Shown here one piece after another: positions 1 to 64,000 of a DNA stretch of 64,000 bases (position 1 is the first letter of the stretch; every line of letters starts with the position of its first letter). The notes under the pieces were generated by a model. That model saw only the letters and a list, made by a program, of their open reading frames with translations, had not been told where the DNA came from and did not search any database. Position numbers and translations under genes: made by a program. Origin of the DNA: Malaciobacter marinus (GTDB lineage Bacteria > Campylobacterota > Campylobacteria > Campylobacterales > Arcobacteraceae); NCBI RefSeq assembly GCF_003544855.1, contig NZ_CP032101.1, forward strand, positions 1,054,001 through 1,118,000. Direction: 5' to 3'.

Positions 1-6
1 ATAAAA

Positions 7-438
7 GTGAATAGTAAAATTGGTTCTACCATTGTTTTTTTATGTTTTGTAACAGCTTTAATTGCTACTTTAGGAAGTCTTTTTTTTAGTGAAGTTATGC
101 AATTTATCCCTTGTTCTATGTGTTGGTATCAAAGAATATTTATGTATCCTTTGGTGATAATATTTTTGATTGCATTATTGTATCCAGATGACAAACTATT
201 TAAATACTCAATTGGATTAGTATTAGTTGGATTAGCAATCGCTATTTATCATAATCTTTTAATGTTTGGTATAATTTCTGAAAGTGCTGTACCTTGTGTT
301 CAAGGCGTACCTTGTAGTACAGAGTATATTAATTGGTTTGGCTTTATCACAATTCCATTTTTATCTTTAATTGCGTATAGTACTATATTGATTTTATTAT
401 ATTTAGGGAAAAGAGGTTTATTTAAAGATGAAAAATAA
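7..438 (+). CDS. DsbB/BdbC-like disulfide bond oxidoreductase
   Basis: This is an inner-membrane protein of about 143 residues with four hydrophobic helices. It has a CSMC motif at residues 36-39 followed by WYQR, the signature of DsbB/BdbC quinone-linked oxidases, and a second periplasmic cysteine pair at 97 and 103. Such proteins reoxidise a DsbA partner and pass electrons to quinones. The DsbA-like gene directly downstream overlaps it by 11 bp, which supports this pairing. The GTG at position 7 opens the frame, but only six bases precede it and the frame stays open to the window edge, so the true start may lie outside. The family call is firm; the exact subfamily (DsbB, DsbI or BdbC) is inferred. 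Confidence 0.85.
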   Translation: MNSKIGSTIVFLCFVTALIATLGSLFFSEVMQFIPCSMCWYQRIFMYPLVIIFLIALLYPDDKLFKYSIGLVLVGLAIAIYHNLLMFGIISESAVPCVQGVPCSTEYINWFGFITIPFLSLIAYSTILILLYLGKRGLFKDEK

Positions 439-1072
439 AAAATTAGTATTTTTTACATTGGTTATTATTGTAGCTGCTTTTGTTGCTGCTATTACGGTTT
501 ATAAAATAAATACGAAAAATAGTTTAGCTGCTTACAAAGATACTAACAACGCTCCATTTGTAAGAGAAAACTCATATAGTTTTGGAGAGAATAAAGCCAA
601 TGTTGTTATTGTTGAGTATATGGATCCACAATGTCCTCCTTGCAAAGTATTTAACAGTGTTGTAAATGATATTTTAAAACAATACTATAAAGATGTAAAG
701 TTTGTAGTAAGATATTTGGCAAATCATGATAACTCTGCTTATGTAATAAAGATTTTAGAAGCTTCAAGAGCTCAAAATAAATATAAACAAACATTAGATG
801 TAGTATTTAAATATCAAGAACAATGGGCTGATCCTTTAAACCCAAGACCAGAATTGATTTGGCAATATCTTTCAAAAACAGACCTTGATATGGAAAAATT
901 TAAAAAAGATTTTTTATCTATTGATATAAGTGATATGTTAGAACAAGATTATGAAGATGCTACTACTTTAGGAGTACAAGGAACACCAACTTTTTTTGTA
1001 AATGGAAAAGAGCTTGAAACATTAAGTTATAAAGCTTTTTTTGATTTAGTAGAAAAAGAAATTTTTGAATAA
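428..1072 (+). CDS. DsbA/BdbD-like thiol:disulfide oxidoreductase
   Basis: This is a 214-residue thioredoxin-fold protein. An uncleaved-looking hydrophobic anchor lies at residues 5-25, so it is probably tethered facing the periplasm. The active site CPPC is at 69-72 and the cis-proline loop (GTPT) at about 185-188, as in DsbA/BdbD proteins with the inserted helical domain. It should introduce disulfides into exported proteins and be reoxidised by the DsbB-like membrane protein whose reading frame it overlaps by 11 bp. The TlpA-like gene follows after 12 bp, making a three-gene redox operon. The family is certain; whether it acts as an oxidase rather than an isomerase is inferred from the partner. 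Confidence 0.85.
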   Translation: MKNKKLVFFTLVIIVAAFVAAITVYKINTKNSLAAYKDTNNAPFVRENSYSFGENKANVVIVEYMDPQCPPCKVFNSVVNDILKQYYKDVKFVVRYLANHDNSAYVIKILEASRAQNKYKQTLDVVFKYQEQWADPLNPRPELIWQYLSKTDLDMEKFKKDFLSIDISDMLEQDYEDATTLGVQGTPTFFVNGKELETLSYKAFFDLVEKEIFE

Positions 1073-1084
1073 GGAAAGAAAAAT

Positions 1085-1654
1085 ATGAAAAAATTATATT
1101 TATTTACTTTAGTTATATTTGCTATTATTTTTACAGGTTGTGGAAGTGAAGATGACGCACAAGCTGTTGTAATTAAAGACTCAAAAAGTTTTAAAGAGTT
1201 GAAAAAACAAGGTAATAAAACTTATACTTTAGAAACAACAACAGGTGAAACAATTAAGTTAACTGTAGAAAATGATAAATTAACATCAGAAGATTTGAAA
1301 AATAAAGTTGTATTAATTAATTTTTGGGCTACATGGTGTCCACCTTGTAAAGAAGAGATTCCTATGTTTAATAGAGTGTATGAAAAATATAAAGATAACT
1401 TTGTAATCATAGGTGTATTATATGAAAAAAATAAAGACATGAAAGCTCTTGCTGATTTTATGAGAGAATTTAATATGAAGTTTCCTGTTACAATAAATGA
1501 ACAAGAAAACTTTAGAATGGCAAAAAACTTTGATGATGTAAAAAGAGTTCCTGAATCATTTTTATATGGAAAAGATGGGAAGTTTTTAGAAAAATTTGTA
1601 GGTTTAGTAGATGAGCAAAGTCTAATAAATCACATAGAAAATAGTTTAAAATAG
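1085..1654 (+). CDS. TlpA/ResA-family thioredoxin lipoprotein
   Basis: This 189-residue protein has a lipoprotein signal (FTGC, lipidated Cys19) and a TlpA-type thioredoxin domain with WCPPC (active cysteines 85 and 88). Family members reduce disulfides in the periplasm, for example during cytochrome c or cuproprotein assembly. It is the last gene of the dsbB-dsbA-tlpA operon, with AAGGAA seven bases before the ATG. A reductant beside an oxidising pair suggests separate oxidation and repair branches, or dedicated maturation of one client. No client gene is adjacent. The fold is certain and the substrate is unknown. Confidence 0.85.
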   Translation: MKKLYLFTLVIFAIIFTGCGSEDDAQAVVIKDSKSFKELKKQGNKTYTLETTTGETIKLTVENDKLTSEDLKNKVVLINFWATWCPPCKEEIPMFNRVYEKYKDNFVIIGVLYEKNKDMKALADFMREFNMKFPVTINEQENFRMAKNFDDVKRVPESFLYGKDGKFLEKFVGLVDEQSLINHIENSLK

Positions 1655-1668
1655 AACTTTATAGTTCT
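1653..1668. terminator. Terminator between convergent tlpA-like and AraC genes
   Basis: AGAACT and AGTTCT form a 6-bp hairpin with a 4-base loop, followed by GTTTT on the plus strand. It overlaps the stop of the TlpA-like gene and lies just before the stop of the convergent AraC gene, so it may work in both directions. The stem is short. Confidence 0.5.
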
Positions 1669-1671
1669 GTT

Positions 1672-2547
1672 TTAAAACTTTATTGATACATAAAAACTCA
1701 TATCAAATCTATTATCTTCACTTAAGAAATTATTTTTATTATAAACTGCATAAGATGGTTTTGTAGTAGTTTCATACTCACTATTAATAAGCCAATCATG
1801 GTATACCCAGTGAATAAACTTTAACATATCTCCATGAACACCCTCTAAATCAAATTTTGCATATACTCCCTCTGAGATTTTAAATTTTGGTAATCTATGA
1901 CTATTTACATCACTTTTTTTCTCAGGTACGATACATGCAATATATTGACACTCATTAAGTGGTGTAATTGTTGGATTATCATGAAGAAGTGCTATTTGTT
2001 TGTAGTTTTTCAAGTTATTATTTAAAATTAGTGTTTGTAGTTTTTGCCAAGTATTTTTTACGTTTTTATTATAGCCTTTATTTCTAATATAAAAACTATC
2101 TAAGTTTGGCATTTTAACTATTGTAGGTGTTATTTTTGAAAAGTCTGCGCTTGAATTTAAAGCACTTTTTGATTGTTGTAATATTTTTGTTGAATACTCT
2201 TTATATCCATTGTTCTTCCACTGTTTGGGTGTCATTTCAAATCTTTGTTTAAAAGCTTTTATAAATGAAGACTGAGAACTGTATCCACATAAATTTGCAA
2301 TATTTGAAATTGTAGAGTATTTATTTGTCAAAAGTAAGTTTGCAGCTTTTTGAAGTCTAATTGATTTGATACTTTCATAAATATTTTTTCCAAAAGCCTC
2401 TTTAAATATTCTTTGCATATGAAACTTACTAACTTGAAAATCATAACTTAACTCTTCAATATCAATATGGGTGTCAATATGAGTGTATATATAGTACATT
2501 ATATTATTAGCTATTTTTACTCTTTTTTGTAATGTCTCTTTTTTCAT
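1672..2547 (-). CDS. AraC-family regulator with GyrI-like effector domain
   Basis: This is a 291-residue two-domain regulator. Residues about 8-105 form an AraC double helix-turn-helix, with the family pattern ending near TPKQWKN. Residues about 130-290 match the GyrI-like/effector-binding fold that follows AraC helices in Rob/SoxS-like and BmrR-like sensors of amphipathic compounds. In this class the DNA-binding part comes first, unlike classical AraC. No ligand is predictable. It is convergent with the redox operon and divergent from the biotin carboxylase gene across about 140 bp, so that promoter is a possible target. The ATG start has no clear ribosome binding site. Confidence 0.82.
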   Translation of the reverse strand: MKKETLQKRVKIANNIMYYIYTHIDTHIDIEELSYDFQVSKFHMQRIFKEAFGKNIYESIKSIRLQKAANLLLTNKYSTISNIANLCGYSSQSSFIKAFKQRFEMTPKQWKNNGYKEYSTKILQQSKSALNSSADFSKITPTIVKMPNLDSFYIRNKGYNKNVKNTWQKLQTLILNNNLKNYKQIALLHDNPTITPLNECQYIACIVPEKKSDVNSHRLPKFKISEGVYAKFDLEGVHGDMLKFIHWVYHDWLINSEYETTTKPSYAVYNKNNFLSEDNRFDMSFYVSIKF

Positions 2548-2690
2548 AAAGTTATTTTAGCATAAATAATCTATAAATCTAGCATTAATGAGTAATATAA
2601 TTAGCACAAATAAACAATAAAACTAGCACAAAAGAAGAAGAAATATTTTTCTTATAAGTTTAAAATATGGGAAAAATAATAGGATATATT

Positions 2691-4142
2691 GTGAAAAAGA
2701 TTTCAAAAGTTTTAATAGCAAATAGAGGAGAAATTGCCTTAAGAATAATTAGAGCATGTAAAGAGTTAGATATTACAAGTGTTGCTATTTTTTCAGAGGT
2801 TGATGTTGAGGGAGTTTGGGTTAGGAAAGCTGATGAGTGTTATCCTATTATGAAAGATCCAATAAATGCTTATTTAGATTTTAATATAATTATATCAATT
2901 GCAAAAAAGGCAAATTGTGATGCAATTCACCCTGGATATGGATTTTTAAGTGAGAATGCGCAGTTTGCAAAAGCATGTGAAGAAAATGGAATAATTTTTG
3001 TAGGTCCAAAGCCTGAGCATATTGCTTTGTTTGGTGATAAAATGGCTTCTAAAGTTGCTATGAAAAAAGTTGGAGTTCCTGTACTTGAGGGAACAAATGA
3101 ACCAATTGACGATGTAGAAAAAGCTGAAAATATTTCTAAAGATATTGGCTTTCCTGTGATTATTAAAGCTGCATTTGGTGGCGGTGGAAGAGGTATGAGA
3201 ATTGTCAAAAATCAAAAAGATTTTAAACAAATGTTTGAAAGTGCTACAAATGAAGCAATAAAATATTTTGGTAAAGGTGAAGTATTTATTGAAAAATTTG
3301 TAGAGAATCCAAGACACATAGAAGTGCAAATTATTGCTGATAAATATGGAAATGTATTACATTTGGGTGAAAGAGATTGTTCAATTCAAAGAAGACATCA
3401 AAAAGTAATTGAAGTAGCTCCTTCTCCTAGATTAAATAATAATGTGAGAAAAAAACTTTATGATATTGCTACAAATGCAATGTTTGAGCTAAGTTATGAA
3501 AATGTAGGAACTGTTGAGTTTTTACTTGATGATAAAGATAATATATATTTTATAGAAATGAATACAAGAGTACAAGTTGAACATCCTGTAACTGAAATAA
3601 CTTCAGGTGTTGATATTATTCAAAGAATGATAGAAATAGCAGAGGGTGATAAACTTCAAATGTCTCAAGAAGAGATAAAATTTAGAGGATATGCTATTGA
3701 GTTTAGAATAAATGCTGAAAATCCTCAAAAAAACTTTATGCCCTCAGTTGGTACTATCACAAAATATTTAACTCCTGGTGGACCTGGTGTTAGACTTGAT
3801 ACTTCAATTTATTCAGGATATAAAGTTCCAGCAAATTATGATTCAATGATTGGAAAACTTATAGTTTGGTCATTAGATTGGCAAGGTGCAGTAAAAAAAG
3901 CAAAAAGAGCATTGGATGAGTTTTATATTGAGGGTTTTCCTACAAATATACCATTACATAGAGAAATAGTAAGAGATGGTGATTTTAAAGCTGGAAATTT
4001 TAATACTAGTTATTTAGATGAAAAACTTGAAACATTTACTTTACAAACACAAGAACATATAAAACAAGAAGAACAAAAAGTAGCAAAAATCATCTCTTTT
4101 ATAGCAAAAATTAAAGAGAAAAATATTAAAGTTAAACATTAG
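2691..4142 (+). CDS. Biotin carboxylase subunit (AccC/PycA type)
   Basis: This 483-residue ATP-grasp enzyme carboxylates biotin using bicarbonate and ATP. Visible motifs are the N-terminal ANRGEIALR, the glycine-rich loop FGGGGRGM, the catalytic stretch around RDCSIQRRHQK, and EMNTRVQVEH. The GTG at 2691 is chosen over the upstream in-frame ATG at 2667 because AGGA sits six bases before it and the protein then begins right at the conserved domain. It stands alone without accB, and at 483 residues it is longer than typical AccC. Both points fit the PycA pyruvate carboxylase A subunit of Campylobacter relatives, so the acceptor (acetyl-CoA or pyruvate pathway) is unresolved. A carbonic anhydrase follows after 9 bp, which could supply bicarbonate. 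Confidence 0.88.
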   Translation: MKKISKVLIANRGEIALRIIRACKELDITSVAIFSEVDVEGVWVRKADECYPIMKDPINAYLDFNIIISIAKKANCDAIHPGYGFLSENAQFAKACEENGIIFVGPKPEHIALFGDKMASKVAMKKVGVPVLEGTNEPIDDVEKAENISKDIGFPVIIKAAFGGGGRGMRIVKNQKDFKQMFESATNEAIKYFGKGEVFIEKFVENPRHIEVQIIADKYGNVLHLGERDCSIQRRHQKVIEVAPSPRLNNNVRKKLYDIATNAMFELSYENVGTVEFLLDDKDNIYFIEMNTRVQVEHPVTEITSGVDIIQRMIEIAEGDKLQMSQEEIKFRGYAIEFRINAENPQKNFMPSVGTITKYLTPGGPGVRLDTSIYSGYKVPANYDSMIGKLIVWSLDWQGAVKKAKRALDEFYIEGFPTNIPLHREIVRDGDFKAGNFNTSYLDEKLETFTLQTQEHIKQEEQKVAKIISFIAKIKEKNIKVKH

Positions 4143-4151
4143 GAGTGAAAT

Positions 4152-4799
4152 ATGGGTTTAGAACAATTAATTCAAGGAAATTTAACTTTTAAAAATTCAA
4201 TGTTTAAAGATTATAAAGATGACTTTAATACATTGGTAGAAAAAGGGCAAAGTCCTGAAGTGTTATTTATTGGTTGTAGTGATAGTAGAGTTGTTCCAGA
4301 TTTGATTATGGATTCAAAGCCTGGGGATATGTTTATTCTTAGAAATGTAGGTAACTTTGTACCACCTTTTGAGGCTGATTTTGATTTTCATGGTAGTTCT
4401 GCTGCTATTGAGTTTGCTGTAAGTGTTTTGAATGTAAAACATATTATAGTTTGTGGACATTCACATTGTGGTGCTTGCAAAGCTTTATATAGTGAAATTG
4501 AAGAAGATGATATTGGACTTGTTCATGTTAAAAAATGGTTAGAATTAGGTAAAAAAGCAAGAAATTATGTACTTAATAACTATTTGGATTTATCTGCTGA
4601 AGAGATTTATACAAAAACTGAAAAAAGTTCAGTAGTTTATCAACTAAGAAACTTATTAACTTATCCAGAAATTAAAAGAAAAGTTGAGGAAAAAACACTT
4701 GAAATTCATGGGTGGTATTATAAAATTGAAGATGGTTCAATTATGTATTATGATACAAAAGATGAAAAGTTTAAGCAATTAAGAGACTCTTTAAAATAA
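4152..4799 (+). CDS. Beta-class carbonic anhydrase
   Basis: This 215-residue protein carries the full beta-carbonic anhydrase signature: CSDSRV with zinc ligand Cys42 and the Asp44/Arg46 dyad, then HSHCGAC with His103 and Cys106 as zinc ligands. It interconverts CO2 and bicarbonate in the cytoplasm. It lies 9 bp after the biotin carboxylase gene, so the two are probably cotranscribed and the enzyme may feed bicarbonate to that carboxylase. No signal peptide is present. A second, unrelated alpha-class carbonic anhydrase lies 1.4 kb downstream. Confidence 0.93.
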   Translation: MGLEQLIQGNLTFKNSMFKDYKDDFNTLVEKGQSPEVLFIGCSDSRVVPDLIMDSKPGDMFILRNVGNFVPPFEADFDFHGSSAAIEFAVSVLNVKHIIVCGHSHCGACKALYSEIEEDDIGLVHVKKWLELGKKARNYVLNNYLDLSAEEIYTKTEKSSVVYQLRNLLTYPEIKRKVEEKTLEIHGWYYKIEDGSIMYYDTKDEKFKQLRDSLK

Positions 4800-4806
4800 A
4801 GAGTCT
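4784..4806. terminator. Bidirectional terminator between carbonic anhydrase and rraA
   Basis: Perfect 9-bp arms (AGACTCTTT and AAAGAGTCT) flank a 5-base loop. The hairpin overlaps the end of the carbonic anhydrase gene and abuts the stop of the convergent rraA-like gene. T-rich bases follow on the plus strand and A-rich bases precede it. Confidence 0.7.
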
Positions 4807-4807
4807 T

Positions 4808-5293
4808 TTATATAAGTTTTTTGCTTGTGATAATTACTCCATCACAATCAGCATAAATATAATCACCACTATTTACAGTAATTCCTTCAAAATTAAGTTC
4901 AACATCTTTGAATCCTTGAGTTTTTTCAAAGTTTCTTTGAGGACAAGTTCCAATGGCTAATAATCCTACATTTATATCTTTTGTTTCATCAATATCTCTT
5001 ACATATCCATTGATTATAATTGCTTCGTAGTTATTTTTTTTTGCAAAGGCCATAAGTTTATCACCTACAATACCATAAAACTCTTGGTCTACATCTACTA
5101 CAACTACCTTACCTTCACCATTTTCTTCTTTTAATGTTGAAATTAGTATCCAATTACTTTTATCAAGTTTAATAGTTACAACTTCACCTTGAAATTTTGT
5201 TTTTTTTCCATAGTTTTTAAATTTTGGTGATAATACTTGAATTTTTTCTTGATCCTTAAAATCATCACATATATCTGCAGTACTAAAAGACAT
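4808..5293 (-). CDS. rraA: RraA-family protein
   Basis: This 161-residue protein is collinear with RraA, the regulator of ribonuclease E activity, a fold shared with 4-hydroxy-4-methyl-2-oxoglutarate aldolases. The N-terminal TADICDDF and the central GYVRDIDE correspond to the family's TADLCD and G-x-VRD-x-D/E motifs. Length is normal for bacterial RraA. Which activity it has here cannot be decided from sequence, because RNase E partners are variable in this phylum and some relatives are metal-dependent aldolases. AAGGAG lies before the ATG. Confidence 0.8.
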   Translation of the reverse strand: MSFSTADICDDFKDQEKIQVLSPKFKNYGKKTKFQGEVVTIKLDKSNWILISTLKEENGEGKVVVVDVDQEFYGIVGDKLMAFAKKNNYEAIIINGYVRDIDETKDINVGLLAIGTCPQRNFEKTQGFKDVELNFEGITVNSGDYIYADCDGVIITSKKLI

Positions 5294-5325
5294 AATACTC
5301 CTTTTTTTTATTGTCTAGCTTTTTT

Positions 5326-5331
5326 ATTATA
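5326..5331 (-). promoter_or_regulatory. Candidate -10 box of rraA-like gene
   Basis: The minus strand reads TATAAT about 33 bp upstream of the ATG at 5293. No convincing -35 hexamer is seen. Confidence 0.4.
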
Positions 5332-5491
5332 GTACAATAGTATGTATATAAAGTGTTTGATTTAGTAAAATATAGAATAATTTTTAAGCTTAGTTTTATT
5401 TTTTAAATATATATAAAGTTAATGTAATTAGCTATATTTTATGAGAAAGTCATAAAAATCGTGTTAATATTTTAGAATAAAGGAACAATAT

Positions 5492-5797
5492 ATGCAAATA
5501 ATAGATTTAATTTTGATATCACTAATTCTTTTAGGTATTTATATACTTATAAGAAAAAAACTTTTAAAAACTAAAATTATAAATTCAAAAACTCAAAAAA
5601 AAGAAGATATTATAAAAGAGTATGAAAATGAAATGATAAGAATTTTGTATAAATATAAAGATGATGAAAAGCAATTATCTATAAAAAGAAAAGAGTTTTT
5701 ATTAAAAGTAAATAAAGAATTAGCAATGAATATTTTTTTTGATGCCAATGAAACACAAGAGATTATTCAAAAATTAGTAAATATTAAACTCAATTAA
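5492..5797 (+). CDS. Small membrane-anchored protein, unknown
   Basis: I do not recognise this 101-residue protein. It has one N-terminal hydrophobic helix (residues 3-22) followed at once by a lysine-rich stretch, so the remainder should be cytosolic. The remainder is highly charged and probably helical. AAAGGA stands before the ATG, which together with the absence of a better frame supports a real gene. The next gene starts 51 bp downstream and could be cotranscribed. Confidence 0.6.
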   Translation: MQIIDLILISLILLGIYILIRKKLLKTKIINSKTQKKEDIIKEYENEMIRILYKYKDDEKQLSIKRKEFLLKVNKELAMNIFFDANETQEIIQKLVNIKLN

Positions 5798-5848
5798 TAC
5801 TATAAATTTTGTTATAATTTATTTACAAACTAACAAAAGGAGCTTATT

Positions 5849-6202
5849 ATGCAATTAAGAGGGATTACAATTGATTTTGATGATAGAAAAACTTGTGGTT
5901 TATTACCAGATTTATGTTTAGAGTGGGACGAAAAATCTGAAGAACTAGAAGATAATCAAAGTTTAATTGATTATTGGGAAAATAATATGGAAAAAGTTTT
6001 ATCAAAGACAGATAAAATAGTTAGTGGAAATATTGGTTCTAAAGCAGTAGTTTATTCAGCAAATGAAGAAGCTATTAGTATAATAAGAGATACTTTTAAA
6101 GATTTAGATTTAGCATCTATTGAATATGAAGATATTGCAAAGTGTGAAAGATGTTTGAAGTATGATTATTTAGATAAAAATTTTATTTCACCTTTTAAAT
6201 AA
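5849..6202 (+). CDS. Conserved-looking small acidic protein, unknown
   Basis: This 117-residue soluble acidic protein is not recognised. Four cysteines occur: two near the start (CGLLPDLC) and a CERC pair close to the C-terminus, a pattern that could bind metal but matches no named family I can place. A strong AGGAG lies before the ATG. It sits between a small membrane protein and the alpha-carbonic anhydrase on the same strand, 23 bp from the latter, so it may share its transcript. Confidence 0.6.
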   Translation: MQLRGITIDFDDRKTCGLLPDLCLEWDEKSEELEDNQSLIDYWENNMEKVLSKTDKIVSGNIGSKAVVYSANEEAISIIRDTFKDLDLASIEYEDIAKCERCLKYDYLDKNFISPFK

Positions 6203-6225
6203 ATTAGTAAAAAGGATTATTTAAT

Positions 6226-6978
6226 ATGAAAAATACAATGATTTATATTTTAATAGTTGCAGCAATAGCACTAATGTTAAGTGAAAGTGAAACTAAAAAA
6301 CAAAATGCAGTTTGGGGATATGAAGGTGATTTAGCTCCTCAAAATTGGGCTAGTTTAGATAAAGAGTATGAGATGTGTGAAAGTGGTAAACATCAATCAC
6401 CCCTTGATATAAGAGGGAAAGTTTTAGATGCACAATTGGATGAAATAACTTTTTATGATGATGCACGAGCAACAACTTTTAGTAATAATGGACATACTAT
6501 AAAAGTTGATTTTGCAAGGGGAAATTTGATTGATTTTCAATCAAAAGACTATTCACTTATGCAAATGCATTTTCATACTCCAAGTGAAAATAGAATTGAT
6601 GGAATTTCTTATCCTATGGAAGCTCATTTAGTTCATCAAGATAAAAATAACAACCTTGTAGTTATTGCTTTGATGTTTGAAGAATCAGAAGATACAAATA
6701 TAGTATTAAACAAGCTTTTAAGAAATGTTCCTGAACAAAAGAATCAATCAAATAGTATTAGAGCAGATGTCTATGGCTATGATATTTTGCCAGAGAATAA
6801 AGAGTATTATACATTTGATGGTTCATTAACTACTCCACCATGTACTGAGGGTGTAAAATGGATAGTTTTAAAAACACCAGTAAAAGCTTCAAAAAATCAA
6901 CTTGAAGATATTAAAGCAATAATGGGTAAAAACAATAGACCTTTACAAGATAGAAATACAAGATTTATATTAGAGTAG
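6226..6978 (+). CDS. Alpha-class carbonic anhydrase, exported
   Basis: This 250-residue protein has an N-terminal hydrophobic segment (6-18) and then a complete alpha-carbonic anhydrase domain starting at WGYEG. Zinc ligands are His115, His117 (in HFHTPSE) and His134 (in HLVH); His90 in NNGHT is the probable proton shuttle. Family members work in the periplasm and hydrate or dehydrate CO2 for acid acclimation or inorganic carbon uptake. The signal segment lacks an obvious AxA cleavage site, so it may stay anchored. With the cytosolic beta enzyme nearby, the cell can interconvert CO2 and bicarbonate on both sides of the membrane. Confidence 0.9.
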   Translation: MKNTMIYILIVAAIALMLSESETKKQNAVWGYEGDLAPQNWASLDKEYEMCESGKHQSPLDIRGKVLDAQLDEITFYDDARATTFSNNGHTIKVDFARGNLIDFQSKDYSLMQMHFHTPSENRIDGISYPMEAHLVHQDKNNNLVVIALMFEESEDTNIVLNKLLRNVPEQKNQSNSIRADVYGYDILPENKEYYTFDGSLTTPPCTEGVKWIVLKTPVKASKNQLEDIKAIMGKNNRPLQDRNTRFILE

Positions 6979-6980
6979 AA

Positions 6981-7005
6981 AATAGAATAGATTTTCTATT
7001 CTATT
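6981..7005. terminator. Hairpin between convergent alpha-CA and lipoprotein genes
   Basis: Perfect 10-bp arms, AATAGAATAG and CTATTCTATT, enclose a 5-base loop directly after the carbonic anhydrase stop and overlapping the end of the convergent gene. It is AT-rich, so the stem is weak, but position and symmetry suit a bidirectional terminator. Confidence 0.55.
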
Positions 7006-7768
7006 TATCTTGCTCTTTTTTTATTTTTTTATCTAAAACTTCTAAATTCATTACATCATCATTTGAGTTTTTAAGAACTTGATTTTGAGATTGTATTTTT
7101 GATTGAGGATTTCCATTTAAAGAAGCTATTAGCTTAGCTTCTGTTTCTGGTTTTAATTCGCCTTTTGAAATAGTATCTAAGATTTTATTTGCAATTTGTA
7201 GTTTTGCTTCATTCTCTTTTGATCTAAAATATTTTTCCATATTATCTTCATATGCTTTTAATTTATCTTTTCTTTTATTATTTAAATATATAAATAGTAA
7301 AAAGCTAAGAAGAAGTAAAATAACTCCTATTAGAATTAATCCATATGTTTTGATTTGATTGTCTTTTTCTTTTTGTAAGGCTTCTAATTCAAATTTTAGT
7401 CTTTTTTCTCTGTTTATAGCTTTGATTTTTTCTTTTTCTATTCTTATTTTTTCTTTAGCAATTCCTGCTTTTATTTTCTCAATTTCAATATCTTTATTAC
7501 TATTTAATTCAGCTTTTTTCTCTTCTAGTTTAAACTCTACTTCTTTTTGTTTTAGTTCTTGATTTTGATTTAACTCTTTTTCTTTTAAAGCTATCTCTTT
7601 TTCTTTTATTGCAAGTTGTGCTTCAATTTCTTCTTGCTTCATTTGTTTTGCTTGGTTTAATTCTTTTTCTTTTAATCTTATTTCTTCTTGGGATGGACCA
7701 AATAAATCACAGCCACTAAAGAAAAAAGAAATTAATAAAATTTGTAAAAATATCGCTTTTGCTTTCAA
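7001..7768 (-). CDS. Coiled-coil lipoprotein with internal membrane helix
   Basis: The start is set at a TTG because AAAAGGA precedes it and it yields a clean lipoprotein signal ending in FSGC (Cys20); the upstream in-frame ATG at 7804 has no ribosome binding site. The 255-residue product then has a very charged helical stretch of about 120 residues rich in Lys and Glu with repeats of EKELNQ, one strong membrane helix at about 142-162 followed by NNKRKDK, and a soluble tail of about 90 residues. The positive-inside rule puts the tail in the cytoplasm. No family is recognised. The layout would allow it to bridge outer and inner membranes, which is an inference. Confidence 0.65.
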   Translation of the reverse strand: MKAKAIFLQILLISFFFSGCDLFGPSQEEIRLKEKELNQAKQMKQEEIEAQLAIKEKEIALKEKELNQNQELKQKEVEFKLEEKKAELNSNKDIEIEKIKAGIAKEKIRIEKEKIKAINREKRLKFELEALQKEKDNQIKTYGLILIGVILLLLSFLLFIYLNNKRKDKLKAYEDNMEKYFRSKENEAKLQIANKILDTISKGELKPETEAKLIASLNGNPQSKIQSQNQVLKNSNDDVMNLEVLDKKIKKEQDK

Positions 7769-7879
7769 TTTATTAATCCTTTTATAACTTGATAAATATA
7801 TCATATTTGATGTAATTTCTTATTGAAATACTTAAGTATAGCAACTATATATTAATCAATTATAAAAATTGTAACAATA

Positions 7880-8398
7880 TTATGTGGTACAAAAGTTATT
7901 TATATAAACTTCTCTTACTCCTCTTTCATCTTTTGTTTTTATATCTTTTAAATATGTTAATCCTAATTTTTTAATTGTATGAATTGAAGCTTGATTTTGT
8001 GGTGAAGCTAAGGCAAGAACTCTTGGTGCTTTTATAATATCTTTAATAAATTCAATTTGTGCTTGACCAATTTCTGTAGCGTAACCTTTGTCCCAAGACT
8101 CTTTACAAAGAATAAAGCCAAACTCATAATCTTCTTCTTGTAAGTAGTTGCATTTTAAAACACCACCTAAGCCAATAAGCTTTTGAGTTTTTGTCTCTAT
8201 AATTGCACTAAGGCCTAGTTGATTATTAAAATTACAATTATTTTTTATAAACTCTTTTGCTTGTTCAAAATTGAGTAACTCTTTTCCAAAAGTGTGTTCT
8301 ACAACCTCTTTTTGAGAAAATATTTTTTTATAAATATCTTCTATATCATTTTGTTTTAAAGTTCTTAAGTGTAGTCTATTTGTAGTTAGTATATTCAT
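7880..8398 (-). CDS. GNAT-family N-acetyltransferase (RimJ/RimL-like)
   Basis: This 172-residue protein resembles the RimJ/RimL branch of GNAT enzymes. It opens with TNRLHLRTLKQND, has a GxGG strand (LIGLGGV), the EFGFILCKESWDKGYATE acetyl-CoA loop region, and ends with the typical segment in which a residue-pair helix (ASIHTIKKLG) precedes the last strands. It should transfer acetyl groups to an amine, often an N-terminus or a small molecule. The substrate is not predictable. It follows the flavin reductase gene by 34 bp, separated by a hairpin. Confidence 0.82.
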   Translation of the reverse strand: MNILTTNRLHLRTLKQNDIEDIYKKIFSQKEVVEHTFGKELLNFEQAKEFIKNNCNFNNQLGLSAIIETKTQKLIGLGGVLKCNYLQEEDYEFGFILCKESWDKGYATEIGQAQIEFIKDIIKAPRVLALASPQNQASIHTIKKLGLTYLKDIKTKDERGVREVYINNFCTT

Positions 8399-8407
8399 GA
8401 TTTATCC

Positions 8408-8434
8408 AATATAAGGGAAATAAACCCTTATATT
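8408..8434 (-). terminator. Hairpin between reductase and acetyltransferase genes
   Basis: Perfect 10-bp arms (AATATAAGGG and CCCTTATATT) with a 7-base loop overlap the stop of the upstream reductase and end 10 bp before the acetyltransferase start. There is no T-run on the minus strand, so it may be an mRNA-stability or partial termination element rather than a full terminator. Confidence 0.45.
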
Positions 8435-8936
8435 AAGATAATTTTGCTAATTGTTTAATAATATTTTTTGCAGTCTCTTCGTTTAGTGGTTTATCGTATG
8501 AAGTTAAAATCTCTCTTGCTAGTATATTTGCTCCTAAATGTTGAAACATTATTCTCATAGCTTGAAGTCCTTTAGCTCCACCTCCACCACTGTGTGTTGC
8601 AAGTGCTACTACTTTTTCTTTGAAAGCATCTCTCCAGTCTTTTGTACTTCTTGATGTCCATGCCATTGCATTATTTAAAACAGGAGGCATTACTCCATTG
8701 TATTCTGGTGCTACAATAATAAATGAATTCAAATTTAAAATTTTATTTGCTAGTTCTAAAGCTTGTGCAGGAAGACCATCTTTCTCTTCTTTTACAGTTG
8801 AGTATAAAGGTAAGTCTAAATCTACTAAGTTTATTAATTCAGCTTCATGACCAGCTTCAATAGTTAATTCTTCTAATCTTTTTGCTAGTTTTACATTATT
8901 TACTGCACTAGCAACTAAAATACCTATTTTAGCCAT
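8433..8936 (-). CDS. NADPH-dependent FMN reductase family protein
   Basis: This 167-residue flavodoxin-like protein has the N-terminal phosphate-binding region (GILVASAVNN) and the diagnostic PEYNGVMPP loop of the NADPH-dependent FMN reductase / quinone reductase / azoreductase family, with a glycine-rich HSGGGGAKG segment further on. It probably reduces FMN, quinones or related electrophiles with NAD(P)H in the cytoplasm. AGGAG stands before the ATG. No neighbour specifies the substrate. Confidence 0.85.
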   Translation of the reverse strand: MAKIGILVASAVNNVKLAKRLEELTIEAGHEAELINLVDLDLPLYSTVKEEKDGLPAQALELANKILNLNSFIIVAPEYNGVMPPVLNNAMAWTSRSTKDWRDAFKEKVVALATHSGGGGAKGLQAMRIMFQHLGANILAREILTSYDKPLNEETAKNIIKQLAKLS

Positions 8937-9049
8937 TATAAATCTCCTAAAAATATATTGACAAAATTATACTCTTTGAAAATTAAACCTTGATTGCAAT
9001 CAATAACTAATATCAAAAATAATGTTATAAATAAAAAAAAGGAGCAAAT

Positions 9050-9388
9050 ATGAACAAGTATAATATCTTAGAAAATTTAGAGTATAAAGATAAAGTTGCT
9101 ATTACAGTTATGTTTGAAAGTGAGTTTTCAAAAGAGATAAGAATAGTATTTAAACAAGACCAAGTTATGAAAGAGCATAAAACTTCATATCCAATTACAG
9201 TTGAGATTTTTGAAGGTGAGATTCTTTTTGGTGTAAATGGAAAAACTCATACTTTAACAAGAGGTGATATAGTCTCTTTAGAAGCAAATGTTCCACATGA
9301 CTTAAAAGCAAACAAAAACTCTATTGTAAGACTTAGTCTATCAAAAAAAGATAGCATAAACAGAGTTAAAGGTGTTTTGAAACTTTAA
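9050..9388 (+). CDS. Cupin-domain protein
   Basis: This is a 112-residue single-domain cupin. The second cupin motif is visible in LTRGDIVSLEANVPHDLKA; the first is weak, with one histidine near KEHKTSYP replacing the usual HxH. Small proteins of this kind are often sugar-, metal- or ligand-binding and sometimes regulatory. AGGAG precedes the ATG. Its stop overlaps the stop of the convergent AraC regulator by 4 bp. The metal-site residues look incomplete, so enzymatic function is doubtful. Confidence 0.75.
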   Translation: MNKYNILENLEYKDKVAITVMFESEFSKEIRIVFKQDQVMKEHKTSYPITVEIFEGEILFGVNGKTHTLTRGDIVSLEANVPHDLKANKNSIVRLSLSKKDSINRVKGVLKL

Positions 9389-10338
9389 AGAGATTTATTT
9401 TTAAACTCTTCAAAACTTTTATTAAACCATGATTTAAAAGCTTTTAAAAATGAGTTTGTAGTACTAAAACCTAAAAGTGTACTCAGTTCATTTGCAGTAA
9501 AGTTCTTACTTAAATAGTATTTTGCTAATTTAATACGTACTTCTTTTACTATTTTTGTATAAGAACTTTTCTCTTCTTTTAATCTTTTTTGTAATGTTCT
9601 TTCATGAAGAGTTAATCTTTTAGCTACATTTTGTAAGCTAAGTTCATCTAAGGAAATAAGTTTAATTACCTCTTTACTAACTTCTTCTTTAAAATTATTG
9701 CTATTTACTAAATCTAACATCTTTTTTGCTTCTTGTTCAAAAAGTATTAAAAGTGTTTCATCATTAAATTTTGTTTTATATTGTAAACACTGTTTTGTAA
9801 AAACAATATTAGTATGCTCTTTTTGGAAATTGAGATTTTTACCAAACTGTTTTTCATACTCTTTTGTGCAAACAGGTGTTTTGAAACTAAAATTACAGTA
9901 TTTAAACTCTAAATTTTTATATAAGATGTTTTTCAAAAGAGTAATGATTGCAATTGTATGTAGTTTTAATTTTTGTTCAAAGTGATTAATATTTTCATCT
10001 AAGTATATAAATAAGCTACTATTCTTATATCTAATTTCTAAACTATCTCCTAATATTTTATAATAAACACTAAGTTTTTCTAGTGCTTCATTTAAATTAT
10101 TTGAATGGGATATTAAATAACCCAAAATACCAATACTACTTGGAATAACCATATTTGATATATCAAAATAGATTTTATCACTTTTCTCTTTTTGTGAGAT
10201 TTGTTTAATTAGTGTAAAAATTGTATTGGCTTCTATTTTTGTATTTTTAGTTAAAAGAGCATTTGTATTAACTCTTTTTTCAAGTAGTTTTAACACATCA
10301 ATAAACTTTTCAACTGTTAAGTTTGAATTACTTCGCAA
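9385..10338 (-). CDS. AraC-family regulator (AraC_N-type sensor)
   Basis: This 317-residue regulator has an N-terminal ligand domain of the type found in OruR/ArgR-like AraC proteins (residues about 20-200) and a C-terminal AraC helix-turn-helix pair (about 225-315, with LQNVAKRLTLHERTLQKRL and LSTLLGFSTTNSFLKAFKSWF). The start is a TTG with AAGG eight bases upstream. It converges on the cupin gene and diverges from a small membrane protein gene across about 80 bp, so the latter could be a target. The inducer is unknown. Confidence 0.83.
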   Translation of the reverse strand: MRSNSNLTVEKFIDVLKLLEKRVNTNALLTKNTKIEANTIFTLIKQISQKEKSDKIYFDISNMVIPSSIGILGYLISHSNNLNEALEKLSVYYKILGDSLEIRYKNSSLFIYLDENINHFEQKLKLHTIAIITLLKNILYKNLEFKYCNFSFKTPVCTKEYEKQFGKNLNFQKEHTNIVFTKQCLQYKTKFNDETLLILFEQEAKKMLDLVNSNNFKEEVSKEVIKLISLDELSLQNVAKRLTLHERTLQKRLKEEKSSYTKIVKEVRIKLAKYYLSKNFTANELSTLLGFSTTNSFLKAFKSWFNKSFEEFKNKSL

Positions 10339-10416
10339 TTTGATTACCTTAGGCTTATCTTTTTCCTTTTTGTTTGTTTATAAAAAAGTTAAAATTTTAG
10401 TAAAAAAGGAATAAAT

Positions 10417-10863
10417 TTGTATTATACAGTTTTAACTCTTCACTCTTATATTAGATGGTTTTTGCTTCTATTTATAATCTTAGGATTTTGTTTTTGTTTA
10501 TATAATATTATTTTTTATAAAAAATATAATATTTATAATAAACAAATCACTTATATGACTACATTTTTTGCTCATATACAGTTAAGTTTAGGCTTTGGAT
10601 TATATCTATTCTCAGATATTGTAAGACAGTTTTATACAAACCCTTTTGAGATGATAAAACTAAGTGAAATAAGATTTTTTGCAATTGAACATCCATTAAC
10701 TACATTTTTTGCAATACTATTATTATCTTTTTTTAATAATAAAATAAAAAAAGAGAAATGTAATTTCAAGAAAAATAAAGTCCTAGTTATTTCAAATGCT
10801 ATTGTATTGATTTTATTGTGTATTTCTATTCCATGGGGGTTTTCAAGTTATGTTTCAAGATGA
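10417..10863 (+). CDS. Four-helix membrane protein with conserved-type histidines
   Basis: This 148-residue protein has four hydrophobic helices. Histidines appear at membrane-facing positions in LHSYIRW near the start, AHIQ in helix two and EHP in helix three, a pattern I associate with a haem-b-like or quinone-linked family common in Bacteroidetes. That relationship is from memory and unverified. TTG is the start, with AAGGA before it. It is divergent from an AraC regulator. No clear function. Confidence 0.6.
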   Translation: MYYTVLTLHSYIRWFLLLFIILGFCFCLYNIIFYKKYNIYNKQITYMTTFFAHIQLSLGFGLYLFSDIVRQFYTNPFEMIKLSEIRFFAIEHPLTTFFAILLLSFFNNKIKKEKCNFKKNKVLVISNAIVLILLCISIPWGFSSYVSR

Positions 10864-10872
10864 TTAAAAAAG

Positions 10873-10961
10873 TGGTGCGAATGGTGAGAATCGAACTCAC
10901 ACTCCGAAACCGGAATGGGATTTTAAGTCCCACGCGTCTACCTATTCCGCCACACTCGCAC
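10873..10961 (-). tRNA. tRNA-Leu (UAA)
   Basis: This class II tRNA folds with acceptor GTGCGAG paired to TTCGCAC, an anticodon stem TGGGA/TCCCA around a loop with anticodon TAA, a long variable arm and an encoded CCA. It reads UUA, a dominant leucine codon in this AT-rich genome. It is last in the Tyr-Phe-Leu cluster. Confidence 0.95.
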
Positions 10962-10981
10962 TTTTTTGTAGGCATAAAAAA

Positions 10982-11057
10982 TGGTGGCGCGGGGCAGAAT
11001 CGAACTGCCGACACAAGGATTTTCAGTCCTTTGCTCTACCGACTGAGCTACCGAGCC
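10982..11057 (-). tRNA. tRNA-Phe (GAA)
   Basis: The 76-base cloverleaf has anticodon GAA in the loop of the GGACT.../...ATCC stem, a D-arm GCTC/GAGC, a T-arm GGCAG/CTGCC and an encoded CCA. The acceptor stem GGCTCGG against CCGCGCC has one mismatch, T4 opposite C69; all other pairs are Watson-Crick. Confidence 0.93.
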
Positions 11058-11073
11058 ACCTAAACTTAAATAG

Positions 11074-11158
11074 TGGTGGTGAGAGAAGGATTTGAACCTT
11101 CGAAGCCATAGGCGGGAGATTTACAGTCTCCTGGATTTGACCACTCTCCAACCTCACC
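11074..11158 (-). tRNA. tRNA-Tyr (GUA)
   Basis: This 85-base class II tRNA has acceptor GGTGAGG paired to TCTCACC with one G-T wobble, anticodon GTA in the stem GGAGA/TCTCC, a T-stem GAAGG/CCTTC, a long variable arm and an encoded CCA. It is first in the three-tRNA cluster. Confidence 0.95.
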
Positions 11159-11200
11159 GATTGTTAAGTTTCTGTGTCGCTTTATTGTTAAGCGGGTGGA

Positions 11201-11206
11201 ATTATA
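11201..11206 (-). promoter_or_regulatory. Candidate -10 box of the tRNA cluster
   Basis: TATAAT on the minus strand lies 43 bp upstream of the tRNA-Tyr 5' end, which would give a leader of roughly 35 bases. No canonical -35 is evident. Confidence 0.5.
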
Positions 11207-11266
11207 ATAGGTACTAGATTAAACAAAGCTGAAATTATTTAAAAGTTTAGAAAAATTTTTAAAAAT

Positions 11267-12892
11267 TTAAAAATGTTTAATTTTATTGGATTCTAACCAT
11301 CTATTTTGAAGTTCTTTAAGTTTTTTCATTGGAACTTTTTTCTTAGAATTTTTTACTTTGAATTTTTCTTGATTATTTACTTTTGATTCATCAAAACTAT
11401 AATTTAAATCTAAATTGGCAAGATTTAAAGCATCCATTGCTCTTGTTGCTGCAACATAATAAATATTTAATTCTTCATTTATTTTTAGATTTGTGATGTT
11501 TTTTTTCGAACCTAATATATCTTTTTTACTTATAAAATCATCTTCACACATAATAACTTGAGAGTATTGCATACCTTTTGATTTATGTGCAGTTGTAAAG
11601 ACAATATCAGCTTTTGATTTATCTTGTGTAAGATTGCTTTTTATATTTTTATTTATTTCAAATATTGAGTCATTATAGGTATTTATAAATCTTATCACAT
11701 TTAAGTAATCTTGGTTTTTTGTGTCTTTAGCATACTCTTCAAGCTCTTCAATACAACTAAACTCTTTTAACTCATCAATTGATATCTTTTCATACTTTTT
11801 TTGTTTTAAGTAGTATATTGAATAAACAGTTTGATTCATAAAGGAGTATGAATTATATCCTCCTTCAAAATATATTTTATAATCTCTCTTTTTATTTATA
11901 TACTTTATTACTTCTTTTGCAAGAGCAAAACTTGTTCTGCTTATTACACAAAAAGGTTTTTCTTCATTAACTACTTTTTCTCCTATTAAAGATTGTTTAT
12001 TTTCCAATCCAAATATTTCAAGAGATTTTGAGTCAATTTTACTATAAAGCTGATTTAAATTGTACTCTAGTTTTTTTGCTAATTCATTGGAAAACCTAAA
12101 ACTTTTACTTAAATTATATATAGGAAGTTTTATCTTATCAAGAGCATTTATAGCAAATCTAAAAGAGTAGATTTGTTGAAAACTATCTCCTACATAGACT
12201 CTTTTACACTTTTGTGCTTCAACTATTGAAATCATTACATCAGAAATATCTTGTGCTTCATCTACTAAGATTAAGTCATATCCCAAGTTTGAAGAGATTT
12301 TTTTATTTAGATAAAAAAACTTCAAATAAAAGTCATGTGTTGCTTCAATTTTTTGTGTTTTCATAGAAGTTAAAATATATTTTGTATGGTTCAAAATATT
12401 TTCAACTCTTGTTTTTAGAAGTTTTAAGACTTTTGCATCTAAATTTGAATACTTCTTATAACTTTGAAGTAACTCTTCATCTATTTGTATTAGTGAACTA
12501 TTACAGTAAAAGTTAATAATATCTTTTATAAGTGCTAGATAACTTGGTGTTGGCTCGTATGATAATCTACATTGTTCAAACTCTTTTATACATTTGTAAA
12601 TAGCCTCTACTTTTAAATCATAACTTAGTTTATATTTCCAAGCTTGCATTTTATTAAAAGCTAATGAATGAATAGTTTTTACATGCATATTAGAAATCTC
12701 TAATTTATATAGTTTTTTTTCTAAGCTAGTTTGTAAAGATTTGTTATATGCAAGATATAAAATCTTATATTTAGGAAAGTTTTTAGCATATTGCAGAAGT
12801 GTTGTTGTTTTACCACTTCCTGCAACTGCATTTATTTTAAAAGAGTGCTCTTTTGAGTTAATTATATCTAATTGTTCTTTGGTAAAAGTCAT
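11267..12892 (-). CDS. UvrD/Rep-like superfamily 1 DNA helicase
   Basis: This 541-residue ATPase has Walker A GSGKT (residues 25-29), Walker B LVDEAQD in the middle, the motif TTAHKSKGMQ (motif V), and the C-terminal AATRAMDAL (motif VI). It is shorter than UvrD/PcrA (about 700), lacking some of the accessory subdomains, and resembles the compact UvrD-like helicases found singly or in defence-type loci. Only 12 bp separate it from the unknown gene upstream, so the two form a transcription unit. Helicase activity is well supported; whether its role is repair or defence is not. Confidence 0.85.
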   Translation of the reverse strand: MTFTKEQLDIINSKEHSFKINAVAGSGKTTTLLQYAKNFPKYKILYLAYNKSLQTSLEKKLYKLEISNMHVKTIHSLAFNKMQAWKYKLSYDLKVEAIYKCIKEFEQCRLSYEPTPSYLALIKDIINFYCNSSLIQIDEELLQSYKKYSNLDAKVLKLLKTRVENILNHTKYILTSMKTQKIEATHDFYLKFFYLNKKISSNLGYDLILVDEAQDISDVMISIVEAQKCKRVYVGDSFQQIYSFRFAINALDKIKLPIYNLSKSFRFSNELAKKLEYNLNQLYSKIDSKSLEIFGLENKQSLIGEKVVNEEKPFCVISRTSFALAKEVIKYINKKRDYKIYFEGGYNSYSFMNQTVYSIYYLKQKKYEKISIDELKEFSCIEELEEYAKDTKNQDYLNVIRFINTYNDSIFEINKNIKSNLTQDKSKADIVFTTAHKSKGMQYSQVIMCEDDFISKKDILGSKKNITNLKINEELNIYYVAATRAMDALNLANLDLNYSFDESKVNNQEKFKVKNSKKKVPMKKLKELQNRWLESNKIKHF

Positions 12893-12904
12893 AAAACTCT
12901 ATTA

Positions 12905-13660
12905 TTACTTATAAGGTGATATTTTTGGTGGGAACACTTTAAAACATTCATTTATTGCACTAGTAATTGAGTTTTTTGTTTTTATATTTTGCATTGGTGT
13001 AGCAAATTGAAGTAGTTGCTCTGCACCTTCTAATGATTTTTCTTCTTTATAAACAAAAGCTATTTTTTTACCAAGTTTTTTGCAATTTTCATAAATCAAT
13101 CTTGCATAATCATCAATATAAATAAACTCTTTTCCATTTATTTTTTCACCCCATGAAAAAAATACAAACTTACCTGATGGAATTAAATTTTGTGCATCTA
13201 AATACATAATATCTCTATCAAATTCTGTATTTTGTAAAGAGTTGTATTTTTCTAAGTCATCATTAAATTTCATAAGTAATTGAGATGAATCTATATTTTT
13301 TTCATTTAGATTAAATAAGTTTCTAACTTGAATTAATTTACCTTTTATTTCATCTGTTTTACTCATGGCATTTTTAAATACAGTCATATATGTTTCTATT
13401 TTAAGTTCAATCATTTCATCAAATTTGTCAAACTCTTGCTCTAATAAAAATTTATTTGAATCATATCCCACAGGAGAAACAATAGGATTATATAAAAAAA
13501 TTGTTCCTATTATATTTTTCTTTTTCAATTTATTCGTTTTGATTTTTTCTTTTAAATCTTTTACTGTAATCTCATCATCTTTATCACAACTTATGTAAAG
13601 GTAGCTTTCTGTTAAAAAAACTTCTTCATATTTTGTTTTAAATACACCAAAGTATTGCAT
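12905..13660 (-). CDS. Unknown protein in an operon with a UvrD-like helicase
   Basis: This 251-residue soluble protein is not recognised. It contains no signal peptide or membrane helix. The N-terminal half begins MQYFGVFKTKYEE and has mixed strands and helices; the second half includes a stretch near FFSWGEKINGKEFIYIDDYARL and then KIAFVYKEE. No nuclease motif is clear. AGAGG precedes the ATG. The helicase gene follows after 12 bp, so a joint function is likely. Confidence 0.6.
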   Translation of the reverse strand: MQYFGVFKTKYEEVFLTESYLYISCDKDDEITVKDLKEKIKTNKLKKKNIIGTIFLYNPIVSPVGYDSNKFLLEQEFDKFDEMIELKIETYMTVFKNAMSKTDEIKGKLIQVRNLFNLNEKNIDSSQLLMKFNDDLEKYNSLQNTEFDRDIMYLDAQNLIPSGKFVFFSWGEKINGKEFIYIDDYARLIYENCKKLGKKIAFVYKEEKSLEGAEQLLQFATPMQNIKTKNSITSAINECFKVFPPKISPYK

Positions 13661-13751
13661 ATATTTCCTCTTTGTTAAATTATTGTAATAATATCTAAAT
13701 TTTTTAGTAATAAAGCTTATTTTAAAGTGTGTTAAAAGGACAATAAAATAA

Positions 13752-13771
13752 TAAATAAAAGCTTTTATTTA
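13752..13771. repeat. Perfect 20-bp palindrome in a divergent promoter region
   Basis: Two 10-base halves, TAAATAAAAG and CTTTTATTTA, form a loopless palindrome between the divergent unknown gene and the FIST-domain gene. A dimeric regulator could bind it, but AT-rich palindromes also arise by chance. Confidence 0.35.
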
Positions 13772-13889
13772 GAAAAATTATTATTAAACTATGAAAAAAT
13801 AGTTTTTTTTTGATACTATTATATTACTATTAGTGTATAAAATAATATGAATACTATTTATTACACAAGTTGTTTTAAGGAGTTTACAA

Positions 13890-14948
13890 ATGAGTATCAA
13901 TGTAAAATATTATAAAAGTTTAGATGCCTTTGTAAGAGATTGTAAAGATGAAAATAATAGATATTTATTATTAGTAGCTCAAGAGTGTAAATTTTATATG
14001 TCATTATTGAAAAATTCTAAAATTCAAGCATATGGAGCAATTTTCCCTGAAATTATGTTTGAAGCAGTAAATTATAAAGATGGACTTTTAGCATATAAAC
14101 TTGATGATGATGAAAAAATAATAATTCAAAATGATATTTCAAAAACTTATTTTGAAAAAGATGAATTTAAACAAATCAAATCAGTAATTACTTTTGTTGA
14201 TGGATTAAGTCATCATATAGACGAATTTTTAGATACTTTTTTTGAATTACTTGAGCCTCAAACACAAGTCTTAGGTGGCGGTGCGGGAATGACTCCTTTT
14301 AATAGAAAAGAAGTTATTTTTTCACCTGAGGGCATATATAAAGATGCTGCTTTATTACTTTGTAAAAAGCAAGAGATTAATATTGGTGTAGAACATGGAT
14401 GGACGATATTAAAAGATCAACTTGTAACTACACTTGTTAATGAAACTAGTATTTTACAAATTGATTATAATAATGCACTTGATTATTATAAAAAAGTTAT
14501 TGAAGAGGATTTAAATATACAAATAAATGATATTAATGATTATTTAAACTCTTATCCCATTGGTTTAGTAAAATTTGATAATGAGATTTTAGTCAAAGAA
14601 ATATTTGATGTTTCAAATGATAGTTTAAATATCTCTAATTCTATCTCTCAAAATTCTGTAATTGCTATTTTAAAAGGCAATAAAGATAAATTAATCAATG
14701 CTGCAAAGCAAGCAACTTTAGAAGCTGTTAGCAAAAGTGAAAATAAACAAAGCTTGGTTTTAGTTTTTGAATGTGTATCAAGAAAAAGCTTTTTAAAAGA
14801 AAGTTTTGAGGATGAAATGCAAATGATAAAAAAGACAAGTGATAATAGACTAATGTTAGGTGTTTTAACACTAGGTGAAATTGTAAACAAAGGTGATGTA
14901 AATTTAAACTTATTTAATAAAACTTGTTTAGTAGGTGCAATATGTTAG
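13890..14948 (+). CDS. FIST-domain sensory protein
   Basis: This 352-residue protein matches the FIST_N/FIST_C sensory module. Visible landmarks are the LGGGAGM turn near the middle, the GVEHGW motif shortly after, and the hydrophobic end of FIST_C with LGVLTLGEI. FIST domains are thought to bind small ligands, possibly amino acids, and are typically encoded beside or fused to signalling proteins. There is no membrane segment, so it should sense inside the cell. The histidine kinase gene starts within its last codons (ATG at 14942), implying translational coupling and a shared complex. AAGGAG precedes its start. Confidence 0.85.
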   Translation: MSINVKYYKSLDAFVRDCKDENNRYLLLVAQECKFYMSLLKNSKIQAYGAIFPEIMFEAVNYKDGLLAYKLDDDEKIIIQNDISKTYFEKDEFKQIKSVITFVDGLSHHIDEFLDTFFELLEPQTQVLGGGAGMTPFNRKEVIFSPEGIYKDAALLLCKKQEINIGVEHGWTILKDQLVTTLVNETSILQIDYNNALDYYKKVIEEDLNIQINDINDYLNSYPIGLVKFDNEILVKEIFDVSNDSLNISNSISQNSVIAILKGNKDKLINAAKQATLEAVSKSENKQSLVLVFECVSRKSFLKESFEDEMQMIKKTSDNRLMLGVLTLGEIVNKGDVNLNLFNKTCLVGAIC

Positions 14949-16585
14949 TTGAACAATTAGCACTTACATATAAATGCCATAGTGCAATAGGAAATAGTTT
15001 AGATTTAAAAGAGATGTTAAAAGAAGTACTAAAGACATTTATTAATGAAACCTTTGCTTTATATGGGACTTTTTATCTGTATGATGAGGGCAAAAAAAGC
15101 TTAAATAAAATTATAAGTATGGGTAAAATACAAGATTTTGATATTGAAGATTATTCTAATATCTATGATAGTTTTAATATAATTGACAATAAAAATGATA
15201 AAACACAAAGGGTTTTAATACTACCTTTAGATAGAGGAATAATCTTTCTTGTTTATAGTAAAAAAAGTATGAATATGAGTTTTTTAGGCTCTATGTTTCA
15301 AGGTCTTGCACACAAATTAAATATTAGTATTGATTCATGCTTAAATGTTACAATAATGAAAAAAAGAAATGAAAAACTAAGAGCTTTGGCTATTGAACTT
15401 GAAAGACAAAGAAAAGAGCTAGTTGAATCAAATAAATACAAAAATGACTTCTTAGCAAATATGAGTCATGAATTAAAAACCCCTTTAAACTCTATTATTG
15501 TAATTTCTTCTGTAATGAAAAAAAATAAAAAAGAAAAGCTAGATGAAGAACAAGTGAAAAATATGAATATAATAAATACTTGTGGAAATGATCTTTTAGT
15601 TTTGATAAATGATATATTAGATATTTCAAAAATAGAAGCAGGAGAGTTGTCTTTAAACTTAAAAAAACTAGATATACAAGTGTTGATTGATTCTTTATAT
15701 GATTCTATGCTTCCTTTAGCAAAAGACAAAAATTTAAAATTTGTAAAATCATTTAATATAGAAAATACTTTTATTTTAACTGATGAAGCAAGAATAAAAC
15801 AAATAATGAAAAATTTATTAAGTAATGCAATAAAGTTTACAGAAGAGGGCAGTATTGAAATAAAAGTAGAAGAAAGCAATGATGATATTATAATTTCTAT
15901 AATTGATGAGGGAATTGGAATAGGAAAAGATAAATTAAAAAATATTTTTGAAAGATTTAAACAAGCTGATGGAAGTACAACAAGAAAATATGGTGGAACT
16001 GGACTTGGACTTGCCATATCAAAAGAGTTATCACAACTTTTAGGTGGCGATATAAAAGTAAATAGTGAAATGGGTATTGGAAGTGAATTTCAAGTTACTT
16101 TACCTAAAAAAGTAACAATCAAAAATGTTTCTGATGATAAGGTTGATATTTCATCAGGTAATGAAAGTATAAAAACAGAAGAGATAGTGTTTTTTGATAT
16201 TGAAGATAGTTCTAAAAACAGTGAAGAAGAGATTAAAGATTTAAATAATCTTTTAATAATAAATGGTGACCATGCAACTGTTTTCCCAATTTTAGTAACA
16301 TTTAAAAAGCAAGGTATTCAAATTGAGCATACAAACTCTGTGGAAAATGCCCAAAAAGTGATACAAAATAGAACTTTTGAAGCAATAGTTTTTGATGTAT
16401 TAAATTCACAAGGAGAAAATTTAGAAAAACTAGAAAAAACAGCAATTGAAAACAGTTTAGTTTTAGTTGCAATTGGCGATGAAAAATTTGATAAAGCAGA
16501 TATAAGTATATCAAGAGATAAAGTTGATAAATCTTTAGTTCAAGAAGTAATGAATTTAGTTAAAGTAAAGAAAACTAATAAATAA
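14942..16585 (+). CDS. Cytosolic sensor histidine kinase with degenerate receiver tail
   Basis: The start is placed at 14942, where AGGTG lies five bases upstream, overlapping the FIST gene; the longer frame from 14924 lacks such a site. The 547-residue product has an N-terminal GAF-like region (about 1-130), a short coiled coil, the H-box ([15 protein letters not shown]), and an HATPase with NLLSNAIKF, DEGIGIG and GTGLGLA. The C-terminal 110 residues look like a receiver domain. An aspartate survives in VFDVLNSQG, but the N-terminal acidic pair is missing (NGDHA), so phosphoryl acceptance is doubtful. It probably takes its signal from the coupled FIST protein. Confidence 0.85.
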   Translation: MLVEQLALTYKCHSAIGNSLDLKEMLKEVLKTFINETFALYGTFYLYDEGKKSLNKIISMGKIQDFDIEDYSNIYDSFNIIDNKNDKTQRVLILPLDRGIIFLVYSKKSMNMSFLGSMFQGLAHKLNISIDSCLNVTIMKKRNEKLRALAIELERQRKELVESNKYKNDFLANMSHELKTPLNSIIVISSVMKKNKKEKLDEEQVKNMNIINTCGNDLLVLINDILDISKIEAGELSLNLKKLDIQVLIDSLYDSMLPLAKDKNLKFVKSFNIENTFILTDEARIKQIMKNLLSNAIKFTEEGSIEIKVEESNDDIIISIIDEGIGIGKDKLKNIFERFKQADGSTTRKYGGTGLGLAISKELSQLLGGDIKVNSEMGIGSEFQVTLPKKVTIKNVSDDKVDISSGNESIKTEEIVFFDIEDSSKNSEEEIKDLNNLLIINGDHATVFPILVTFKKQGIQIEHTNSVENAQKVIQNRTFEAIVFDVLNSQGENLEKLEKTAIENSLVLVAIGDEKFDKADISISRDKVDKSLVQEVMNLVKVKKTNK

Positions 16586-16595
16586 AAGGCTTAAA

Positions 16596-18431
16596 ATGTA
16601 TAGTTTTTCAGATTCGTTGGGTTTTTTACTATTTAAAAAATTATTTTTAATATATGTATTAGTTGTCGGAGCTTTTACATCATATGAGATTTATGTAAAA
16701 TTAGAATTAGCAGAAAAAAGTTTACACAAAGAGTTTGAGCTTATAAAAAAATCATACAGTGATAATTTGGGTGAAAGTGTATGGAATTATGATAGAAAAA
16801 GAACTAAACAAATAGTAGATGAAATTATAAGTAATGAAAATATTGAAAAAATAATAATAACTCAAATATCAGGTGAAGTTTTTTTAGAAAATAAATATAA
16901 AATAGACAAAAATAGTCTTGAAAAACAAGAAGATTTAAAAAAAATTGATTTTGAAGTTTTTAATAAAAAAAATAAAAAAGTAGCAGTCCTTAGTATATAT
17001 TATGATAAAAATATAATATATAAAATGATAGAAAAAAATATAGTTTTAACAGTTGTTATAACATTATTAAAATTTTTATTTCTTTTTATTTTTTTAATTT
17101 ATTTTATAAAAAAACTTATAGTAAAACCTTTACGTAGCTTAATAGAAGCGACAAAGCACCTTGATGGTAGAAATAGAGTATTTGTTGATGAGGTTTTACA
17201 TAAAAATAATAAAACTGAACTAGCTCAATTAACTAACAGTTTTAATTATATGGCTTTACGTATAAATCAAAGTTTTGATGAAATGACAAAATTAAATGTT
17301 AAATTAAAGCAGCAAAAAAAAGAGTTACTACAAGCAGATAAATATAAAAATTATTTTCTAGCAAATATAAGTCATGAATTAAAAACTCCATTAAATCCAA
17401 TATCTTTAATAACAGCAGTTATGATAAAAAATAAAGATAATAGTTTAAATGAAGATAATTTAAATAATATAAAAATAATAAACAAATCTGCAAATGAATT
17501 AAAAATTTTAATAAATGATATTTTAGATTTAACTAAAATAGAATCAAAAGATATAAAACTTTATCTAAAAGAAGCTAATTTAAAAAAAGTTTTTAATACA
17601 TTAGTATCAATTTATGATTCAAGTGCAAATAAAAAAGGATTAACTTTTAAAAGTGATTATAGATTAAAAGAAAATTTATACGTAATTGATGAGCAAAGAT
17701 TTACACAAGTTTGTAGAAATCTTCTAAGCAATGCTATAAAATTCACTTCAAAAGGAGAAGTAAAATTTAATATTTTTGAAGATGAAACTAATATTTTTGT
17801 TGAAGTTATTGACACAGGTATTGGTATTTCAAAGAAAAATCAAGAGGAGATTTTTACTAGCTTTAAACAACTTGATGGAACAACTACAAGAAAATACAGT
17901 GGTGTTGGATTAGGTTTAGCAATCTCAAAAGAATTAGTTATTTTACAAGGTGGAGAAATAAAAATAAAAAGTGAAGAAGAAAAAGGAAGTTGCTTTTTAT
18001 TTAATATTAAAAAATCTGATAAAACAAAAATAGCAAAAAATGAAAATAAAGAAGAAAAAACAGAAGATACTCAAATACTTAAGCTAGAAAAAAATAAACC
18101 AAAAGAAGAAAAAGATATTTCAGTTTTTATTTTAAATGACAATCCTTTGTTATTTTTTAAAGTAGGAGTAGCTTTAAATAAAGAAGAATCAATGTCTTTG
18201 ATTAATATCAAAAGTTTAAAAGAGTTTTTTAAAGCACATGATAAAAGAAAAAGAGAGTTTTTGATTATTCATAAAGTAGAAACTAATGAAGAACTTATGA
18301 AAATTAAAAAAGAAAATAATTTGATAATCATTTCTATTGGAAAATGCAATAATAGTGAAGTAGTGGATTTGATTTTAGATGAACCAATTGATAACGAGTA
18401 TTTAATAAAATATATAAAAAATAATATATAG
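16596..18431 (+). CDS. Membrane sensor histidine kinase with pseudo-receiver tail
   Basis: This 611-residue kinase has membrane helices at about 11-30 and 151-171 around a small periplasmic sensor of roughly 120 residues, a HAMP linker, an H-box FLANISHELKTPLNP, and an HATPase with NLLSNAIKF, DTGIGIS and GVGLGLA. The last 115 residues resemble a receiver fold but lack the phosphoacceptor aspartate, with FLIIHKVET where the D-containing strand should be. It follows the FIST-linked kinase by 10 bp and is similar to it over the catalytic core, suggesting local duplication with acquired membrane sensing. The stimulus is unknown. Confidence 0.85.
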   Translation: MYSFSDSLGFLLFKKLFLIYVLVVGAFTSYEIYVKLELAEKSLHKEFELIKKSYSDNLGESVWNYDRKRTKQIVDEIISNENIEKIIITQISGEVFLENKYKIDKNSLEKQEDLKKIDFEVFNKKNKKVAVLSIYYDKNIIYKMIEKNIVLTVVITLLKFLFLFIFLIYFIKKLIVKPLRSLIEATKHLDGRNRVFVDEVLHKNNKTELAQLTNSFNYMALRINQSFDEMTKLNVKLKQQKKELLQADKYKNYFLANISHELKTPLNPISLITAVMIKNKDNSLNEDNLNNIKIINKSANELKILINDILDLTKIESKDIKLYLKEANLKKVFNTLVSIYDSSANKKGLTFKSDYRLKENLYVIDEQRFTQVCRNLLSNAIKFTSKGEVKFNIFEDETNIFVEVIDTGIGISKKNQEEIFTSFKQLDGTTTRKYSGVGLGLAISKELVILQGGEIKIKSEEEKGSCFLFNIKKSDKTKIAKNENKEEKTEDTQILKLEKNKPKEEKDISVFILNDNPLLFFKVGVALNKEESMSLINIKSLKEFFKAHDKRKREFLIIHKVETNEELMKIKKENNLIIISIGKCNNSEVVDLILDEPIDNEYLIKYIKNNI

Positions 18432-18502
18432 ATTTATATATTTTTTTAAGTACTCCAAAATAATAATGCGTTATTATTAATATGTACTTTTAAAGGGTTA
18501 AA

Positions 18503-19621
18503 ATGGAAAAGTTTAGTATTTTGTTAGTTGATGATGTTGCTGAGAATATTCACTCTTTAAAGATGATGATTGAAGATAGTTTTGATGTTAAGATTTTTAG
18601 TGCATTAAGTGCTCAAGAGGGCATGGAAATTTTAATGAAAGAAGATATAAATCTAATCTTAACTGATATTCAAATGCCTGAAATTGATGGTTTTGAGTTT
18701 GCTGAATATCTAAAAAGCATTGAAAAAACAAAAGATATTCCCTTGATTTTTATTACTGGTATTTATGATAAAGATGAGTATAAAAGAAGAGGGTATGATA
18801 TTGGAGCAATTGAATATATAACAAAACCAATCGATGATCTTTTATTAGATGCAAAACTTAAAGTATATATAGATATTTTTGAAAGAAGTAAAAAAAGAGA
18901 AGATGAATTAGAAGAAAAAAATGAGATTTTGATTCATCAAGCGAAAATGGCTACTATGGGTGAAATGATAGGTGTAATAGCTCATCAATTAAAACAACCC
19001 TTAAATGTACTTTCATTGTATTGCAATGATGTTAAAGACTCTTATAATTTTGGTGAGATTAATGATGAATTTATTGATGAATTTTCTAAAAAAACAAAAA
19101 GCAATATAAACTTTATGAGTCAAACTATTGATGATTTTAGGGATTTTTTCAATCCTAAAAAATCAAAAAGTAAATTTTTACTTAAAAAAGTTATTGAAAA
19201 TTCACAAAGTTTACTTTTAAAACAACTACAAAATAATAATGTAAATTTACATATTGATGTATCAAATGAAGAGGTTTATGGTGTTGATTCAGAATTAGAA
19301 CAAGTTATATTAAATCTTTTAACAAATGCACAAGATGCTTTTATTGAAAGAGAAATTGAACAAAGAGATATTTATATAACAGCAGGATCTAATAAAAACT
19401 ATACTGTACTAGTTGTAGAGGATACAGCAGGAGGTATAAAAGAAGATGATCCAGAAAAGATTTTTGATCCTTATTTTACTACAAAAGAAAAAGGTACAGG
19501 AACAGGTCTTTATATGGTAAAACTTGTTGTAAAAACAAGTTTTAATGGAGAGTTAAAGTTAAAAAATACTGGCAAAGGTGCTAAGTTTATTATGATATTG
19601 TCAAATGGAAATAATTCTTAG
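18503..19621 (+). CDS. Response regulator with C-terminal histidine kinase output
   Basis: This 372-residue protein reverses the usual hybrid order. A complete receiver domain comes first (Asp10, Asp11, phosphoacceptor Asp55 in LTDIQMPEIDG, a conserved-type lysine in TKPID). A coiled coil then leads to a kinase core with the variant H-box GVIAHQLKQPLN, an N-box NLLTNAQDAF and GTGTGLYM. The proteins upstream lack working receivers, so this receiver is the natural phosphate target in the cluster, passing the signal through its own kinase. It lies 71 bp after the second kinase. The stop overlaps that of a convergent response regulator by 4 bp. Confidence 0.88.
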   Translation: MEKFSILLVDDVAENIHSLKMMIEDSFDVKIFSALSAQEGMEILMKEDINLILTDIQMPEIDGFEFAEYLKSIEKTKDIPLIFITGIYDKDEYKRRGYDIGAIEYITKPIDDLLLDAKLKVYIDIFERSKKREDELEEKNEILIHQAKMATMGEMIGVIAHQLKQPLNVLSLYCNDVKDSYNFGEINDEFIDEFSKKTKSNINFMSQTIDDFRDFFNPKKSKSKFLLKKVIENSQSLLLKQLQNNNVNLHIDVSNEEVYGVDSELEQVILNLLTNAQDAFIEREIEQRDIYITAGSNKNYTVLVVEDTAGGIKEDDPEKIFDPYFTTKEKGTGTGLYMVKLVVKTSFNGELKLKNTGKGAKFIMILSNGNNS

Positions 19622-20880
19622 TCAAGCAAAGCTTTAGGGTCAAGCTCTTTTATTTGGGCTTCTCTAAACTTAATTACATCATTTAAATCTTCTATTCTTT
19701 TCATCTTTACATCAATTGTTTCTTGTTTTTTCTCAATATCAACTTTTTTGGCTAAAACTTCTTTTTCAAGAGTGTGAATTTTTTCAACTAAAAGATCTTT
19801 CTCTTTTTTTACTTTAATCATTACATCTTTATATTCTTCAAGTTGTTTATTTTTCATTTTAAGTATGCTTTCTTGTTTTTCATCAAGACCTAGTTTTTCA
19901 TTTTCATAATGTTTTATCTGTTGCAATTTTGCTTGACTTTTTTTCTTTTCAGTATCTAGTTCACTTCTTAATAAAGGAACTATATTTTCATACTTTGAAA
20001 TTTTTAATTTCAATTGTTCTTGTTGCTTTTTTAAATTAGCAATTAATTCTCTTTGTTCTTGTATATTTTTAATTACTTTCTTTTTAAATTCTCTTTTTTC
20101 TAAATTCTCTTTTGTTGATAAAAAACCAATACAAATAAAAGCTTTATTATGATTTTCATCAATTTCAAATATATTACAAGTAACATAAAAAGGTAAGCCT
20201 TTTGAGTCTGCAAACTTTAATTCACCTTCCCATTTACTTTTTTCTTTTATTTGTTTAATAACATCTTCTATAACTTCCCTTGAAGTATCTTTGTGAATAA
20301 GTTCTTGAAAATTGTAATTTATTATCTCTTTTTCATCTTTTTGAAAAGATAATAAAAATGCACTATTAATAAATGTTATATTAATTTCCTCATCAAATTT
20401 TAATACTACTGCAATATTATCTATTGCATCTAAATACTGCTCTAACTCTTGATTTTTTATAGAAAGCATTTTTTCATAATATTTTTTTTGACAAACTTCT
20501 TGGGATTTCAAAATCACATCTTCTGTGTCAATAGGTTTAAGAATATAATGGTTTGCTTTTAATTCAATTGCTTTAAGTAAGTTTTCTGATTCTGATCTTG
20601 CAGTTGTAAATATAAAAGGAACTTCTTCATCTAGTTGTCTGATTTGTTCAAGCATTTCTATACCACTCATTTTGGGCATATTTATATCACTTAATACTAA
20701 ATCAACTGGTGTTTTTGCTAAATGAAGTTTTTGAAACTGTATGTATCCTTCCATACCATTTGGAGCTAAATATACAGTTTTAAATAACCTATTTAATGTT
20801 TTAGCAAGTTTTTCTCTTGCTAGGTCTTCATCTTCTACATATAAAATAGTAAGTTTTTTTAAAAAATCTTTATTAATCAT
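19618..20880 (-). CDS. Response regulator with PAS domain and long coiled coil
   Basis: This 420-residue protein has an N-terminal receiver (acidic residues in VEDED, phosphoacceptor Asp65 in LSDINMP, and KPIDTED), a PAS domain at about 145-260, and a long charged coiled coil from about 265 to 410. There is no DNA-binding, kinase or cyclase domain, so the output must be protein-protein contact or scaffolding through the coil. It converges on the signalling cluster with a 4-bp overlap of stops. It may be a phosphorylated adaptor for those kinases, but this is inferred from position only. Confidence 0.85.
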   Translation of the reverse strand: MINKDFLKKLTILYVEDEDLAREKLAKTLNRLFKTVYLAPNGMEGYIQFQKLHLAKTPVDLVLSDINMPKMSGIEMLEQIRQLDEEVPFIFTTARSESENLLKAIELKANHYILKPIDTEDVILKSQEVCQKKYYEKMLSIKNQELEQYLDAIDNIAVVLKFDEEINITFINSAFLLSFQKDEKEIINYNFQELIHKDTSREVIEDVIKQIKEKSKWEGELKFADSKGLPFYVTCNIFEIDENHNKAFICIGFLSTKENLEKREFKKKVIKNIQEQRELIANLKKQQEQLKLKISKYENIVPLLRSELDTEKKKSQAKLQQIKHYENEKLGLDEKQESILKMKNKQLEEYKDVMIKVKKEKDLLVEKIHTLEKEVLAKKVDIEKKQETIDVKMKRIEDLNDVIKFREAQIKELDPKALLD

Positions 20881-20923
20881 TTTAAACTCTTTTTAAATAA
20901 GTTACTATAATCTTATCACAAAA

Positions 20924-21556
20924 TTACAAAAGTCTTTTTAAATCATCAAATTTATCAATAAAATATTTTGCTTTTTGAAAATCATGACTTTTTGTAAACT
21001 CATTTTTTATAACTATACAATCAATATTAGCAGCATAAGCTGAATCAAGTCCTCTTTGGCTATCTTCAATAACAACTGTTTCTTCTTCTTTTGCATTAAA
21101 CTTTTTTAATCCTGCAAGATAGGGAGCAGGGTGTGGTTTTGCTTTTTCATAATCTTCTACACATAAAGTAAAATCCATAAAATCAATAATATTCCTGTTT
21201 TTATGTATTAGTTCAAAGTCAACTCTTCTAGCAGTTGTAATAATTCCCATTTTATATTTTTTACTTAATTGTTCAAGAGTAGTAACTACATTTTTAATAG
21301 TAATATCTTTAGTTTGTAAAAAATATTGATAAAGTTCATCTCTTTTTTCTCTCAACTTATCAATTTGTTCTTTTTTAAAGCCTTCTTTTATTGCTAATTC
21401 CCAAGCATTTCCGCCTCTTATCATTATTTTTTGATAAGTATCAAATTCTAAAGTTATATTTACTGTTTTTAAAATATCATAATTTGCTTGGTAGTACCAC
21501 ATCTCAGTTTCAACTAGTACTCCATCATTATCAAATAGTATAAATTTTTTATTCAT
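20924..21556 (-). CDS. HAD-superfamily hydrolase (beta-PGM/GPH-like)
   Basis: This 210-residue protein has the HAD nucleophile motif FDNDGVLVET, in which the first Asp is nucleophile and the second is general acid, a helical cap domain, a threonine in motif II (GIITTARR), and the acidic motif VVIEDSQRGLDSA. The cap position and ED-S-x-x-G pattern match the beta-phosphoglucomutase / phosphoglycolate phosphatase group. It probably removes phosphate from a small phosphorylated metabolite. The substrate cannot be inferred. It stands alone. Confidence 0.85.
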   Translation of the reverse strand: MNKKFILFDNDGVLVETEMWYYQANYDILKTVNITLEFDTYQKIMIRGGNAWELAIKEGFKKEQIDKLREKRDELYQYFLQTKDITIKNVVTTLEQLSKKYKMGIITTARRVDFELIHKNRNIIDFMDFTLCVEDYEKAKPHPAPYLAGLKKFNAKEEETVVIEDSQRGLDSAYAANIDCIVIKNEFTKSHDFQKAKYFIDKFDDLKRLL

Positions 21557-21707
21557 GCTTTTATTGTACTATATTATTAATTAATTCTATAATATTCATA
21601 AGGTTTACTAAATAGGCTTTTATATATAAGATTTTGAATTTACAATTTTATTTATTAGAAGATATAATGCATTATTTATAGAGATGGATTTTTAATTAAA
21701 ATAGCAA

Positions 21708-22118
21708 TTAAGTTATATTCTCAAAGTTTTCATACTCTTCATCATAAAAACATCCAAGTTGACAATGTGTAACTTTTATATCTGAATTTTTAATAGTTGA
21801 ACCAACTTTTTTAAGTGTAGAGCCTTTATTTTGAGCCTCTTTCCACGCTATTTCACATTCAACTTTTTTATTATCTTTTGTATTTTGACTTAGTGAATTA
21901 TAAATATTATCATGTTTTTCTGAAAATTTTAATTTTCCAAAAACTCCTAATTCACAATTTGTTATTACAATATTCATAGCTTTTGCAATTGCTGCCATAT
22001 CTTTTGGTTTCATACCAATTAATCTTGCAACTTTAAAAGCTTTTAAACAAGATAGTTTCCCATCTTCATCTAAATTAGTTAACAGTAGTTCTGTTTGCGT
22101 TTTATCTAACTTTTTCAT
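21708..22118 (-). CDS. Protein with duplicated Cys-x-LG motif, unknown
   Basis: The start is set at an ATG preceded by GAGGA, seven codons inside the longer TTG frame. The 136-residue product is soluble. It seems to be a tandem duplication: one half has LSCLKAFKVA, a helical segment, then ITNCELGVF; the second has VECEIAWKEA, a helical segment, then VTHCQLGCF. Each half therefore has a cysteine opening a helix and another in C-x-LG-x-F, possibly a metal or Fe-S site or a redox pair. The first half resembles a helix-turn-helix. No named family is recognised, although I have an impression of similar proteins in Desulfuromonas relatives. Confidence 0.6.
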   Translation of the reverse strand: MKKLDKTQTELLLTNLDEDGKLSCLKAFKVARLIGMKPKDMAAIAKAMNIVITNCELGVFGKLKFSEKHDNIYNSLSQNTKDNKKVECEIAWKEAQNKGSTLKKVGSTIKNSDIKVTHCQLGCFYDEEYENFENIT

Positions 22119-22288
22119 AGTTTCCTCAATGCAGGACAATTTAAAAATATTACGAATATATATTCATTTTTCATTATATATACTATTTATTTATGTTCTT
22201 CTTTTTTATCTATATTTAATAATTATTTCTTAATAATGTTAAGAAACTAAACATAATAGTTACTAAAAGAGTGATTTACAATAAAGAA

Positions 22289-22315
22289 AAAAAAGAGGTG
22301 AGAAGCCTCTTTTTT
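22289..22315 (-). terminator. Intrinsic terminator of the MlaA-MlaC-RND operon
   Basis: On the minus strand a GAGG/CCTC core stem extended by A-T pairs, with a 7-base loop, is followed by eight T residues. It lies about 140 bp after the RND gene stop. The stem plus T-run is a textbook rho-independent signal and would also work on the plus strand. Confidence 0.75.
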
Positions 22316-22347
22316 AATAAAAAATTCATATTATTTATCAAGGAGAT

Positions 22348-22373
22348 AATATACTGTGATTGGTCAGTATATT
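22348..22373. repeat. Perfect 9-bp inverted repeat, unassigned
   Basis: AATATACTG and CAGTATATT enclose an 8-base spacer. It lies between the RND gene stop and its terminator, so it would be transcribed as a 3' UTR hairpin of that operon; it could equally be a protein-binding site. Confidence 0.45.
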
Positions 22374-22453
22374 TGTAGTGAAATACTATCTAGTTAATAT
22401 TAATGAAATATTACTAAATATTAATGAATTATTAATATCTCATTTTATACTAT

Positions 22454-24940
22454 TTAAAGCTTAGAAAAAGGTCTAAATAGTATAAGTAATCTTGGAAGAA
22501 GAAGTAATGCTGATGCTAAAATTGTTGCCATAACTATAACTGTTAATATTCCAAAATATATTGTTGGAATAAGGTTTGATAAAACTAAAATTGAAAATCC
22601 TACCATTACAGCTATTGAAGTATAAAGCATTGCAAAACCAATTGATCTATGTGATCTTTGCATTGCATTTATATAATTGTGGTCTTTTTTAAACTCTTCT
22701 TTAAATCTATGAATATAGTGAATTGTATCATCTACTCCAATTCCTATTGAAATAGCTGCAATTGTAATAGTCATAATATCTAGTGGTATTTTTGACCATC
22801 CCATAATTCCAAATATAATTGAAATTGGAACTATATTTGCTAATATTGCAATAGTTGCAATAGTAAATGATCTAAATAAAATTAGAAACATTATAAATAA
22901 AGTTAAAATTACAAATCCCAATGTTTTTACTTGTGAGTCAAAAAGTGATTGAAGCATATTGTTATATAAAACCATAAGATTAGATAGTTTTATCTCTACA
23001 CTTTCATCTTTTATAATAGTCTTTAAATCATTTTTAATTTTCTTTAATAACTCATCTCTTCTTAAATTTTTATCTGAATCAATTATTCTTAAAGTAACTC
23101 TTGCTTGATCTTTTTCTATATTTATATATGGCTCTAAAATCAAAGACTTATACTCTTTTGGAAGATTGTTATATAAAAGTGCTAGATTAAATGAGTCTAA
23201 CTCTTTATTGTCATTTAAAACTTTTCCTACTTTTAACATTGTTGCTAAAGATTGAACTTTTCCTATATGTTCTAAACTATTTAAATAATCATGAACTTTT
23301 GTGATAATATTCATTCTATGTGGAGTAAACCAATATTGCGCATCATTTCCTGAACTATTAAATTCATCTTCAAAAGAAGCAAACATATCATCATTAGATT
23401 CTTGTTTTGTTTGTTTATTCTCCTCTTTTGATATTAGATTAAAATCAATTATAACATCTAAAGGAGTAGTCCCTCCTAGTTTTTGATCAATTACTTTCAT
23501 ACTTTGATAAATCTCTGTATCTTTTTTAAAGTATGAAATAAAACTATTTTCTACTAAAAGTAAAGAAGCACCTGTTAGTGAAAAAGCAATTAAAATAACA
23601 CTTGCAATTAAAACTTTATTACCTTTATTTTTTACTATTTTTATACAAAAATCAATAAAATGTAAATTACTTTCAAAGCTTTTATTTACAACTGTTTTAT
23701 TTAATAGTATTAAAACTGCTGGAAAAACTAAAAATGCAATTAATAATGAGATTGCAATACCTGCACTCATCATCCAACCCAGATTTATAACTGGCTGAAT
23801 ATTTGATAATAAAAGTGAGCTAAATCCCGCTATTGTCGTAATAATAGCAAAGAAAGATGGACTTAGTTTTGAAAGCATAGTATTTAAAACTAATTTACTT
23901 TGAGAAGAGTTTTTATAAATAGAGCTAAGTTCCCTGTATCTTACAATTAAGTGAAGTACAATAGATATTGTAATAATTAGTTGTAATGAAATAAAATTTG
24001 ATGAGATAACAGTTACTTCCCAGCCAAAAATTCCTAACATACCACTTGTTGCAATTACTGATAATGTACAAATTAATACAGACAAAGCAACCCATCTAAA
24101 TTGTCTAAAAATAATCCATAATATAGCAATAAGAAGTAAGATTAAAGTAGAACCATATATTAATAAATCGTTTTTTACAAAACTAATAATATCAGTGGCA
24201 ATCATATTAACACCACCTAAAAATAGTGTTCCTTTATCTTTATAATTTTTTAGTAAACTTCTAATATCTTGAATATATTTTGAGGTTGCATCTCTTTGAG
24301 TATCTCTATATGTTTTAAACTCAAGACTTATTTTTTCTAGTTTTTCTAACTCTTCTTTAGAAGCTTTATTACTATTTTTTAATTTAAGTAAAGAGTTTCT
24401 TTGCTCAACCAAGTTATAAAACTTCTTGTCTCTTTTTAAATTCACTACAATTGCAGTTGTTTTAAAATCACTACTAACTAAGCTATTTTTATATAAAGGT
24501 GAAGTCAAAAACTCTTTTTTTACTAATTTCTTATCAAAATCTTTACTGTTTTCTATAGTTTTTACTTCATCAACTAACTCTTGTATAGGTCTTACAGGTG
24601 ATTGTAATAAAGGTACATTTAAAACAGATGTGATACTTTGTGTAAATGAAAGTTTTTTTATATCTTCACTTAAATTTTTAATAGTAGTTAAACTTGTATT
24701 AGAAAGAATATCACTATTTGGAGTAAATGTAACAACTAAGATATCTTGAGTTTCGTAGTTTTTAGAAACCTCTCTTGCAAAAGCCAAATCTTTGTCATTT
24801 TCTAAAAGTAAAGTTTCAGCAGAAGCATCTATTTCAAGTTTTGTTGCAAAGTATCCTAAAAAACAAACTATCAAAAATACTGATAGTATTATTTTTTTAG
24901 GGTTTTGAAATAAAAATTTTGTATAAAAATTTTTTATCAT
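22454..24940 (-). CDS. RND-superfamily (MMPL-type) lipid transporter
   Basis: This 828-residue inner-membrane protein has about 12 helices in two halves, each beginning with one helix and a large periplasmic loop (about 40-250 and about 480-640) followed by five or six helices. The second half contains AISIGIGVDDTIHYIHRF, the RND helix-four signature, and ends in a helical hairpin. HpnN-type relatives move hopanoids or phospholipids to the outer membrane. Its start overlaps the mlaC-like stop (ATGA). The MlaA-MlaC-RND order matches Campylobacter jejuni Cj1371-Cj1373, so it probably replaces the MlaFEDB transporter as the inner-membrane engine for phospholipid traffic. Confidence 0.85.
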   Translation of the reverse strand: MIKNFYTKFLFQNPKKIILSVFLIVCFLGYFATKLEIDASAETLLLENDKDLAFAREVSKNYETQDILVVTFTPNSDILSNTSLTTIKNLSEDIKKLSFTQSITSVLNVPLLQSPVRPIQELVDEVKTIENSKDFDKKLVKKEFLTSPLYKNSLVSSDFKTTAIVVNLKRDKKFYNLVEQRNSLLKLKNSNKASKEELEKLEKISLEFKTYRDTQRDATSKYIQDIRSLLKNYKDKGTLFLGGVNMIATDIISFVKNDLLIYGSTLILLLIAILWIIFRQFRWVALSVLICTLSVIATSGMLGIFGWEVTVISSNFISLQLIITISIVLHLIVRYRELSSIYKNSSQSKLVLNTMLSKLSPSFFAIITTIAGFSSLLLSNIQPVINLGWMMSAGIAISLLIAFLVFPAVLILLNKTVVNKSFESNLHFIDFCIKIVKNKGNKVLIASVILIAFSLTGASLLLVENSFISYFKKDTEIYQSMKVIDQKLGGTTPLDVIIDFNLISKEENKQTKQESNDDMFASFEDEFNSSGNDAQYWFTPHRMNIITKVHDYLNSLEHIGKVQSLATMLKVGKVLNDNKELDSFNLALLYNNLPKEYKSLILEPYINIEKDQARVTLRIIDSDKNLRRDELLKKIKNDLKTIIKDESVEIKLSNLMVLYNNMLQSLFDSQVKTLGFVILTLFIMFLILFRSFTIATIAILANIVPISIIFGIMGWSKIPLDIMTITIAAISIGIGVDDTIHYIHRFKEEFKKDHNYINAMQRSHRSIGFAMLYTSIAVMVGFSILVLSNLIPTIYFGILTVIVMATILASALLLLPRLLILFRPFSKL

Positions 24941-25515
24941 GCTTGCTTGTTTTTATTATTTAAGTATTCAATTAAATCATCAATTGATTTATTTTTTAGA
25001 TACTGTGAAAATTGATTTCTATATGTTTGAATGATACTAACTTCTGCAATGCTAACATCATAAATGTACCATTGCTTATTTTTTTTATTCTCATATAATT
25101 TATAATCAATTGCAAAGTTTTCTTTTTCTCCAATTAAAAGAGTTTTTAAAACTAATCTTGTTTTTATCTCTTTTAATTTATCAATTTTTATCTCTTGATC
25201 GTGATATAAATCAAGTTTATCAATATATGAATCTTTTAGTCTATTCTCAAATGCTTTTGAAAAATCTGCTCTTTGTTCATTAGAAATAGTTCTCCATTGT
25301 TTTCCAAGAGATAACATAGCCATTATTTTATAATCAAATGAACTATCCATTACTTTAATAATTTGCTTACCTTTTTCTTTTTTAGCAAGTTTTTTATTTT
25401 TTAATATATCAATTACTTTGTAAATATTTTCAGTCATATCTTCTTTAATATTGTCTTTTGGCATAGCAAAAGCAAAGTTTATTAAACATGCAATTATTAA
25501 TAGATTTTTTAACAT
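24937..25515 (-). CDS. mlaC: MlaC/Ttg2D-family periplasmic lipid carrier
   Basis: This 192-residue protein has a cleavable signal (residues 1-17, ending AFA) and a MlaC/Ttg2D domain, with the family's helical start (YKVIDILKNKKLAKKEKGKQI), the FDYKIMAMLSLGKQW segment and LLIGEKENFAIDYKLY strands. MlaC carries a phospholipid between inner and outer membrane complexes. It lies one base after the MlaA stop with AAAGGA at its start and overlaps the RND gene by 4 bp, a tight operon. Confidence 0.85.
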   Translation of the reverse strand: MLKNLLIIACLINFAFAMPKDNIKEDMTENIYKVIDILKNKKLAKKEKGKQIIKVMDSSFDYKIMAMLSLGKQWRTISNEQRADFSKAFENRLKDSYIDKLDLYHDQEIKIDKLKEIKTRLVLKTLLIGEKENFAIDYKLYENKKNKQWYIYDVSIAEVSIIQTYRNQFSQYLKNKSIDDLIEYLNNKNKQA

Positions 25516-25516
25516 T

Positions 25517-26293
25517 TTATTCCTTTATTTGCTTTTCTCTTTGTTTTCTATGAAAATCTTTTAAGTATGGATATAAATCAATAGCATCTTTTCTTATCTT
25601 ATCGTATACTTCTACTTTAAAAGATGAATTATTCACTACTTTAAATGTTCTAATTCCTATTGATTCTTCAGTTGAATTACTTAAATAAAATGAAGTATCA
25701 CCTTTTTTTAAAGGATTTGCAAAATCATCAACAAAAAAAGCAAAAGTATCCCTTAGATTTGATGGGCCTAAAATTGGTAATACAATATGAAAACCTTCTC
25801 CCACTCCCCAAGTAGCAAGAGTTTGACCAAAATCTTCATCATGGTGCTTTATCTCAAAGTTATTCTCTTTTGCAACATCTATTAATCCAGCAATTCCAAA
25901 TGTAGTATTTAATAAAAACATTTGTAACTCTTCCCATGAATTTTGAAACTTAAATTGTAAAAGATTATTTATAAACCTAATTGGAAAACCTAAATTCGTA
26001 AAAAAGTTAGATACGCCTGTTCTTATTGTTGGATGAACAATATCTTTATATGTTAAAATAACAGGTTTTGAAATATAAAGATAAAAACTATCATTAAAAG
26101 AAGTCATTGCTCTGTTGTACCCACTTAATGGATCAAACTCATCTTTTTTATAACCTTTGTTTTCAAACTCACTTGAAATGTCATCAAAAGCCATATATGT
26201 TTCATCTGTTGCTAAATTATTAGTTTGTTCTATTTGCTTCGCATTACAGGAATATAGTAATGAAAGCATTAGTATTAATACTACCTTTTTCAA
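25517..26293 (-). CDS. mlaA: MlaA/VacJ outer-membrane lipoprotein
   Basis: This 258-residue lipoprotein has the lipobox LYSC (Cys16) and an MlaA/VacJ domain: DPLSGYNRAMTSFND at the start, then the FFTNLGFPIRFINNLLQ and TTFGIAGLIDVA segments and WGVGEGFHIVLPILGPSN. MlaA removes mislocalised phospholipid from the outer leaflet and passes it to MlaC. The start is TTG with AAGGAAAA upstream. It is first in the operon with mlaC and the RND gene. The family is certain. Confidence 0.92.
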   Translation of the reverse strand: MKKVVLILMLSLLYSCNAKQIEQTNNLATDETYMAFDDISSEFENKGYKKDEFDPLSGYNRAMTSFNDSFYLYISKPVILTYKDIVHPTIRTGVSNFFTNLGFPIRFINNLLQFKFQNSWEELQMFLLNTTFGIAGLIDVAKENNFEIKHHDEDFGQTLATWGVGEGFHIVLPILGPSNLRDTFAFFVDDFANPLKKGDTSFYLSNSTEESIGIRTFKVVNNSSFKVEVYDKIRKDAIDLYPYLKDFHRKQREKQIKE

Positions 26294-26373
26294 TTTTGTT
26301 TTCCTTGTGTTGTGTGTGAATGTGATTATATAGAAAAATTGTAAAAAATTAGGTAAAACAAAAAAATGTTTTA

Positions 26374-27249
26374 CTAATTATTTATTTTGTTTAAAATCGT
26401 AATAAGTTGCATAGGATCAACTTGAACAGAGTTTACTCTTGCACTAAAATGTAAATGTGGTCCTGTAACTCTTCCTGTATTTCCACTAAGGCCTATAATC
26501 TCGCCTTTTTTCACTTTTTGATTTTTCTTAAAATTCATTTTGCTTAAGTGATAGTAACAAGTATAGACTCCTTGTCCATGATCAATAATAATAGAATTGC
26601 CAGCATAAAATCTATGTTTTGAAAGTACAACTATTCCATCATTTGCAGCTTTAATTGGTGTTCCAATACTTGCTCTAAAGTCTGTCCCACTATGATAACT
26701 TTTTATCTTATTATTATAAACTCTTTTTGTACCAAATTCACTTGTTATTTTTGTATTTAAAGGATAAATAAAATCACTATTCCAAAGTAGTTCTTTAGTT
26801 ACAGTATTGTAAATATCCATAGCTTCTTTGTACTCTTTCTTTGTTCTTTGTTTATTCTTTTTGCTTAAAGTAACTTTTGAACTTTTTACATTTATTACTT
26901 CACTTTTATATTTCCCATTTTTTAATATTAATGAAGTTGATTTAAACTTTTTAACATTGTTCTTTTCATATGAAACTATTATTTTATATGGTTTGATATT
27001 TTTATAATAAGACATAGGAATCAAAGCATAAAAGCTATTTTTTTTAAAAGGGTTTTTAAAAAAATCTATATTCGTTTTTTCTTTATTTAAAACAGTTAAC
27101 TTTGGCTCTTTTATATTTTTTGCATCAAGGTACAAAAGTGCTGTTTGAGCATTTGTTATTTCTTTGTTTTCAAAATGTAATTTTATATCTTCACTATTAG
27201 CAAAGTTTATAAATATTAAAGTAATTAAAAGTAGTAGTTTTTTTATCAT
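26374..27249 (-). CDS. M23-family (LytM) peptidoglycan endopeptidase
   Basis: This 291-residue exported protein has a signal peptide (1-19) and a C-terminal LytM domain. The zinc ligands are in HSGTD (His and Asp) and HLH near the end, with a further histidine in YYHLSK. The N-terminal 130 residues form a beta-rich region as in Campylobacter/Helicobacter shape-determining endopeptidases. It should cut peptide cross-links in the cell wall and influence cell shape or division. Both catalytic motifs are intact, so it is likely an active enzyme. It lies 80 bp upstream of the mlaA operon on the same strand. Confidence 0.88.
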   Translation of the reverse strand: MIKKLLLLITLIFINFANSEDIKLHFENKEITNAQTALLYLDAKNIKEPKLTVLNKEKTNIDFFKNPFKKNSFYALIPMSYYKNIKPYKIIVSYEKNNVKKFKSTSLILKNGKYKSEVINVKSSKVTLSKKNKQRTKKEYKEAMDIYNTVTKELLWNSDFIYPLNTKITSEFGTKRVYNNKIKSYHSGTDFRASIGTPIKAANDGIVVLSKHRFYAGNSIIIDHGQGVYTCYYHLSKMNFKKNQKVKKGEIIGLSGNTGRVTGPHLHFSARVNSVQVDPMQLITILNKINN

Positions 27250-27392
27250 AAAATTAATTATATCTAAACTAATTAAAATAACATTTAATTAGTTTAAATA
27301 TAAAAAGTTAAAATATGTTTATAATTGCCAATAATTACATATTTATTACAAACTTGGTATAATCTGTGAAAAATAAAATATTGGAGTAATTT

Positions 27393-28103
27393 ATGGGTAG
27401 AGCCTTTGAATATAGAAAAGCAGCCAAAATGAAAAGATGGGGGAATATGTCAAGAGTTTTCCCAAAACTAGCTAAGGCAATTGAAATTGCAGCAAAAGCT
27501 GGTGGTGGTGATCCTGAAATGAACCCTGTTTTAAGAACAGCTATTCTTAATGCAAAAGCACAAAATTTACCAAAAACAAATATTGAAGCAGCTATTAAAA
27601 GAGCAACAGGAAAAGATGCAAAAAATTATACTGATGTAAATTTTGAGGGTAAAGGTCCTCATGGAGTATTGATTTTTGTAGAGTGCGCTACAGATAATAA
27701 TACAAGAACTGTTGCAAATGTAAAAATGCATTTTAATAAAAATGGTGGACAAGTAGTTCCTACTGGTTCATTAGAGTTTATGTTTGATAGAAAAGCAATT
27801 TTTGAGTTTGATAAAAAAGAAAATATGGATCTTGAAGAACTAGAATTAGAATTAATTGATTCAGGTCTTGAAGAGCTTGAAGAAGAAGATGGATTATGTA
27901 TTGCTTTTGCTGATTATACTGATTTTGGAAATATGAATACAAAATTTGAAGAACTAGGAATTGAACTTAAAAAAGCTGAATTAAAAAGAGTGACAAATAA
28001 TCCTCAAGAGTTCAATGAAGAAGAACAAGAAGAGATTGGTAAATTACTTGAAAAGCTTGAAGATGACGATGACGTTCAAGCAGTATTTACAAATATGGCA
28101 TAA
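27393..28103 (+). CDS. YebC/PmpR-family protein
   Basis: This 236-residue protein is a full-length YebC-family member. It begins MGRAFEYRKAAKMKRWGNMSR, has the N-terminal helical domain and the GPHGV loop with ATDNNTRT, and ends in an acidic helix with DDDDVQAVFTNM. Family members have been described as DNA-binding regulators and, more recently, as ribosome-associated translation factors. It is monocistronic with GGAG before the start and a strong hairpin at its end. Confidence 0.92.
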   Translation: MGRAFEYRKAAKMKRWGNMSRVFPKLAKAIEIAAKAGGGDPEMNPVLRTAILNAKAQNLPKTNIEAAIKRATGKDAKNYTDVNFEGKGPHGVLIFVECATDNNTRTVANVKMHFNKNGGQVVPTGSLEFMFDRKAIFEFDKKENMDLEELELELIDSGLEELEEEDGLCIAFADYTDFGNMNTKFEELGIELKKAELKRVTNNPQEFNEEEQEEIGKLLEKLEDDDDVQAVFTNMA

Positions 28104-28123
28104 AACAGATATTCTGTTTTATG
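28099..28123. terminator. Bidirectional terminator after yebC
   Basis: Perfect 11-bp arms (CATAAAACAGA and TCTGTTTTATG) surround a 3-base loop, overlapping the YebC stop and reaching the stop of the convergent sensor kinase. TTTAATT follows on the plus strand. Confidence 0.65.
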
Positions 28124-28124
28124 T

Positions 28125-31100
28125 TTAATTATCTTGAATCCATTGTTTTATTTCACTTATTAAAATCTCATAATTATTAGAAATATTACTTAAAAAATCA
28201 TCACTAATTGTTTGATTGTTTTTTATTTTAGTTTCAAACTCTTCAAACTGTTTTGCATTCTCATATGCTCCTAAAGTTCCAAGTAAACCTTTTATTGTAT
28301 GTAATTCATTTAATAAATCTTCAGTATTATTATCTTTTAAAAGTCTTGAAAGTTTTTTTATATCATTTTCTCTTTTTTCAATAAAACTTTTTAAAAAATC
28401 TTTGTAATATTCTTTTTGATTCATCATTCTATCTAAGGCGGTTTTAGTATCTAGTAAGCTTTTTGAACTTGTATTATCCAAACTTTTTTCATTTGTCTTT
28501 TCTTCAATTGACTTTTTACTTAGTATTTTGTTTATTTTTTCTTTTAATACTTTTACATCAAATGGTTTTCCTATATGATCAACCATCCCATAAGATAAGC
28601 ATTTTTTAACATCACTATCTAAAGCATTTGCAGTCATAGCAATGATTGGTAATGTATTACATTGTAAATGCTCTTTAATAGTTTTTGTTGCACTATAACC
28701 ATCCATTATTGGCATATGAATATCCATCAAAACCAAATCATAATAACTACAAGAGTGTTTATTTATAAGTTCAACAGCTTCATAACCATTGTTTGCTATT
28801 TCAATATGTTTTACTTCATCTTTTAGAAAATTAATTGCAAGTTCTTGGTTTATTTCATTATCTTCTACTAAAAGTATTCTTGCATCTATTATTTTTTCAT
28901 TATTGTTTGTAATATGCTCAAGTCTATTTTCTATTTCTTCTAGTTGTTCTTTTTTTGGGATTTTTGCTTTAATTGTAAAGAAAAAAGTTGTTCCTTTATT
29001 TTCATGACTTTCAAAGTCAATCTCTCCTTTAAGTAATTCTACTAAATTTTTAGAAATAACCAAGCCTAATCCTGTTCCTCCAAACTCTTTTGAAATAGAA
29101 TTATCTTCTTGTGAAAAAGATTTAAAAAGTTTACTTTGATTATTTTTTGATATACCTTTTCCTGTATCAGTAATAAAAAACTTCAAAGTAATCTCTTTAT
29201 CTGTTTGTTCTATAAGCTTTATCTCAATTTTTACGTAACCTTTTTTTGTAAATTTAATAGAATTATTAATCAAATTTGTAAGTATCTGAGATAATCTTAA
29301 CTCATCACTTAAAATATATTCTGGTATTTCCTCATCTTGTACTATGATTAAACCAATATCTTTTTCTTTAGCCATATGAGAAAATAGATCATTAATATTG
29401 CTTATACATTTTCTTAAATTTACAGGTGCAATAGAAACATCAAGCTTTCCTGCTTCTATTTTTGAAAAATCTAAAATATCATTTATTATTCTAAGAAGCA
29501 TATTTGCAGAAGCTTTTGCTTTTATTAAAAAATCTTTTGATGTTTGGGGATCACTATTTATTTTTTCTAGTGATAGTGTTGTCATACCAATTATTCCATT
29601 CATAGGAGTTCTAATTTCATGACTCATATTTGCAAGAAATTCACTTTTTGCTTTGTTTGCTTTTTGTGCTTGTTTTTTTGCTGTTATTAACTCTTCTTCT
29701 ATTTTTTTTCTTTTTTGTATTTCTGCTTTTAGTTTTCTATTCCAAAATATAATAAAACTAATTATTAAAAAAGAGGCAAATGCTATTTTATAAACTAAAG
29801 TATAATCTACTTTTTCTTCAAACTCTACAGAAATCCATTTATCATAAATATTTTTTAATTCTTTTTGTGTAAATGATTCAACTGCTTTATTAAAAATGAC
29901 ATTTAAGATAGGTTCATCTTTTATTGTTCCAAAAGATAATTTTGTTTCTTGTTCTATTTTTCCAGCAATTTTTATCTCAAAGTCACCTTCTTTTTGAAGT
30001 TGATAACTAATACTTCCTAATGAGTCAATATACCCAAAAACTTTTTTATTTCTAACTTTATTTATTCCATCCTTTATAGTGTGGACATGAACAATTTTAA
30101 TATCTGGATAGTTTCTTTTAATCATCTCTTCATAAGCATATCCTTGAATAATAGCTACTGATTTATTTGATATATCTTTTATATTGTCAACAAAAAGTTC
30201 ATTATTTCTTGTGGCAATAACAATTGTTTGTGTAATATATGGTTTAGTAAAGTTTAAATATTTTCTTCTTTCTGGTGTATTTTCTACAACTGGTAATATA
30301 TCACATTTTTTTTCTTTTATGGCATCTAATGATTCTTTCCAGTTTTTTGTTTGATAAAGGGATACTTTTAAGTTTATTCTTTTTTTAATTATTTCCATAA
30401 TATCTTTTGTAATACCCTTATGTTTTCCATTTTCAATACTTTCATAGGGCATTGCATCAGGTAAAATACACATTTTTATCTCACCTTTTTTTCTAAGGTA
30501 ATTTTCTTCTTTTTTTGATAAAAAGATTGTTTCGTTTGATTTTAACTTTACATTATCACCTTTTATAATGAAACTATCTTGAGGTAAAAACTCTTTATTT
30601 ATATTATAAGACTCTATTAGTCTTTCATCAAACATGAATTTTGTAGTATTTTTATTTGAGATTTCAATTTCGTCTGCTTTTTTACCAAGTAAAATAGAGT
30701 GAGCAATATTTGCAGCTTCCAAGCCTTGTGAAAATGCACTTAAAAGTTTTCCTCCTATTATTCCATCACCAAGTAAAAAATCCCAAGCTGCATAAATAGG
30801 TAATTTTGTTAGTCTTGATATATTTTTTATTGATTCATTTGTATTGAAATATTCCCCATTTTTATCTTTAAAAAATTGAACATAAAAAATTATTGTATCT
30901 TCACTCAACGATTTAATTTTTTCAAATAACTCATCTTTTGATAAAGCTTTAGGAATAATTAGATTAACTCTGTTTTTATAGTCACTTTTAATCTTTAATA
31001 GTCGTTTTTCAATTAGTTTACCTGTTGTTAGTTGATCATTTATTACAAAAACATTTTTTGTATTTGGATGTAGTTTTAATGCAATATCTAAAGTACTTCT

Positions 31101-32372
31101 TATATCTAGCTCTTCTTTTATTCCTGTTATATTTGATTTGTTTTTTAGCATTGATTTTTCAAAATTATTTATTCCTGTAAAAACTATTGGTATTTTAGAG
31201 TCAAAAATCTTATCTTTATTTTCTATCATAAAATCCAATGCATTATTATCAGAAACAATAATTAAATCAAAATCAGAATTTTTATACCTATACTGATAGT
31301 TGTTTTTTAAAAGTTCTAAATACTTTTTATCAAACTCTCTTTTTGTATCCATATATTCAATACTAATAGTAACATTTGAATCATTTGGAAATAAAGCTTT
31401 TATTCCTGCTGTTATATTTTCTGTCCATTTATAGCCTGCATGATATGAGTGTAAAAGTAAAATTTTCTTTGGATTTTTATATTGTATTTTTGAATATCCA
31501 CTAGTAGTTAAGATTTTTGATCTAATTTTATTTTCTAGTGTTTCTTTATTGTATTCAATTTTATTAATAAAACTATCAATAAACCATTTTTGATTTAAAG
31601 TAACTCTTTCTTGATATGTCAAAGATTCTATTGCTTTATCAAAAATATCTCTTAAAATAGGCCAATCTTTTCTAACTCCTATTCTTTCAAAAAATCTATT
31701 CTCTTCATTTATTTTTGCAACACCTTGAAAATAAACATTTGATATACCATATTTAGAAATTATATTTTTTAAAATTGGTCCTAAATTTATTGTTGCATCT
31801 GCTAATCCAGTAGATACAGATTGAATTGTTTCAATTGAATTATCTACTAGAATTATTTTTATCTTTGGATAGTTGTCTTTTATAACTTCTTCTTGCCATG
31901 AGCCTTTAACAACTGCAACAGTTCTATTATCTAAGTCACTTAATTTTTTAAATATATTTGCTTTTTGATTTGAATAAATAGCATTTGAGATATTTATAAT
32001 AGGATTTTTAGTAAAAACTGCATATTTTTCTCTATTGGGAGTAGAAACTAGATTTGATATAACATCTATTTGTTTATTTTTAAGCATTTTTATAAAGCTA
32101 TTCCAATTTTGCGCTTGAACAAATTCAATTTTTAAACCGATTTTTTTAGCTAATAGTCTTATCAAGTCATTTGAGTAACCCATTATTTGACCATTTTCAC
32201 TATAATTAAAAGGTTCCCAATTCATTTCTGCATGAACTTTTATTTTTTGATGTTTATTTAGCCATTGAAGTTCTTTTGTTGATAAATCAATCATTGGATT
32301 ATATTTTATATTTTCTGCAAACAAAAAATTTGTATAAATAATGATAATCAGTAGTTTGTAAAATATATGCAT
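28125..32372 (-). CDS. Giant BvgS-like hybrid sensor kinase with three binding domains
   Basis: At 1415 residues this is the largest protein here. A signal or anchor segment (1-19) leads to a periplasmic SBP_bac_3 domain (about 40-270), an ABC-substrate-binding-like domain (about 300-590, beginning [15 protein letters not shown]), a second SBP_bac_3 domain (about 620-860), a membrane helix (about 865-885), HisKA with [15 protein letters not shown], HATPase with [10 protein letters not shown], a receiver with [11 protein letters not shown], and an HPt domain with [13 protein letters not shown]. All phosphorelay residues look intact. The ATG at 32372 is chosen because AAAGG lies seven bases upstream, against a TTG two codons earlier. 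It is monocistronic with no adjacent response regulator, so its HPt must act on a remote partner. Venus-flytrap inputs suggest amino acid, peptide or organic ligands. Confidence 0.88.
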
Positions 32373-32462
32373 AATCAAACCTTTTCGCGTTTATATCAAA
32401 ATTATAGCTATTATTTTAATAAATGTGAAGAGGTTATATTAAACTAAAATTTGTTATTTAGA

Positions 32463-33209
32463 TTAATTTAATTTACTAATTATTTTTTTTATATTTTTTA
32501 TTCTATTTTCTGAATTTGGGTGTGTTGAAAAGAACTCAAAATTTTCTTTTTTCCCTTTACTCATATTTTCCCAAAATTTTACTGCTTCTTTTAAATCATA
32601 TCCAGCTTTATGCATAAGATAAATACCTATTTCATCAGCTTCACTCTCTTGCATTCTTCCATAAGGCATAAGCACACCATATTGAGCTCCTACTCCATAT
32701 GCAATATTAAAAGTTTTTGTATATTGAGGTGCTTGACTTCCTAAAACTATATTTCCTATTACTTGAACACCTTGAGACAACATACCTGCACTAACTCTTT
32801 CAGCACCATGCCTTGCAAGAGCATGTGCAATCTCATGGGAAATAACAGTTGCTAGTTGTGAGTCATTTTTAGCAATTTTTAAAATACCTGTGTATACTAC
32901 GACTTTTCCACCAGGAAGACAAAATGCATTTTTTGCTTTATTCTCAATTAAGTTAAATTCCCATTTATAATTTTTTTTTGTAACTTTTGCAATCTTTTCG
33001 CCAATATTTTTAACTCTTAATGCATCTTTTGTATTTTTTATTACTTTTGATTCTTTTAAAGTTTTTTCATAACTTTGCTCACCTAAAGCCAACTCTTGTT
33101 CTGTTGAAATTAATATCATTTGATCTCTATTTGTATATGGTGTTTTGTGTGTACATCCAATTAAAAAAAGAGTAAAGATAATTAGTGAAAAAATGTGTTT
33201 AATCTGCAT
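32463..33209 (-). CDS. M48-family metalloprotease lipoprotein (LoiP/BepA-like)
   Basis: This 248-residue protein has the lipobox LIGC (Cys19) and a complete M48 catalytic site: HEIAHALARHG with the HExxH pair, and the third zinc ligand in ESEADEIG. There is no TPR region, so it resembles LoiP/YcaL rather than BepA. Such outer-membrane-facing proteases clear misassembled outer-membrane proteins. The start is set at an ATG with AAAGGA five bases upstream, six codons inside the longer frame. It diverges from a DMT transporter. Confidence 0.88.
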   Translation of the reverse strand: MQIKHIFSLIIFTLFLIGCTHKTPYTNRDQMILISTEQELALGEQSYEKTLKESKVIKNTKDALRVKNIGEKIAKVTKKNYKWEFNLIENKAKNAFCLPGGKVVVYTGILKIAKNDSQLATVISHEIAHALARHGAERVSAGMLSQGVQVIGNIVLGSQAPQYTKTFNIAYGVGAQYGVLMPYGRMQESEADEIGIYLMHKAGYDLKEAVKFWENMSKGKKENFEFFSTHPNSENRIKNIKKIISKLN

Positions 33210-33295
33210 AGTATTTCCTTTATTCATATAATTTTAGCAAAAAAAAAATAATTTTAAGGAAATTATTGTAAAATTTTTTGAATTAGGAGAGAAAA

Positions 33296-34192
33296 TTGCA
33301 TATACAACAAACTAAAGGAAATTTACTAGGCTTGATTACAATAAGCTTATGGTCTTGTCTTGCACTATTTACAGTTTATTCTGGAGAAATTCCACCTTTT
33401 GAACTTTTAACTATATCTTTTTGTGTAGCTTCTTTAATAGGAATAGCTATGTTAAAAAAACAAAAAAGAGCCTTTAATGAGTTTTTTAAAATACCATTAA
33501 AAGCTTATATTATAGGAGTAGTTGGTTTATTTGGATATCATTTATTTTACTTTTTGGCCATTAAAAATGCTCCTGCTGTTGAAGCTAATTTAATAAATTA
33601 CTTATGGCCATTACTTATTGTAGTTTTTTCTTCACTATTACCAAATGAGAAGTTAAAATGGTTTCATATTCTTGGAACACTTTTAGCTTTAAGTGGAGCT
33701 TTTTTACTAGTTTTAAAAGATGGAAGTTTACAATTTGATACTAAATATACTCTAGGCTACTCTTTTGCCTTGATTTCTGCACTTTTATGGTCAAGTTATT
33801 CCGTGATTTCAAAAACTTTAACTCATATTCCAACTTTTGCAGTTACAGGTTTTTGTATATTAACTGCTTTTTTCTCTGCAATTGCACATTTAACTTTTGA
33901 ACAGATTTACATACCAACATTTTTTGAACTTTTTTCTGCAATAATGTTAGGTCTTGGACCTGTTGGAGGAGCATTTTATTTATGGGATTTTGCTTTGAAA
34001 AACGGTGATATAAAAATATTGGGTTCACTTGCTTATTTAGCACCACTTCTTTCAACTTTAATTTTAGTTTTAGTAGGTATTTCTAATATGACAATAACTA
34101 TTGCAATTGCTTGTGTTTTAATTGTATTGGGTTCTCTAGTAAGTTCAAAACAATATTTAAAAATATTTAAAAATTTAATATTTAAAGCTTGA
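33296..34192 (+). CDS. DMT-superfamily EamA-type transporter
   Basis: This 298-residue membrane protein has ten predicted helices in two EamA repeats (about 8-140 and 150-290), with LINYLWPLLIVVFS and LAYLAPLLSTLILV as typical repeat ends. EamA proteins export or import metabolites such as amino acids, and the substrate is not predictable. The start is TTG with AGGAGA upstream. It overlaps a convergent thioesterase-like gene by 11 bp. Confidence 0.85.
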   Translation: MHIQQTKGNLLGLITISLWSCLALFTVYSGEIPPFELLTISFCVASLIGIAMLKKQKRAFNEFFKIPLKAYIIGVVGLFGYHLFYFLAIKNAPAVEANLINYLWPLLIVVFSSLLPNEKLKWFHILGTLLALSGAFLLVLKDGSLQFDTKYTLGYSFALISALLWSSYSVISKTLTHIPTFAVTGFCILTAFFSAIAHLTFEQIYIPTFFELFSAIMLGLGPVGGAFYLWDFALKNGDIKILGSLAYLAPLLSTLILVLVGISNMTITIAIACVLIVLGSLVSSKQYLKIFKNLIFKA

Positions 34193-34628
34193 TAACATAT
34201 ACTCCTTCAAAATCAACACAAACTTTACCATCTTGTAATAGTTGAGATTTTATTCTAATTGAAGCACTTTTTTTATCTTTAAGTTTTCTTTTTAAAGTTT
34301 GTAGTTGTTCTTTTGATGGTAAAAGAGTTTTACAGTAAAGTTCTTTTGTTACAGGAGTTCTATATGCAGTATCACTTTTTATTACTGCAATCATACAATC
34401 TTTATTAAAACCTAAATCAACAACACTTAAATAACAAGCACTCCATGCAGAAATAGTTACTAAAGTACTTAAGCTTCCTGCAAAACCTGTTTGTTTGTCA
34501 TTTATATTTGGTTCTATGGGAGCAGTTGTTATTAGATAATTATTTTCGACTTTTTCTATATCAATTTGCATGAATTTAGTAAGTGGTATTTGTGAATGGA
34601 GTTTATATTTTAAAGCTTCTAAGTCCAA
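34182..34628 (-). CDS. YiiD_C-type putative thioesterase (hotdog fold)
   Basis: The 148-residue product fits the YiiD C-terminal-like thioesterase family: HSQIPLTKFMQI at the start, then NDKQTGFAGSLSTLVTISAWSACYL forming the central helix of a hotdog fold. The TTG at 34628 is chosen because AGGAG lies five bases upstream; the frame extends seven codons further. It probably hydrolyses an acyl-CoA or acyl-ACP thioester, although no substrate is known for the family. It lies 52 bp downstream of the FadE-like gene, which also points to acyl chemistry. Confidence 0.72.
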   Translation of the reverse strand: MDLEALKYKLHSQIPLTKFMQIDIEKVENNYLITTAPIEPNINDKQTGFAGSLSTLVTISAWSACYLSVVDLGFNKDCMIAVIKSDTAYRTPVTKELYCKTLLPSKEQLQTLKRKLKDKKSASIRIKSQLLQDGKVCVDFEGVYVIKL

Positions 34629-34680
34629 ATTTTCTCCTTTTAAAGGCAAATTTTATCATTTGTAAGCTTTTTAATATATT

Positions 34681-36774
34681 TCAAGTAAATAAATTTAATC
34701 TTTTTTTATATGCAAAGTCCAATTTTTCATACTCTTTTTTTGTAATTACTCCAGTTTTATTAGCTTGCTTTATTGTTTCAGAAAAATGAGTTTTTTTTAA
34801 TGTCTTATGCTTAATGGCATATTTTATTCTTTCATGTAAATCTTCACATTCATTTTGTAATTTTAAGGCTTCATCTAATTCAAAAAATATAGTTTTATTA
34901 TTATCTTTTAAAAAAGATAATGAAGCACAAATTTCATCTAAGTTTTCTTTATTTTTAATAAATTTGATTATTTTTGTATTAATTTTATTATTTGGTTTTA
35001 GTGCATATGGATTTAACCTAATAAAAGGAAGTAAAATCTTAAAAGTTGGGATTTCTTGAAAAATATTCTCTTTTTCTTTTTGAATTTGATAAAAACCATA
35101 TTGGCAAATATAATCTACTAAAAATTTATAATTACTATTTTGATTATCTTCATTCTTTTTAATTATTAATTTAAGTAAATGTATCCAAGAAAAAATATCT
35201 ATAAGTTTTTCATTGATTATTTTTTTTCTTTTTTTACTAAGTAATGAACTGAAATTTAATAAAGCATTAAAATTTGTACTTACCCAAATCAAATTTTTTT
35301 TATGGCGTTTTAATTCTTTATCTACTTTTATAAAATATCCTCTTGTTAAAAAAAATATAAAAGATTTAATATTTAGATTGATACTTGAAGAGATATAATT
35401 TTGTAAAGTTTTATCTATAATTACTATACTTTTATTTTTTATAAAAATATGCTCAAAGTCAAAACTACTTTTATCTAAGTTATTTGAATACTCTATAAAT
35501 TCATAAACTCTTTTTTTGATTTTTTGAAATTTATTACTATCTAAAATATCTATTGTAATAAAGGCAATTTTTTTAAAGTTTTTTGAAATATGATAATTTA
35601 TAATATGATTAAAAAAATCAATATTTGAATCATCTTTATTAATAGAAAAAAAGTAATTTCTTAAATTAGTTGATAAATAATTAAAAGATACAATTTGCGC
35701 AATTTTTTCTTCAATCTCTTTAATCTCTTTTTTACTTACTTCATACTCATCTTTCAAGCTAGTATATGAATTAATAAGTTTTAAATTTGATTTACTTTGG
35801 CCTATACATAAACTTAAGAAAGAAGCTTTTTTATAAAAAAGCAATGATTTAATAAAACTTTTTTGGTTTTGTGTATGAGAAGGCTCTCCTATAATATCTT
35901 TATAGTTTATTGTTAAATTTTCAGAACTATTTGTATTTTTTATAGTTTCTATATTTATTAATGCAAATGTAGTAACAAGATTTGTATTCTTTAATATTAG
36001 GTGTTTTGGATCATATAAATCAAAAGCAACTATTATTAAAGTTGATATATTATTATAATTTTTGAAGTTAAATTCCAATTTGATTTTTAGCTCTTCTTTT
36101 GCATCTTTAAATACTTCACCTTTAAAATTAGTTTTTGTAAAGATAAATTCAATTATCTCCTCTTCTTTTGCTATTTTAGGAAGATAATACTCTTTTTGTT
36201 TTTTTGTTCCATATTTTAATAGAATTTTACTTGAGTTTATAGAGTTTATTAAAATGTCATTTATATTTAAAGAAGAACAATGAAAAGCAAATTTTTCAAT
36301 TATTTTTAAATATGAAAAAAAACTAAAACCTAAGCCAGCATACTCTTTAGGAATACATAAAGCAAAGAGTTTTTTATTTTTAATAAAATCTATATATCTA
36401 TTATTTTCAAATATGAAAAGTTTCTCGACATCATTTCTTAAAAAATCATTTTCTTCTTTTGTGAGCTTCTTTTCTTTGTAGCTTTTAAAAGTATTAGTTA
36501 AAAAAGTATGTTCATTAAAATAAAAAATATTTTTAAATATTTTAAAATTTATTTCATTTGATTTTAAATATTTTAAAATAGGAATTATTATAAAGTTTTG
36601 TCTAATCTTTTCATTTAAAATAAATATTGAAAAAGTAATGAATACTATCCAAAAATAAACTCCTACATCATAAAAAATAACTGAATATATAGCTATAAAT
36701 AAAAGCCACAAAATTGCAGGATAAGAGTAAAAACCAAAAATCATAAGTATAATTATAAAAAAAAGTGTTTCCAC
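34681..36774 (-). CDS. FadE-like acyl-CoA dehydrogenase homologue, catalytically eroded
   Basis: This 697-residue protein follows FadE in layout: membrane helices at the N-terminus (about 2-55), LFALCIPKEYAGLGFSFFSY (matching FadE's KEYGGLxFSAYA), and a C-terminal region (KKRKKIINEKLIDIF..., then LHERIKYAIKHKTL and TGVITKKEYEKL) that follows FadE's DUF1974 tail. FadE itself is about 814 residues. The middle is shortened, and I cannot find the FAD-binding TxPxAGSD-like motif (here EFIFTKTNFKGEV) or the catalytic glutamate segment. The frame is intact, so it is either a pseudoenzyme or a badly diverged one. GTG start with AGGAG. It is Lys/Asn/Phe-rich and more diverged than its neighbours. Confidence 0.65.
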   Translation of the reverse strand: METLFFIIILMIFGFYSYPAILWLLFIAIYSVIFYDVGVYFWIVFITFSIFILNEKIRQNFIIIPILKYLKSNEINFKIFKNIFYFNEHTFLTNTFKSYKEKKLTKEENDFLRNDVEKLFIFENNRYIDFIKNKKLFALCIPKEYAGLGFSFFSYLKIIEKFAFHCSSLNINDILINSINSSKILLKYGTKKQKEYYLPKIAKEEEIIEFIFTKTNFKGEVFKDAKEELKIKLEFNFKNYNNISTLIIVAFDLYDPKHLILKNTNLVTTFALINIETIKNTNSSENLTINYKDIIGEPSHTQNQKSFIKSLLFYKKASFLSLCIGQSKSNLKLINSYTSLKDEYEVSKKEIKEIEEKIAQIVSFNYLSTNLRNYFFSINKDDSNIDFFNHIINYHISKNFKKIAFITIDILDSNKFQKIKKRVYEFIEYSNNLDKSSFDFEHIFIKNKSIVIIDKTLQNYISSSINLNIKSFIFFLTRGYFIKVDKELKRHKKNLIWVSTNFNALLNFSSLLSKKRKKIINEKLIDIFSWIHLLKLIIKKNEDNQNSNYKFLVDYICQYGFYQIQKEKENIFQEIPTFKILLPFIRLNPYALKPNNKINTKIIKFIKNKENLDEICASLSFLKDNNKTIFFELDEALKLQNECEDLHERIKYAIKHKTLKKTHFSETIKQANKTGVITKKEYEKLDFAYKKRLNLFT

Positions 36775-36907
36775 AATAATACTCCTATTTTTAAAATCAA
36801 TTATAAAAATCTTACTATTTTACAATAGCTTACAAGTAGCAAATAGAATTTATTATAAAAATATATTAATTTTAATTTGAAAAAAAATATTTAGGAAATT
36901 ATAAAAA

Positions 36908-36928
36908 TATGTACAATTATTGTACATA
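36908..36928. promoter_or_regulatory. 21-bp palindrome with TGTACA half-sites (candidate operator)
   Basis: A perfect palindrome with half-site TATGTACAAT around a single central base. Size and symmetry suit a dimeric TetR-type repressor. A tetR gene lies just beyond acnB and has an ATGTACAT site 19 bases before its own start. The link is inference. Confidence 0.5.
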
Positions 36929-37104
36929 ATAACTTTTTTAAATATTTTTTGAAACTTAGTTATAGGTAAAAAAATAGATTTAATAAAAGCATTAAAATAG
37001 TCTAAAATACGATTAATGATAAAAATTTAACACATGGTGTACTTTTTTTGTAACTTTTTTTTACAAAATTACAAACTTGTACGTATTTTAACAAAAACTG
37101 TACA

Positions 37105-37132
37105 TTGTCTAAAGCAAACATTATGTTATACT
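37105..37132 (+). promoter_or_regulatory. acnB promoter with extended -10
   Basis: The -10 TATACT (37127-37132) is preceded by TG-T, an extended -10. A -35-like TTGTCT (37105-37110) sits 16 bases upstream. A TGTACA site abuts the -35 box, well placed for repression. Confidence 0.6.
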
Positions 37133-37160
37133 ATAAGTACAAATCAATTAGGAGATATTA

Positions 37161-39734
37161 ATGAGTTTAATTGCTGAATATAAAGCACACACAGAAGAAA
37201 GACTTAATGAAGGGAATCTTCCTCCATTAGCTTTAACTGCTGAACAAACTGCACAGTTAGTAGAGTTGTTAAAAGCAGACTCAGTTGAAGAAGCAGATTA
37301 TTTATTAGATCTATTTAAAAACAGAATCAACCCAGGTGTTGATGATGCTGCATATGTAAAAGCTGCATTTTTAAATGATGTAGTTAAAGGAAATGTGTCA
37401 TGTTCTGTAATTTCAAAGCATGAAGCTATTGAAATTTTAGGAAAAATGATGGGTGGATTTAATGTTTCTCCACTAGTTGAAGCATTAAAAAATGATGAAG
37501 TAGCAGACGCTGCTGCTGAGCAATTAAAAAATACAATATTAGTATATGATGCATTTAATGATGTAAAAGAATTAATGGATGCAGGAAATGAAAAAGCAAA
37601 AGAAATAATTGAATCTTGGGCAAATGCAGAGTGGTTTACAAATAAACCTGCCTTAGAAAAAGAAATTAAATTAACTGTTTATAAAATTCCTGGTGAAACA
37701 AATACAGATGATTTATCTCCTGCAACTGTTGCATTTACTAGATCTGATATACCACTACACGCAACTGCGATGTTACAATCAAAAATGGAAAAGCCACTTG
37801 AAACTATGGAAGAGTTGAAACAAAAAGGTAATCCATTAGCTTATGTTGGTGATGTAGTAGGAACAGGTAGTTCAAGAAAATCAGGTATTAACTCTGTTCA
37901 ATGGCATATGGGTAGAGATATACCAGGTGTTCCAAATAAAAGAACAGGTGGTGTTGTAATTGGTTCTATTATTGCTCCAATTTTCTTTAACACAGCAGAA
38001 GATTCAGGATGTTTACCAATTGAAGCTCCAGTTGATAATTTAGAAACTGGTGATGAAATTGTTGTAAAACCATATGATGGTGTAATCGAAAAAGATGGTA
38101 AAGTAGTATCAGAGTTTAAACTTGCTCCAAATACATTAACAGATGAAGTAAGAGCAGGTGGTAGAATTCCTTTAATCATTGGAAAAGGACTTACAGCTAA
38201 AGCTAGAGAAGCATTAGGTTTAGGTGCATTTGATATGTTCTTAGCTCCTGAGCAACCAAAAGATAATGGAAAAGGATTTACACAAGCACAAAAAATGGTA
38301 GGAAGAGCTTGTGGAATTGAAGGTGTTAAACCTGGTATGTATGTAGAGCCAATAGCTACAACTGTAGGTTCTCAAGATACTACTGGACCTATGACAAGAG
38401 ATGAAATTAAAGAGCTTGCTGCATTAAGTTTTGGTGCAGATATGCTTATGCAATCATTCTGTCATACAGCTGCTTATCCAAAGCCAGCTGATATTAAATT
38501 AAGACATACATTACCTGATTTTATTAATTCAAGAGGTGGTGTTACATTAAGACCAGGTGATGGTGTTATTCACTCATGGTTAAATAGACTTTGTTTACCA
38601 GATACTGTTGGTACTGGTGGAGATTCTCACACAAGATTCCCTATTGGTATGTCATTTCCAGCTGGTTCTGGGCTTGTTGCATTTGCAGGTGTAACTGGTA
38701 TGATGCCACTTACTATGCCAGAATCTGTTCTTGTAAAATTCAAAGGTGAAATGCAACCTGGAATTACACTAAGAGATTTAGTAAATGCAATCCCTTACCA
38801 AGCAATTGAAGATGGTTTATTAACTGTTGAGAAAAAAGGTAAGAAAAATATTTTTGCTGGTAAAATTATTGAAATTCAAGGTTTACCTCAATTAAAAGTT
38901 GAACAAGCATTTGAAATTTCTGATGCATCAGCAGAAAGAAGTGCAGCAGCTTGTTCTGTTCAATTAGATAAAGAGCCAATTATTGAGTACTTATCTTCAA
39001 ACATTGCATTAATTGAAAAAATGATTGAAGAGGGTTACGAAGATGCTAGAACTTTACAAAGAAGAGCAGATAAAATGAAAGAATGGATTGCAAATCCAGA
39101 ATTATTACAACCAGATGCAGATGCAGAATATGCAGCAACTATCGAAATCGATTTAGATAAAATTACTGAACCAGTTTTAGCTTGTCCAAATGATCCAGAT
39201 GATGTTGCAACATTAAGTGAAATATTAGCAGACCCAAAAAGACCAACAGAGAAAATTGATGAAGTATTTGTAGGTTCTTGTATGACTAATATTGGACTAT
39301 TTAGAGCTTTAGGTGAAGTACTTAAAGGTGAGGGTGAAGTTCCAGGTAAATTGTGGGTTGCGCCTCCAACAAAAATGGATGAAGCTCAATTAACAGAAGA
39401 GGGTTATTATTCAATTTTTGCAGCAGCTGGTGCAAGAATTGAAATGCCTGGTTGTTCATTATGTATGGGTAACCAAGCACAAGTTAGTGAAGGTGCTGTT
39501 GTATTCTCAACTAGTACAAGAAACTTCGATAATAGACTTGGTAAAAATTCAAAAGTATATTTAGGTTCAGCTGAAGTTGCAGCACTTGCAGCACTTCTTG
39601 GAAGACTTCCAAGTAAAGAAGAGTATTTAAATATGGTTCCTAAAAAAATTACTGCTGAAAAAAGAGATAGTATTTACAAATATTTAAATTTCCATGAAGT
39701 AAGTGATACTGAGTTAACTAATTTAGTACATTAA
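37161..39734 (+). CDS. acnB: Aconitate hydratase B
   Basis: This 857-residue enzyme matches AcnB in length and order: N-terminal HEAT-like helices (1-160), the swivelling domain with [11 protein letters not shown] (from about 175), then the catalytic part. The [4Fe-4S] cysteines are in GSCMTNIG and PGCSLCMGN. It isomerises citrate and isocitrate in the TCA cycle in either direction and may also handle 2-methylisocitrate. AGGAG precedes the ATG. Codon usage is richer in G/C third positions than the neighbours, as expected for a highly expressed gene. It ends in a strong terminator, so tetR has its own promoter. Confidence 0.95.
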
Positions 39735-39746
39735 AATTTAAACTGT

Positions 39747-39777
39747 ATACTTAAGTCACGAAATGTGGCTTAAGTAT
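39747..39777 (+). terminator. Intrinsic terminator of acnB
   Basis: A 13-bp stem (ATACTTAAG and CTTAAGTAT plus a T-G wobble and CAC/GTG) closes a 5-base loop, followed by TTTTATTT. It begins 12 bp after the acnB stop. Confidence 0.85.
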
Positions 39778-39828
39778 TTTTATTTAATGAACTTTCATTC
39801 ATAATTAAAAAAAGTTATACTATTATAA

Positions 39829-39836
39829 ATGTACAT
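39829..39836. promoter_or_regulatory. ATGTACAT site before the TetR gene
   Basis: A self-complementary ATGTACAT lies 19 bases before the TetR start, sharing its TGTACA core with the acnB palindrome. It would suit autoregulation, but an 8-bp palindrome is weak evidence alone. Confidence 0.35.
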
Positions 39837-39854
39837 AAAATAAAGGTATATAAA

Positions 39855-40448
39855 TTGTCTGCAAAAGAAGTTAAAAAAAATAGTATAATTCAAAATGCGT
39901 TAAAACTTTTTTCAACAAAAGGTTTTTATAATACAACTATCCCTGATATCGCAAAATCAATGCAAATGAGTGTTGGTAATATGTATAATTATTTTGCCTC
40001 TAAAGAAGAATTGGCAAAATATGCCATTAAGTACTCAACTAATATTTTAGCAAAACAGTTAAGAACTATAAATCATATGGATATTTCTTGTAAAGAGAAA
40101 ATTTTTCTATTTACAAGAGAATATTTAGAAAATGTAAAAGACTCTCCTGAAGTAATAGAGTATTTTTTGAGAGTTTATCTTTCAAATAGAGAAGTTTTTG
40201 CACAAGGTTGTGAGGGCTTTTTATGCGTAAGTGAGTTTGTAACTGAGGTTATGATACTTCTTGATGAAGGTGCTGAAAAAAATGAGTTAAGACAACAAGA
40301 ATTTTTCTCTGCCTTTTCTATGGTTATGGGATGTTTAGGTGGTTTTGCTTTTTTAAGTGGAGAAAAGGTTTTAGATAAAGATCTTTTAGAATATTCAGAT
40401 AGTGTAGCTGAAAATATATATAGAGCATTAAAAAGTGACAAGACATAA
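39855..40448 (+). CDS. TetR/AcrR-family regulator linked to hydrogenase genes
   Basis: This 197-residue regulator has a TetR helix-turn-helix at about 22-60 (TTIPDIAKSMQMSVGNMYNYFASKEEL in family register) and an all-helical ligand domain. The start is TTG with AAAGG upstream. Its final 14 bases are the start of the next gene, a hydrogenase small subunit, so the two are translationally coupled, which is unusual for H2-responsive regulation. No ligand is identifiable. TGTACA sites before this gene and acnB are candidate operators. Confidence 0.88.
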   Translation: MSAKEVKKNSIIQNALKLFSTKGFYNTTIPDIAKSMQMSVGNMYNYFASKEELAKYAIKYSTNILAKQLRTINHMDISCKEKIFLFTREYLENVKDSPEVIEYFLRVYLSNREVFAQGCEGFLCVSEFVTEVMILLDEGAEKNELRQQEFFSAFSMVMGCLGGFAFLSGEKVLDKDLLEYSDSVAENIYRALKSDKT

Positions 40449-41346
40449 ACCTAAGATTGTTTGGCTTCAAGCAATTACTTGTAATGGGAATACTCATTCT
40501 TTATTAAGTTCAAACTCTTCTAGATTTGAACTTTTTTTAAATAGTTTTGATTTATTTTATCATCCTTCTTTAACTACAGACACATCATTAGATGATGTAA
40601 TTAATCTTGAAAATATAGACTTCTTATTAATTGAAGGAGCTATTACTTCAAGTAGTGATTATTTTACAATCTCAGATAATAATATTTTAGATTTATTAAT
40701 AAAATTAGCGAATAAAGCATCTTATATAATTAGTGTAGGTTCATGTGCATCATTTGGTGGGATTCATGCGAAATTTGATGAAGACAAAAGTATAAAAGGA
40801 GTTCCAGATTATTTAAATAATTTAGAACTAAATAATTTAAAACAAAAAATTATAAATCTTACAGGTTGTCCTGTTCATCCAGAATGGATTTTACAGACAT
40901 TATTTACTCTTAAAAATAATAAAACAATACTTTTAGATGATAAACAACGTCCAAAAGAGATATATTATGGTCTTGCACACCATGGATGTACAAGAAATGA
41001 ATACTTTGAATGGAAAGTTGAAGCAAAAAGTTTTGGAGTAAAAGAGGGCTGTCTTTTTTATGAACAAGGATGTAGAGGACCAATGACACATAGTAATTGT
41101 AATAGGGTTTTATGGAACGATGTAAATACAAAAACAAGAGCTGGAATGCCTTGTATTGGTTGTACAGAGTTTGATTTTCCAAGAGAAAATATGTTAGAGA
41201 CTAAAAAAAATATTGGTATACCAACGCAAGTTCCTTTAGGTATAAATAAAAGAGCATATTTAACAATTACAGGAGTTGCAAAAACTTTTAAAATTGATAG
41301 ATTAAATAATAAGTTAATAAATAAAGAAGAATATGAAAACAGTTGA
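40435..41346 (+). CDS. [NiFe] hydrogenase small subunit, cytosolic group 2-like (HupU/HupS type)
   Basis: This 303-residue small subunit has no Tat signal, unlike the exported hydrogenase downstream. It starts at a GTG inside the TetR gene, right before the conserved KIVWLQAITC. Fe-S ligands include Cys16, VGSCASFGG, TGCP, HHGC, CLFYEQGC, CNRVLW and CIGC. The proximal motif is C-N-G-N instead of C-x-x-C, so the second cysteine is Asn19, a substitution I recall from cyanobacterial HupS. With the large subunit it forms either an H2-sensing hydrogenase or a soluble group 2 uptake enzyme; sequence alone does not decide. Confidence 0.85.
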   Translation: MTRHKPKIVWLQAITCNGNTHSLLSSNSSRFELFLNSFDLFYHPSLTTDTSLDDVINLENIDFLLIEGAITSSSDYFTISDNNILDLLIKLANKASYIISVGSCASFGGIHAKFDEDKSIKGVPDYLNNLELNNLKQKIINLTGCPVHPEWILQTLFTLKNNKTILLDDKQRPKEIYYGLAHHGCTRNEYFEWKVEAKSFGVKEGCLFYEQGCRGPMTHSNCNRVLWNDVNTKTRAGMPCIGCTEFDFPRENMLETKKNIGIPTQVPLGINKRAYLTITGVAKTFKIDRLNNKLINKEEYENS

Positions 41347-42688
41347 TATAATCGAAAGAATTGAAGGCGAAGCCAAATTAGTTTGTTCTTGGGAAAATAG
41401 TCGTATAAGTGATGCAAGAATAGAGTTTTTAAATTTTAGAGGTTTTGAATATATTTTAAAAGATAAACCTGCACTTGACACTTTGATTTACACTCCTAGA
41501 ATTTGTGGAATTTGTGGACAAGCACATCTAAAAGCAACTGTTGAAGCTTTAGAGAATATATATACAAATATTAATGAACCTTTAGAAGTTACAAATAAAG
41601 CAAAACTTTTAAGAGAAATAGGTTTAAATATTGAAATAATTGATTCTCATATAAAATGGTTTTATATGTTTATTATGCCAGATATTGCGAAATTATCTTC
41701 TGATATAAAATATGAAAAATATAAAGCAATTAAAGGTAGTCAATGGCTTAATGCTTCAAAAATTACAAGTGAAATTATAAAGTCATTAGCAATTATAGGT
41801 GGTCAATGGCCACATACTTCATATATGGTTCCTGGTGGAGTCATGAGTGATCCTACACTTCTTGATTTAACTTCAATGCAAAACTATTTAGATCAAGCAG
41901 TAATATTTTTTGAAAATAGTTTAACCGGAGTTGATATTATTGATTACCTTTCATTTGATAATATAGACTCTTTAGAAAAATTGGATTATGCACTTAAAGA
42001 TTTTAAAAATATAAGTTTTGAAAATGAACTTGAAAAAATTGGTAAAAGTTATGATTCTCATATAGTATTAGCTTCAAGCTCTTTATTTGAAAGTGCTAAG
42101 ATAAAAACAAAAAATAAACATAAAATTGATATAAATAAAGTAAAAGAAGAAAATATCAATAGTTTTAAAGTAAACAGTACTAAAAAAGATAATGAATATA
42201 CTTGGTCAAAAACTGCACTTTATAATAATGAATTTTATGAAACAGGACCTTTATCAAGAGCATTAGTTTCAAATAGAAGTTTTATAAAATCAATTCATAA
42301 AGAGTATAAAGATTCTGTATTTACAAGAGTCTTTGCAAGAATGGACGAGTTTGCCCATCTTTTAATAAAAACAAAGGATTTAATCTCAAAAATTGATATA
42401 TCCCAAGAGTCTTATATAAAACCTAAATACTCTTATAGTGAAATAGAACATGCAAGTTCAATTAGTACTGTTGAAGCAGCAAGAGGATCTTTGTATCATA
42501 AAATAATTATGGAAAAAGGTATTATAAAATCTTATGATGTAATTACACCTACTGTGTGGAATTTAGGTCCAGGAATAAATGCAAAACTTGGAGTTGCACA
42601 AAAAGCAATAATTGGAGTTGATTCTTTAGAAAAAGCACAAATTATACTTAGAAGTTTTGATGTTTGTTCTGTTTGCACAACACATTAG
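41333..42688 (+). CDS. [NiFe] hydrogenase large subunit, group 2-like (HupV/HupL type)
   Basis: This 451-residue subunit overlaps the small subunit by 14 bp. The N-terminal Ni ligands are in RICGICGQAH. The C-terminal pair is DVCSVCTTH, with valine where DPCxxC has proline, and the protein stops right at that histidine. It therefore has no C-terminal peptide to be removed by a maturation protease, a feature of H2-sensing hydrogenases such as HupV/HoxC. It is shorter than catalytic large subunits such as the 576-residue one downstream. No HoxJ-type kinase is nearby, so any signalling output is unclear. Confidence 0.87.
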   Translation: MKTVDIIERIEGEAKLVCSWENSRISDARIEFLNFRGFEYILKDKPALDTLIYTPRICGICGQAHLKATVEALENIYTNINEPLEVTNKAKLLREIGLNIEIIDSHIKWFYMFIMPDIAKLSSDIKYEKYKAIKGSQWLNASKITSEIIKSLAIIGGQWPHTSYMVPGGVMSDPTLLDLTSMQNYLDQAVIFFENSLTGVDIIDYLSFDNIDSLEKLDYALKDFKNISFENELEKIGKSYDSHIVLASSSLFESAKIKTKNKHKIDINKVKEENINSFKVNSTKKDNEYTWSKTALYNNEFYETGPLSRALVSNRSFIKSIHKEYKDSVFTRVFARMDEFAHLLIKTKDLISKIDISQESYIKPKYSYSEIEHASSISTVEAARGSLYHKIIMEKGIIKSYDVITPTVWNLGPGINAKLGVAQKAIIGVDSLEKAQIILRSFDVCSVCTTH

Positions 42689-43130
42689 TAAACGCCATAT
42701 TTAAGCCATTTTAGTGACAAAAAAAGAACAAAAATTTTTTTATTTATAGAAATATGCTAAAAAATAATATTAACCTAAGAAACATTAAAAAAATTTTTTA
42801 AGATAAGTGAAAGTTTTAACTTAATTATTTAATATAATAATAAATTAAACTTATAATCTTTGAGTTGATTTTACACACATTATAATCTTATTTTAAAAAA
42901 AAATTAGAAAATTAAAAATTAACACTTGGTTAAGTTTAAGTTATGTAATATTAATTAATTAGTTTATATTACATTAAACGAGTTTAAAAAAAATGCCAGA
43001 TTTAATTTGGTTTTTTTTATAAGTAAAACATGAATGATTGTTCATTTATAGTGTATCTATTAAGGTTTAGGTAAAAAATTTTAAAATAAATTGTAAAAAG
43101 TTTATTTTACTTCAATAAAAAGGAACTATT
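42689..43130 (+). other. Leader region of the membrane hydrogenase operon
   Basis: These 442 AT-rich bases separate the two hydrogenase gene sets. They hold a candidate terminator at 42986-43018 and an imperfect inverted repeat ATGAATGATTGTTCAT at 43030-43045, about 85 bp before the small subunit start. No sigma-54 site was found and no open reading frame is supported. The exported hydrogenase must be transcribed from here. Confidence 0.6.
42986..43018 (+). terminator. Candidate terminator or attenuator before hydA
   Basis: CCAGAT and ATTTGG form a 6-bp stem (one G-T wobble) with a 3-base loop, followed by eight T residues; an A-run on the other side can extend it. It is 300 bp after the group-2 large subunit and 110 bp before the next gene, so it could end the first operon or attenuate the second. 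Confidence 0.5.
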
Positions 43131-44291
43131 TTGAAAACAACTGATTTATTTAGTAAGTTATCAAAAAGATTGTCAAGTTTAGAAAGACTAAAAAAACTTG
43201 ATGATAAGAAGTCTATTCCATCTATTTTAGAGGAAAAAGGTGTTAGTAGAAGGGATTTTATGAAATGGGCTGGTGCTATGACTGCTATGTTAGCACTTCC
43301 AGCGAATTTTACTCCTTTAGTTGCAAAAGCTGCTGAACTTAGTGATAGATTGCCAATTATCTGGCTACATATGGCAGAGTGTACAGGATGTTCTGAGTCA
43401 CTACTTAGAACAGATGCCCCAACAATTGATTCACTTATTTTTGATTATATCTCTTTAGAGTATCATGAAACATTGATGGCTGCTGCTGGTTGGCAAGCAG
43501 AACATAATTTAGAAAGTGCAATTGAAAAATACAAAGGTCAATATATATTAATGGTTGAAGGTGGTATCCCAGCAGGTGAAAACTCACATTTCTTAACTAT
43601 TGGTGGTCATGGAAAAACTGGTGAACAAAATGCTATTGATGCTAGTGAAAATGCAGCTGCTATTTTTGCTATTGGTACATGTTCAAGCTTTGGTGGTGTT
43701 CAAGCAGCATTCCCAAATCCAACAGGTACAGTTGCATTATCAAAAGTAACAGACAAAACAGTTATAAATGTTCCTGGATGTCCTCCAAGTGAGAAAAATA
43801 TTGTTGGTACATTATTACACTACCTTTTATATGGAACACTACCTGCACTTGATGTATATAATAGACCAAAATGGGCTTATGGACTTAGAATTCATGATTT
43901 ATGTGAAAGAAGAGGGCATTTTGACGCAGGTGAATTTGTAGAAGAGTTTGGTGATGAGGGTGCAAAAAAAGGCTACTGTTTATATAAAGTAGGTTGTAAA
44001 GGACCTTATACTTTTAATAACTGTTCAAAAAACAAGTTCAACTCTCATATGTCTTGGCCTATTCAAGCTGGTCATGGATGTATTGGTTGTTCTGAACCTG
44101 ATTTCTGGGATACAATGGGACCATTTGAAGAACCTGTTGCTGATAGATTATACAATACAGTTTTTGGCGGTTTAGGTGCTGATGCAACTGCTGATAGAAT
44201 TGGAGTTGGACTATTAACTGTGACAGGTATTGGTATAGCAGCTCATGCAGCAATATCTAAATTTAAAAACCCAAAAGAAGATGAGGAGTAA
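43131..44291 (+). CDS. hydA: Uptake [NiFe] hydrogenase small subunit, Tat-exported
   Basis: This 386-residue protein starts at TTG with AAAGGA upstream. A twin-arginine signal SRRDFMKWAGA (about 39-49) and hydrophobic stretch lead to the small subunit domain, whose proximal cluster is the normal CTGCSES. Further ligand motifs are GTCSSFGG, PGCPP, HDLCERRGHF, CLYKVGCKGP and CIGCSEP. A C-terminal membrane helix (GVGLLTVTGIGIAAHAA) anchors it. It passes electrons from periplasmic H2 oxidation to the cytochrome b subunit. The large subunit gene follows after 3 bp. Confidence 0.95.
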   Translation: MKTTDLFSKLSKRLSSLERLKKLDDKKSIPSILEEKGVSRRDFMKWAGAMTAMLALPANFTPLVAKAAELSDRLPIIWLHMAECTGCSESLLRTDAPTIDSLIFDYISLEYHETLMAAAGWQAEHNLESAIEKYKGQYILMVEGGIPAGENSHFLTIGGHGKTGEQNAIDASENAAAIFAIGTCSSFGGVQAAFPNPTGTVALSKVTDKTVINVPGCPPSEKNIVGTLLHYLLYGTLPALDVYNRPKWAYGLRIHDLCERRGHFDAGEFVEEFGDEGAKKGYCLYKVGCKGPYTFNNCSKNKFNSHMSWPIQAGHGCIGCSEPDFWDTMGPFEEPVADRLYNTVFGGLGADATADRIGVGLLTVTGIGIAAHAAISKFKNPKEDEE

Positions 44292-44294
44292 AAG

Positions 44295-46025
44295 ATGGCA
44301 AATAAAAGAGTAATAGTTGACCCAATTACAAGAATTGAAGGACATTTAAGAATTGAAGTAGAAGTAGATGAAAATAATGTAATTCAAAAAGCTTACTCAA
44401 CATCAACATTGTGGAGAGGTTTAGAAACAATTGTTAAAAACAGAGATCCAAGAGATGCTGGTTTTTTAATGCAAAGAATTTGTGGAGTTTGTACATATTC
44501 TCACTATAGAGCAGGGATTGAAGCAGTTGAAGATGCATTAGGAATTGAACCTCCATTAAATGCAAAATTAACAAGAAGTTTGATGAATCAAGCTTTATTT
44601 TTACATGACCATATAATCCACTTTTATCATCTTCATGGTCTTGATTGGGTTGATGTTGTATCTGCACTTAAAGCAGATCCTGCAAAGGCTTCAAAAGAAG
44701 CATTTAAATATGCAAAATATCCAATTGGTACAGGTGAAAATGAGTTAAAAGCAGTTCAAGATAAAGTTAAGATATTTGTTGACAAAGGACAACTTGGCCC
44801 ATTTGCAAATGCATATTGGGGACATGAAACTTATAAATTAACTCCTGAAGAAAATTTAATAGCTTTATCTCACTATTTAAAAGCCTTAGAAATTCAAAGA
44901 GAATTAGCAAAAATGATGGCTATATTTGGAGGTAAACAACCACATCCACAAAGTTTAACTGTTGGTGGTGTTACTTGTATTATGGATTTATTAGACCCTT
45001 CAAGAATGGGTGAATATTTAACTATATTCAAAATGGCTAAAAACTTCGTAGATAATGCATATTATGCAGATATCTTAATGGCAGGAAAAGCTTTTAAATC
45101 TGAGCCTTCTGTTGTACAAAAAAGAGGAGTTATGAACTTCATGTCACATGAAGAGATGCTATTAAATAGAAGTGAATATCTATTTGATACTGGTATTATC
45201 ATGAATGGTGATTTATCAAAAGTATATCCTATAAATGAAGACTTAATTACAGAAGAAGCTACTCACTCTTGGTATAAAGATAATCAACCTTTACATCCAT
45301 ATGATGGAAAAACAAATCCTAACTATACAGGTTTTGTAGATAAAGACACTGTTGGAATGGATGGAAAAATGGTTCATTCAAAAGCAATTGATGAAAATGG
45401 AAAATACTCTTGGATTAAATCTCCAAGATATGATGGTAAAGCAATGGAAGTAGGACCTTTAGCTTCTGTACTTGTATCATATGCTAGTGGAAATAAAAAA
45501 ATCCAAAAAATTGTAAATGAATTTTTAGAAAAATCAGGTTTACCAACAGAGGCACTATTTACAACGCTTGGAAGAACAGCTGGAAGAATGCTTCAAGTAA
45601 AAGCAATTGCAGATAATGGTATGGAAACTTTTAATACTTTAATTGAAAATTTAAAAGTAGATCAAGAGACTTATACTTCTTATAAAATTGATAAAGATAA
45701 AGAGTATAAAGGAAGATTTATTGGTGATGTACCAAGAGGTATGCTATCTCATTGGATTAGAATTAAAAATGGAGTAGTAGAAAATTACCAAGCTGTTGTT
45801 CCATCAACATGGAATGCAGGTCCAAAAGATGCTAATGGATTAATGGGACCTTATGAATCAAATCTTGTAGGAATGAAAGTTGCAGATATTTCTCAACCTT
45901 TAGAAATTATTAGAGTTATTCACAGTTTTGATCCTTGTATTGCTTGTGCAGTTCATGTAATGGATGTTAAGGGTAATAATTTAGGAGTATATAAAGTAGA
46001 CCCAGTTTATGGGGCGAGCTGTTAG
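44295..46025 (+). CDS. hydB: Uptake [NiFe] hydrogenase large subunit
   Basis: This 576-residue catalytic subunit has both Ni-Fe motifs: RICGVCTYSH near residue 61 and DPCIACAVH near the end, followed by a peptide of about 20 residues that the dedicated protease must remove. It is carried to the periplasm with the Tat-bearing small subunit. It oxidises H2 and feeds the quinone pool. Length and order match group 1 membrane-bound uptake hydrogenases of Campylobacter and Helicobacter. GGAG before the ATG. Confidence 0.96.
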   Translation: MANKRVIVDPITRIEGHLRIEVEVDENNVIQKAYSTSTLWRGLETIVKNRDPRDAGFLMQRICGVCTYSHYRAGIEAVEDALGIEPPLNAKLTRSLMNQALFLHDHIIHFYHLHGLDWVDVVSALKADPAKASKEAFKYAKYPIGTGENELKAVQDKVKIFVDKGQLGPFANAYWGHETYKLTPEENLIALSHYLKALEIQRELAKMMAIFGGKQPHPQSLTVGGVTCIMDLLDPSRMGEYLTIFKMAKNFVDNAYYADILMAGKAFKSEPSVVQKRGVMNFMSHEEMLLNRSEYLFDTGIIMNGDLSKVYPINEDLITEEATHSWYKDNQPLHPYDGKTNPNYTGFVDKDTVGMDGKMVHSKAIDENGKYSWIKSPRYDGKAMEVGPLASVLVSYASGNKKIQKIVNEFLEKSGLPTEALFTTLGRTAGRMLQVKAIADNGMETFNTLIENLKVDQETYTSYKIDKDKEYKGRFIGDVPRGMLSHWIRIKNGVVENYQAVVPSTWNAGPKDANGLMGPYESNLVGMKVADISQPLEIIRVIHSFDPCIACAVHVMDVKGNNLGVYKVDPVYGASC

Positions 46026-46034
46026 GAGCATATT

Positions 46035-46706
46035 ATGATAAAGAAACACTATGAGTTTTCGTTTTGGCTTAGAGTTACACACTGGGTAAGGGCAATAGCA
46101 ATTATAATTTTAACAGCTAGTGGTTTTTATATTGCATATCCATTTATTGCTCCAGCACATAATGGAGGAGAACCAGTTAATTTTCTAAATGCATTATTTA
46201 GATCATGGCACATAATATTTGGATTTTTATTAATATCAGTTACTCTTGGTAAATTTTATCTATTTTTCTTTGATAAACAAAGTAAAGTTGAAAGAGCTTC
46301 ATTTAAAGATTTTATTAATCCAAAAGTTTGGATTAATCAAATTAAGTATTATTTGTTAATTGGAAAACATCCACATGGAAAAGGTGTTTATAATCCATTA
46401 CAATTTATGGCATATGTAGGTGTATATGGTGCTATTATACTTATTTCTTTGACAGGATTGATTTTATATATTCATGTGTATCATCAAGGTATGGGTGGAA
46501 TGTTATATGATATTTTAAGACCTGTTGAAGCAATGTTTGGTGGATTAGCATGGGTTAGACAATTACATCACATTGCAATGTGGATTTTTATAATTTTCTT
46601 ACCAATTCACATATATCTTGCAGTATTTAACTCAGTATATGGAAAATCTGGAGCTATGGATTCAATCTTTAGTGGATATAGATGGGTAAAAAAGAAAGAT
46701 AAATGA
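46035..46706 (+). CDS. hydC: Hydrogenase cytochrome b subunit
   Basis: This 223-residue integral membrane protein has four or five helices with haem-ligand histidines in THWVRA, WHIIFG and LHHIAMW, as in Ni/Fe-hydrogenase b-type cytochromes. It takes electrons from the small subunit and reduces menaquinone. AGGAG precedes it, 9 bp after the large subunit; the protease gene overlaps its end by 4 bp. Confidence 0.93.
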   Translation: MIKKHYEFSFWLRVTHWVRAIAIIILTASGFYIAYPFIAPAHNGGEPVNFLNALFRSWHIIFGFLLISVTLGKFYLFFFDKQSKVERASFKDFINPKVWINQIKYYLLIGKHPHGKGVYNPLQFMAYVGVYGAIILISLTGLILYIHVYHQGMGGMLYDILRPVEAMFGGLAWVRQLHHIAMWIFIIFLPIHIYLAVFNSVYGKSGAMDSIFSGYRWVKKKDK

Positions 46707-47266
46707 ATATCTTAATTTTAGGTATAGGAAATATCCTTTTCCAAGATGAGGGTATGGGCGCACACTTTGTTCACTATTTAGATGAAAAATATGAGTTTGA
46801 AAGTGAACACAGTAGTGTAAGTATCGTAGATGGTGGAACATTAGCCCATAGGCTAATTCCACTTATTGTTAAGTTTGACCATGTAATTGTAATAGATTGT
46901 ATTGATGCAAATGATTCAAAGCCAGGAGATATCTATTTTTTTGATTTTGAAAATGCACCAAAAGAGATTGATTGGCAAGGAAGTGCTCATGAAATAGAAA
47001 TGCTTCAAACACTTAATATGATTCAAATGAATGGAGATTTACCTAAAACGCAAGTTTTAGGTATTATTCCAAAAAGAGTAGCAGATGATACGACTTTTGA
47101 ATTAAGTGATGAAGTAATAAATGCAACCTCTACAATGGAAAAAACTGTAATAGAACATTTAAAAAGCTTAGAAATAACACCAAAAATAAAAAAAGATGAT
47201 ATAACAATCACGCATATATCACAAGTTTCATATAAAAGAGAGATTATTAATGATCCTAAAATTTAA
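46703..47266 (+). CDS. hydD: Hydrogenase maturation endopeptidase
   Basis: This 187-residue protein is an HyaD/HupD-type protease: GIGNILFQDEGMGAH at the start with the nickel-binding Glu, then VIDCIDA with the second acidic ligand, and a conserved-position histidine in SAHEIEML. It removes the C-terminal peptide of the large subunit after nickel insertion. It starts within the cytochrome b stop and overlaps hydE by 17 bp. The group-2 large subunit upstream has no such peptide, so this enzyme serves only the exported one. Confidence 0.92.
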   Translation: MNILILGIGNILFQDEGMGAHFVHYLDEKYEFESEHSSVSIVDGGTLAHRLIPLIVKFDHVIVIDCIDANDSKPGDIYFFDFENAPKEIDWQGSAHEIEMLQTLNMIQMNGDLPKTQVLGIIPKRVADDTTFELSDEVINATSTMEKTVIEHLKSLEITPKIKKDDITITHISQVSYKREIINDPKI

Positions 47267-48905
47267 ATTTGACTATAACTCAAATAATAACACTTTAATC
47301 TATTTTTTACATACTATTGCAAAGCAAAGTAATTTAGAATATAAAGTAACTAAGAGTAATTTTATAAATTTATTTATCAATGGTAATGAAGATGAACTTA
47401 CAAAGTTTTCAACAACTTTAAGTTCATCTTTACCAATGTCAATATTTTTTAAAGATAGTACAGCAGAAGTTGTATCACAAATGAGTGATGAGCAAAGTAT
47501 AGGTTTTGATAATGAAAAAATAAACTTACCATTTTGTTCTTCATGTTTAGAAAAAGTTGAAGATAATACTTCTAAGAATTTTTACAATCCCTTTGTATCT
47601 TGTGATATTTGTGGAACAACTTGTGATGTAAATGAATTAAGCTTTCTTGATTTTGATAAACAACAAATTCATTATGAAAACTATGAAGAGTTATTTAAAA
47701 AAATAGCCTTTTTATTAAATGATGAAAAAAGTATAAAAATAAAGACTAGATCAGGAAGTTTTGTATTTAAAAAACTAATGAAAACAGAAGAAAATGTAAA
47801 ACTATTATGTACAAATTTAGCAAATATATCTAAAGTTTTTATTGCAAATAAAGCAGAAGTAGTTGCCCTTGCAAGTATAGAAAAACCTATTATAAATCTA
47901 AGGGTAAATGAAGTATTTAAATTAACTAATACTTTAAATCAAGAGTATGCTAATGTAAGATTTGTAAATGATTTGATATTATATTTACTTGCTAAAGAGT
48001 TGAAAAATTATGATATAGATTTCTTGATTTATGATGAAACTTCAAAGTTTGATTATGAATTAACTTATGAAAAGCAATTAGAAGCACTTGATATTATGAA
48101 AATAAAAATCATTGATGATAAGAATATAATTTTAGAATCAAACTCATATAATAAAGTTTTAGATGATATTTATTCTAAATTTAAAGAGCCTTCAAAAAGC
48201 CATTTTATGGTGCTTTTACATGAATATAATTTTTATAATAAATCAATTTTAAATTTTTATTCTTCAACTAAAGAAGATGATAATATCGCCTTATATTCTA
48301 AAGATATAGAAGGACTTTTAGATATAGTAAGTTACAAGTTACCAAACTCAATTGAAGAAATTTTTGAAACACTTAAAAAAGATGAAACTGCTTCAAAACT
48401 ACTTGAAAACTATAAAAATAAATATTCAGATATTTATGAAAATGCAAAAAACTGTGATATATCTTCTCTTAAAACAAATAGTATTTATTCTTATTGGAAA
48501 ATAATCTCTGTAATTTTAGGTTTTACTTCAAAAATAGAAGAGGATAATGTTCTTTTAAATAATGCAACAGCATGTGTCTTAGATAAAGGTCCTAGAATTG
48601 ATTATAAACTAAAAGAGAGTGATAAAATTTTTAATAAAGAGTTTTTACTTCATAAATTAATTCAATCTGGCATGAGTTTTAAACTTGCTGGAGTTGATGA
48701 TAAAACTTTATCTTTAGGTTATGTTGAGAGTTTTGCACACTATATATCAACTTTAATTGATGATATACATAGTGAAGTTAAACTTGATGGAATAAGTTTT
48801 ACAGGCAATCTTTTTTCTAATGAATTAATTTCTAAATTAGTTCATAAAAGTATTACAAAAAATTTTAAAATATATTATAATAAGGACTTCGTAATACAAA
48901 AATAA
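47250..48905 (+). CDS. hydE: HydE-like hydrogenase accessory protein, degenerate HypF paralogue
   Basis: This 551-residue protein occupies the place of hydE in the Helicobacter pylori hyd operon. Its residues about 90-130 (LPFCSSCLEKV... SCDICGTTCDV) mirror the HypF zinc finger CQDC...CTNCGP encoded next door, and its C-terminal 100 residues parallel HypF's Kae1-like end (GISFTGNLFSNELISKLV against VLTGGVFQNKTLLEK). HypF's acylphosphatase motif, second zinc finger and nucleotide-site residues are absent. It is therefore probably a non-catalytic HypF relative needed for hydrogenase assembly. The similarity is from direct comparison of the two neighbours; the function is inferred. Confidence 0.72.
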   Translation: MILKFKFDYNSNNNTLIYFLHTIAKQSNLEYKVTKSNFINLFINGNEDELTKFSTTLSSSLPMSIFFKDSTAEVVSQMSDEQSIGFDNEKINLPFCSSCLEKVEDNTSKNFYNPFVSCDICGTTCDVNELSFLDFDKQQIHYENYEELFKKIAFLLNDEKSIKIKTRSGSFVFKKLMKTEENVKLLCTNLANISKVFIANKAEVVALASIEKPIINLRVNEVFKLTNTLNQEYANVRFVNDLILYLLAKELKNYDIDFLIYDETSKFDYELTYEKQLEALDIMKIKIIDDKNIILESNSYNKVLDDIYSKFKEPSKSHFMVLLHEYNFYNKSILNFYSSTKEDDNIALYSKDIEGLLDIVSYKLPNSIEEIFETLKKDETASKLLENYKNKYSDIYENAKNCDISSLKTNSIYSYWKIISVILGFTSKIEEDNVLLNNATACVLDKGPRIDYKLKESDKIFNKEFLLHKLIQSGMSFKLAGVDDKTLSLGYVESFAHYISTLIDDIHSEVKLDGISFTGNLFSNELISKLVHKSITKNFKIYYNKDFVIQK

Positions 48906-48914
48906 GAAGTTTTA

Positions 48915-51143
48915 ATGATAAATAGTAAGATAGTAAAAGTTAAAGGAATAGTTCAAGGAGTTGGTTTTCGACCTTTTGTTTATAATCTTTGTAAGAAGTT
49001 AAAAATCAATGGTTGGGTAAATAACGATGATGAGGGTGTAAACATAGCTTTAGAGGCTAATGAGTTTTTAATTGAAGAGTTTATAAAACAATTAAAAACT
49101 TATTCTCCACCTTTGGCTGTTATTGATTCTTTGAAAATTTTAGATAAAGAGTTTGAAAATTTTAATGACTTTCAAATTATTGAAAGTAAAAATAACTCAA
49201 ATAAAACTACAATAATTTCTCCAGATATTTCAATTTGTCAAGATTGTATTGATGATATAAATGATGAAAATAATTTCAGATACAATTATGCTTTGACAAA
49301 TTGTACTAATTGTGGTCCAAGATACTCAATAATAAAAACTGTTCCTTATGATAGAGTTAATACTTCAATGGAAAAGTTTACTTTGTGTCCTTTATGCCAA
49401 GAAGAGTATACAGATCCTACTAATAGAAGGTATCATGCACAACCTGTATGTTGTGAGAAGTGCGGTCCAAAATTAGAACTATTTAATAAAGAAAATAAAA
49501 AAATACAAAAAGATATTGAAGCAATAAAAAAGATTGCTGCACTAATTAATAATGGAGAAATAGTTGCCATTAAAGGTCTTGGTGGTTTTCATTTGGTTTG
49601 TGATGCAACAAATGATAAGGTAGTAGAAGAATTAAGATTAAGAAAAAATAGACCTACAAAACCTTATGCTGTTATGTTTAAAAATATTGAACAAGTATAT
49701 GATTATGCATTATTTAATGAATTTGAAAAAGATATTATAACTTCAAAAGAAAAACCAATTACACTAGTAAAGAAAAAACAAAATACAAATTTAAGTTCCT
49801 TGATCGCACCAAATATAAGTAAAATTGGTGTATTTCTTCCTTATACTCCTTTGCATATTATTTTATTTAAATTTTTAAACAATCCAATTATAGCAACAAG
49901 TGCTAATTTAAAAGATGAGCCAATTATAAGGCATAAAGATGAACTTTTATCAAAACTTGGACATGTGGTTGATTTTGTTTTAGATTTTAATAGAGAGATT
50001 ATAAATGCAGTTGATGATAGTGTTGTTCAAGTGATTAAAGATGATGTAGCTAAATTAAGAAATGCAAGGGGATATACCCCAACTACAATAAAATTAGAAA
50101 CAAAACAAAATAAAAAGATAATGGCACTAGGAGCAAATCAAAAATCAACTATATCTTTTTGTTTTGAAGATAATATAATTGTTTCTCCTCATATAGGGGA
50201 TTTAAACTCTATTGAATCCCTTGAATATTTTACAAGAACAGTTGAAACTTTTAAAAGATTTTATGATTTTGAACCTGATGTTATTGTTTGTGATAAGCAT
50301 CCAAATTATGAAAGCACAAAATGGGCAAGTAAATTAAATATTAAAGTAGTAAAAATACAACATCACTATGCACATATTTTAAGTACTATGGCAGAATATA
50401 AGTTAAAAGATAAACTTTTAGGTTTTAGTTTTGATGGCACAGGTTATGGAGATGATGGAAATATTTGGGGTGGAGAAGTCATGCTTGCATCAAAAGAAAA
50501 TTATAAACGTCTTTTTCATTTTAAATATTTTAAATTACTTGGTGGAGAAAAAGCAGTAAAAGAGCCTAAAAGAGTTGCTTTATCACTTTTATTTGATAAT
50601 TACACTTTAAATGAATTAAAACAAATGAATATTGCATTATTAAATGAGTTTACAAATATGGAATTAAATAATTTTTATATGATGTGGCAAAAAGAGATTA
50701 ATGCTCCTCTTACAAGCTCACTTGGAAGAGTTTTTGATGCAATTGCATCTTTATCTAATATTGCACATACTCAATCATATGAGGGTGAAACAGGACTTTT
50801 GATTGAAGAGTATTATGATAAAAATATATTAGATTCTTATAAATATAAAATAGAAAATGAAGAAATTGATATTTCAGATATGATAAAAATGATTATAACT
50901 GAGTCCAATAAAAAGATTATTTGCTCAAAGTTTATAAATACAATTGTAAAAATTGTAGTTGATATTTCAAATAATTATAATGATTTAGATATTGTCTTAA
51001 CAGGTGGAGTATTTCAAAATAAAACACTTTTAGAAAAATGCATTGATGAACTTAAAAAAGTGAATAAGAAAGTATTTTTTAATAAAAAAGTCTCTTTAAA
51101 TGATGGAGGCATTTCAATAGGTCAATTGTATTTTTTAGTTTAA
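48915..51143 (+). CDS. hypF: Carbamoyltransferase HypF
   Basis: This 742-residue protein has all HypF parts in order: an acylphosphatase domain (GIVQGVGFRPFVYNL, residues 8-90), two zinc fingers (CQDC...CTNCGPRYS and CPLC...CCEKCGP), a YrdC domain (IVAIKGLGGFHL and LRNARGYTP), and a Kae1-like end (QHHYAHILSTM, FSFDGTGYG, LTGGVFQN). It makes carbamoyl-AMP from carbamoyl phosphate and hands the carbamoyl group to HypE for the cyanide ligands of the Ni-Fe site. It lies in the structural operon, away from hypBCDEXA 5 kb downstream. Confidence 0.96.
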   Translation: MINSKIVKVKGIVQGVGFRPFVYNLCKKLKINGWVNNDDEGVNIALEANEFLIEEFIKQLKTYSPPLAVIDSLKILDKEFENFNDFQIIESKNNSNKTTIISPDISICQDCIDDINDENNFRYNYALTNCTNCGPRYSIIKTVPYDRVNTSMEKFTLCPLCQEEYTDPTNRRYHAQPVCCEKCGPKLELFNKENKKIQKDIEAIKKIAALINNGEIVAIKGLGGFHLVCDATNDKVVEELRLRKNRPTKPYAVMFKNIEQVYDYALFNEFEKDIITSKEKPITLVKKKQNTNLSSLIAPNISKIGVFLPYTPLHIILFKFLNNPIIATSANLKDEPIIRHKDELLSKLGHVVDFVLDFNREIINAVDDSVVQVIKDDVAKLRNARGYTPTTIKLETKQNKKIMALGANQKSTISFCFEDNIIVSPHIGDLNSIESLEYFTRTVETFKRFYDFEPDVIVCDKHPNYESTKWASKLNIKVVKIQHHYAHILSTMAEYKLKDKLLGFSFDGTGYGDDGNIWGGEVMLASKENYKRLFHFKYFKLLGGEKAVKEPKRVALSLLFDNYTLNELKQMNIALLNEFTNMELNNFYMMWQKEINAPLTSSLGRVFDAIASLSNIAHTQSYEGETGLLIEEYYDKNILDSYKYKIENEEIDISDMIKMIITESNKKIICSKFINTIVKIVVDISNNYNDLDIVLTGGVFQNKTLLEKCIDELKKVNKKVFFNKKVSLNDGGISIGQLYFLV

Positions 51144-51266
51144 ATATTGAAAAAATCCATAAATAATGTAGAAATTGATAAAAAGTTTCAAAAAATAGTG
51201 TAAAAATTATCTTTTTTAAATTCTGTTTAGATAAAATCAATATTTGAATTTTAAATAAGGTTGGCT

Positions 51267-52613
51267 ATGAATCAAGTAAAATTTAGTAGATTGGGATTTA
51301 TCCTAGCTGCGGTTGGATCTGCCGTAGGTTTAGGAAATGTATGGAAATTCCCTTATGTAACAGGTGAATTTGGTGGTGGTGCGTTTGTAATTGTATATTT
51401 AATTACAGCACTTTTTATTGGTGTTTTTGTATTAATTGCTGAGCTTTTAATTGGTAAAGTAGGGCAAAGTGATGCAGTTTCTATGTTTGAAAATCTAGCA
51501 ACAAAACATAAAAAGATTTGGAAGTATGCGGGCTTTATGGCTGTTGTCCCTTTACTTATTCTTTCTTATTATTCTGTTGTAATTGGTTGGATTTTTCATT
51601 ATGTGGTACTTTCTTTTAATAAACTACCATCAACAGTTAAAGAATCAACTGATAATTTTATGACTTTATTAACATCAGATTATCAAACACAACTTTTTTA
51701 TCACACAATAGTTTTTGTATTAGTAACACTAATTATTTTAAGAGGTATTAAAGATGGTATTGAAAAAATAAATAAAATATTGATGCCTTTATTAGGTGTT
51801 ATTTTGGCTATTTTATTTATCTATTCAATAAATGTTGATGCTTTTGGTGATGCAGTTTATTTTATGTTTAACCCTGATTTTTCAAAGATTACTTCATCTG
51901 CTATAATTGCGGCAATTGGGCAAGCATTTTATACTTTATCTTTGGGTATGGGTATTATTATTACATATGCAGCATCTTTACCAAAACAAACTAATATTGC
52001 AAAATCGGCTGTTACAATCTCTATTATTGATACTGTAGTTGCAATAGTTGCAGGATTAGTAATATTTACATTATTATTTGATAAGGGTGCAGAATCAACA
52101 AAAGGTGCAGGTTTAGTATTTATTTCATTACCATCAGTATTTTATGAGTTTGGTGGAGCTGGACAATTTTTAGCATTATTATTCTTTGTTGCTATTGCAT
52201 TTGCTGGAATTACTTCAGCTATTTCAATGATGGAACCAACTGTATTATATTTAATAGAAAGATATAAAATGACAAGAATGAAAGCTGCAATTATTTGTAG
52301 TTTATTCTTTTATATATTAGGTACTATTACTCTTTTCTCAAATATAACTGAGTTTGCACCTGCCTTACAAGTTGGTGAAAAATCATTTTTTGATTGGGTT
52401 GATTTTGTTTGCTTTACTATTATTGTACCAATTGGTGGTATATTAGTTGTTGTTTTTGTTGGATACTATATGGATAAAGAAGTTATTAAACAAGAATTAA
52501 CACCTATTTTAGGAAAGTCATTACTTGCACTATGGTTTTTCATGGTAAGATATGTTATTCCTATTGCACTTATTGCAGTTATTTTAAATGAAACAGGATT
52601 GTTTAAATTCTAA
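51267..52613 (+). CDS. Sodium-dependent SNF-family transporter
   Basis: This 448-residue membrane protein of the neurotransmitter:sodium symporter family has 11-12 helices with the signature GFILAAVGSAVGLGNVWKFPY in helix one and a helix-six unwound region near AIGQAFYTLSLGMG. It should import an amino acid or related solute with sodium. The ATG at 51267 is used because AAGG lies six bases before it. The gene stands alone and ends in a hairpin. The substrate is unknown. Confidence 0.9.
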   Translation: MNQVKFSRLGFILAAVGSAVGLGNVWKFPYVTGEFGGGAFVIVYLITALFIGVFVLIAELLIGKVGQSDAVSMFENLATKHKKIWKYAGFMAVVPLLILSYYSVVIGWIFHYVVLSFNKLPSTVKESTDNFMTLLTSDYQTQLFYHTIVFVLVTLIILRGIKDGIEKINKILMPLLGVILAILFIYSINVDAFGDAVYFMFNPDFSKITSSAIIAAIGQAFYTLSLGMGIIITYAASLPKQTNIAKSAVTISIIDTVVAIVAGLVIFTLLFDKGAESTKGAGLVFISLPSVFYEFGGAGQFLALLFFVAIAFAGITSAISMMEPTVLYLIERYKMTRMKAAIICSLFFYILGTITLFSNITEFAPALQVGEKSFFDWVDFVCFTIIVPIGGILVVVFVGYYMDKEVIKQELTPILGKSLLALWFFMVRYVIPIALIAVILNETGLFKF

Positions 52614-52632
52614 GAGGAACTTTTCCTCTTAG
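52610..52632. terminator. Hairpin between convergent SNF and DUF3817 genes
   Basis: Perfect 10-bp arms (CTAAGAGGAA and TTCCTCTTAG) with a 3-base loop overlap the transporter stop. There is no long T-run, so it may be a weak bidirectional terminator. Confidence 0.6.
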
Positions 52633-52637
52633 TAATA

Positions 52638-52916
52638 TTAATTTCTTTCTTTTACTTTTTTTTCTATTAAAAAAGCTCCAAATGGAATAAGTGAATAAAT
52701 AAAAAGTTGAAAACCAAAGACTTTATTCCAGTTTAATCTATTCATAGCAAAAAATAATGCAATAGCAAATACTATAAACAATACACCATGAGTCATACCT
52801 ACTATTTTTACGGGATAGGGATTCTCACCTATGTATTTAATAGGCATTGCAATAAATAGAAGTACTAAATAAGATAATCCTTCGATAAAAGATACTATCC
52901 TGAAACTACTTAACAT
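52638..52916 (-). CDS. DUF3817-family small membrane protein
   Basis: This 92-residue protein has three hydrophobic helices and the family pattern FRIVSFIEGLSYLVLLFIAMPIKY near the start, with GMTHGVLFIVFA in the second helix. This matches DUF3817, whose function is unknown. AAAGGAT precedes the ATG. It is monocistronic and convergent with the SNF transporter. Confidence 0.82.
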   Translation of the reverse strand: MLSSFRIVSFIEGLSYLVLLFIAMPIKYIGENPYPVKIVGMTHGVLFIVFAIALFFAMNRLNWNKVFGFQLFIYSLIPFGAFLIEKKVKERN

Positions 52917-53162
52917 TTTTATCCTTTTTGATTTTGCGTTATTATAGTTAAAGTTTTATTAGTAATGTTTTATATATATTTTTTAATTTTATAATGCTAC
53001 CTAAATGCTATTTTAGATTGTTAAGATATGAATTAAAATGAGTTTTAAAATAAACAATAACTTATAGTGTATATGAGTTGATTATTTTTTTGTTAATTTG
53101 AAGTTATATTAAAAAACTTTTTTTAGGCAATTGCAACTTTAGTAATCATTAAGGGGTGTTCC

Positions 53163-55547
53163 ATGAGTATTTTAAAGAATTTAAATCTTAGAACAAAGAT
53201 ACTTTCAATAGTAATCTTAACAATAGTAACTATTGCAATAATCATTGCTTCTAAATCAATTCTTTCAATTGAAGAGTTGACGCAAAAAAATATCCAAGAA
53301 TATAAGGATAATGCCTTTGCACAAAAAGAAAATGAATTGAAAAGTTACGTAAGTATGGCACTTAGAAGTGTAAAAAGCTTTTATGAACAAACTTCAAAAC
53401 AAAAACTTCAAAAGCTTGTTGAAGAGGATTTAGATAAAAATACCGATTTTATATTTTCAATTATAAATGAACAATATAATAGGTATAAAAATGTACTTTC
53501 AAAAAATGAATTGAAATCAAAAATTACTGAAATTATAAAAGATACTAAGTTTGGTAAAACAGGTTATTTTTTTGTTACTGATTTAAATAATAAAATTATC
53601 GCCCATCCTATAGAACCAAAACTTGAGGGAAAAGATTTTTCAAAAGTAAAAGATAAAAATGGAATAGCTTTCATAAAAGCTTTAACTAAGAAAATTAAAT
53701 CAGGTAAAAAAGATAGTTTTATCTCATATGTTTGGGAAAAACCAGAAACAAAAGAATTAGAAACAAAAATCTCTTATGGAAGATTATTTGAACCTTTTAA
53801 TTGGGTTATTGCAACAGGTGAATATGTTGATAATTTAGATGCACAAATGCAAAAAGAAGCCTTAGATAATCTATCGCAAATGAGATATTCAAATAACGGA
53901 TACTTTTGGGTAAATGATTCTAAGCCTGTTTTAATTATGAATCCAAATGGGAAAGATCAAATAGGAAAGAATTTAAAAGATACAGTTGATTCAAATGGTA
54001 AAAAATACTTTCAAGAGTTTGTTGATGTTGCAAAAGCTAAAGGTGAGGGACTTACAAGTTATTATAAAAATAAACCTGGTGAAACAAAAGCTAAACAAAA
54101 ACTATCATATATTGCATATTTTGAACCATGGGATTGGATTATAGGAACAGGAACTTATATAGAAGATATTGAAAAAAGTATAGATAAAATGGTTGAGCAC
54201 TCAAAAGAAGAGATTAATAATGTTATTTTACAAATATTAATAATATCTATTGTTGTTGTTATTTTGATTACACTTTTGATTTCATTTGTCTTAAATAAGA
54301 TTTTAGTTGAACCAATTGAAGATTTAAAATCAGGATTATTACAGTTTTTTAAATTTTTAAATCATGAATCAAATGATATAAAACATCTAGAAGTATTCTC
54401 AAATGACGAAATAGGTCATATGTCTAAAATGATAAATGATAATATTGTAAATACTCAAAAAATAATAAATCAAGATAAAATAGTAATTGAAGAGGTTTCT
54501 GATTTAGTTAATCACATTAGTTCAGGTGAGTTATCAGGAAGAATCAATGCTACAAGTTTAAGTCCATCTATTAAACAATTAATTCTAGTATTTAATGATA
54601 TGATGAAACATCTTCAAGAAATAGTAAACCATTCACTTGGCGTATTAAAAAAATACCAAGAGAATGATTTTAGAGTAGAAACTACTATGAAATGTACAGG
54701 TGAAATATGCGATTTAATGAATGGAATCAATGATTTAGGGCATACAATAAGTGACATGCTTGTAGAAAATAAGAAAAATGGACTCACTTTAAATGAATCG
54801 GCTAAAATTTTATCTGCTAATGTTGATATTTTAAATACATCATCTCAAGAATCAGCCTCTTCTTTAGAAGAAACAGCAGCTGCTCTTGAAGAGATAACTG
54901 GAAATATTAGAGAAAATGTAGATCATATTAAAACTATGAGTAAATATGCAAGTGCATTAAATAACTCATCAAAAGAGGGAAATAGTTTAGCTACTAGAAC
55001 TTCTAAATCTATGGATGAAATAGATGAGCAAGTTCATTCAATAAATGATGCAATAACTGTAATTGATCAAATAGCATTTCAAACAAATATACTTTCACTT
55101 AATGCAGCAGTAGAAGCAGCAACAGCAGGTGAAGCTGGAAAAGGTTTTGCAGTTGTTGCAGGTGAGGTGAGAAATCTTGCAAGTAGAAGTGCCCAAGCAG
55201 CAAGTGAAATTAAAGAAATTGTTGAAAATGCAACAATTAAAGCAAATGAGGGTAAAACAATTGCAGATGAGATGATTAAAGGTTATGATGTTTTAAATGA
55301 AAATATAAATAAAACCATTACACTTATTGAAGATGTTACAGATGCTAGTAAAGAACAACAAGTTGGAATTGAGCAGATAAATGATGCAATTAATGAGCTT
55401 GATCATCAAACACAACAAAATGCAAGTGTAGCAATGAGAACAAAAGATGTATCATCTCAAACTTCTGAAATATCACAAAGAATTGTTAATAATGCAGATG
55501 CAAAAGAGTTTGTAGGAAAAGATGAAGTTAAAGCAATAAAGCTTTAA
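53163..55547 (+). CDS. Methyl-accepting chemotaxis protein with tandem Cache sensors
   Basis: This 794-residue receptor has membrane helices at about 12-31 and 352-376. Between them are two sCache_2-like domains, each ending in a similar pattern ([15 protein letters not shown] and [15 protein letters not shown]), so the sensor is an internal duplication. A HAMP linker and a long signalling hairpin follow, with the tip [33 protein letters not shown] region intact. It should sense small organic acids or similar ligands outside the cell. AAGGGG precedes the start. Its stop overlaps the convergent transposase-like gene by 4 bp. Confidence 0.93.
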
Positions 55548-56200
55548 TTTCTAAAGTAAATATCTTTTAAGAGTGCTTTGCAAATAGGTTTTGTAAAATT
55601 ATATTTGAACTCGCACTCTTTTAAGTAAAAAAAGAAGTTATCTTGGTTTACTCCTTTATACTTTTTTAAATTCTGTTTTAAAAATTCCCAAAACTCTTTA
55701 AGTGGGGTGGCATATGAGTTTTGTGATTGTAATTTATGCCATTTTAAATATCTTTCAAAGTCTTCATCTTTATCTTGCATTGGCGCTTTTGGTAAAGAGG
55801 GCATTAAAAGTGTATAAACTCTGTTATTTGTATAAAATCCTATAATATTTATAGCTTCATAAAGGCTTTTATTCTTTTTTTGTAGTTGTTTTTCATTGAA
55901 GTAATAAAACTCTTCATATGATGTATTATCTTGAATAGAGATATAATAAAGTTCTTCAAGGTAGTTTGCAATAAGTTTTCTAAAAATATCATAACGATTT
56001 GATACAGTTCTGTAATTTACATTTAAATGTTTTGAAAGATTTAAAGCAGGGGTATTATTACAAAAACCTTCGATAATTTTTATATCAGTGTCAATTTTTT
56101 TTAAAGAGAATTTTTTGTTACAATCTTTACATTTTTTATAATTATCTTTTAACGTATAAAGTGTTCTTGAATTGCAATATGGACAATTTGTTATTTTCAT
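55544..56200 (-). CDS. IS1595-like transposase-derived protein, probably inactive
   Basis: This 218-residue protein begins with a zinc ribbon (CPYC... CKDC) and a helix-turn-helix ([16 protein letters not shown]), and ends with [15 protein letters not shown] and [10 protein letters not shown], the layout and C-terminal pattern of IS1595-family transposases. The catalytic core is unlike an active enzyme: the first acidic motif (normally D-E) reads EEFYYF and no clear second Asp is seen. It is not flanked by obvious inverted repeats or target duplications. It is divergent from hypB by 120 bp. It may be a fossil transposase or a protein recruited as a DNA-binding regulator. Confidence 0.65.
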
Positions 56201-56320
56201 AAAAAAATTATATCTTATTTTTGTTCAAAATATACATAAGCGTTGAAATTTTTTTCACCTATTTTAAGAAAAAATGAGTAAACTATTAAAAATGAATATC
56301 TATTCAGAAGGAAAGAAAAT

Positions 56321-57112
56321 ATGTGTAAAGATTGCGGTTGTAGTATAACAGATCATGAGCATAATCATGAACATAGTCATAGTCACGAACATAGCCATGA
56401 ACATGGAAGTTCAAGTCATCAAGCAGCACATGAAACATTACATCATAATCCACAATTAAATGATAGTAAAACAGTTTCAGTAATAAAAAAGATTTTAGAT
56501 AAAAATGATCATGAAGCAGCTCACAATAGAGCTCATTTTGATAATCATAAGGTTTTAGGAATTAACTTAATGAGTAGCCCAGGAAGTGGTAAGACAACAC
56601 TTCTAGAAAAATTAGTTGATTTTGCTGATTTTAAATTTGGTGTTGTTGAGGGTGATTTAGAAACAAATAAAGATGCAGATAGATTAAATAGCAAAAATAT
56701 CAAAGCAGTACAAATTCAAACAGGAAGTGCTTGTCACTTGGATGCTTTTATGGTACATAAAGGCTTACATGATATGCCTTTAGATGATTTAGATGTATGT
56801 TTTGTTGAAAATGTAGGAAATTTAGTTTGTCCAGCTTCATATGATGTAGGTACACATTTAAATATTGTATTAGTATCTATTCCTGAGGGTGAAGATAAAA
56901 TTGCGAAATATCCTGTAATGTTTAGAGCAGCAGATTTAATACTATTTACAAAAACAGATCTACTTCCATACTTTGAGTATGATTTAGAAAAAGAGAAAGA
57001 AACAGCAAGAAAATTAAAACCAAATGTTGATATATTAGAGGTTTCTACAAAAGATGAAGAGTCATTGAAAAAAGTATTAGACTGGATTAATTTTAAAAGA
57101 AAAATGAGATAG
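56321..57112 (+). CDS. hypB: Hydrogenase nickel-insertion GTPase HypB
   Basis: This 263-residue protein has the high-affinity nickel motif MCKDCGC at the start, a histidine-rich stretch with repeated HEHSH (about 12-45), and a GTPase domain with Walker A SSPGSGKTTLLE and a metal-binding pattern near residues 140-165 (SACHLDA). It hands nickel to the hydrogenase large subunit together with HypA. The histidine-rich tail can store nickel. It is the first gene of hypBCDEXA, with AAGGAAAG upstream. Confidence 0.96.
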   Translation: MCKDCGCSITDHEHNHEHSHSHEHSHEHGSSSHQAAHETLHHNPQLNDSKTVSVIKKILDKNDHEAAHNRAHFDNHKVLGINLMSSPGSGKTTLLEKLVDFADFKFGVVEGDLETNKDADRLNSKNIKAVQIQTGSACHLDAFMVHKGLHDMPLDDLDVCFVENVGNLVCPASYDVGTHLNIVLVSIPEGEDKIAKYPVMFRAADLILFTKTDLLPYFEYDLEKEKETARKLKPNVDILEVSTKDEESLKKVLDWINFKRKMR

Positions 57113-57179
57113 TTTTACTTTAAAGCTAAAATAAATTAATGTATGTAGTTTATAATTACATGCATTAAAAGGAGAAAAA

Positions 57180-57455
57180 ATGTGTTTATCTATACCATCA
57201 AAGATAACAAAAATTGATAGAGAAAACAATATCTGTACAGTTGATACTATGGGTGTTGAAAGAAGTGCAAGTTTAGATTTAATTGACCAAGAGATAAATA
57301 TTGGTGATTATGTATTAATTCATATAGGTTTTGCAATGAATAAAATTGACGAAGAAGATGCTTTGGAATCTTTAAGTCTTTATGAACAAATAATTGAGAA
57401 CATTGAAGAAGAAGAGAGGCAAGCACAAATAATAAGAGAAAATAAAAGCTGTTAA
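57180..57455 (+). CDS. hypC: Hydrogenase assembly chaperone HypC
   Basis: This 91-residue protein begins MCLSIPSKI, and Cys2 is the conserved ligand that binds the Fe(CN)2CO precursor with HypD. It has the usual beta-barrel followed by an acidic helical tail. AGGAG precedes it, and hypD follows after 10 bp. Confidence 0.95.
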   Translation: MCLSIPSKITKIDRENNICTVDTMGVERSASLDLIDQEINIGDYVLIHIGFAMNKIDEEDALESLSLYEQIIENIEEEERQAQIIRENKSC

Positions 57456-57465
57456 AAGAGATATA

Positions 57466-58611
57466 ATGCAAGAGATACAATTAAAAGATTTATATGATGG
57501 TTTTAGAGATGCAAAAACTATAAAAGCCTATAAAAAGATAATAGATGAAGATGCTAAAAAACTTGACAGAACAATAAATATAATGGAAGTTTGTGGAGGT
57601 CATACACATACAATTATGAAATATGGAATTCCGCAACTTCTTCCTTCAAATATAAAATTTATACATGGGCCTGGATGTCCTGTATGTATTATGCCAAAAG
57701 AGAGAATTGACCATGCATATATTTTAAGTATGCAAAAAGATGTAATACTTGTAACTTTAGGGGATATGATAAAAGTTCCTGGTAGTAAAGGAAGTTTACA
57801 AGATGCGAGAAGTAAAGGTGCTGATGTTAGATTTGTATATTCACCTATGGATTGTATAAAAATAGCAGATGAAAATCCAAATAAAAAGATAATCTTTTTT
57901 GCAATTGGTTTTGAAACAACTACACCAATGACAGCAGCACTACTTAATACTGTAATAAAACAAAATATAAAAAATATACTCTTTCACATAAATCATGTAA
58001 CAGTTCCTGAAGTTATGAGTGAATTAATAGATAGTAGAGATGAACATGTAGATAGTTATAATCATAATATTGATGCTTTTTTAGGCCCATCACATGTAAG
58101 TGTTATTAGTGGAAGCAAAATATATGAAAAGTTTCCAAAAGAGTACAATACTCCTGTTGTTGTTGCAGGGTTTGAACCAGTTGATGTTATGCAATCAATC
58201 TCTATGATAGTAAAACAGTTTATTGAAAATAGATGTGAACTTGAAATTGAGTATAAAAGATTGGTTTCATATGATGGAAATATAAAAGCACAAGAATTAA
58301 TTAATAACTATTTTGAAAAAATATCACTTTTTAAATGGAGAGGTTTAGGAAATATTAAAGATTCTGGACTAAAACTAAAAAAAGATTATGAAGATTATGA
58401 TGCAGAAGTGATATATAAAGATATTTTACCAATAGAAGAGATTGAAGACCACAAACTTTGTATTTGTAGTGATATTTTAAGAGGAATGGCGAGTCCAACA
58501 GACTGTACTATTTTTGGTACTGCATGTAAACCAAATAAACCTGTTGGTTCATGTATGGTGTCTAGTGAGGGTGCTTGTGCAGCATATTATAAATATGGAA
58601 ATTTATTATAA
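57466..58611 (+). CDS. hypD: Hydrogenase formation protein HypD
   Basis: This 381-residue Fe-S protein has the HypD hallmarks: MEVCGGHTHTIMKYG near residue 40, GPGCPVCIMP with conserved cysteines, and the C-terminal cluster ligands in CICSDILRGMASPTDC and FGTACKP. It is the scaffold where iron receives its CN and CO ligands, together with HypC. It follows hypC directly. Confidence 0.96.
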   Translation: MQEIQLKDLYDGFRDAKTIKAYKKIIDEDAKKLDRTINIMEVCGGHTHTIMKYGIPQLLPSNIKFIHGPGCPVCIMPKERIDHAYILSMQKDVILVTLGDMIKVPGSKGSLQDARSKGADVRFVYSPMDCIKIADENPNKKIIFFAIGFETTTPMTAALLNTVIKQNIKNILFHINHVTVPEVMSELIDSRDEHVDSYNHNIDAFLGPSHVSVISGSKIYEKFPKEYNTPVVVAGFEPVDVMQSISMIVKQFIENRCELEIEYKRLVSYDGNIKAQELINNYFEKISLFKWRGLGNIKDSGLKLKKDYEDYDAEVIYKDILPIEEIEDHKLCICSDILRGMASPTDCTIFGTACKPNKPVGSCMVSSEGACAAYYKYGNLL

Positions 58612-58650
58612 AAATACTAAAGATTTTAAATATAAAGAAAAGAGAAACAT

Positions 58651-59646
58651 ATGAAAACAGTAACATTAGCTCATGGAAATGGTGGAGCAGAAAATCAAGA
58701 ACTTATCTCAAAAGTTTTTTATAAAGCATTTAAAAATGATATTTTAACAAAAAGTGAAGATGCAGCTGTTATTGAAGATGGAAACTTAGCTTTTACAACG
58801 GACTCTTTTACTGTAAGTCCTTTATTTTTTAGTGGTGCTAATATAGGAAAACTTTCTATTTGTGGAACTTGTAATGATTTGGCAATGATGGGAGCAAAGC
58901 CAAAGTATTTAACTTGTTCTGTGATTATAGAAGAGGGCTTTGATATAAAAAGTTTAGAAAAAATAGTAAACTCTATGAAAAAAGAGCTTGAAATAAATGA
59001 AGCAATTGTTGTAAGTGGAGATACAAAAGTAGTTCCAAAAGGAAGTGTAGATAAGATTTTTATAAATACAACAGGAATTGGTCAAATACAACAAAAAGGT
59101 ATTAGTTCAAACTCAATTACACAAGATGATGTAATTATTGTAAGTAGAGATATAGGTTGTCATGGAGCTACTATTTTTGCTGCAAGAGAAGGTATGGATA
59201 TGTCTAGTGATTTAAAAAGTGATTGTGCATCACTTTTTATTCAAGTAAAAGCTTTAATTGAAGCTGGTATAAAAATTACAGCTTTAAGAGATGCAACAAG
59301 AGGTGGAGTTAGTGCTGTATTAAATGAGTGGGCTAATCAATCAGATGTATGTATTGAAGTTGATGAACAAAAAATACCAGTTTCAAATGAAGTAAATGGT
59401 ATTTGTGAATTACTTGGGTTTGAAGCTATGAGTTTAGCAAATGAGGGTACCTTTGTAATGGCTATAAATAAAGATGAAGCATCAAAAGCTATTGAGGTTT
59501 TAAAACAGTTTGAAAACTCAAAAAATGCTTCAATAATTGCTAATGTTACACAACAATATTCTAAAAAAGTAGTTCTTAACTCAGAATGGGGAACAAAAAG
59601 ATTTTTAGAACTACCAACAGGTGAGTTATTACCAAGAATTTGCTAA
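58651..59646 (+). CDS. hypE: Hydrogenase maturation protein HypE
   Basis: This 331-residue protein has the ATP-binding AIR-synthase fold (LAHGNGGAENQEL at the start, FTTDSFTVSPLFF, ATRGGVSAVLNEW) and ends in the characteristic PRIC, whose last cysteine accepts the carbamoyl group and is dehydrated to thiocyanate. It works with HypF to make the cyanide ligands. The hypX start overlaps its stop (TAATG). Confidence 0.96.
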   Translation: MKTVTLAHGNGGAENQELISKVFYKAFKNDILTKSEDAAVIEDGNLAFTTDSFTVSPLFFSGANIGKLSICGTCNDLAMMGAKPKYLTCSVIIEEGFDIKSLEKIVNSMKKELEINEAIVVSGDTKVVPKGSVDKIFINTTGIGQIQQKGISSNSITQDDVIIVSRDIGCHGATIFAAREGMDMSSDLKSDCASLFIQVKALIEAGIKITALRDATRGGVSAVLNEWANQSDVCIEVDEQKIPVSNEVNGICELLGFEAMSLANEGTFVMAINKDEASKAIEVLKQFENSKNASIIANVTQQYSKKVVLNSEWGTKRFLELPTGELLPRIC

Positions 59647-61295
59647 TGAGGGTTTTACTTATTGTATCTTCTTTTAACTCACTATCTCAAAAGGTATATG
59701 TAAGATTAAAAGAGAAAAATTATATAGTTAGTGTTGATTATGCTTTAAGTGATGAGCTTATGATAAAAGAGGTTCAAAGATTTAAACCTGATATTATTCT
59801 TTGCCCTTTTTTAAATAAATTTATTCCAAGCCAGATTTTTGAAAAAACTCCTACTTTTATTGTTCATCCAGGAATTATTGGCGATAGAGGCTCAAACTCG
59901 CTTGACTTAGCAATTTTAGAAGATAAAAAAACCTGGGGTATAGTGATACTTAAAGCCAATGAAAATTTTGATGGTGGTGATATTTACTCTTATAAAAACT
60001 TTACAATGCCAATAAATAAAAGCAAAGCCTCAATATATAGAAATGAAGCAACAAACTGTGCAATAAAGGCAATTGATGAACTTTTTATAAATTTAAAAAA
60101 TAAAGAGTTTTCTCCAATAAAGCAGATATTAAATCCTTTACATAAAAAAATCACACAAAATGATAGAAAAATAAATTGGCAAGAAGATAGTAGTGATACA
60201 ATTATCAAAAAAATAAATGCAAGTGATTCAAGTCCTGGAGTTAAAGATAATCTTTTAGGTAAAGAGTGTTATTTGTACTGTGCTTTCAAAGAAGAGAGTT
60301 TAAAAGCAAAACCAAAAGAGATAATTGCAAAAAGAGATGGGGCAATTTGCATTGGAACAATTGATAAGTCAATTTGGATTACTCATCTAAAAGAGAAAGA
60401 TTATTTTAAACTTCCAGCAACTTATGTACTAAAAGATAAACTAAAAGGTGTAAAAGAGAATAGAATACCATTAGTTTTAGATACACATATTGATACCTTT
60501 TATGAATTAAGAGTGCAAAAAGATGATGAAATAGCATATTTGTATTTTAATTTTCACAATGGTGCTATGAGTACAAGCCAATGTATTAGATTAAAATATG
60601 CAATTGATTATTTAAAACAAGAATGCAAAGTTCTTGTACTTATGGGTGCAGAAGATTTTTTTAGTAATGGAATACATTTAAATATATTAGAAGATAGTAA
60701 AAAGCAAGGCGAAGATGGTTGGAGTAATATAAATGCAATAAATGATGTAGTTAAATCAATCATATTTTCTCCTGAGATTATAACAGTTACAAGTTTTGAA
60801 AAAAATGCAGGTGCAGGGGGAGTGTTTTTAGGCTTAGCAAGTGATTTTATTGTAATCAATGATGAGGTTGTTTTAAATCCACATTATAAAACACTAGCTC
60901 TTACAGGAAGTGAGTATCATACCTACTCTTTGCCAAAAAGAGTAGGAGAAAAAAAAGCTCAAGAAATAATAGACAAATGTTTGCCAATAGGAAGTAAAGA
61001 AGCAAAAAAGATAAATATGGTGGATATTGTTTTTGAAGATAAAAGTTATAAAGAAGATTTAAAAAATTTTACAAAAAGTTTAACAAAAGATTTAGATTGG
61101 TTTTATGACTTTTGTGAAAAAAAAGAAGAGTACTTAGATGAAAATAGTGAATATATAAATAGTTGTAAAGAAAAAGAGTTAAAACTTATGTACAAGCAGT
61201 TTTGGGATAAGGATTCTAATTTCCATATTTTAAGACAAAAATTTGTATATAAAAAGAAAGTTTTAGAAACTCCAAAAAGATTAAAGGAAATATAA
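59646..61295 (+). CDS. hypX: HypX/HoxX: CO-ligand synthesis for [NiFe] hydrogenase
   Basis: This 549-residue protein fuses an N-terminal formyltransferase domain (VHPGIIGDRGSNSLD and NENFDGGDIYSY) with a C-terminal enoyl-CoA-hydratase domain (LYFNFHNGAMSTSQC, GAEDFFSNGIHLN, GAGGVFLGLASDF). HypX/HoxX proteins of Ralstonia and Aquifex turn the formyl group of formyl-tetrahydrofolate into the CO ligand under oxygen. Its presence suggests this hydrogenase is matured in air. The ATG at 59646 is used, overlapping the hypE stop. hypA begins right after its stop. Confidence 0.92.
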   Translation: MRVLLIVSSFNSLSQKVYVRLKEKNYIVSVDYALSDELMIKEVQRFKPDIILCPFLNKFIPSQIFEKTPTFIVHPGIIGDRGSNSLDLAILEDKKTWGIVILKANENFDGGDIYSYKNFTMPINKSKASIYRNEATNCAIKAIDELFINLKNKEFSPIKQILNPLHKKITQNDRKINWQEDSSDTIIKKINASDSSPGVKDNLLGKECYLYCAFKEESLKAKPKEIIAKRDGAICIGTIDKSIWITHLKEKDYFKLPATYVLKDKLKGVKENRIPLVLDTHIDTFYELRVQKDDEIAYLYFNFHNGAMSTSQCIRLKYAIDYLKQECKVLVLMGAEDFFSNGIHLNILEDSKKQGEDGWSNINAINDVVKSIIFSPEIITVTSFEKNAGAGGVFLGLASDFIVINDEVVLNPHYKTLALTGSEYHTYSLPKRVGEKKAQEIIDKCLPIGSKEAKKINMVDIVFEDKSYKEDLKNFTKSLTKDLDWFYDFCEKKEEYLDENSEYINSCKEKELKLMYKQFWDKDSNFHILRQKFVYKKKVLETPKRLKEI

Positions 61296-61637
61296 ATGCA
61301 TGAATATAGTATAGTTCAATCATTATTAGACCAGTGTGAAGAACACGCAAAAGCAAATAATGCTACAAAAGTTAAGAAAATTGTTATTAAAATTGGTATA
61401 TTAAGTGGTGTTGAAGTAGATTTACTTGAAACTGCCTTTGATACATTTAAAGAAAAAACAATCTGTGATGAAGCCTTGTTTGTCGTAAATAGGCAAAATA
61501 TAGTAGTTGAGTGCAATGATTGCAATGAAACATCCACCTTAGAAAAACATGAGTTTTTATGTCCTTTATGTAATAGCGGTAATTTAAATGTTATAGATGG
61601 AGAAGATATGTATTTAATGAGTTTAGAATTAGAATAA
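61296..61637 (+). CDS. hypA: Hydrogenase nickel-incorporation protein HypA
   Basis: This 113-residue protein begins MHEYSIV with the nickel ligand His2 and has a zinc site with two cysteine pairs, CNDC and CPLC. It passes nickel with HypB to the large subunit. Its ATG directly follows the hypX stop, with no gap, so translation is coupled. It is the last gene of the maturation operon. Confidence 0.95.
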   Translation: MHEYSIVQSLLDQCEEHAKANNATKVKKIVIKIGILSGVEVDLLETAFDTFKEKTICDEALFVVNRQNIVVECNDCNETSTLEKHEFLCPLCNSGNLNVIDGEDMYLMSLELE

Positions 61638-61689
61638 GATTAAATTAAGATATTACTTTGTAATTGATTCATGGATATTATCAAGTTTA

Positions 61690-61695
61690 TATAAT
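61690..61695 (+). promoter_or_regulatory. Candidate -10 box of the diguanylate cyclase gene
   Basis: TATAAT lies 32 bp upstream of the chosen ATG at 61727, inside the longer frame that begins at 61664. This placement supports the downstream start. Confidence 0.5.
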
Positions 61696-61726
61696 AATTT
61701 CTTTAGACTGTAAAAAAAGGAAGTCT

Positions 61727-63604
61727 ATGAAAAAAATAATTCTTAAAAAACTATTATTTAGAAATTATCTAAAAACTTCATTGATATCTATCTTTTTTAT
61801 TGGTACATTATTAATATGTGCTTATTTTTGGACGAATAAAAATATAATTAATAGTAGTATAGACTTTTTACTAAAAGATGCAAATGAAAATACAACAAAA
61901 TTAATTAATAAAGAAATTTCAACTTTAAGAATAAAGTTACATGAAGTTACAAGCTTATTGAAAATATTAAAAGCTGAACATGAGTTCTTTTTTGAAAATA
62001 TAAATGAAATAAATTATATAAAAAAACAAAAAATAGATATTAATTATGCTGGAGATGGTGTTTATTACAAACAGAAGAATAATGGTGGTTCTTCTGTTGT
62101 TCTTTTGTCAAAAGATAAGCTTACAAATAAAATGAAAGAAAAAATTTTTAAAACAGAAAATTTTGATAGAAGCTTTAGAACAATCATTGATGAAAATCCT
62201 TCAATTTTGGCTGTTTATTTTAATTCATATGATAATATGAATAGATACTATCCTTTTATCAAAGATGTTTATAAAGTTTTTTCTTCAGATACAAATTTAA
62301 AAGATTATAATTTTTATAATCAAGCTACATTAAAAGAAAATCCTATGAAAAGTTCGGTATGGACAAAACCATACTTTGATCCAGTTAAAAAAGAGTGGAT
62401 TATAAGTTGCATTGTTCCAATTTATAATAATAATTTTTTAGAAGGTGTTACTGGAATTGATGTTTCTTTAGATAGTTTTACTAAAAACTTTTTTGATTTT
62501 AATTTACCTTATGAAACGAAGTCTATGATAATAGATAAATCAGGAACAATTTTAGCAATGAGTAAAGATCTTAATAATATTTTTGATATTAAAAAATCCA
62601 AAAATCCAGACAAAAATAAACAAATAAATACAACTATTTTAAGACCAAATGAATTTAATATAATAAGTAATGAAAAATTTAAAAATATATTTACAAAAAA
62701 TAATTATTTAAAAAACTCTAATTCAAGAATAAAAATAAAAAATAAAGAGTATATGATTTTTATAAATAAAATAAGAATTAATGATTGGAAAGTTGTATCT
62801 TTACTTCCTGTGGAGAATTTATTAAGTTCAGTTAAAAATTTAGAAAAAAAACATTTGAAAATAGGCTATTTTTTAATTACTTTTATAATAATTTTTTATC
62901 TTATATTTTTAGTTTTTTTATATCATAAGTCAAAACAATTTGTTGAGTCAATTAATGTTTCTTTAAAAGATATGGTTAGATTTACACAAAAACTTGTGAC
63001 AAACAAACCTGTCAATAAAGTACCCTTTAGTGGAATTTACGAAATTGATAAACTTGCAAAAAATTTCAATAACTTAAGTTTAGAATTAACACAAAGAACT
63101 CAAAAATTAGTTCAAACAGAAGCTTTGAAATTAGTAAATGAAAAACTAGCAAATACTGATGCATTAACTGGAATTTATAATAGAAGATTTTTAGATGACT
63201 TTGCAAAAGAGTTTAATTGTAAACCTACTACATTAAGTGTGATTCTTTTTGATATTGATGATTTTAAGCAAATTAACGATAATTTTGGACATGATACTGG
63301 CGATAAAGTTATTAAAAAGCTAATAAATATTATTGATACAAGTGTAAGGCAAAGTGACTGTATTATAAGACTTGGAGGAGATGAGTTTTTACTTTTATTA
63401 AAAGACTCAAAAGAAAAAGATGCTTATATAGTTGTGGAAAAAATATTAAATAAAATAGAAGAAAATAATAAAAAAGAAAATAATAATATAGTTTTTAATG
63501 TAAGCTATGGAATATCTGAATACAAAAATAATCATAGAACTATAAATGAACTTATAATTGAAGCAGATGAAACAATGTATAAAAATAAAAAATTAAGAAA
63601 ATAA
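61727..63604 (+). CDS. Membrane diguanylate cyclase with Cache sensor
   Basis: This 625-residue protein starts at an ATG with AAAGGAAG upstream (a longer frame from 61664 lacks a site). It has membrane helices at about 16-38 and 388-408 around a large periplasmic double-Cache-like sensor with the pattern WTKPYFDPVKKEWIISCIVPIY, followed by a linker and a GGDEF domain. The active site GGDEF is intact, with a RxxD feedback site (RQSD) five residues before it, so it should make cyclic di-GMP and be inhibited by product. It follows hypA by about 90 bp on the same strand. Confidence 0.93.
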   Translation: MKKIILKKLLFRNYLKTSLISIFFIGTLLICAYFWTNKNIINSSIDFLLKDANENTTKLINKEISTLRIKLHEVTSLLKILKAEHEFFFENINEINYIKKQKIDINYAGDGVYYKQKNNGGSSVVLLSKDKLTNKMKEKIFKTENFDRSFRTIIDENPSILAVYFNSYDNMNRYYPFIKDVYKVFSSDTNLKDYNFYNQATLKENPMKSSVWTKPYFDPVKKEWIISCIVPIYNNNFLEGVTGIDVSLDSFTKNFFDFNLPYETKSMIIDKSGTILAMSKDLNNIFDIKKSKNPDKNKQINTTILRPNEFNIISNEKFKNIFTKNNYLKNSNSRIKIKNKEYMIFINKIRINDWKVVSLLPVENLLSSVKNLEKKHLKIGYFLITFIIIFYLIFLVFLYHKSKQFVESINVSLKDMVRFTQKLVTNKPVNKVPFSGIYEIDKLAKNFNNLSLELTQRTQKLVQTEALKLVNEKLANTDALTGIYNRRFLDDFAKEFNCKPTTLSVILFDIDDFKQINDNFGHDTGDKVIKKLINIIDTSVRQSDCIIRLGGDEFLLLLKDSKEKDAYIVVEKILNKIEENNKKENNNIVFNVSYGISEYKNNHRTINELIIEADETMYKNKKLRK

Positions 63605-63685
63605 ATAGATATAACTTACATTTACTAACTATTAACATTAAAACTATATAATTTTATCATTGAATAAATTATAGGAATGTAATAA

Positions 63686-64000
63686 ATGTTATTAATGAAA
63701 TTACAAACAAAAGAGAAATTTTGCTTTTTGCAACTTGCTCATTATCTTGCTAGAATTGATAGTGATTATGGAGAAATTGAACAAGAAATCATAGAAGAGT
63801 ATTGTGCAGAAATGGGAATTGAAAACGAAGATTTGTTTGATGTTGCAGAGTTTTCATTAAAAGACACTTTGCGACATTTTAAAAGTAAAAAAAGCAAAAA
63901 AATAGTAATGCTTGAATTGATGATTTTAATTCATGCTGATGATTCTTTTGATTTAAAAGAGAAAGAGCTAATTGAAACAATAAATGAAACTTTTGGTTTT
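63686..64000 (+). CDS. TerB-like protein, 3' end outside the window
   Basis: An open frame of 105 codons runs from an ATG at 63686 (AGGA nine bases upstream; a second ATG at 63695) off the window end with no stop. The visible part is helical and acidic, with FCFLQLAHYLARIDSDYGEIE and MLELMILIHADDSFDLKEKE, two helical repeats of the kind seen in TerB-type domains. TerB is linked to tellurite resistance and stress systems, but its function is unclear. The family call is tentative. Confidence 0.55.
   Translation, partial: MLLMKLQTKEKFCFLQLAHYLARIDSDYGEIEQEIIEEYCAEMGIENEDLFDVAEFSLKDTLRHFKSKKSKKIVMLELMILIHADDSFDLKEKELIETINETFGF

Follow-up and report, generated by a model that had tools for sequence, protein, structure and literature searches.

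The window, a stretch of 64,000 nucleotides of the Malaciobacter marinus genome, contains a gene for a TetR-family repressor which runs directly into the genes of a [NiFe] hydrogenase, and this arrangement raises the question of what the repressor controls and whether the hydrogenase informs it about H2. The answer favored here, held with a probability of about two in three, is that tetR-hupS-hupL forms a one-component H2-sensing module relieving TetR repression of hydAB, the uptake hydrogenase genes of which the first, hydA, lies 1.8 kb downstream of hupS. The host genome is complete, with a size of 2.92 Mb, and encodes two [NiFe] hydrogenases.

The relevant features are reported in Table 1. 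The overlaps of 14 bp between tetR and hupS, and again between hupS and hupL, on which the original prediction was founded, were borne out. The start of tetR was placed at TTG 39855, because an ATG at 39829, considered and rejected, lies in a different reading frame and leads to a stop codon. The gap between tetR and hupS mostly falls between -29 and +5 bp, and overlaps recur in most relatives. At four Arcobacteraceae loci (L119, L132, L140, L144) about 0.7 kb of extra sequence lies between hupS and hupL.

Table 1. Features of the tetR-hupS-hupL locus and of the downstream hydrogenase genes, in window coordinates.
Feature	Position	Strand	Basis
Operator-like palindrome TGAACTTTCATTCA, tetR promoter, predicted autoregulatory site	39788..39801	+	exact TGAACnnnCATTCA match
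tetR, TetR-family repressor, TTG start	39855..40448	+	TetR_N HTH domain, PF00440, E 8.4e-14
Codons Cys119 to Cys124 (CEGFLC), candidate redox/metal switch	40209..40226	+	Cys conservation
hupS, group 2d [NiFe] hydrogenase small subunit, GTG start, without signal peptide	40435..41346	+	PF14720, PF01058
hupL, group 2d [NiFe] hydrogenase large subunit, without C-terminal extension	41333..42688	+	PF00374
Operator-like palindrome TGAACAATCATTCA, upstream of hydA	43031..43044	-	conserved across the order and Aquificota
hydA, Tat-exported uptake hydrogenase small subunit, predicted target operon	43131..44291	+	TIGR00391, TAT_signal
hydB, uptake hydrogenase large subunit with C-terminal extension	44295..46025	+	PF00374, E 3e-215
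hydC, b-type cytochrome subunit	46035..46706	+	TIGR02125
Hydrogenase maturation protease	46703..47266	+	TIGR00140
hypF, maturation gene	48915..51143	+	TIGR00143

Conservation of tetR beside the hydrogenase, proposed as the comparison to be made in related genomes, was found to be near absolute in Campylobacterales and to extend to Aquificota. Among 200 Campylobacterales genomes, 94 contain both TetR and HupL and 99 neither, with 7 discordant cases (phi 0.93), of which one contains HupL only, at a contig end, and six TetR only. The two genes are linked, on one strand and contig, in 61 of the 64 Arcobacteraceae genomes containing both, while in the other 3 they are split between contigs; in the linked genomes the distance from the end of tetR to the start of hupL is usually 0.9 kb. 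Linkage was seen at every locus fetched outside Arcobacteraceae, the gene order tetR-hupS-hupL was found in 20/20 loci first fetched across Campylobacterales, and the same order is present in Aquificota, including Persephonella and Hydrogenothermus. TetR identity is 76-91% throughout Arcobacteraceae, and a further block of sequences falls at about 46-58%. Relative to the window protein, mean identity within Arcobacteraceae is 80% for TetR, 69% for HupS and 64% for HupL, TetR being the best conserved of the three. In one genome (G148) tetR and a perfect hydA site are retained and hupSL is gone; TetR can therefore persist without HupSL, which is not strictly required. In the same genome the opposite strand carries, between tetR and hydA, a gene for a sulfide-quinone-reductase-like flavoprotein (L212, 1140-2513).

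Two traits had suggested an H2-sensing hydrogenase, namely lack of export features in both subunits and lack of the cleavable tail in the large one. Both stood up to inspection: a TAT_signal is absent on HupS and present on the neighboring HydA, and HupL terminates at CTTH. The C-terminal tail is present in HydB and in HoxG of Cupriavidus necator, and absent in HoxC and HupL; nearly all of 72 aligned HupL relatives end in CTT[HQ], the others in close variants. Sulfurospirillum-type HupL proteins (L097, L098, L099) end in CTTQ, the usual last His being replaced. The assignment to known sensors did not hold, however, since HupSL is a group 2d enzyme rather than one of the HoxBC-type group 2b, and several 2b features are missing. 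In the HupL tree, a 12-member clade including Aquificota is separated from HoxC/HupV and from group 2a, with support of 100/99 for each of the HupL and HoxC/HupV clades; the huaSL hydrogenase of Aliarcobacter butzleri has been termed group 2d (PMC12286921). Sensor-type features, such as the second-sphere Gln and the set of cluster ligands, are described in PMC5665086. The second-sphere residue of HupL is His in 70/72 sequences and Gln in 2/72. HupS contains 9 invariant Cys, an Asn at the second proximal-cluster Cys position (74/75) and a medial site made up of three Cys, with Lys at the fourth medial position in 72/72 sequences having a residue there. RH gas-channel residues were tried as a discriminator and discarded: every HupL has the Ile, as do the group 2a enzymes, and the Phe position is variable. 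Strong conservation is seen in the HupS tail, AKxFKIxRL, which may be a candidate docking element.

These data bear on the possibility that HupSL is a conventional group 2b regulatory hydrogenase, signaling to a HoxJ-like kinase encoded elsewhere. This explanation, already disfavored, accounts for the missing C-terminal extension, as in HoxC, but not for the separate clade, the His in place of Gln or the lack of a fourth medial Cys. Moreover, the absence of a HoxJ-like kinase, originally noted for the window, held when the search was extended to the complete genome: no HoxJ orthologue was found in its 2.92 Mb, where the 59 hits cover essentially the kinase core only. A group 2b system is thus extremely improbable.

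An operator-like palindrome connects the repressor to the uptake hydrogenase. The first pattern used, TGAACnnnCATTCA, has only two exact matches in the window, which precede tetR and hydA, but proved too narrow; in its general form, TGAATnnnnATTCA, which allows C at position 5, the motif recurs before hydA across loci, including the second hydAB operon where present. The motif was derived from loci of Arcobacteraceae and then tried for the most part on other families, of which ten had been seen beforehand. Of the hydA promoters from TetR-bearing genomes, which had no part in defining the motif, 48/70 score 10/10 and 64/70 at least 9/10, while in genomes without TetR the corresponding figures are 1/40 and 3/40, as in shuffled sequence (Fisher p 1.8e-19 for sites scoring at least 9/10). 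Within single families, TetR-less genomes are also devoid of the site, with the exception of G091. This Sulfurospirillum-like genome (L253, L394), which has neither tetR nor hupSL, still carries a perfect operator at hydA, and its close relative G065 a decayed copy, TGAATAATCATGTA. The site is present also when hydA is distant from tetR or located on another contig (G034, G055, G089, G127, G152, G157). In Aquificota, the identical TGAATGATTATTCA immediately precedes hydA and closely follows a TTGACA-type promoter, and at a Hydrogenothermaceae locus (L335) the site is located about 30 bp before hypC, the first gene of a hypCDEA-hydAB run.

Within the genus, the hydA site occurs in 6/6 genomes and is the only genomic site common to all six, in which no other conserved operator was seen; the remaining sites of the M. 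marinus genome (e.g. contig positions 239841, 470563 and 2451527) are not shared. The predicted palindrome appears to overlap the target promoter, as is the case for TetR-family repressors, and its position between the -10 region and the start codon would fit the need of a repressor. Judging from these sequence data, TetR very likely controls hydAB and, because the predicted operator lies on the uptake-hydrogenase promoter, TetR is likely the output. Operon linkage and the predicted site on the hydA promoter, taken together, make the TetR-hydrogenase pair probably a new kind of H2 sensor.

The match before tetR calls for a different reading to be weighed, in which TetR acts purely locally, repressing only the hupSL operon that contains its gene. 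Such a role was proposed in Sulfurospirillum multivorans, where the TetR encoded ahead of hupSL was mentioned as its possible repressor (PMC5357620), and agrees with the predicted operator detected at the tetR promoter in part of the Arcobacteraceae, this window included. Outside that family, however, the site is found at hydA and the tetR promoter does not rise above background, so TetR does not seem to be kept as a local hupSL repressor; since most tetR promoters are devoid of the site, the ancestral target would be the hydAB uptake hydrogenase rather than the tetR operon. A purely local role is therefore very unlikely.

Control of hydAB by TetR leaves the input to be considered. The AlphaFold model of TetR (pLDDT 88.7) predicts an all-helical TetR fold, and sequence and fold searches of the PDB returned no informative relative beyond the general family. 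Cys119 and Cys124, forming a Cys-x4-Cys pair, are invariant in 31 aligned hydrogenase-linked TetRs, and the pair is also kept in the linked TetRs of Aquificota; the loop containing it is predicted with the lowest confidence within an otherwise good model. Most of the unlinked paralogues in Campylobacterales keep the DNA-binding recognition helix and are missing both cysteines, while two paralogues whose genes come last in hydrogenase operons (G023 p1, G162 p3) retain both. Some unlinked paralogues have a TGAATATTCATTCA of their own upstream, which suggests that DNA specificity is common and sensor residues are different. The segregation of the Cys pair is supported at the level of sequence comparison, along with the operon, its linkage and the dependence of the predicted hydA operator on the presence of TetR. 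One paralogue (L386, 5693-6349), with the same DNA-binding helix, no Cys pair and TGAATATTCATTCA upstream, is found near SelD-like, TusA/YedF-like and rhodanese-like genes and may represent a sister regulon concerned with sulfur or selenium.

In the mechanism proposed, a TetR dimer would be bound, without H2, to TGAATnnnnATTCA at the hydAB promoter, and transcription of the respiratory uptake hydrogenase, the main H2-consuming enzyme of the cell, would be blocked. When H2 is available, it would be oxidized by the cytoplasmic group 2d HupSL, and the electrons, directly or via a carrier, would act on Cys119-x4-Cys124, which may form a disulfide or a metal/Fe-S site; TetR would then be released, and hydABC and the maturation genes expressed. 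The H2-sensing TetR circuit originally predicted has thus gained the linkage and the predicted hydA operator; H2 as the signal, the relay through HupSL, contact between TetR and hydrogenase, electron transfer to TetR and the sign of control are its inferred parts. HupSL is probably the H2 sensor for hydAB control, while redox signaling via Cys119 and Cys124 is put forward with some reserve, the odds being slightly against it. More tentative again is a specific version in which H2 electrons leave HupS and reduce the Cys-x4-Cys of a TetR held in the same complex, as the function of all group 2d enzymes of Campylobacterota and Aquificota; direct wiring from hydrogenase to TetR, with no kinase and no second messenger, is proposed as part of it.

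Alternatively, TetR could repress hydAB in response to some other signal, such as cellular redox, O2, sulfur species or a ligand, with HupSL as an accessory enzyme sharing the operon. The options given in HydDB for group 2d are provision of reductant for carbon fixation, which would suit an accessory enzyme, and regulation (PMC5037454). The cysteines would be capable of general redox sensing, and one genome, as described above, has TetR and the operator with no hupSL. In addition, hydB of S. multivorans is constitutive, being expressed under nearly all conditions, with hupL almost silent (PMC5357620); of the published findings, this one speaks most strongly against H2 control in the species. 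Low expression of tetR-hupSL could explain it. An accessory role, on the other hand, is at odds with the near perfect co-occurrence of TetR and HupL, with an operon linkage spanning two phyla and with a Cys pair that tracks linkage to the hydrogenase. The three-Cys proximal and medial sites also suggest potentials too high for ferredoxin. Aquifex Hase III is of low abundance and hard to detect, which the authors of that work read as speaking against ferredoxin reduction (PMC10052474); in Sulfurimonas denitrificans, hupL transcripts were found, yet no soluble H2 uptake activity was detected (PMC4149538). Overall, a different signal is considered rather unlikely, and relief of repression by H2 is preferred.

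Expression data from A. butzleri are in line with the preferred reading: upon addition of H2 both hynAB sets were up, as expected if H2 relieves hydAB repression, while huaSL was not up and in fact fell (PMC12286921). In the same experiment 1191/2260 genes changed, so this was not a specific response. No report of a TetR-hydrogenase H2 circuit, or of this operator, was found in a literature search.

The genes downstream of hydA complete the predicted target. The maturation protease is required by HydB and not by the tail-less HupL. A second HypF-related protein, with weak HypF similarity at both ends, is encoded at 47250-48905, between the protease gene and hypF; similar proteins, of low identity, are found in most hydAB operons of Campylobacterales. 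Between hypE and hypA there is a gene (59640-61295) which we take to be HypX-like, and which suggests synthesis of the CO ligand of the [NiFe] site under air.

The predicted phylum-wide regulon acting on the uptake hydrogenase makes the role of group 2d directly testable. If true, the circuit would represent a third class of H2 sensor, based on a one-component repressor, besides those using a kinase and cyclic-di-GMP; it would account for the way in which hydrogen use might be fitted to supply in many free-living Campylobacterota and Aquificota, and would provide synthetic biology with a compact, two-part H2-responsive switch. H2-sensing hydrogenases as such are already known, the novelty being the output through a one-component repressor of the same operon.

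Compared with known systems, HupSL is a member of group 2d, falling in the same clade as Aquifex Hase III and the Campylobacterota HupSL/HuaSL enzymes and sharing the tail-less HupL; in the literature consulted on this group a link to TetR is noted in S. multivorans only. With the group 2b enzymes HoxBC/HupUV, exemplified by C. necator, it has in common the cytoplasmic location, the lack of signal peptide and C-terminal extension, and the link to control of an uptake hydrogenase operon. It differs from them in clade, in the second-sphere residue and in the HupS ligands, as group 2b has ligands for three [4Fe-4S] clusters and HupS an Asn at the proximal and a Lys at the medial site; the HoxBC/HoxJ/HoxA system, moreover, uses a kinase and an NtrC-type activator where a TetR repressor is found here in the same operon. 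Group 2a enzymes, of the mycobacterial HupSL/Huc type, share the Asn for the second proximal Cys (CxGN motif) and a high small-subunit identity (37%), but are respiratory scavenging enzymes whose large subunit keeps the C-terminal extension. Group 2c enzymes, putatively linked to diguanylate cyclases, are likewise thought to signal via a linked output protein, the output being c-di-GMP in their case and a DNA-binding repressor in the one described here.
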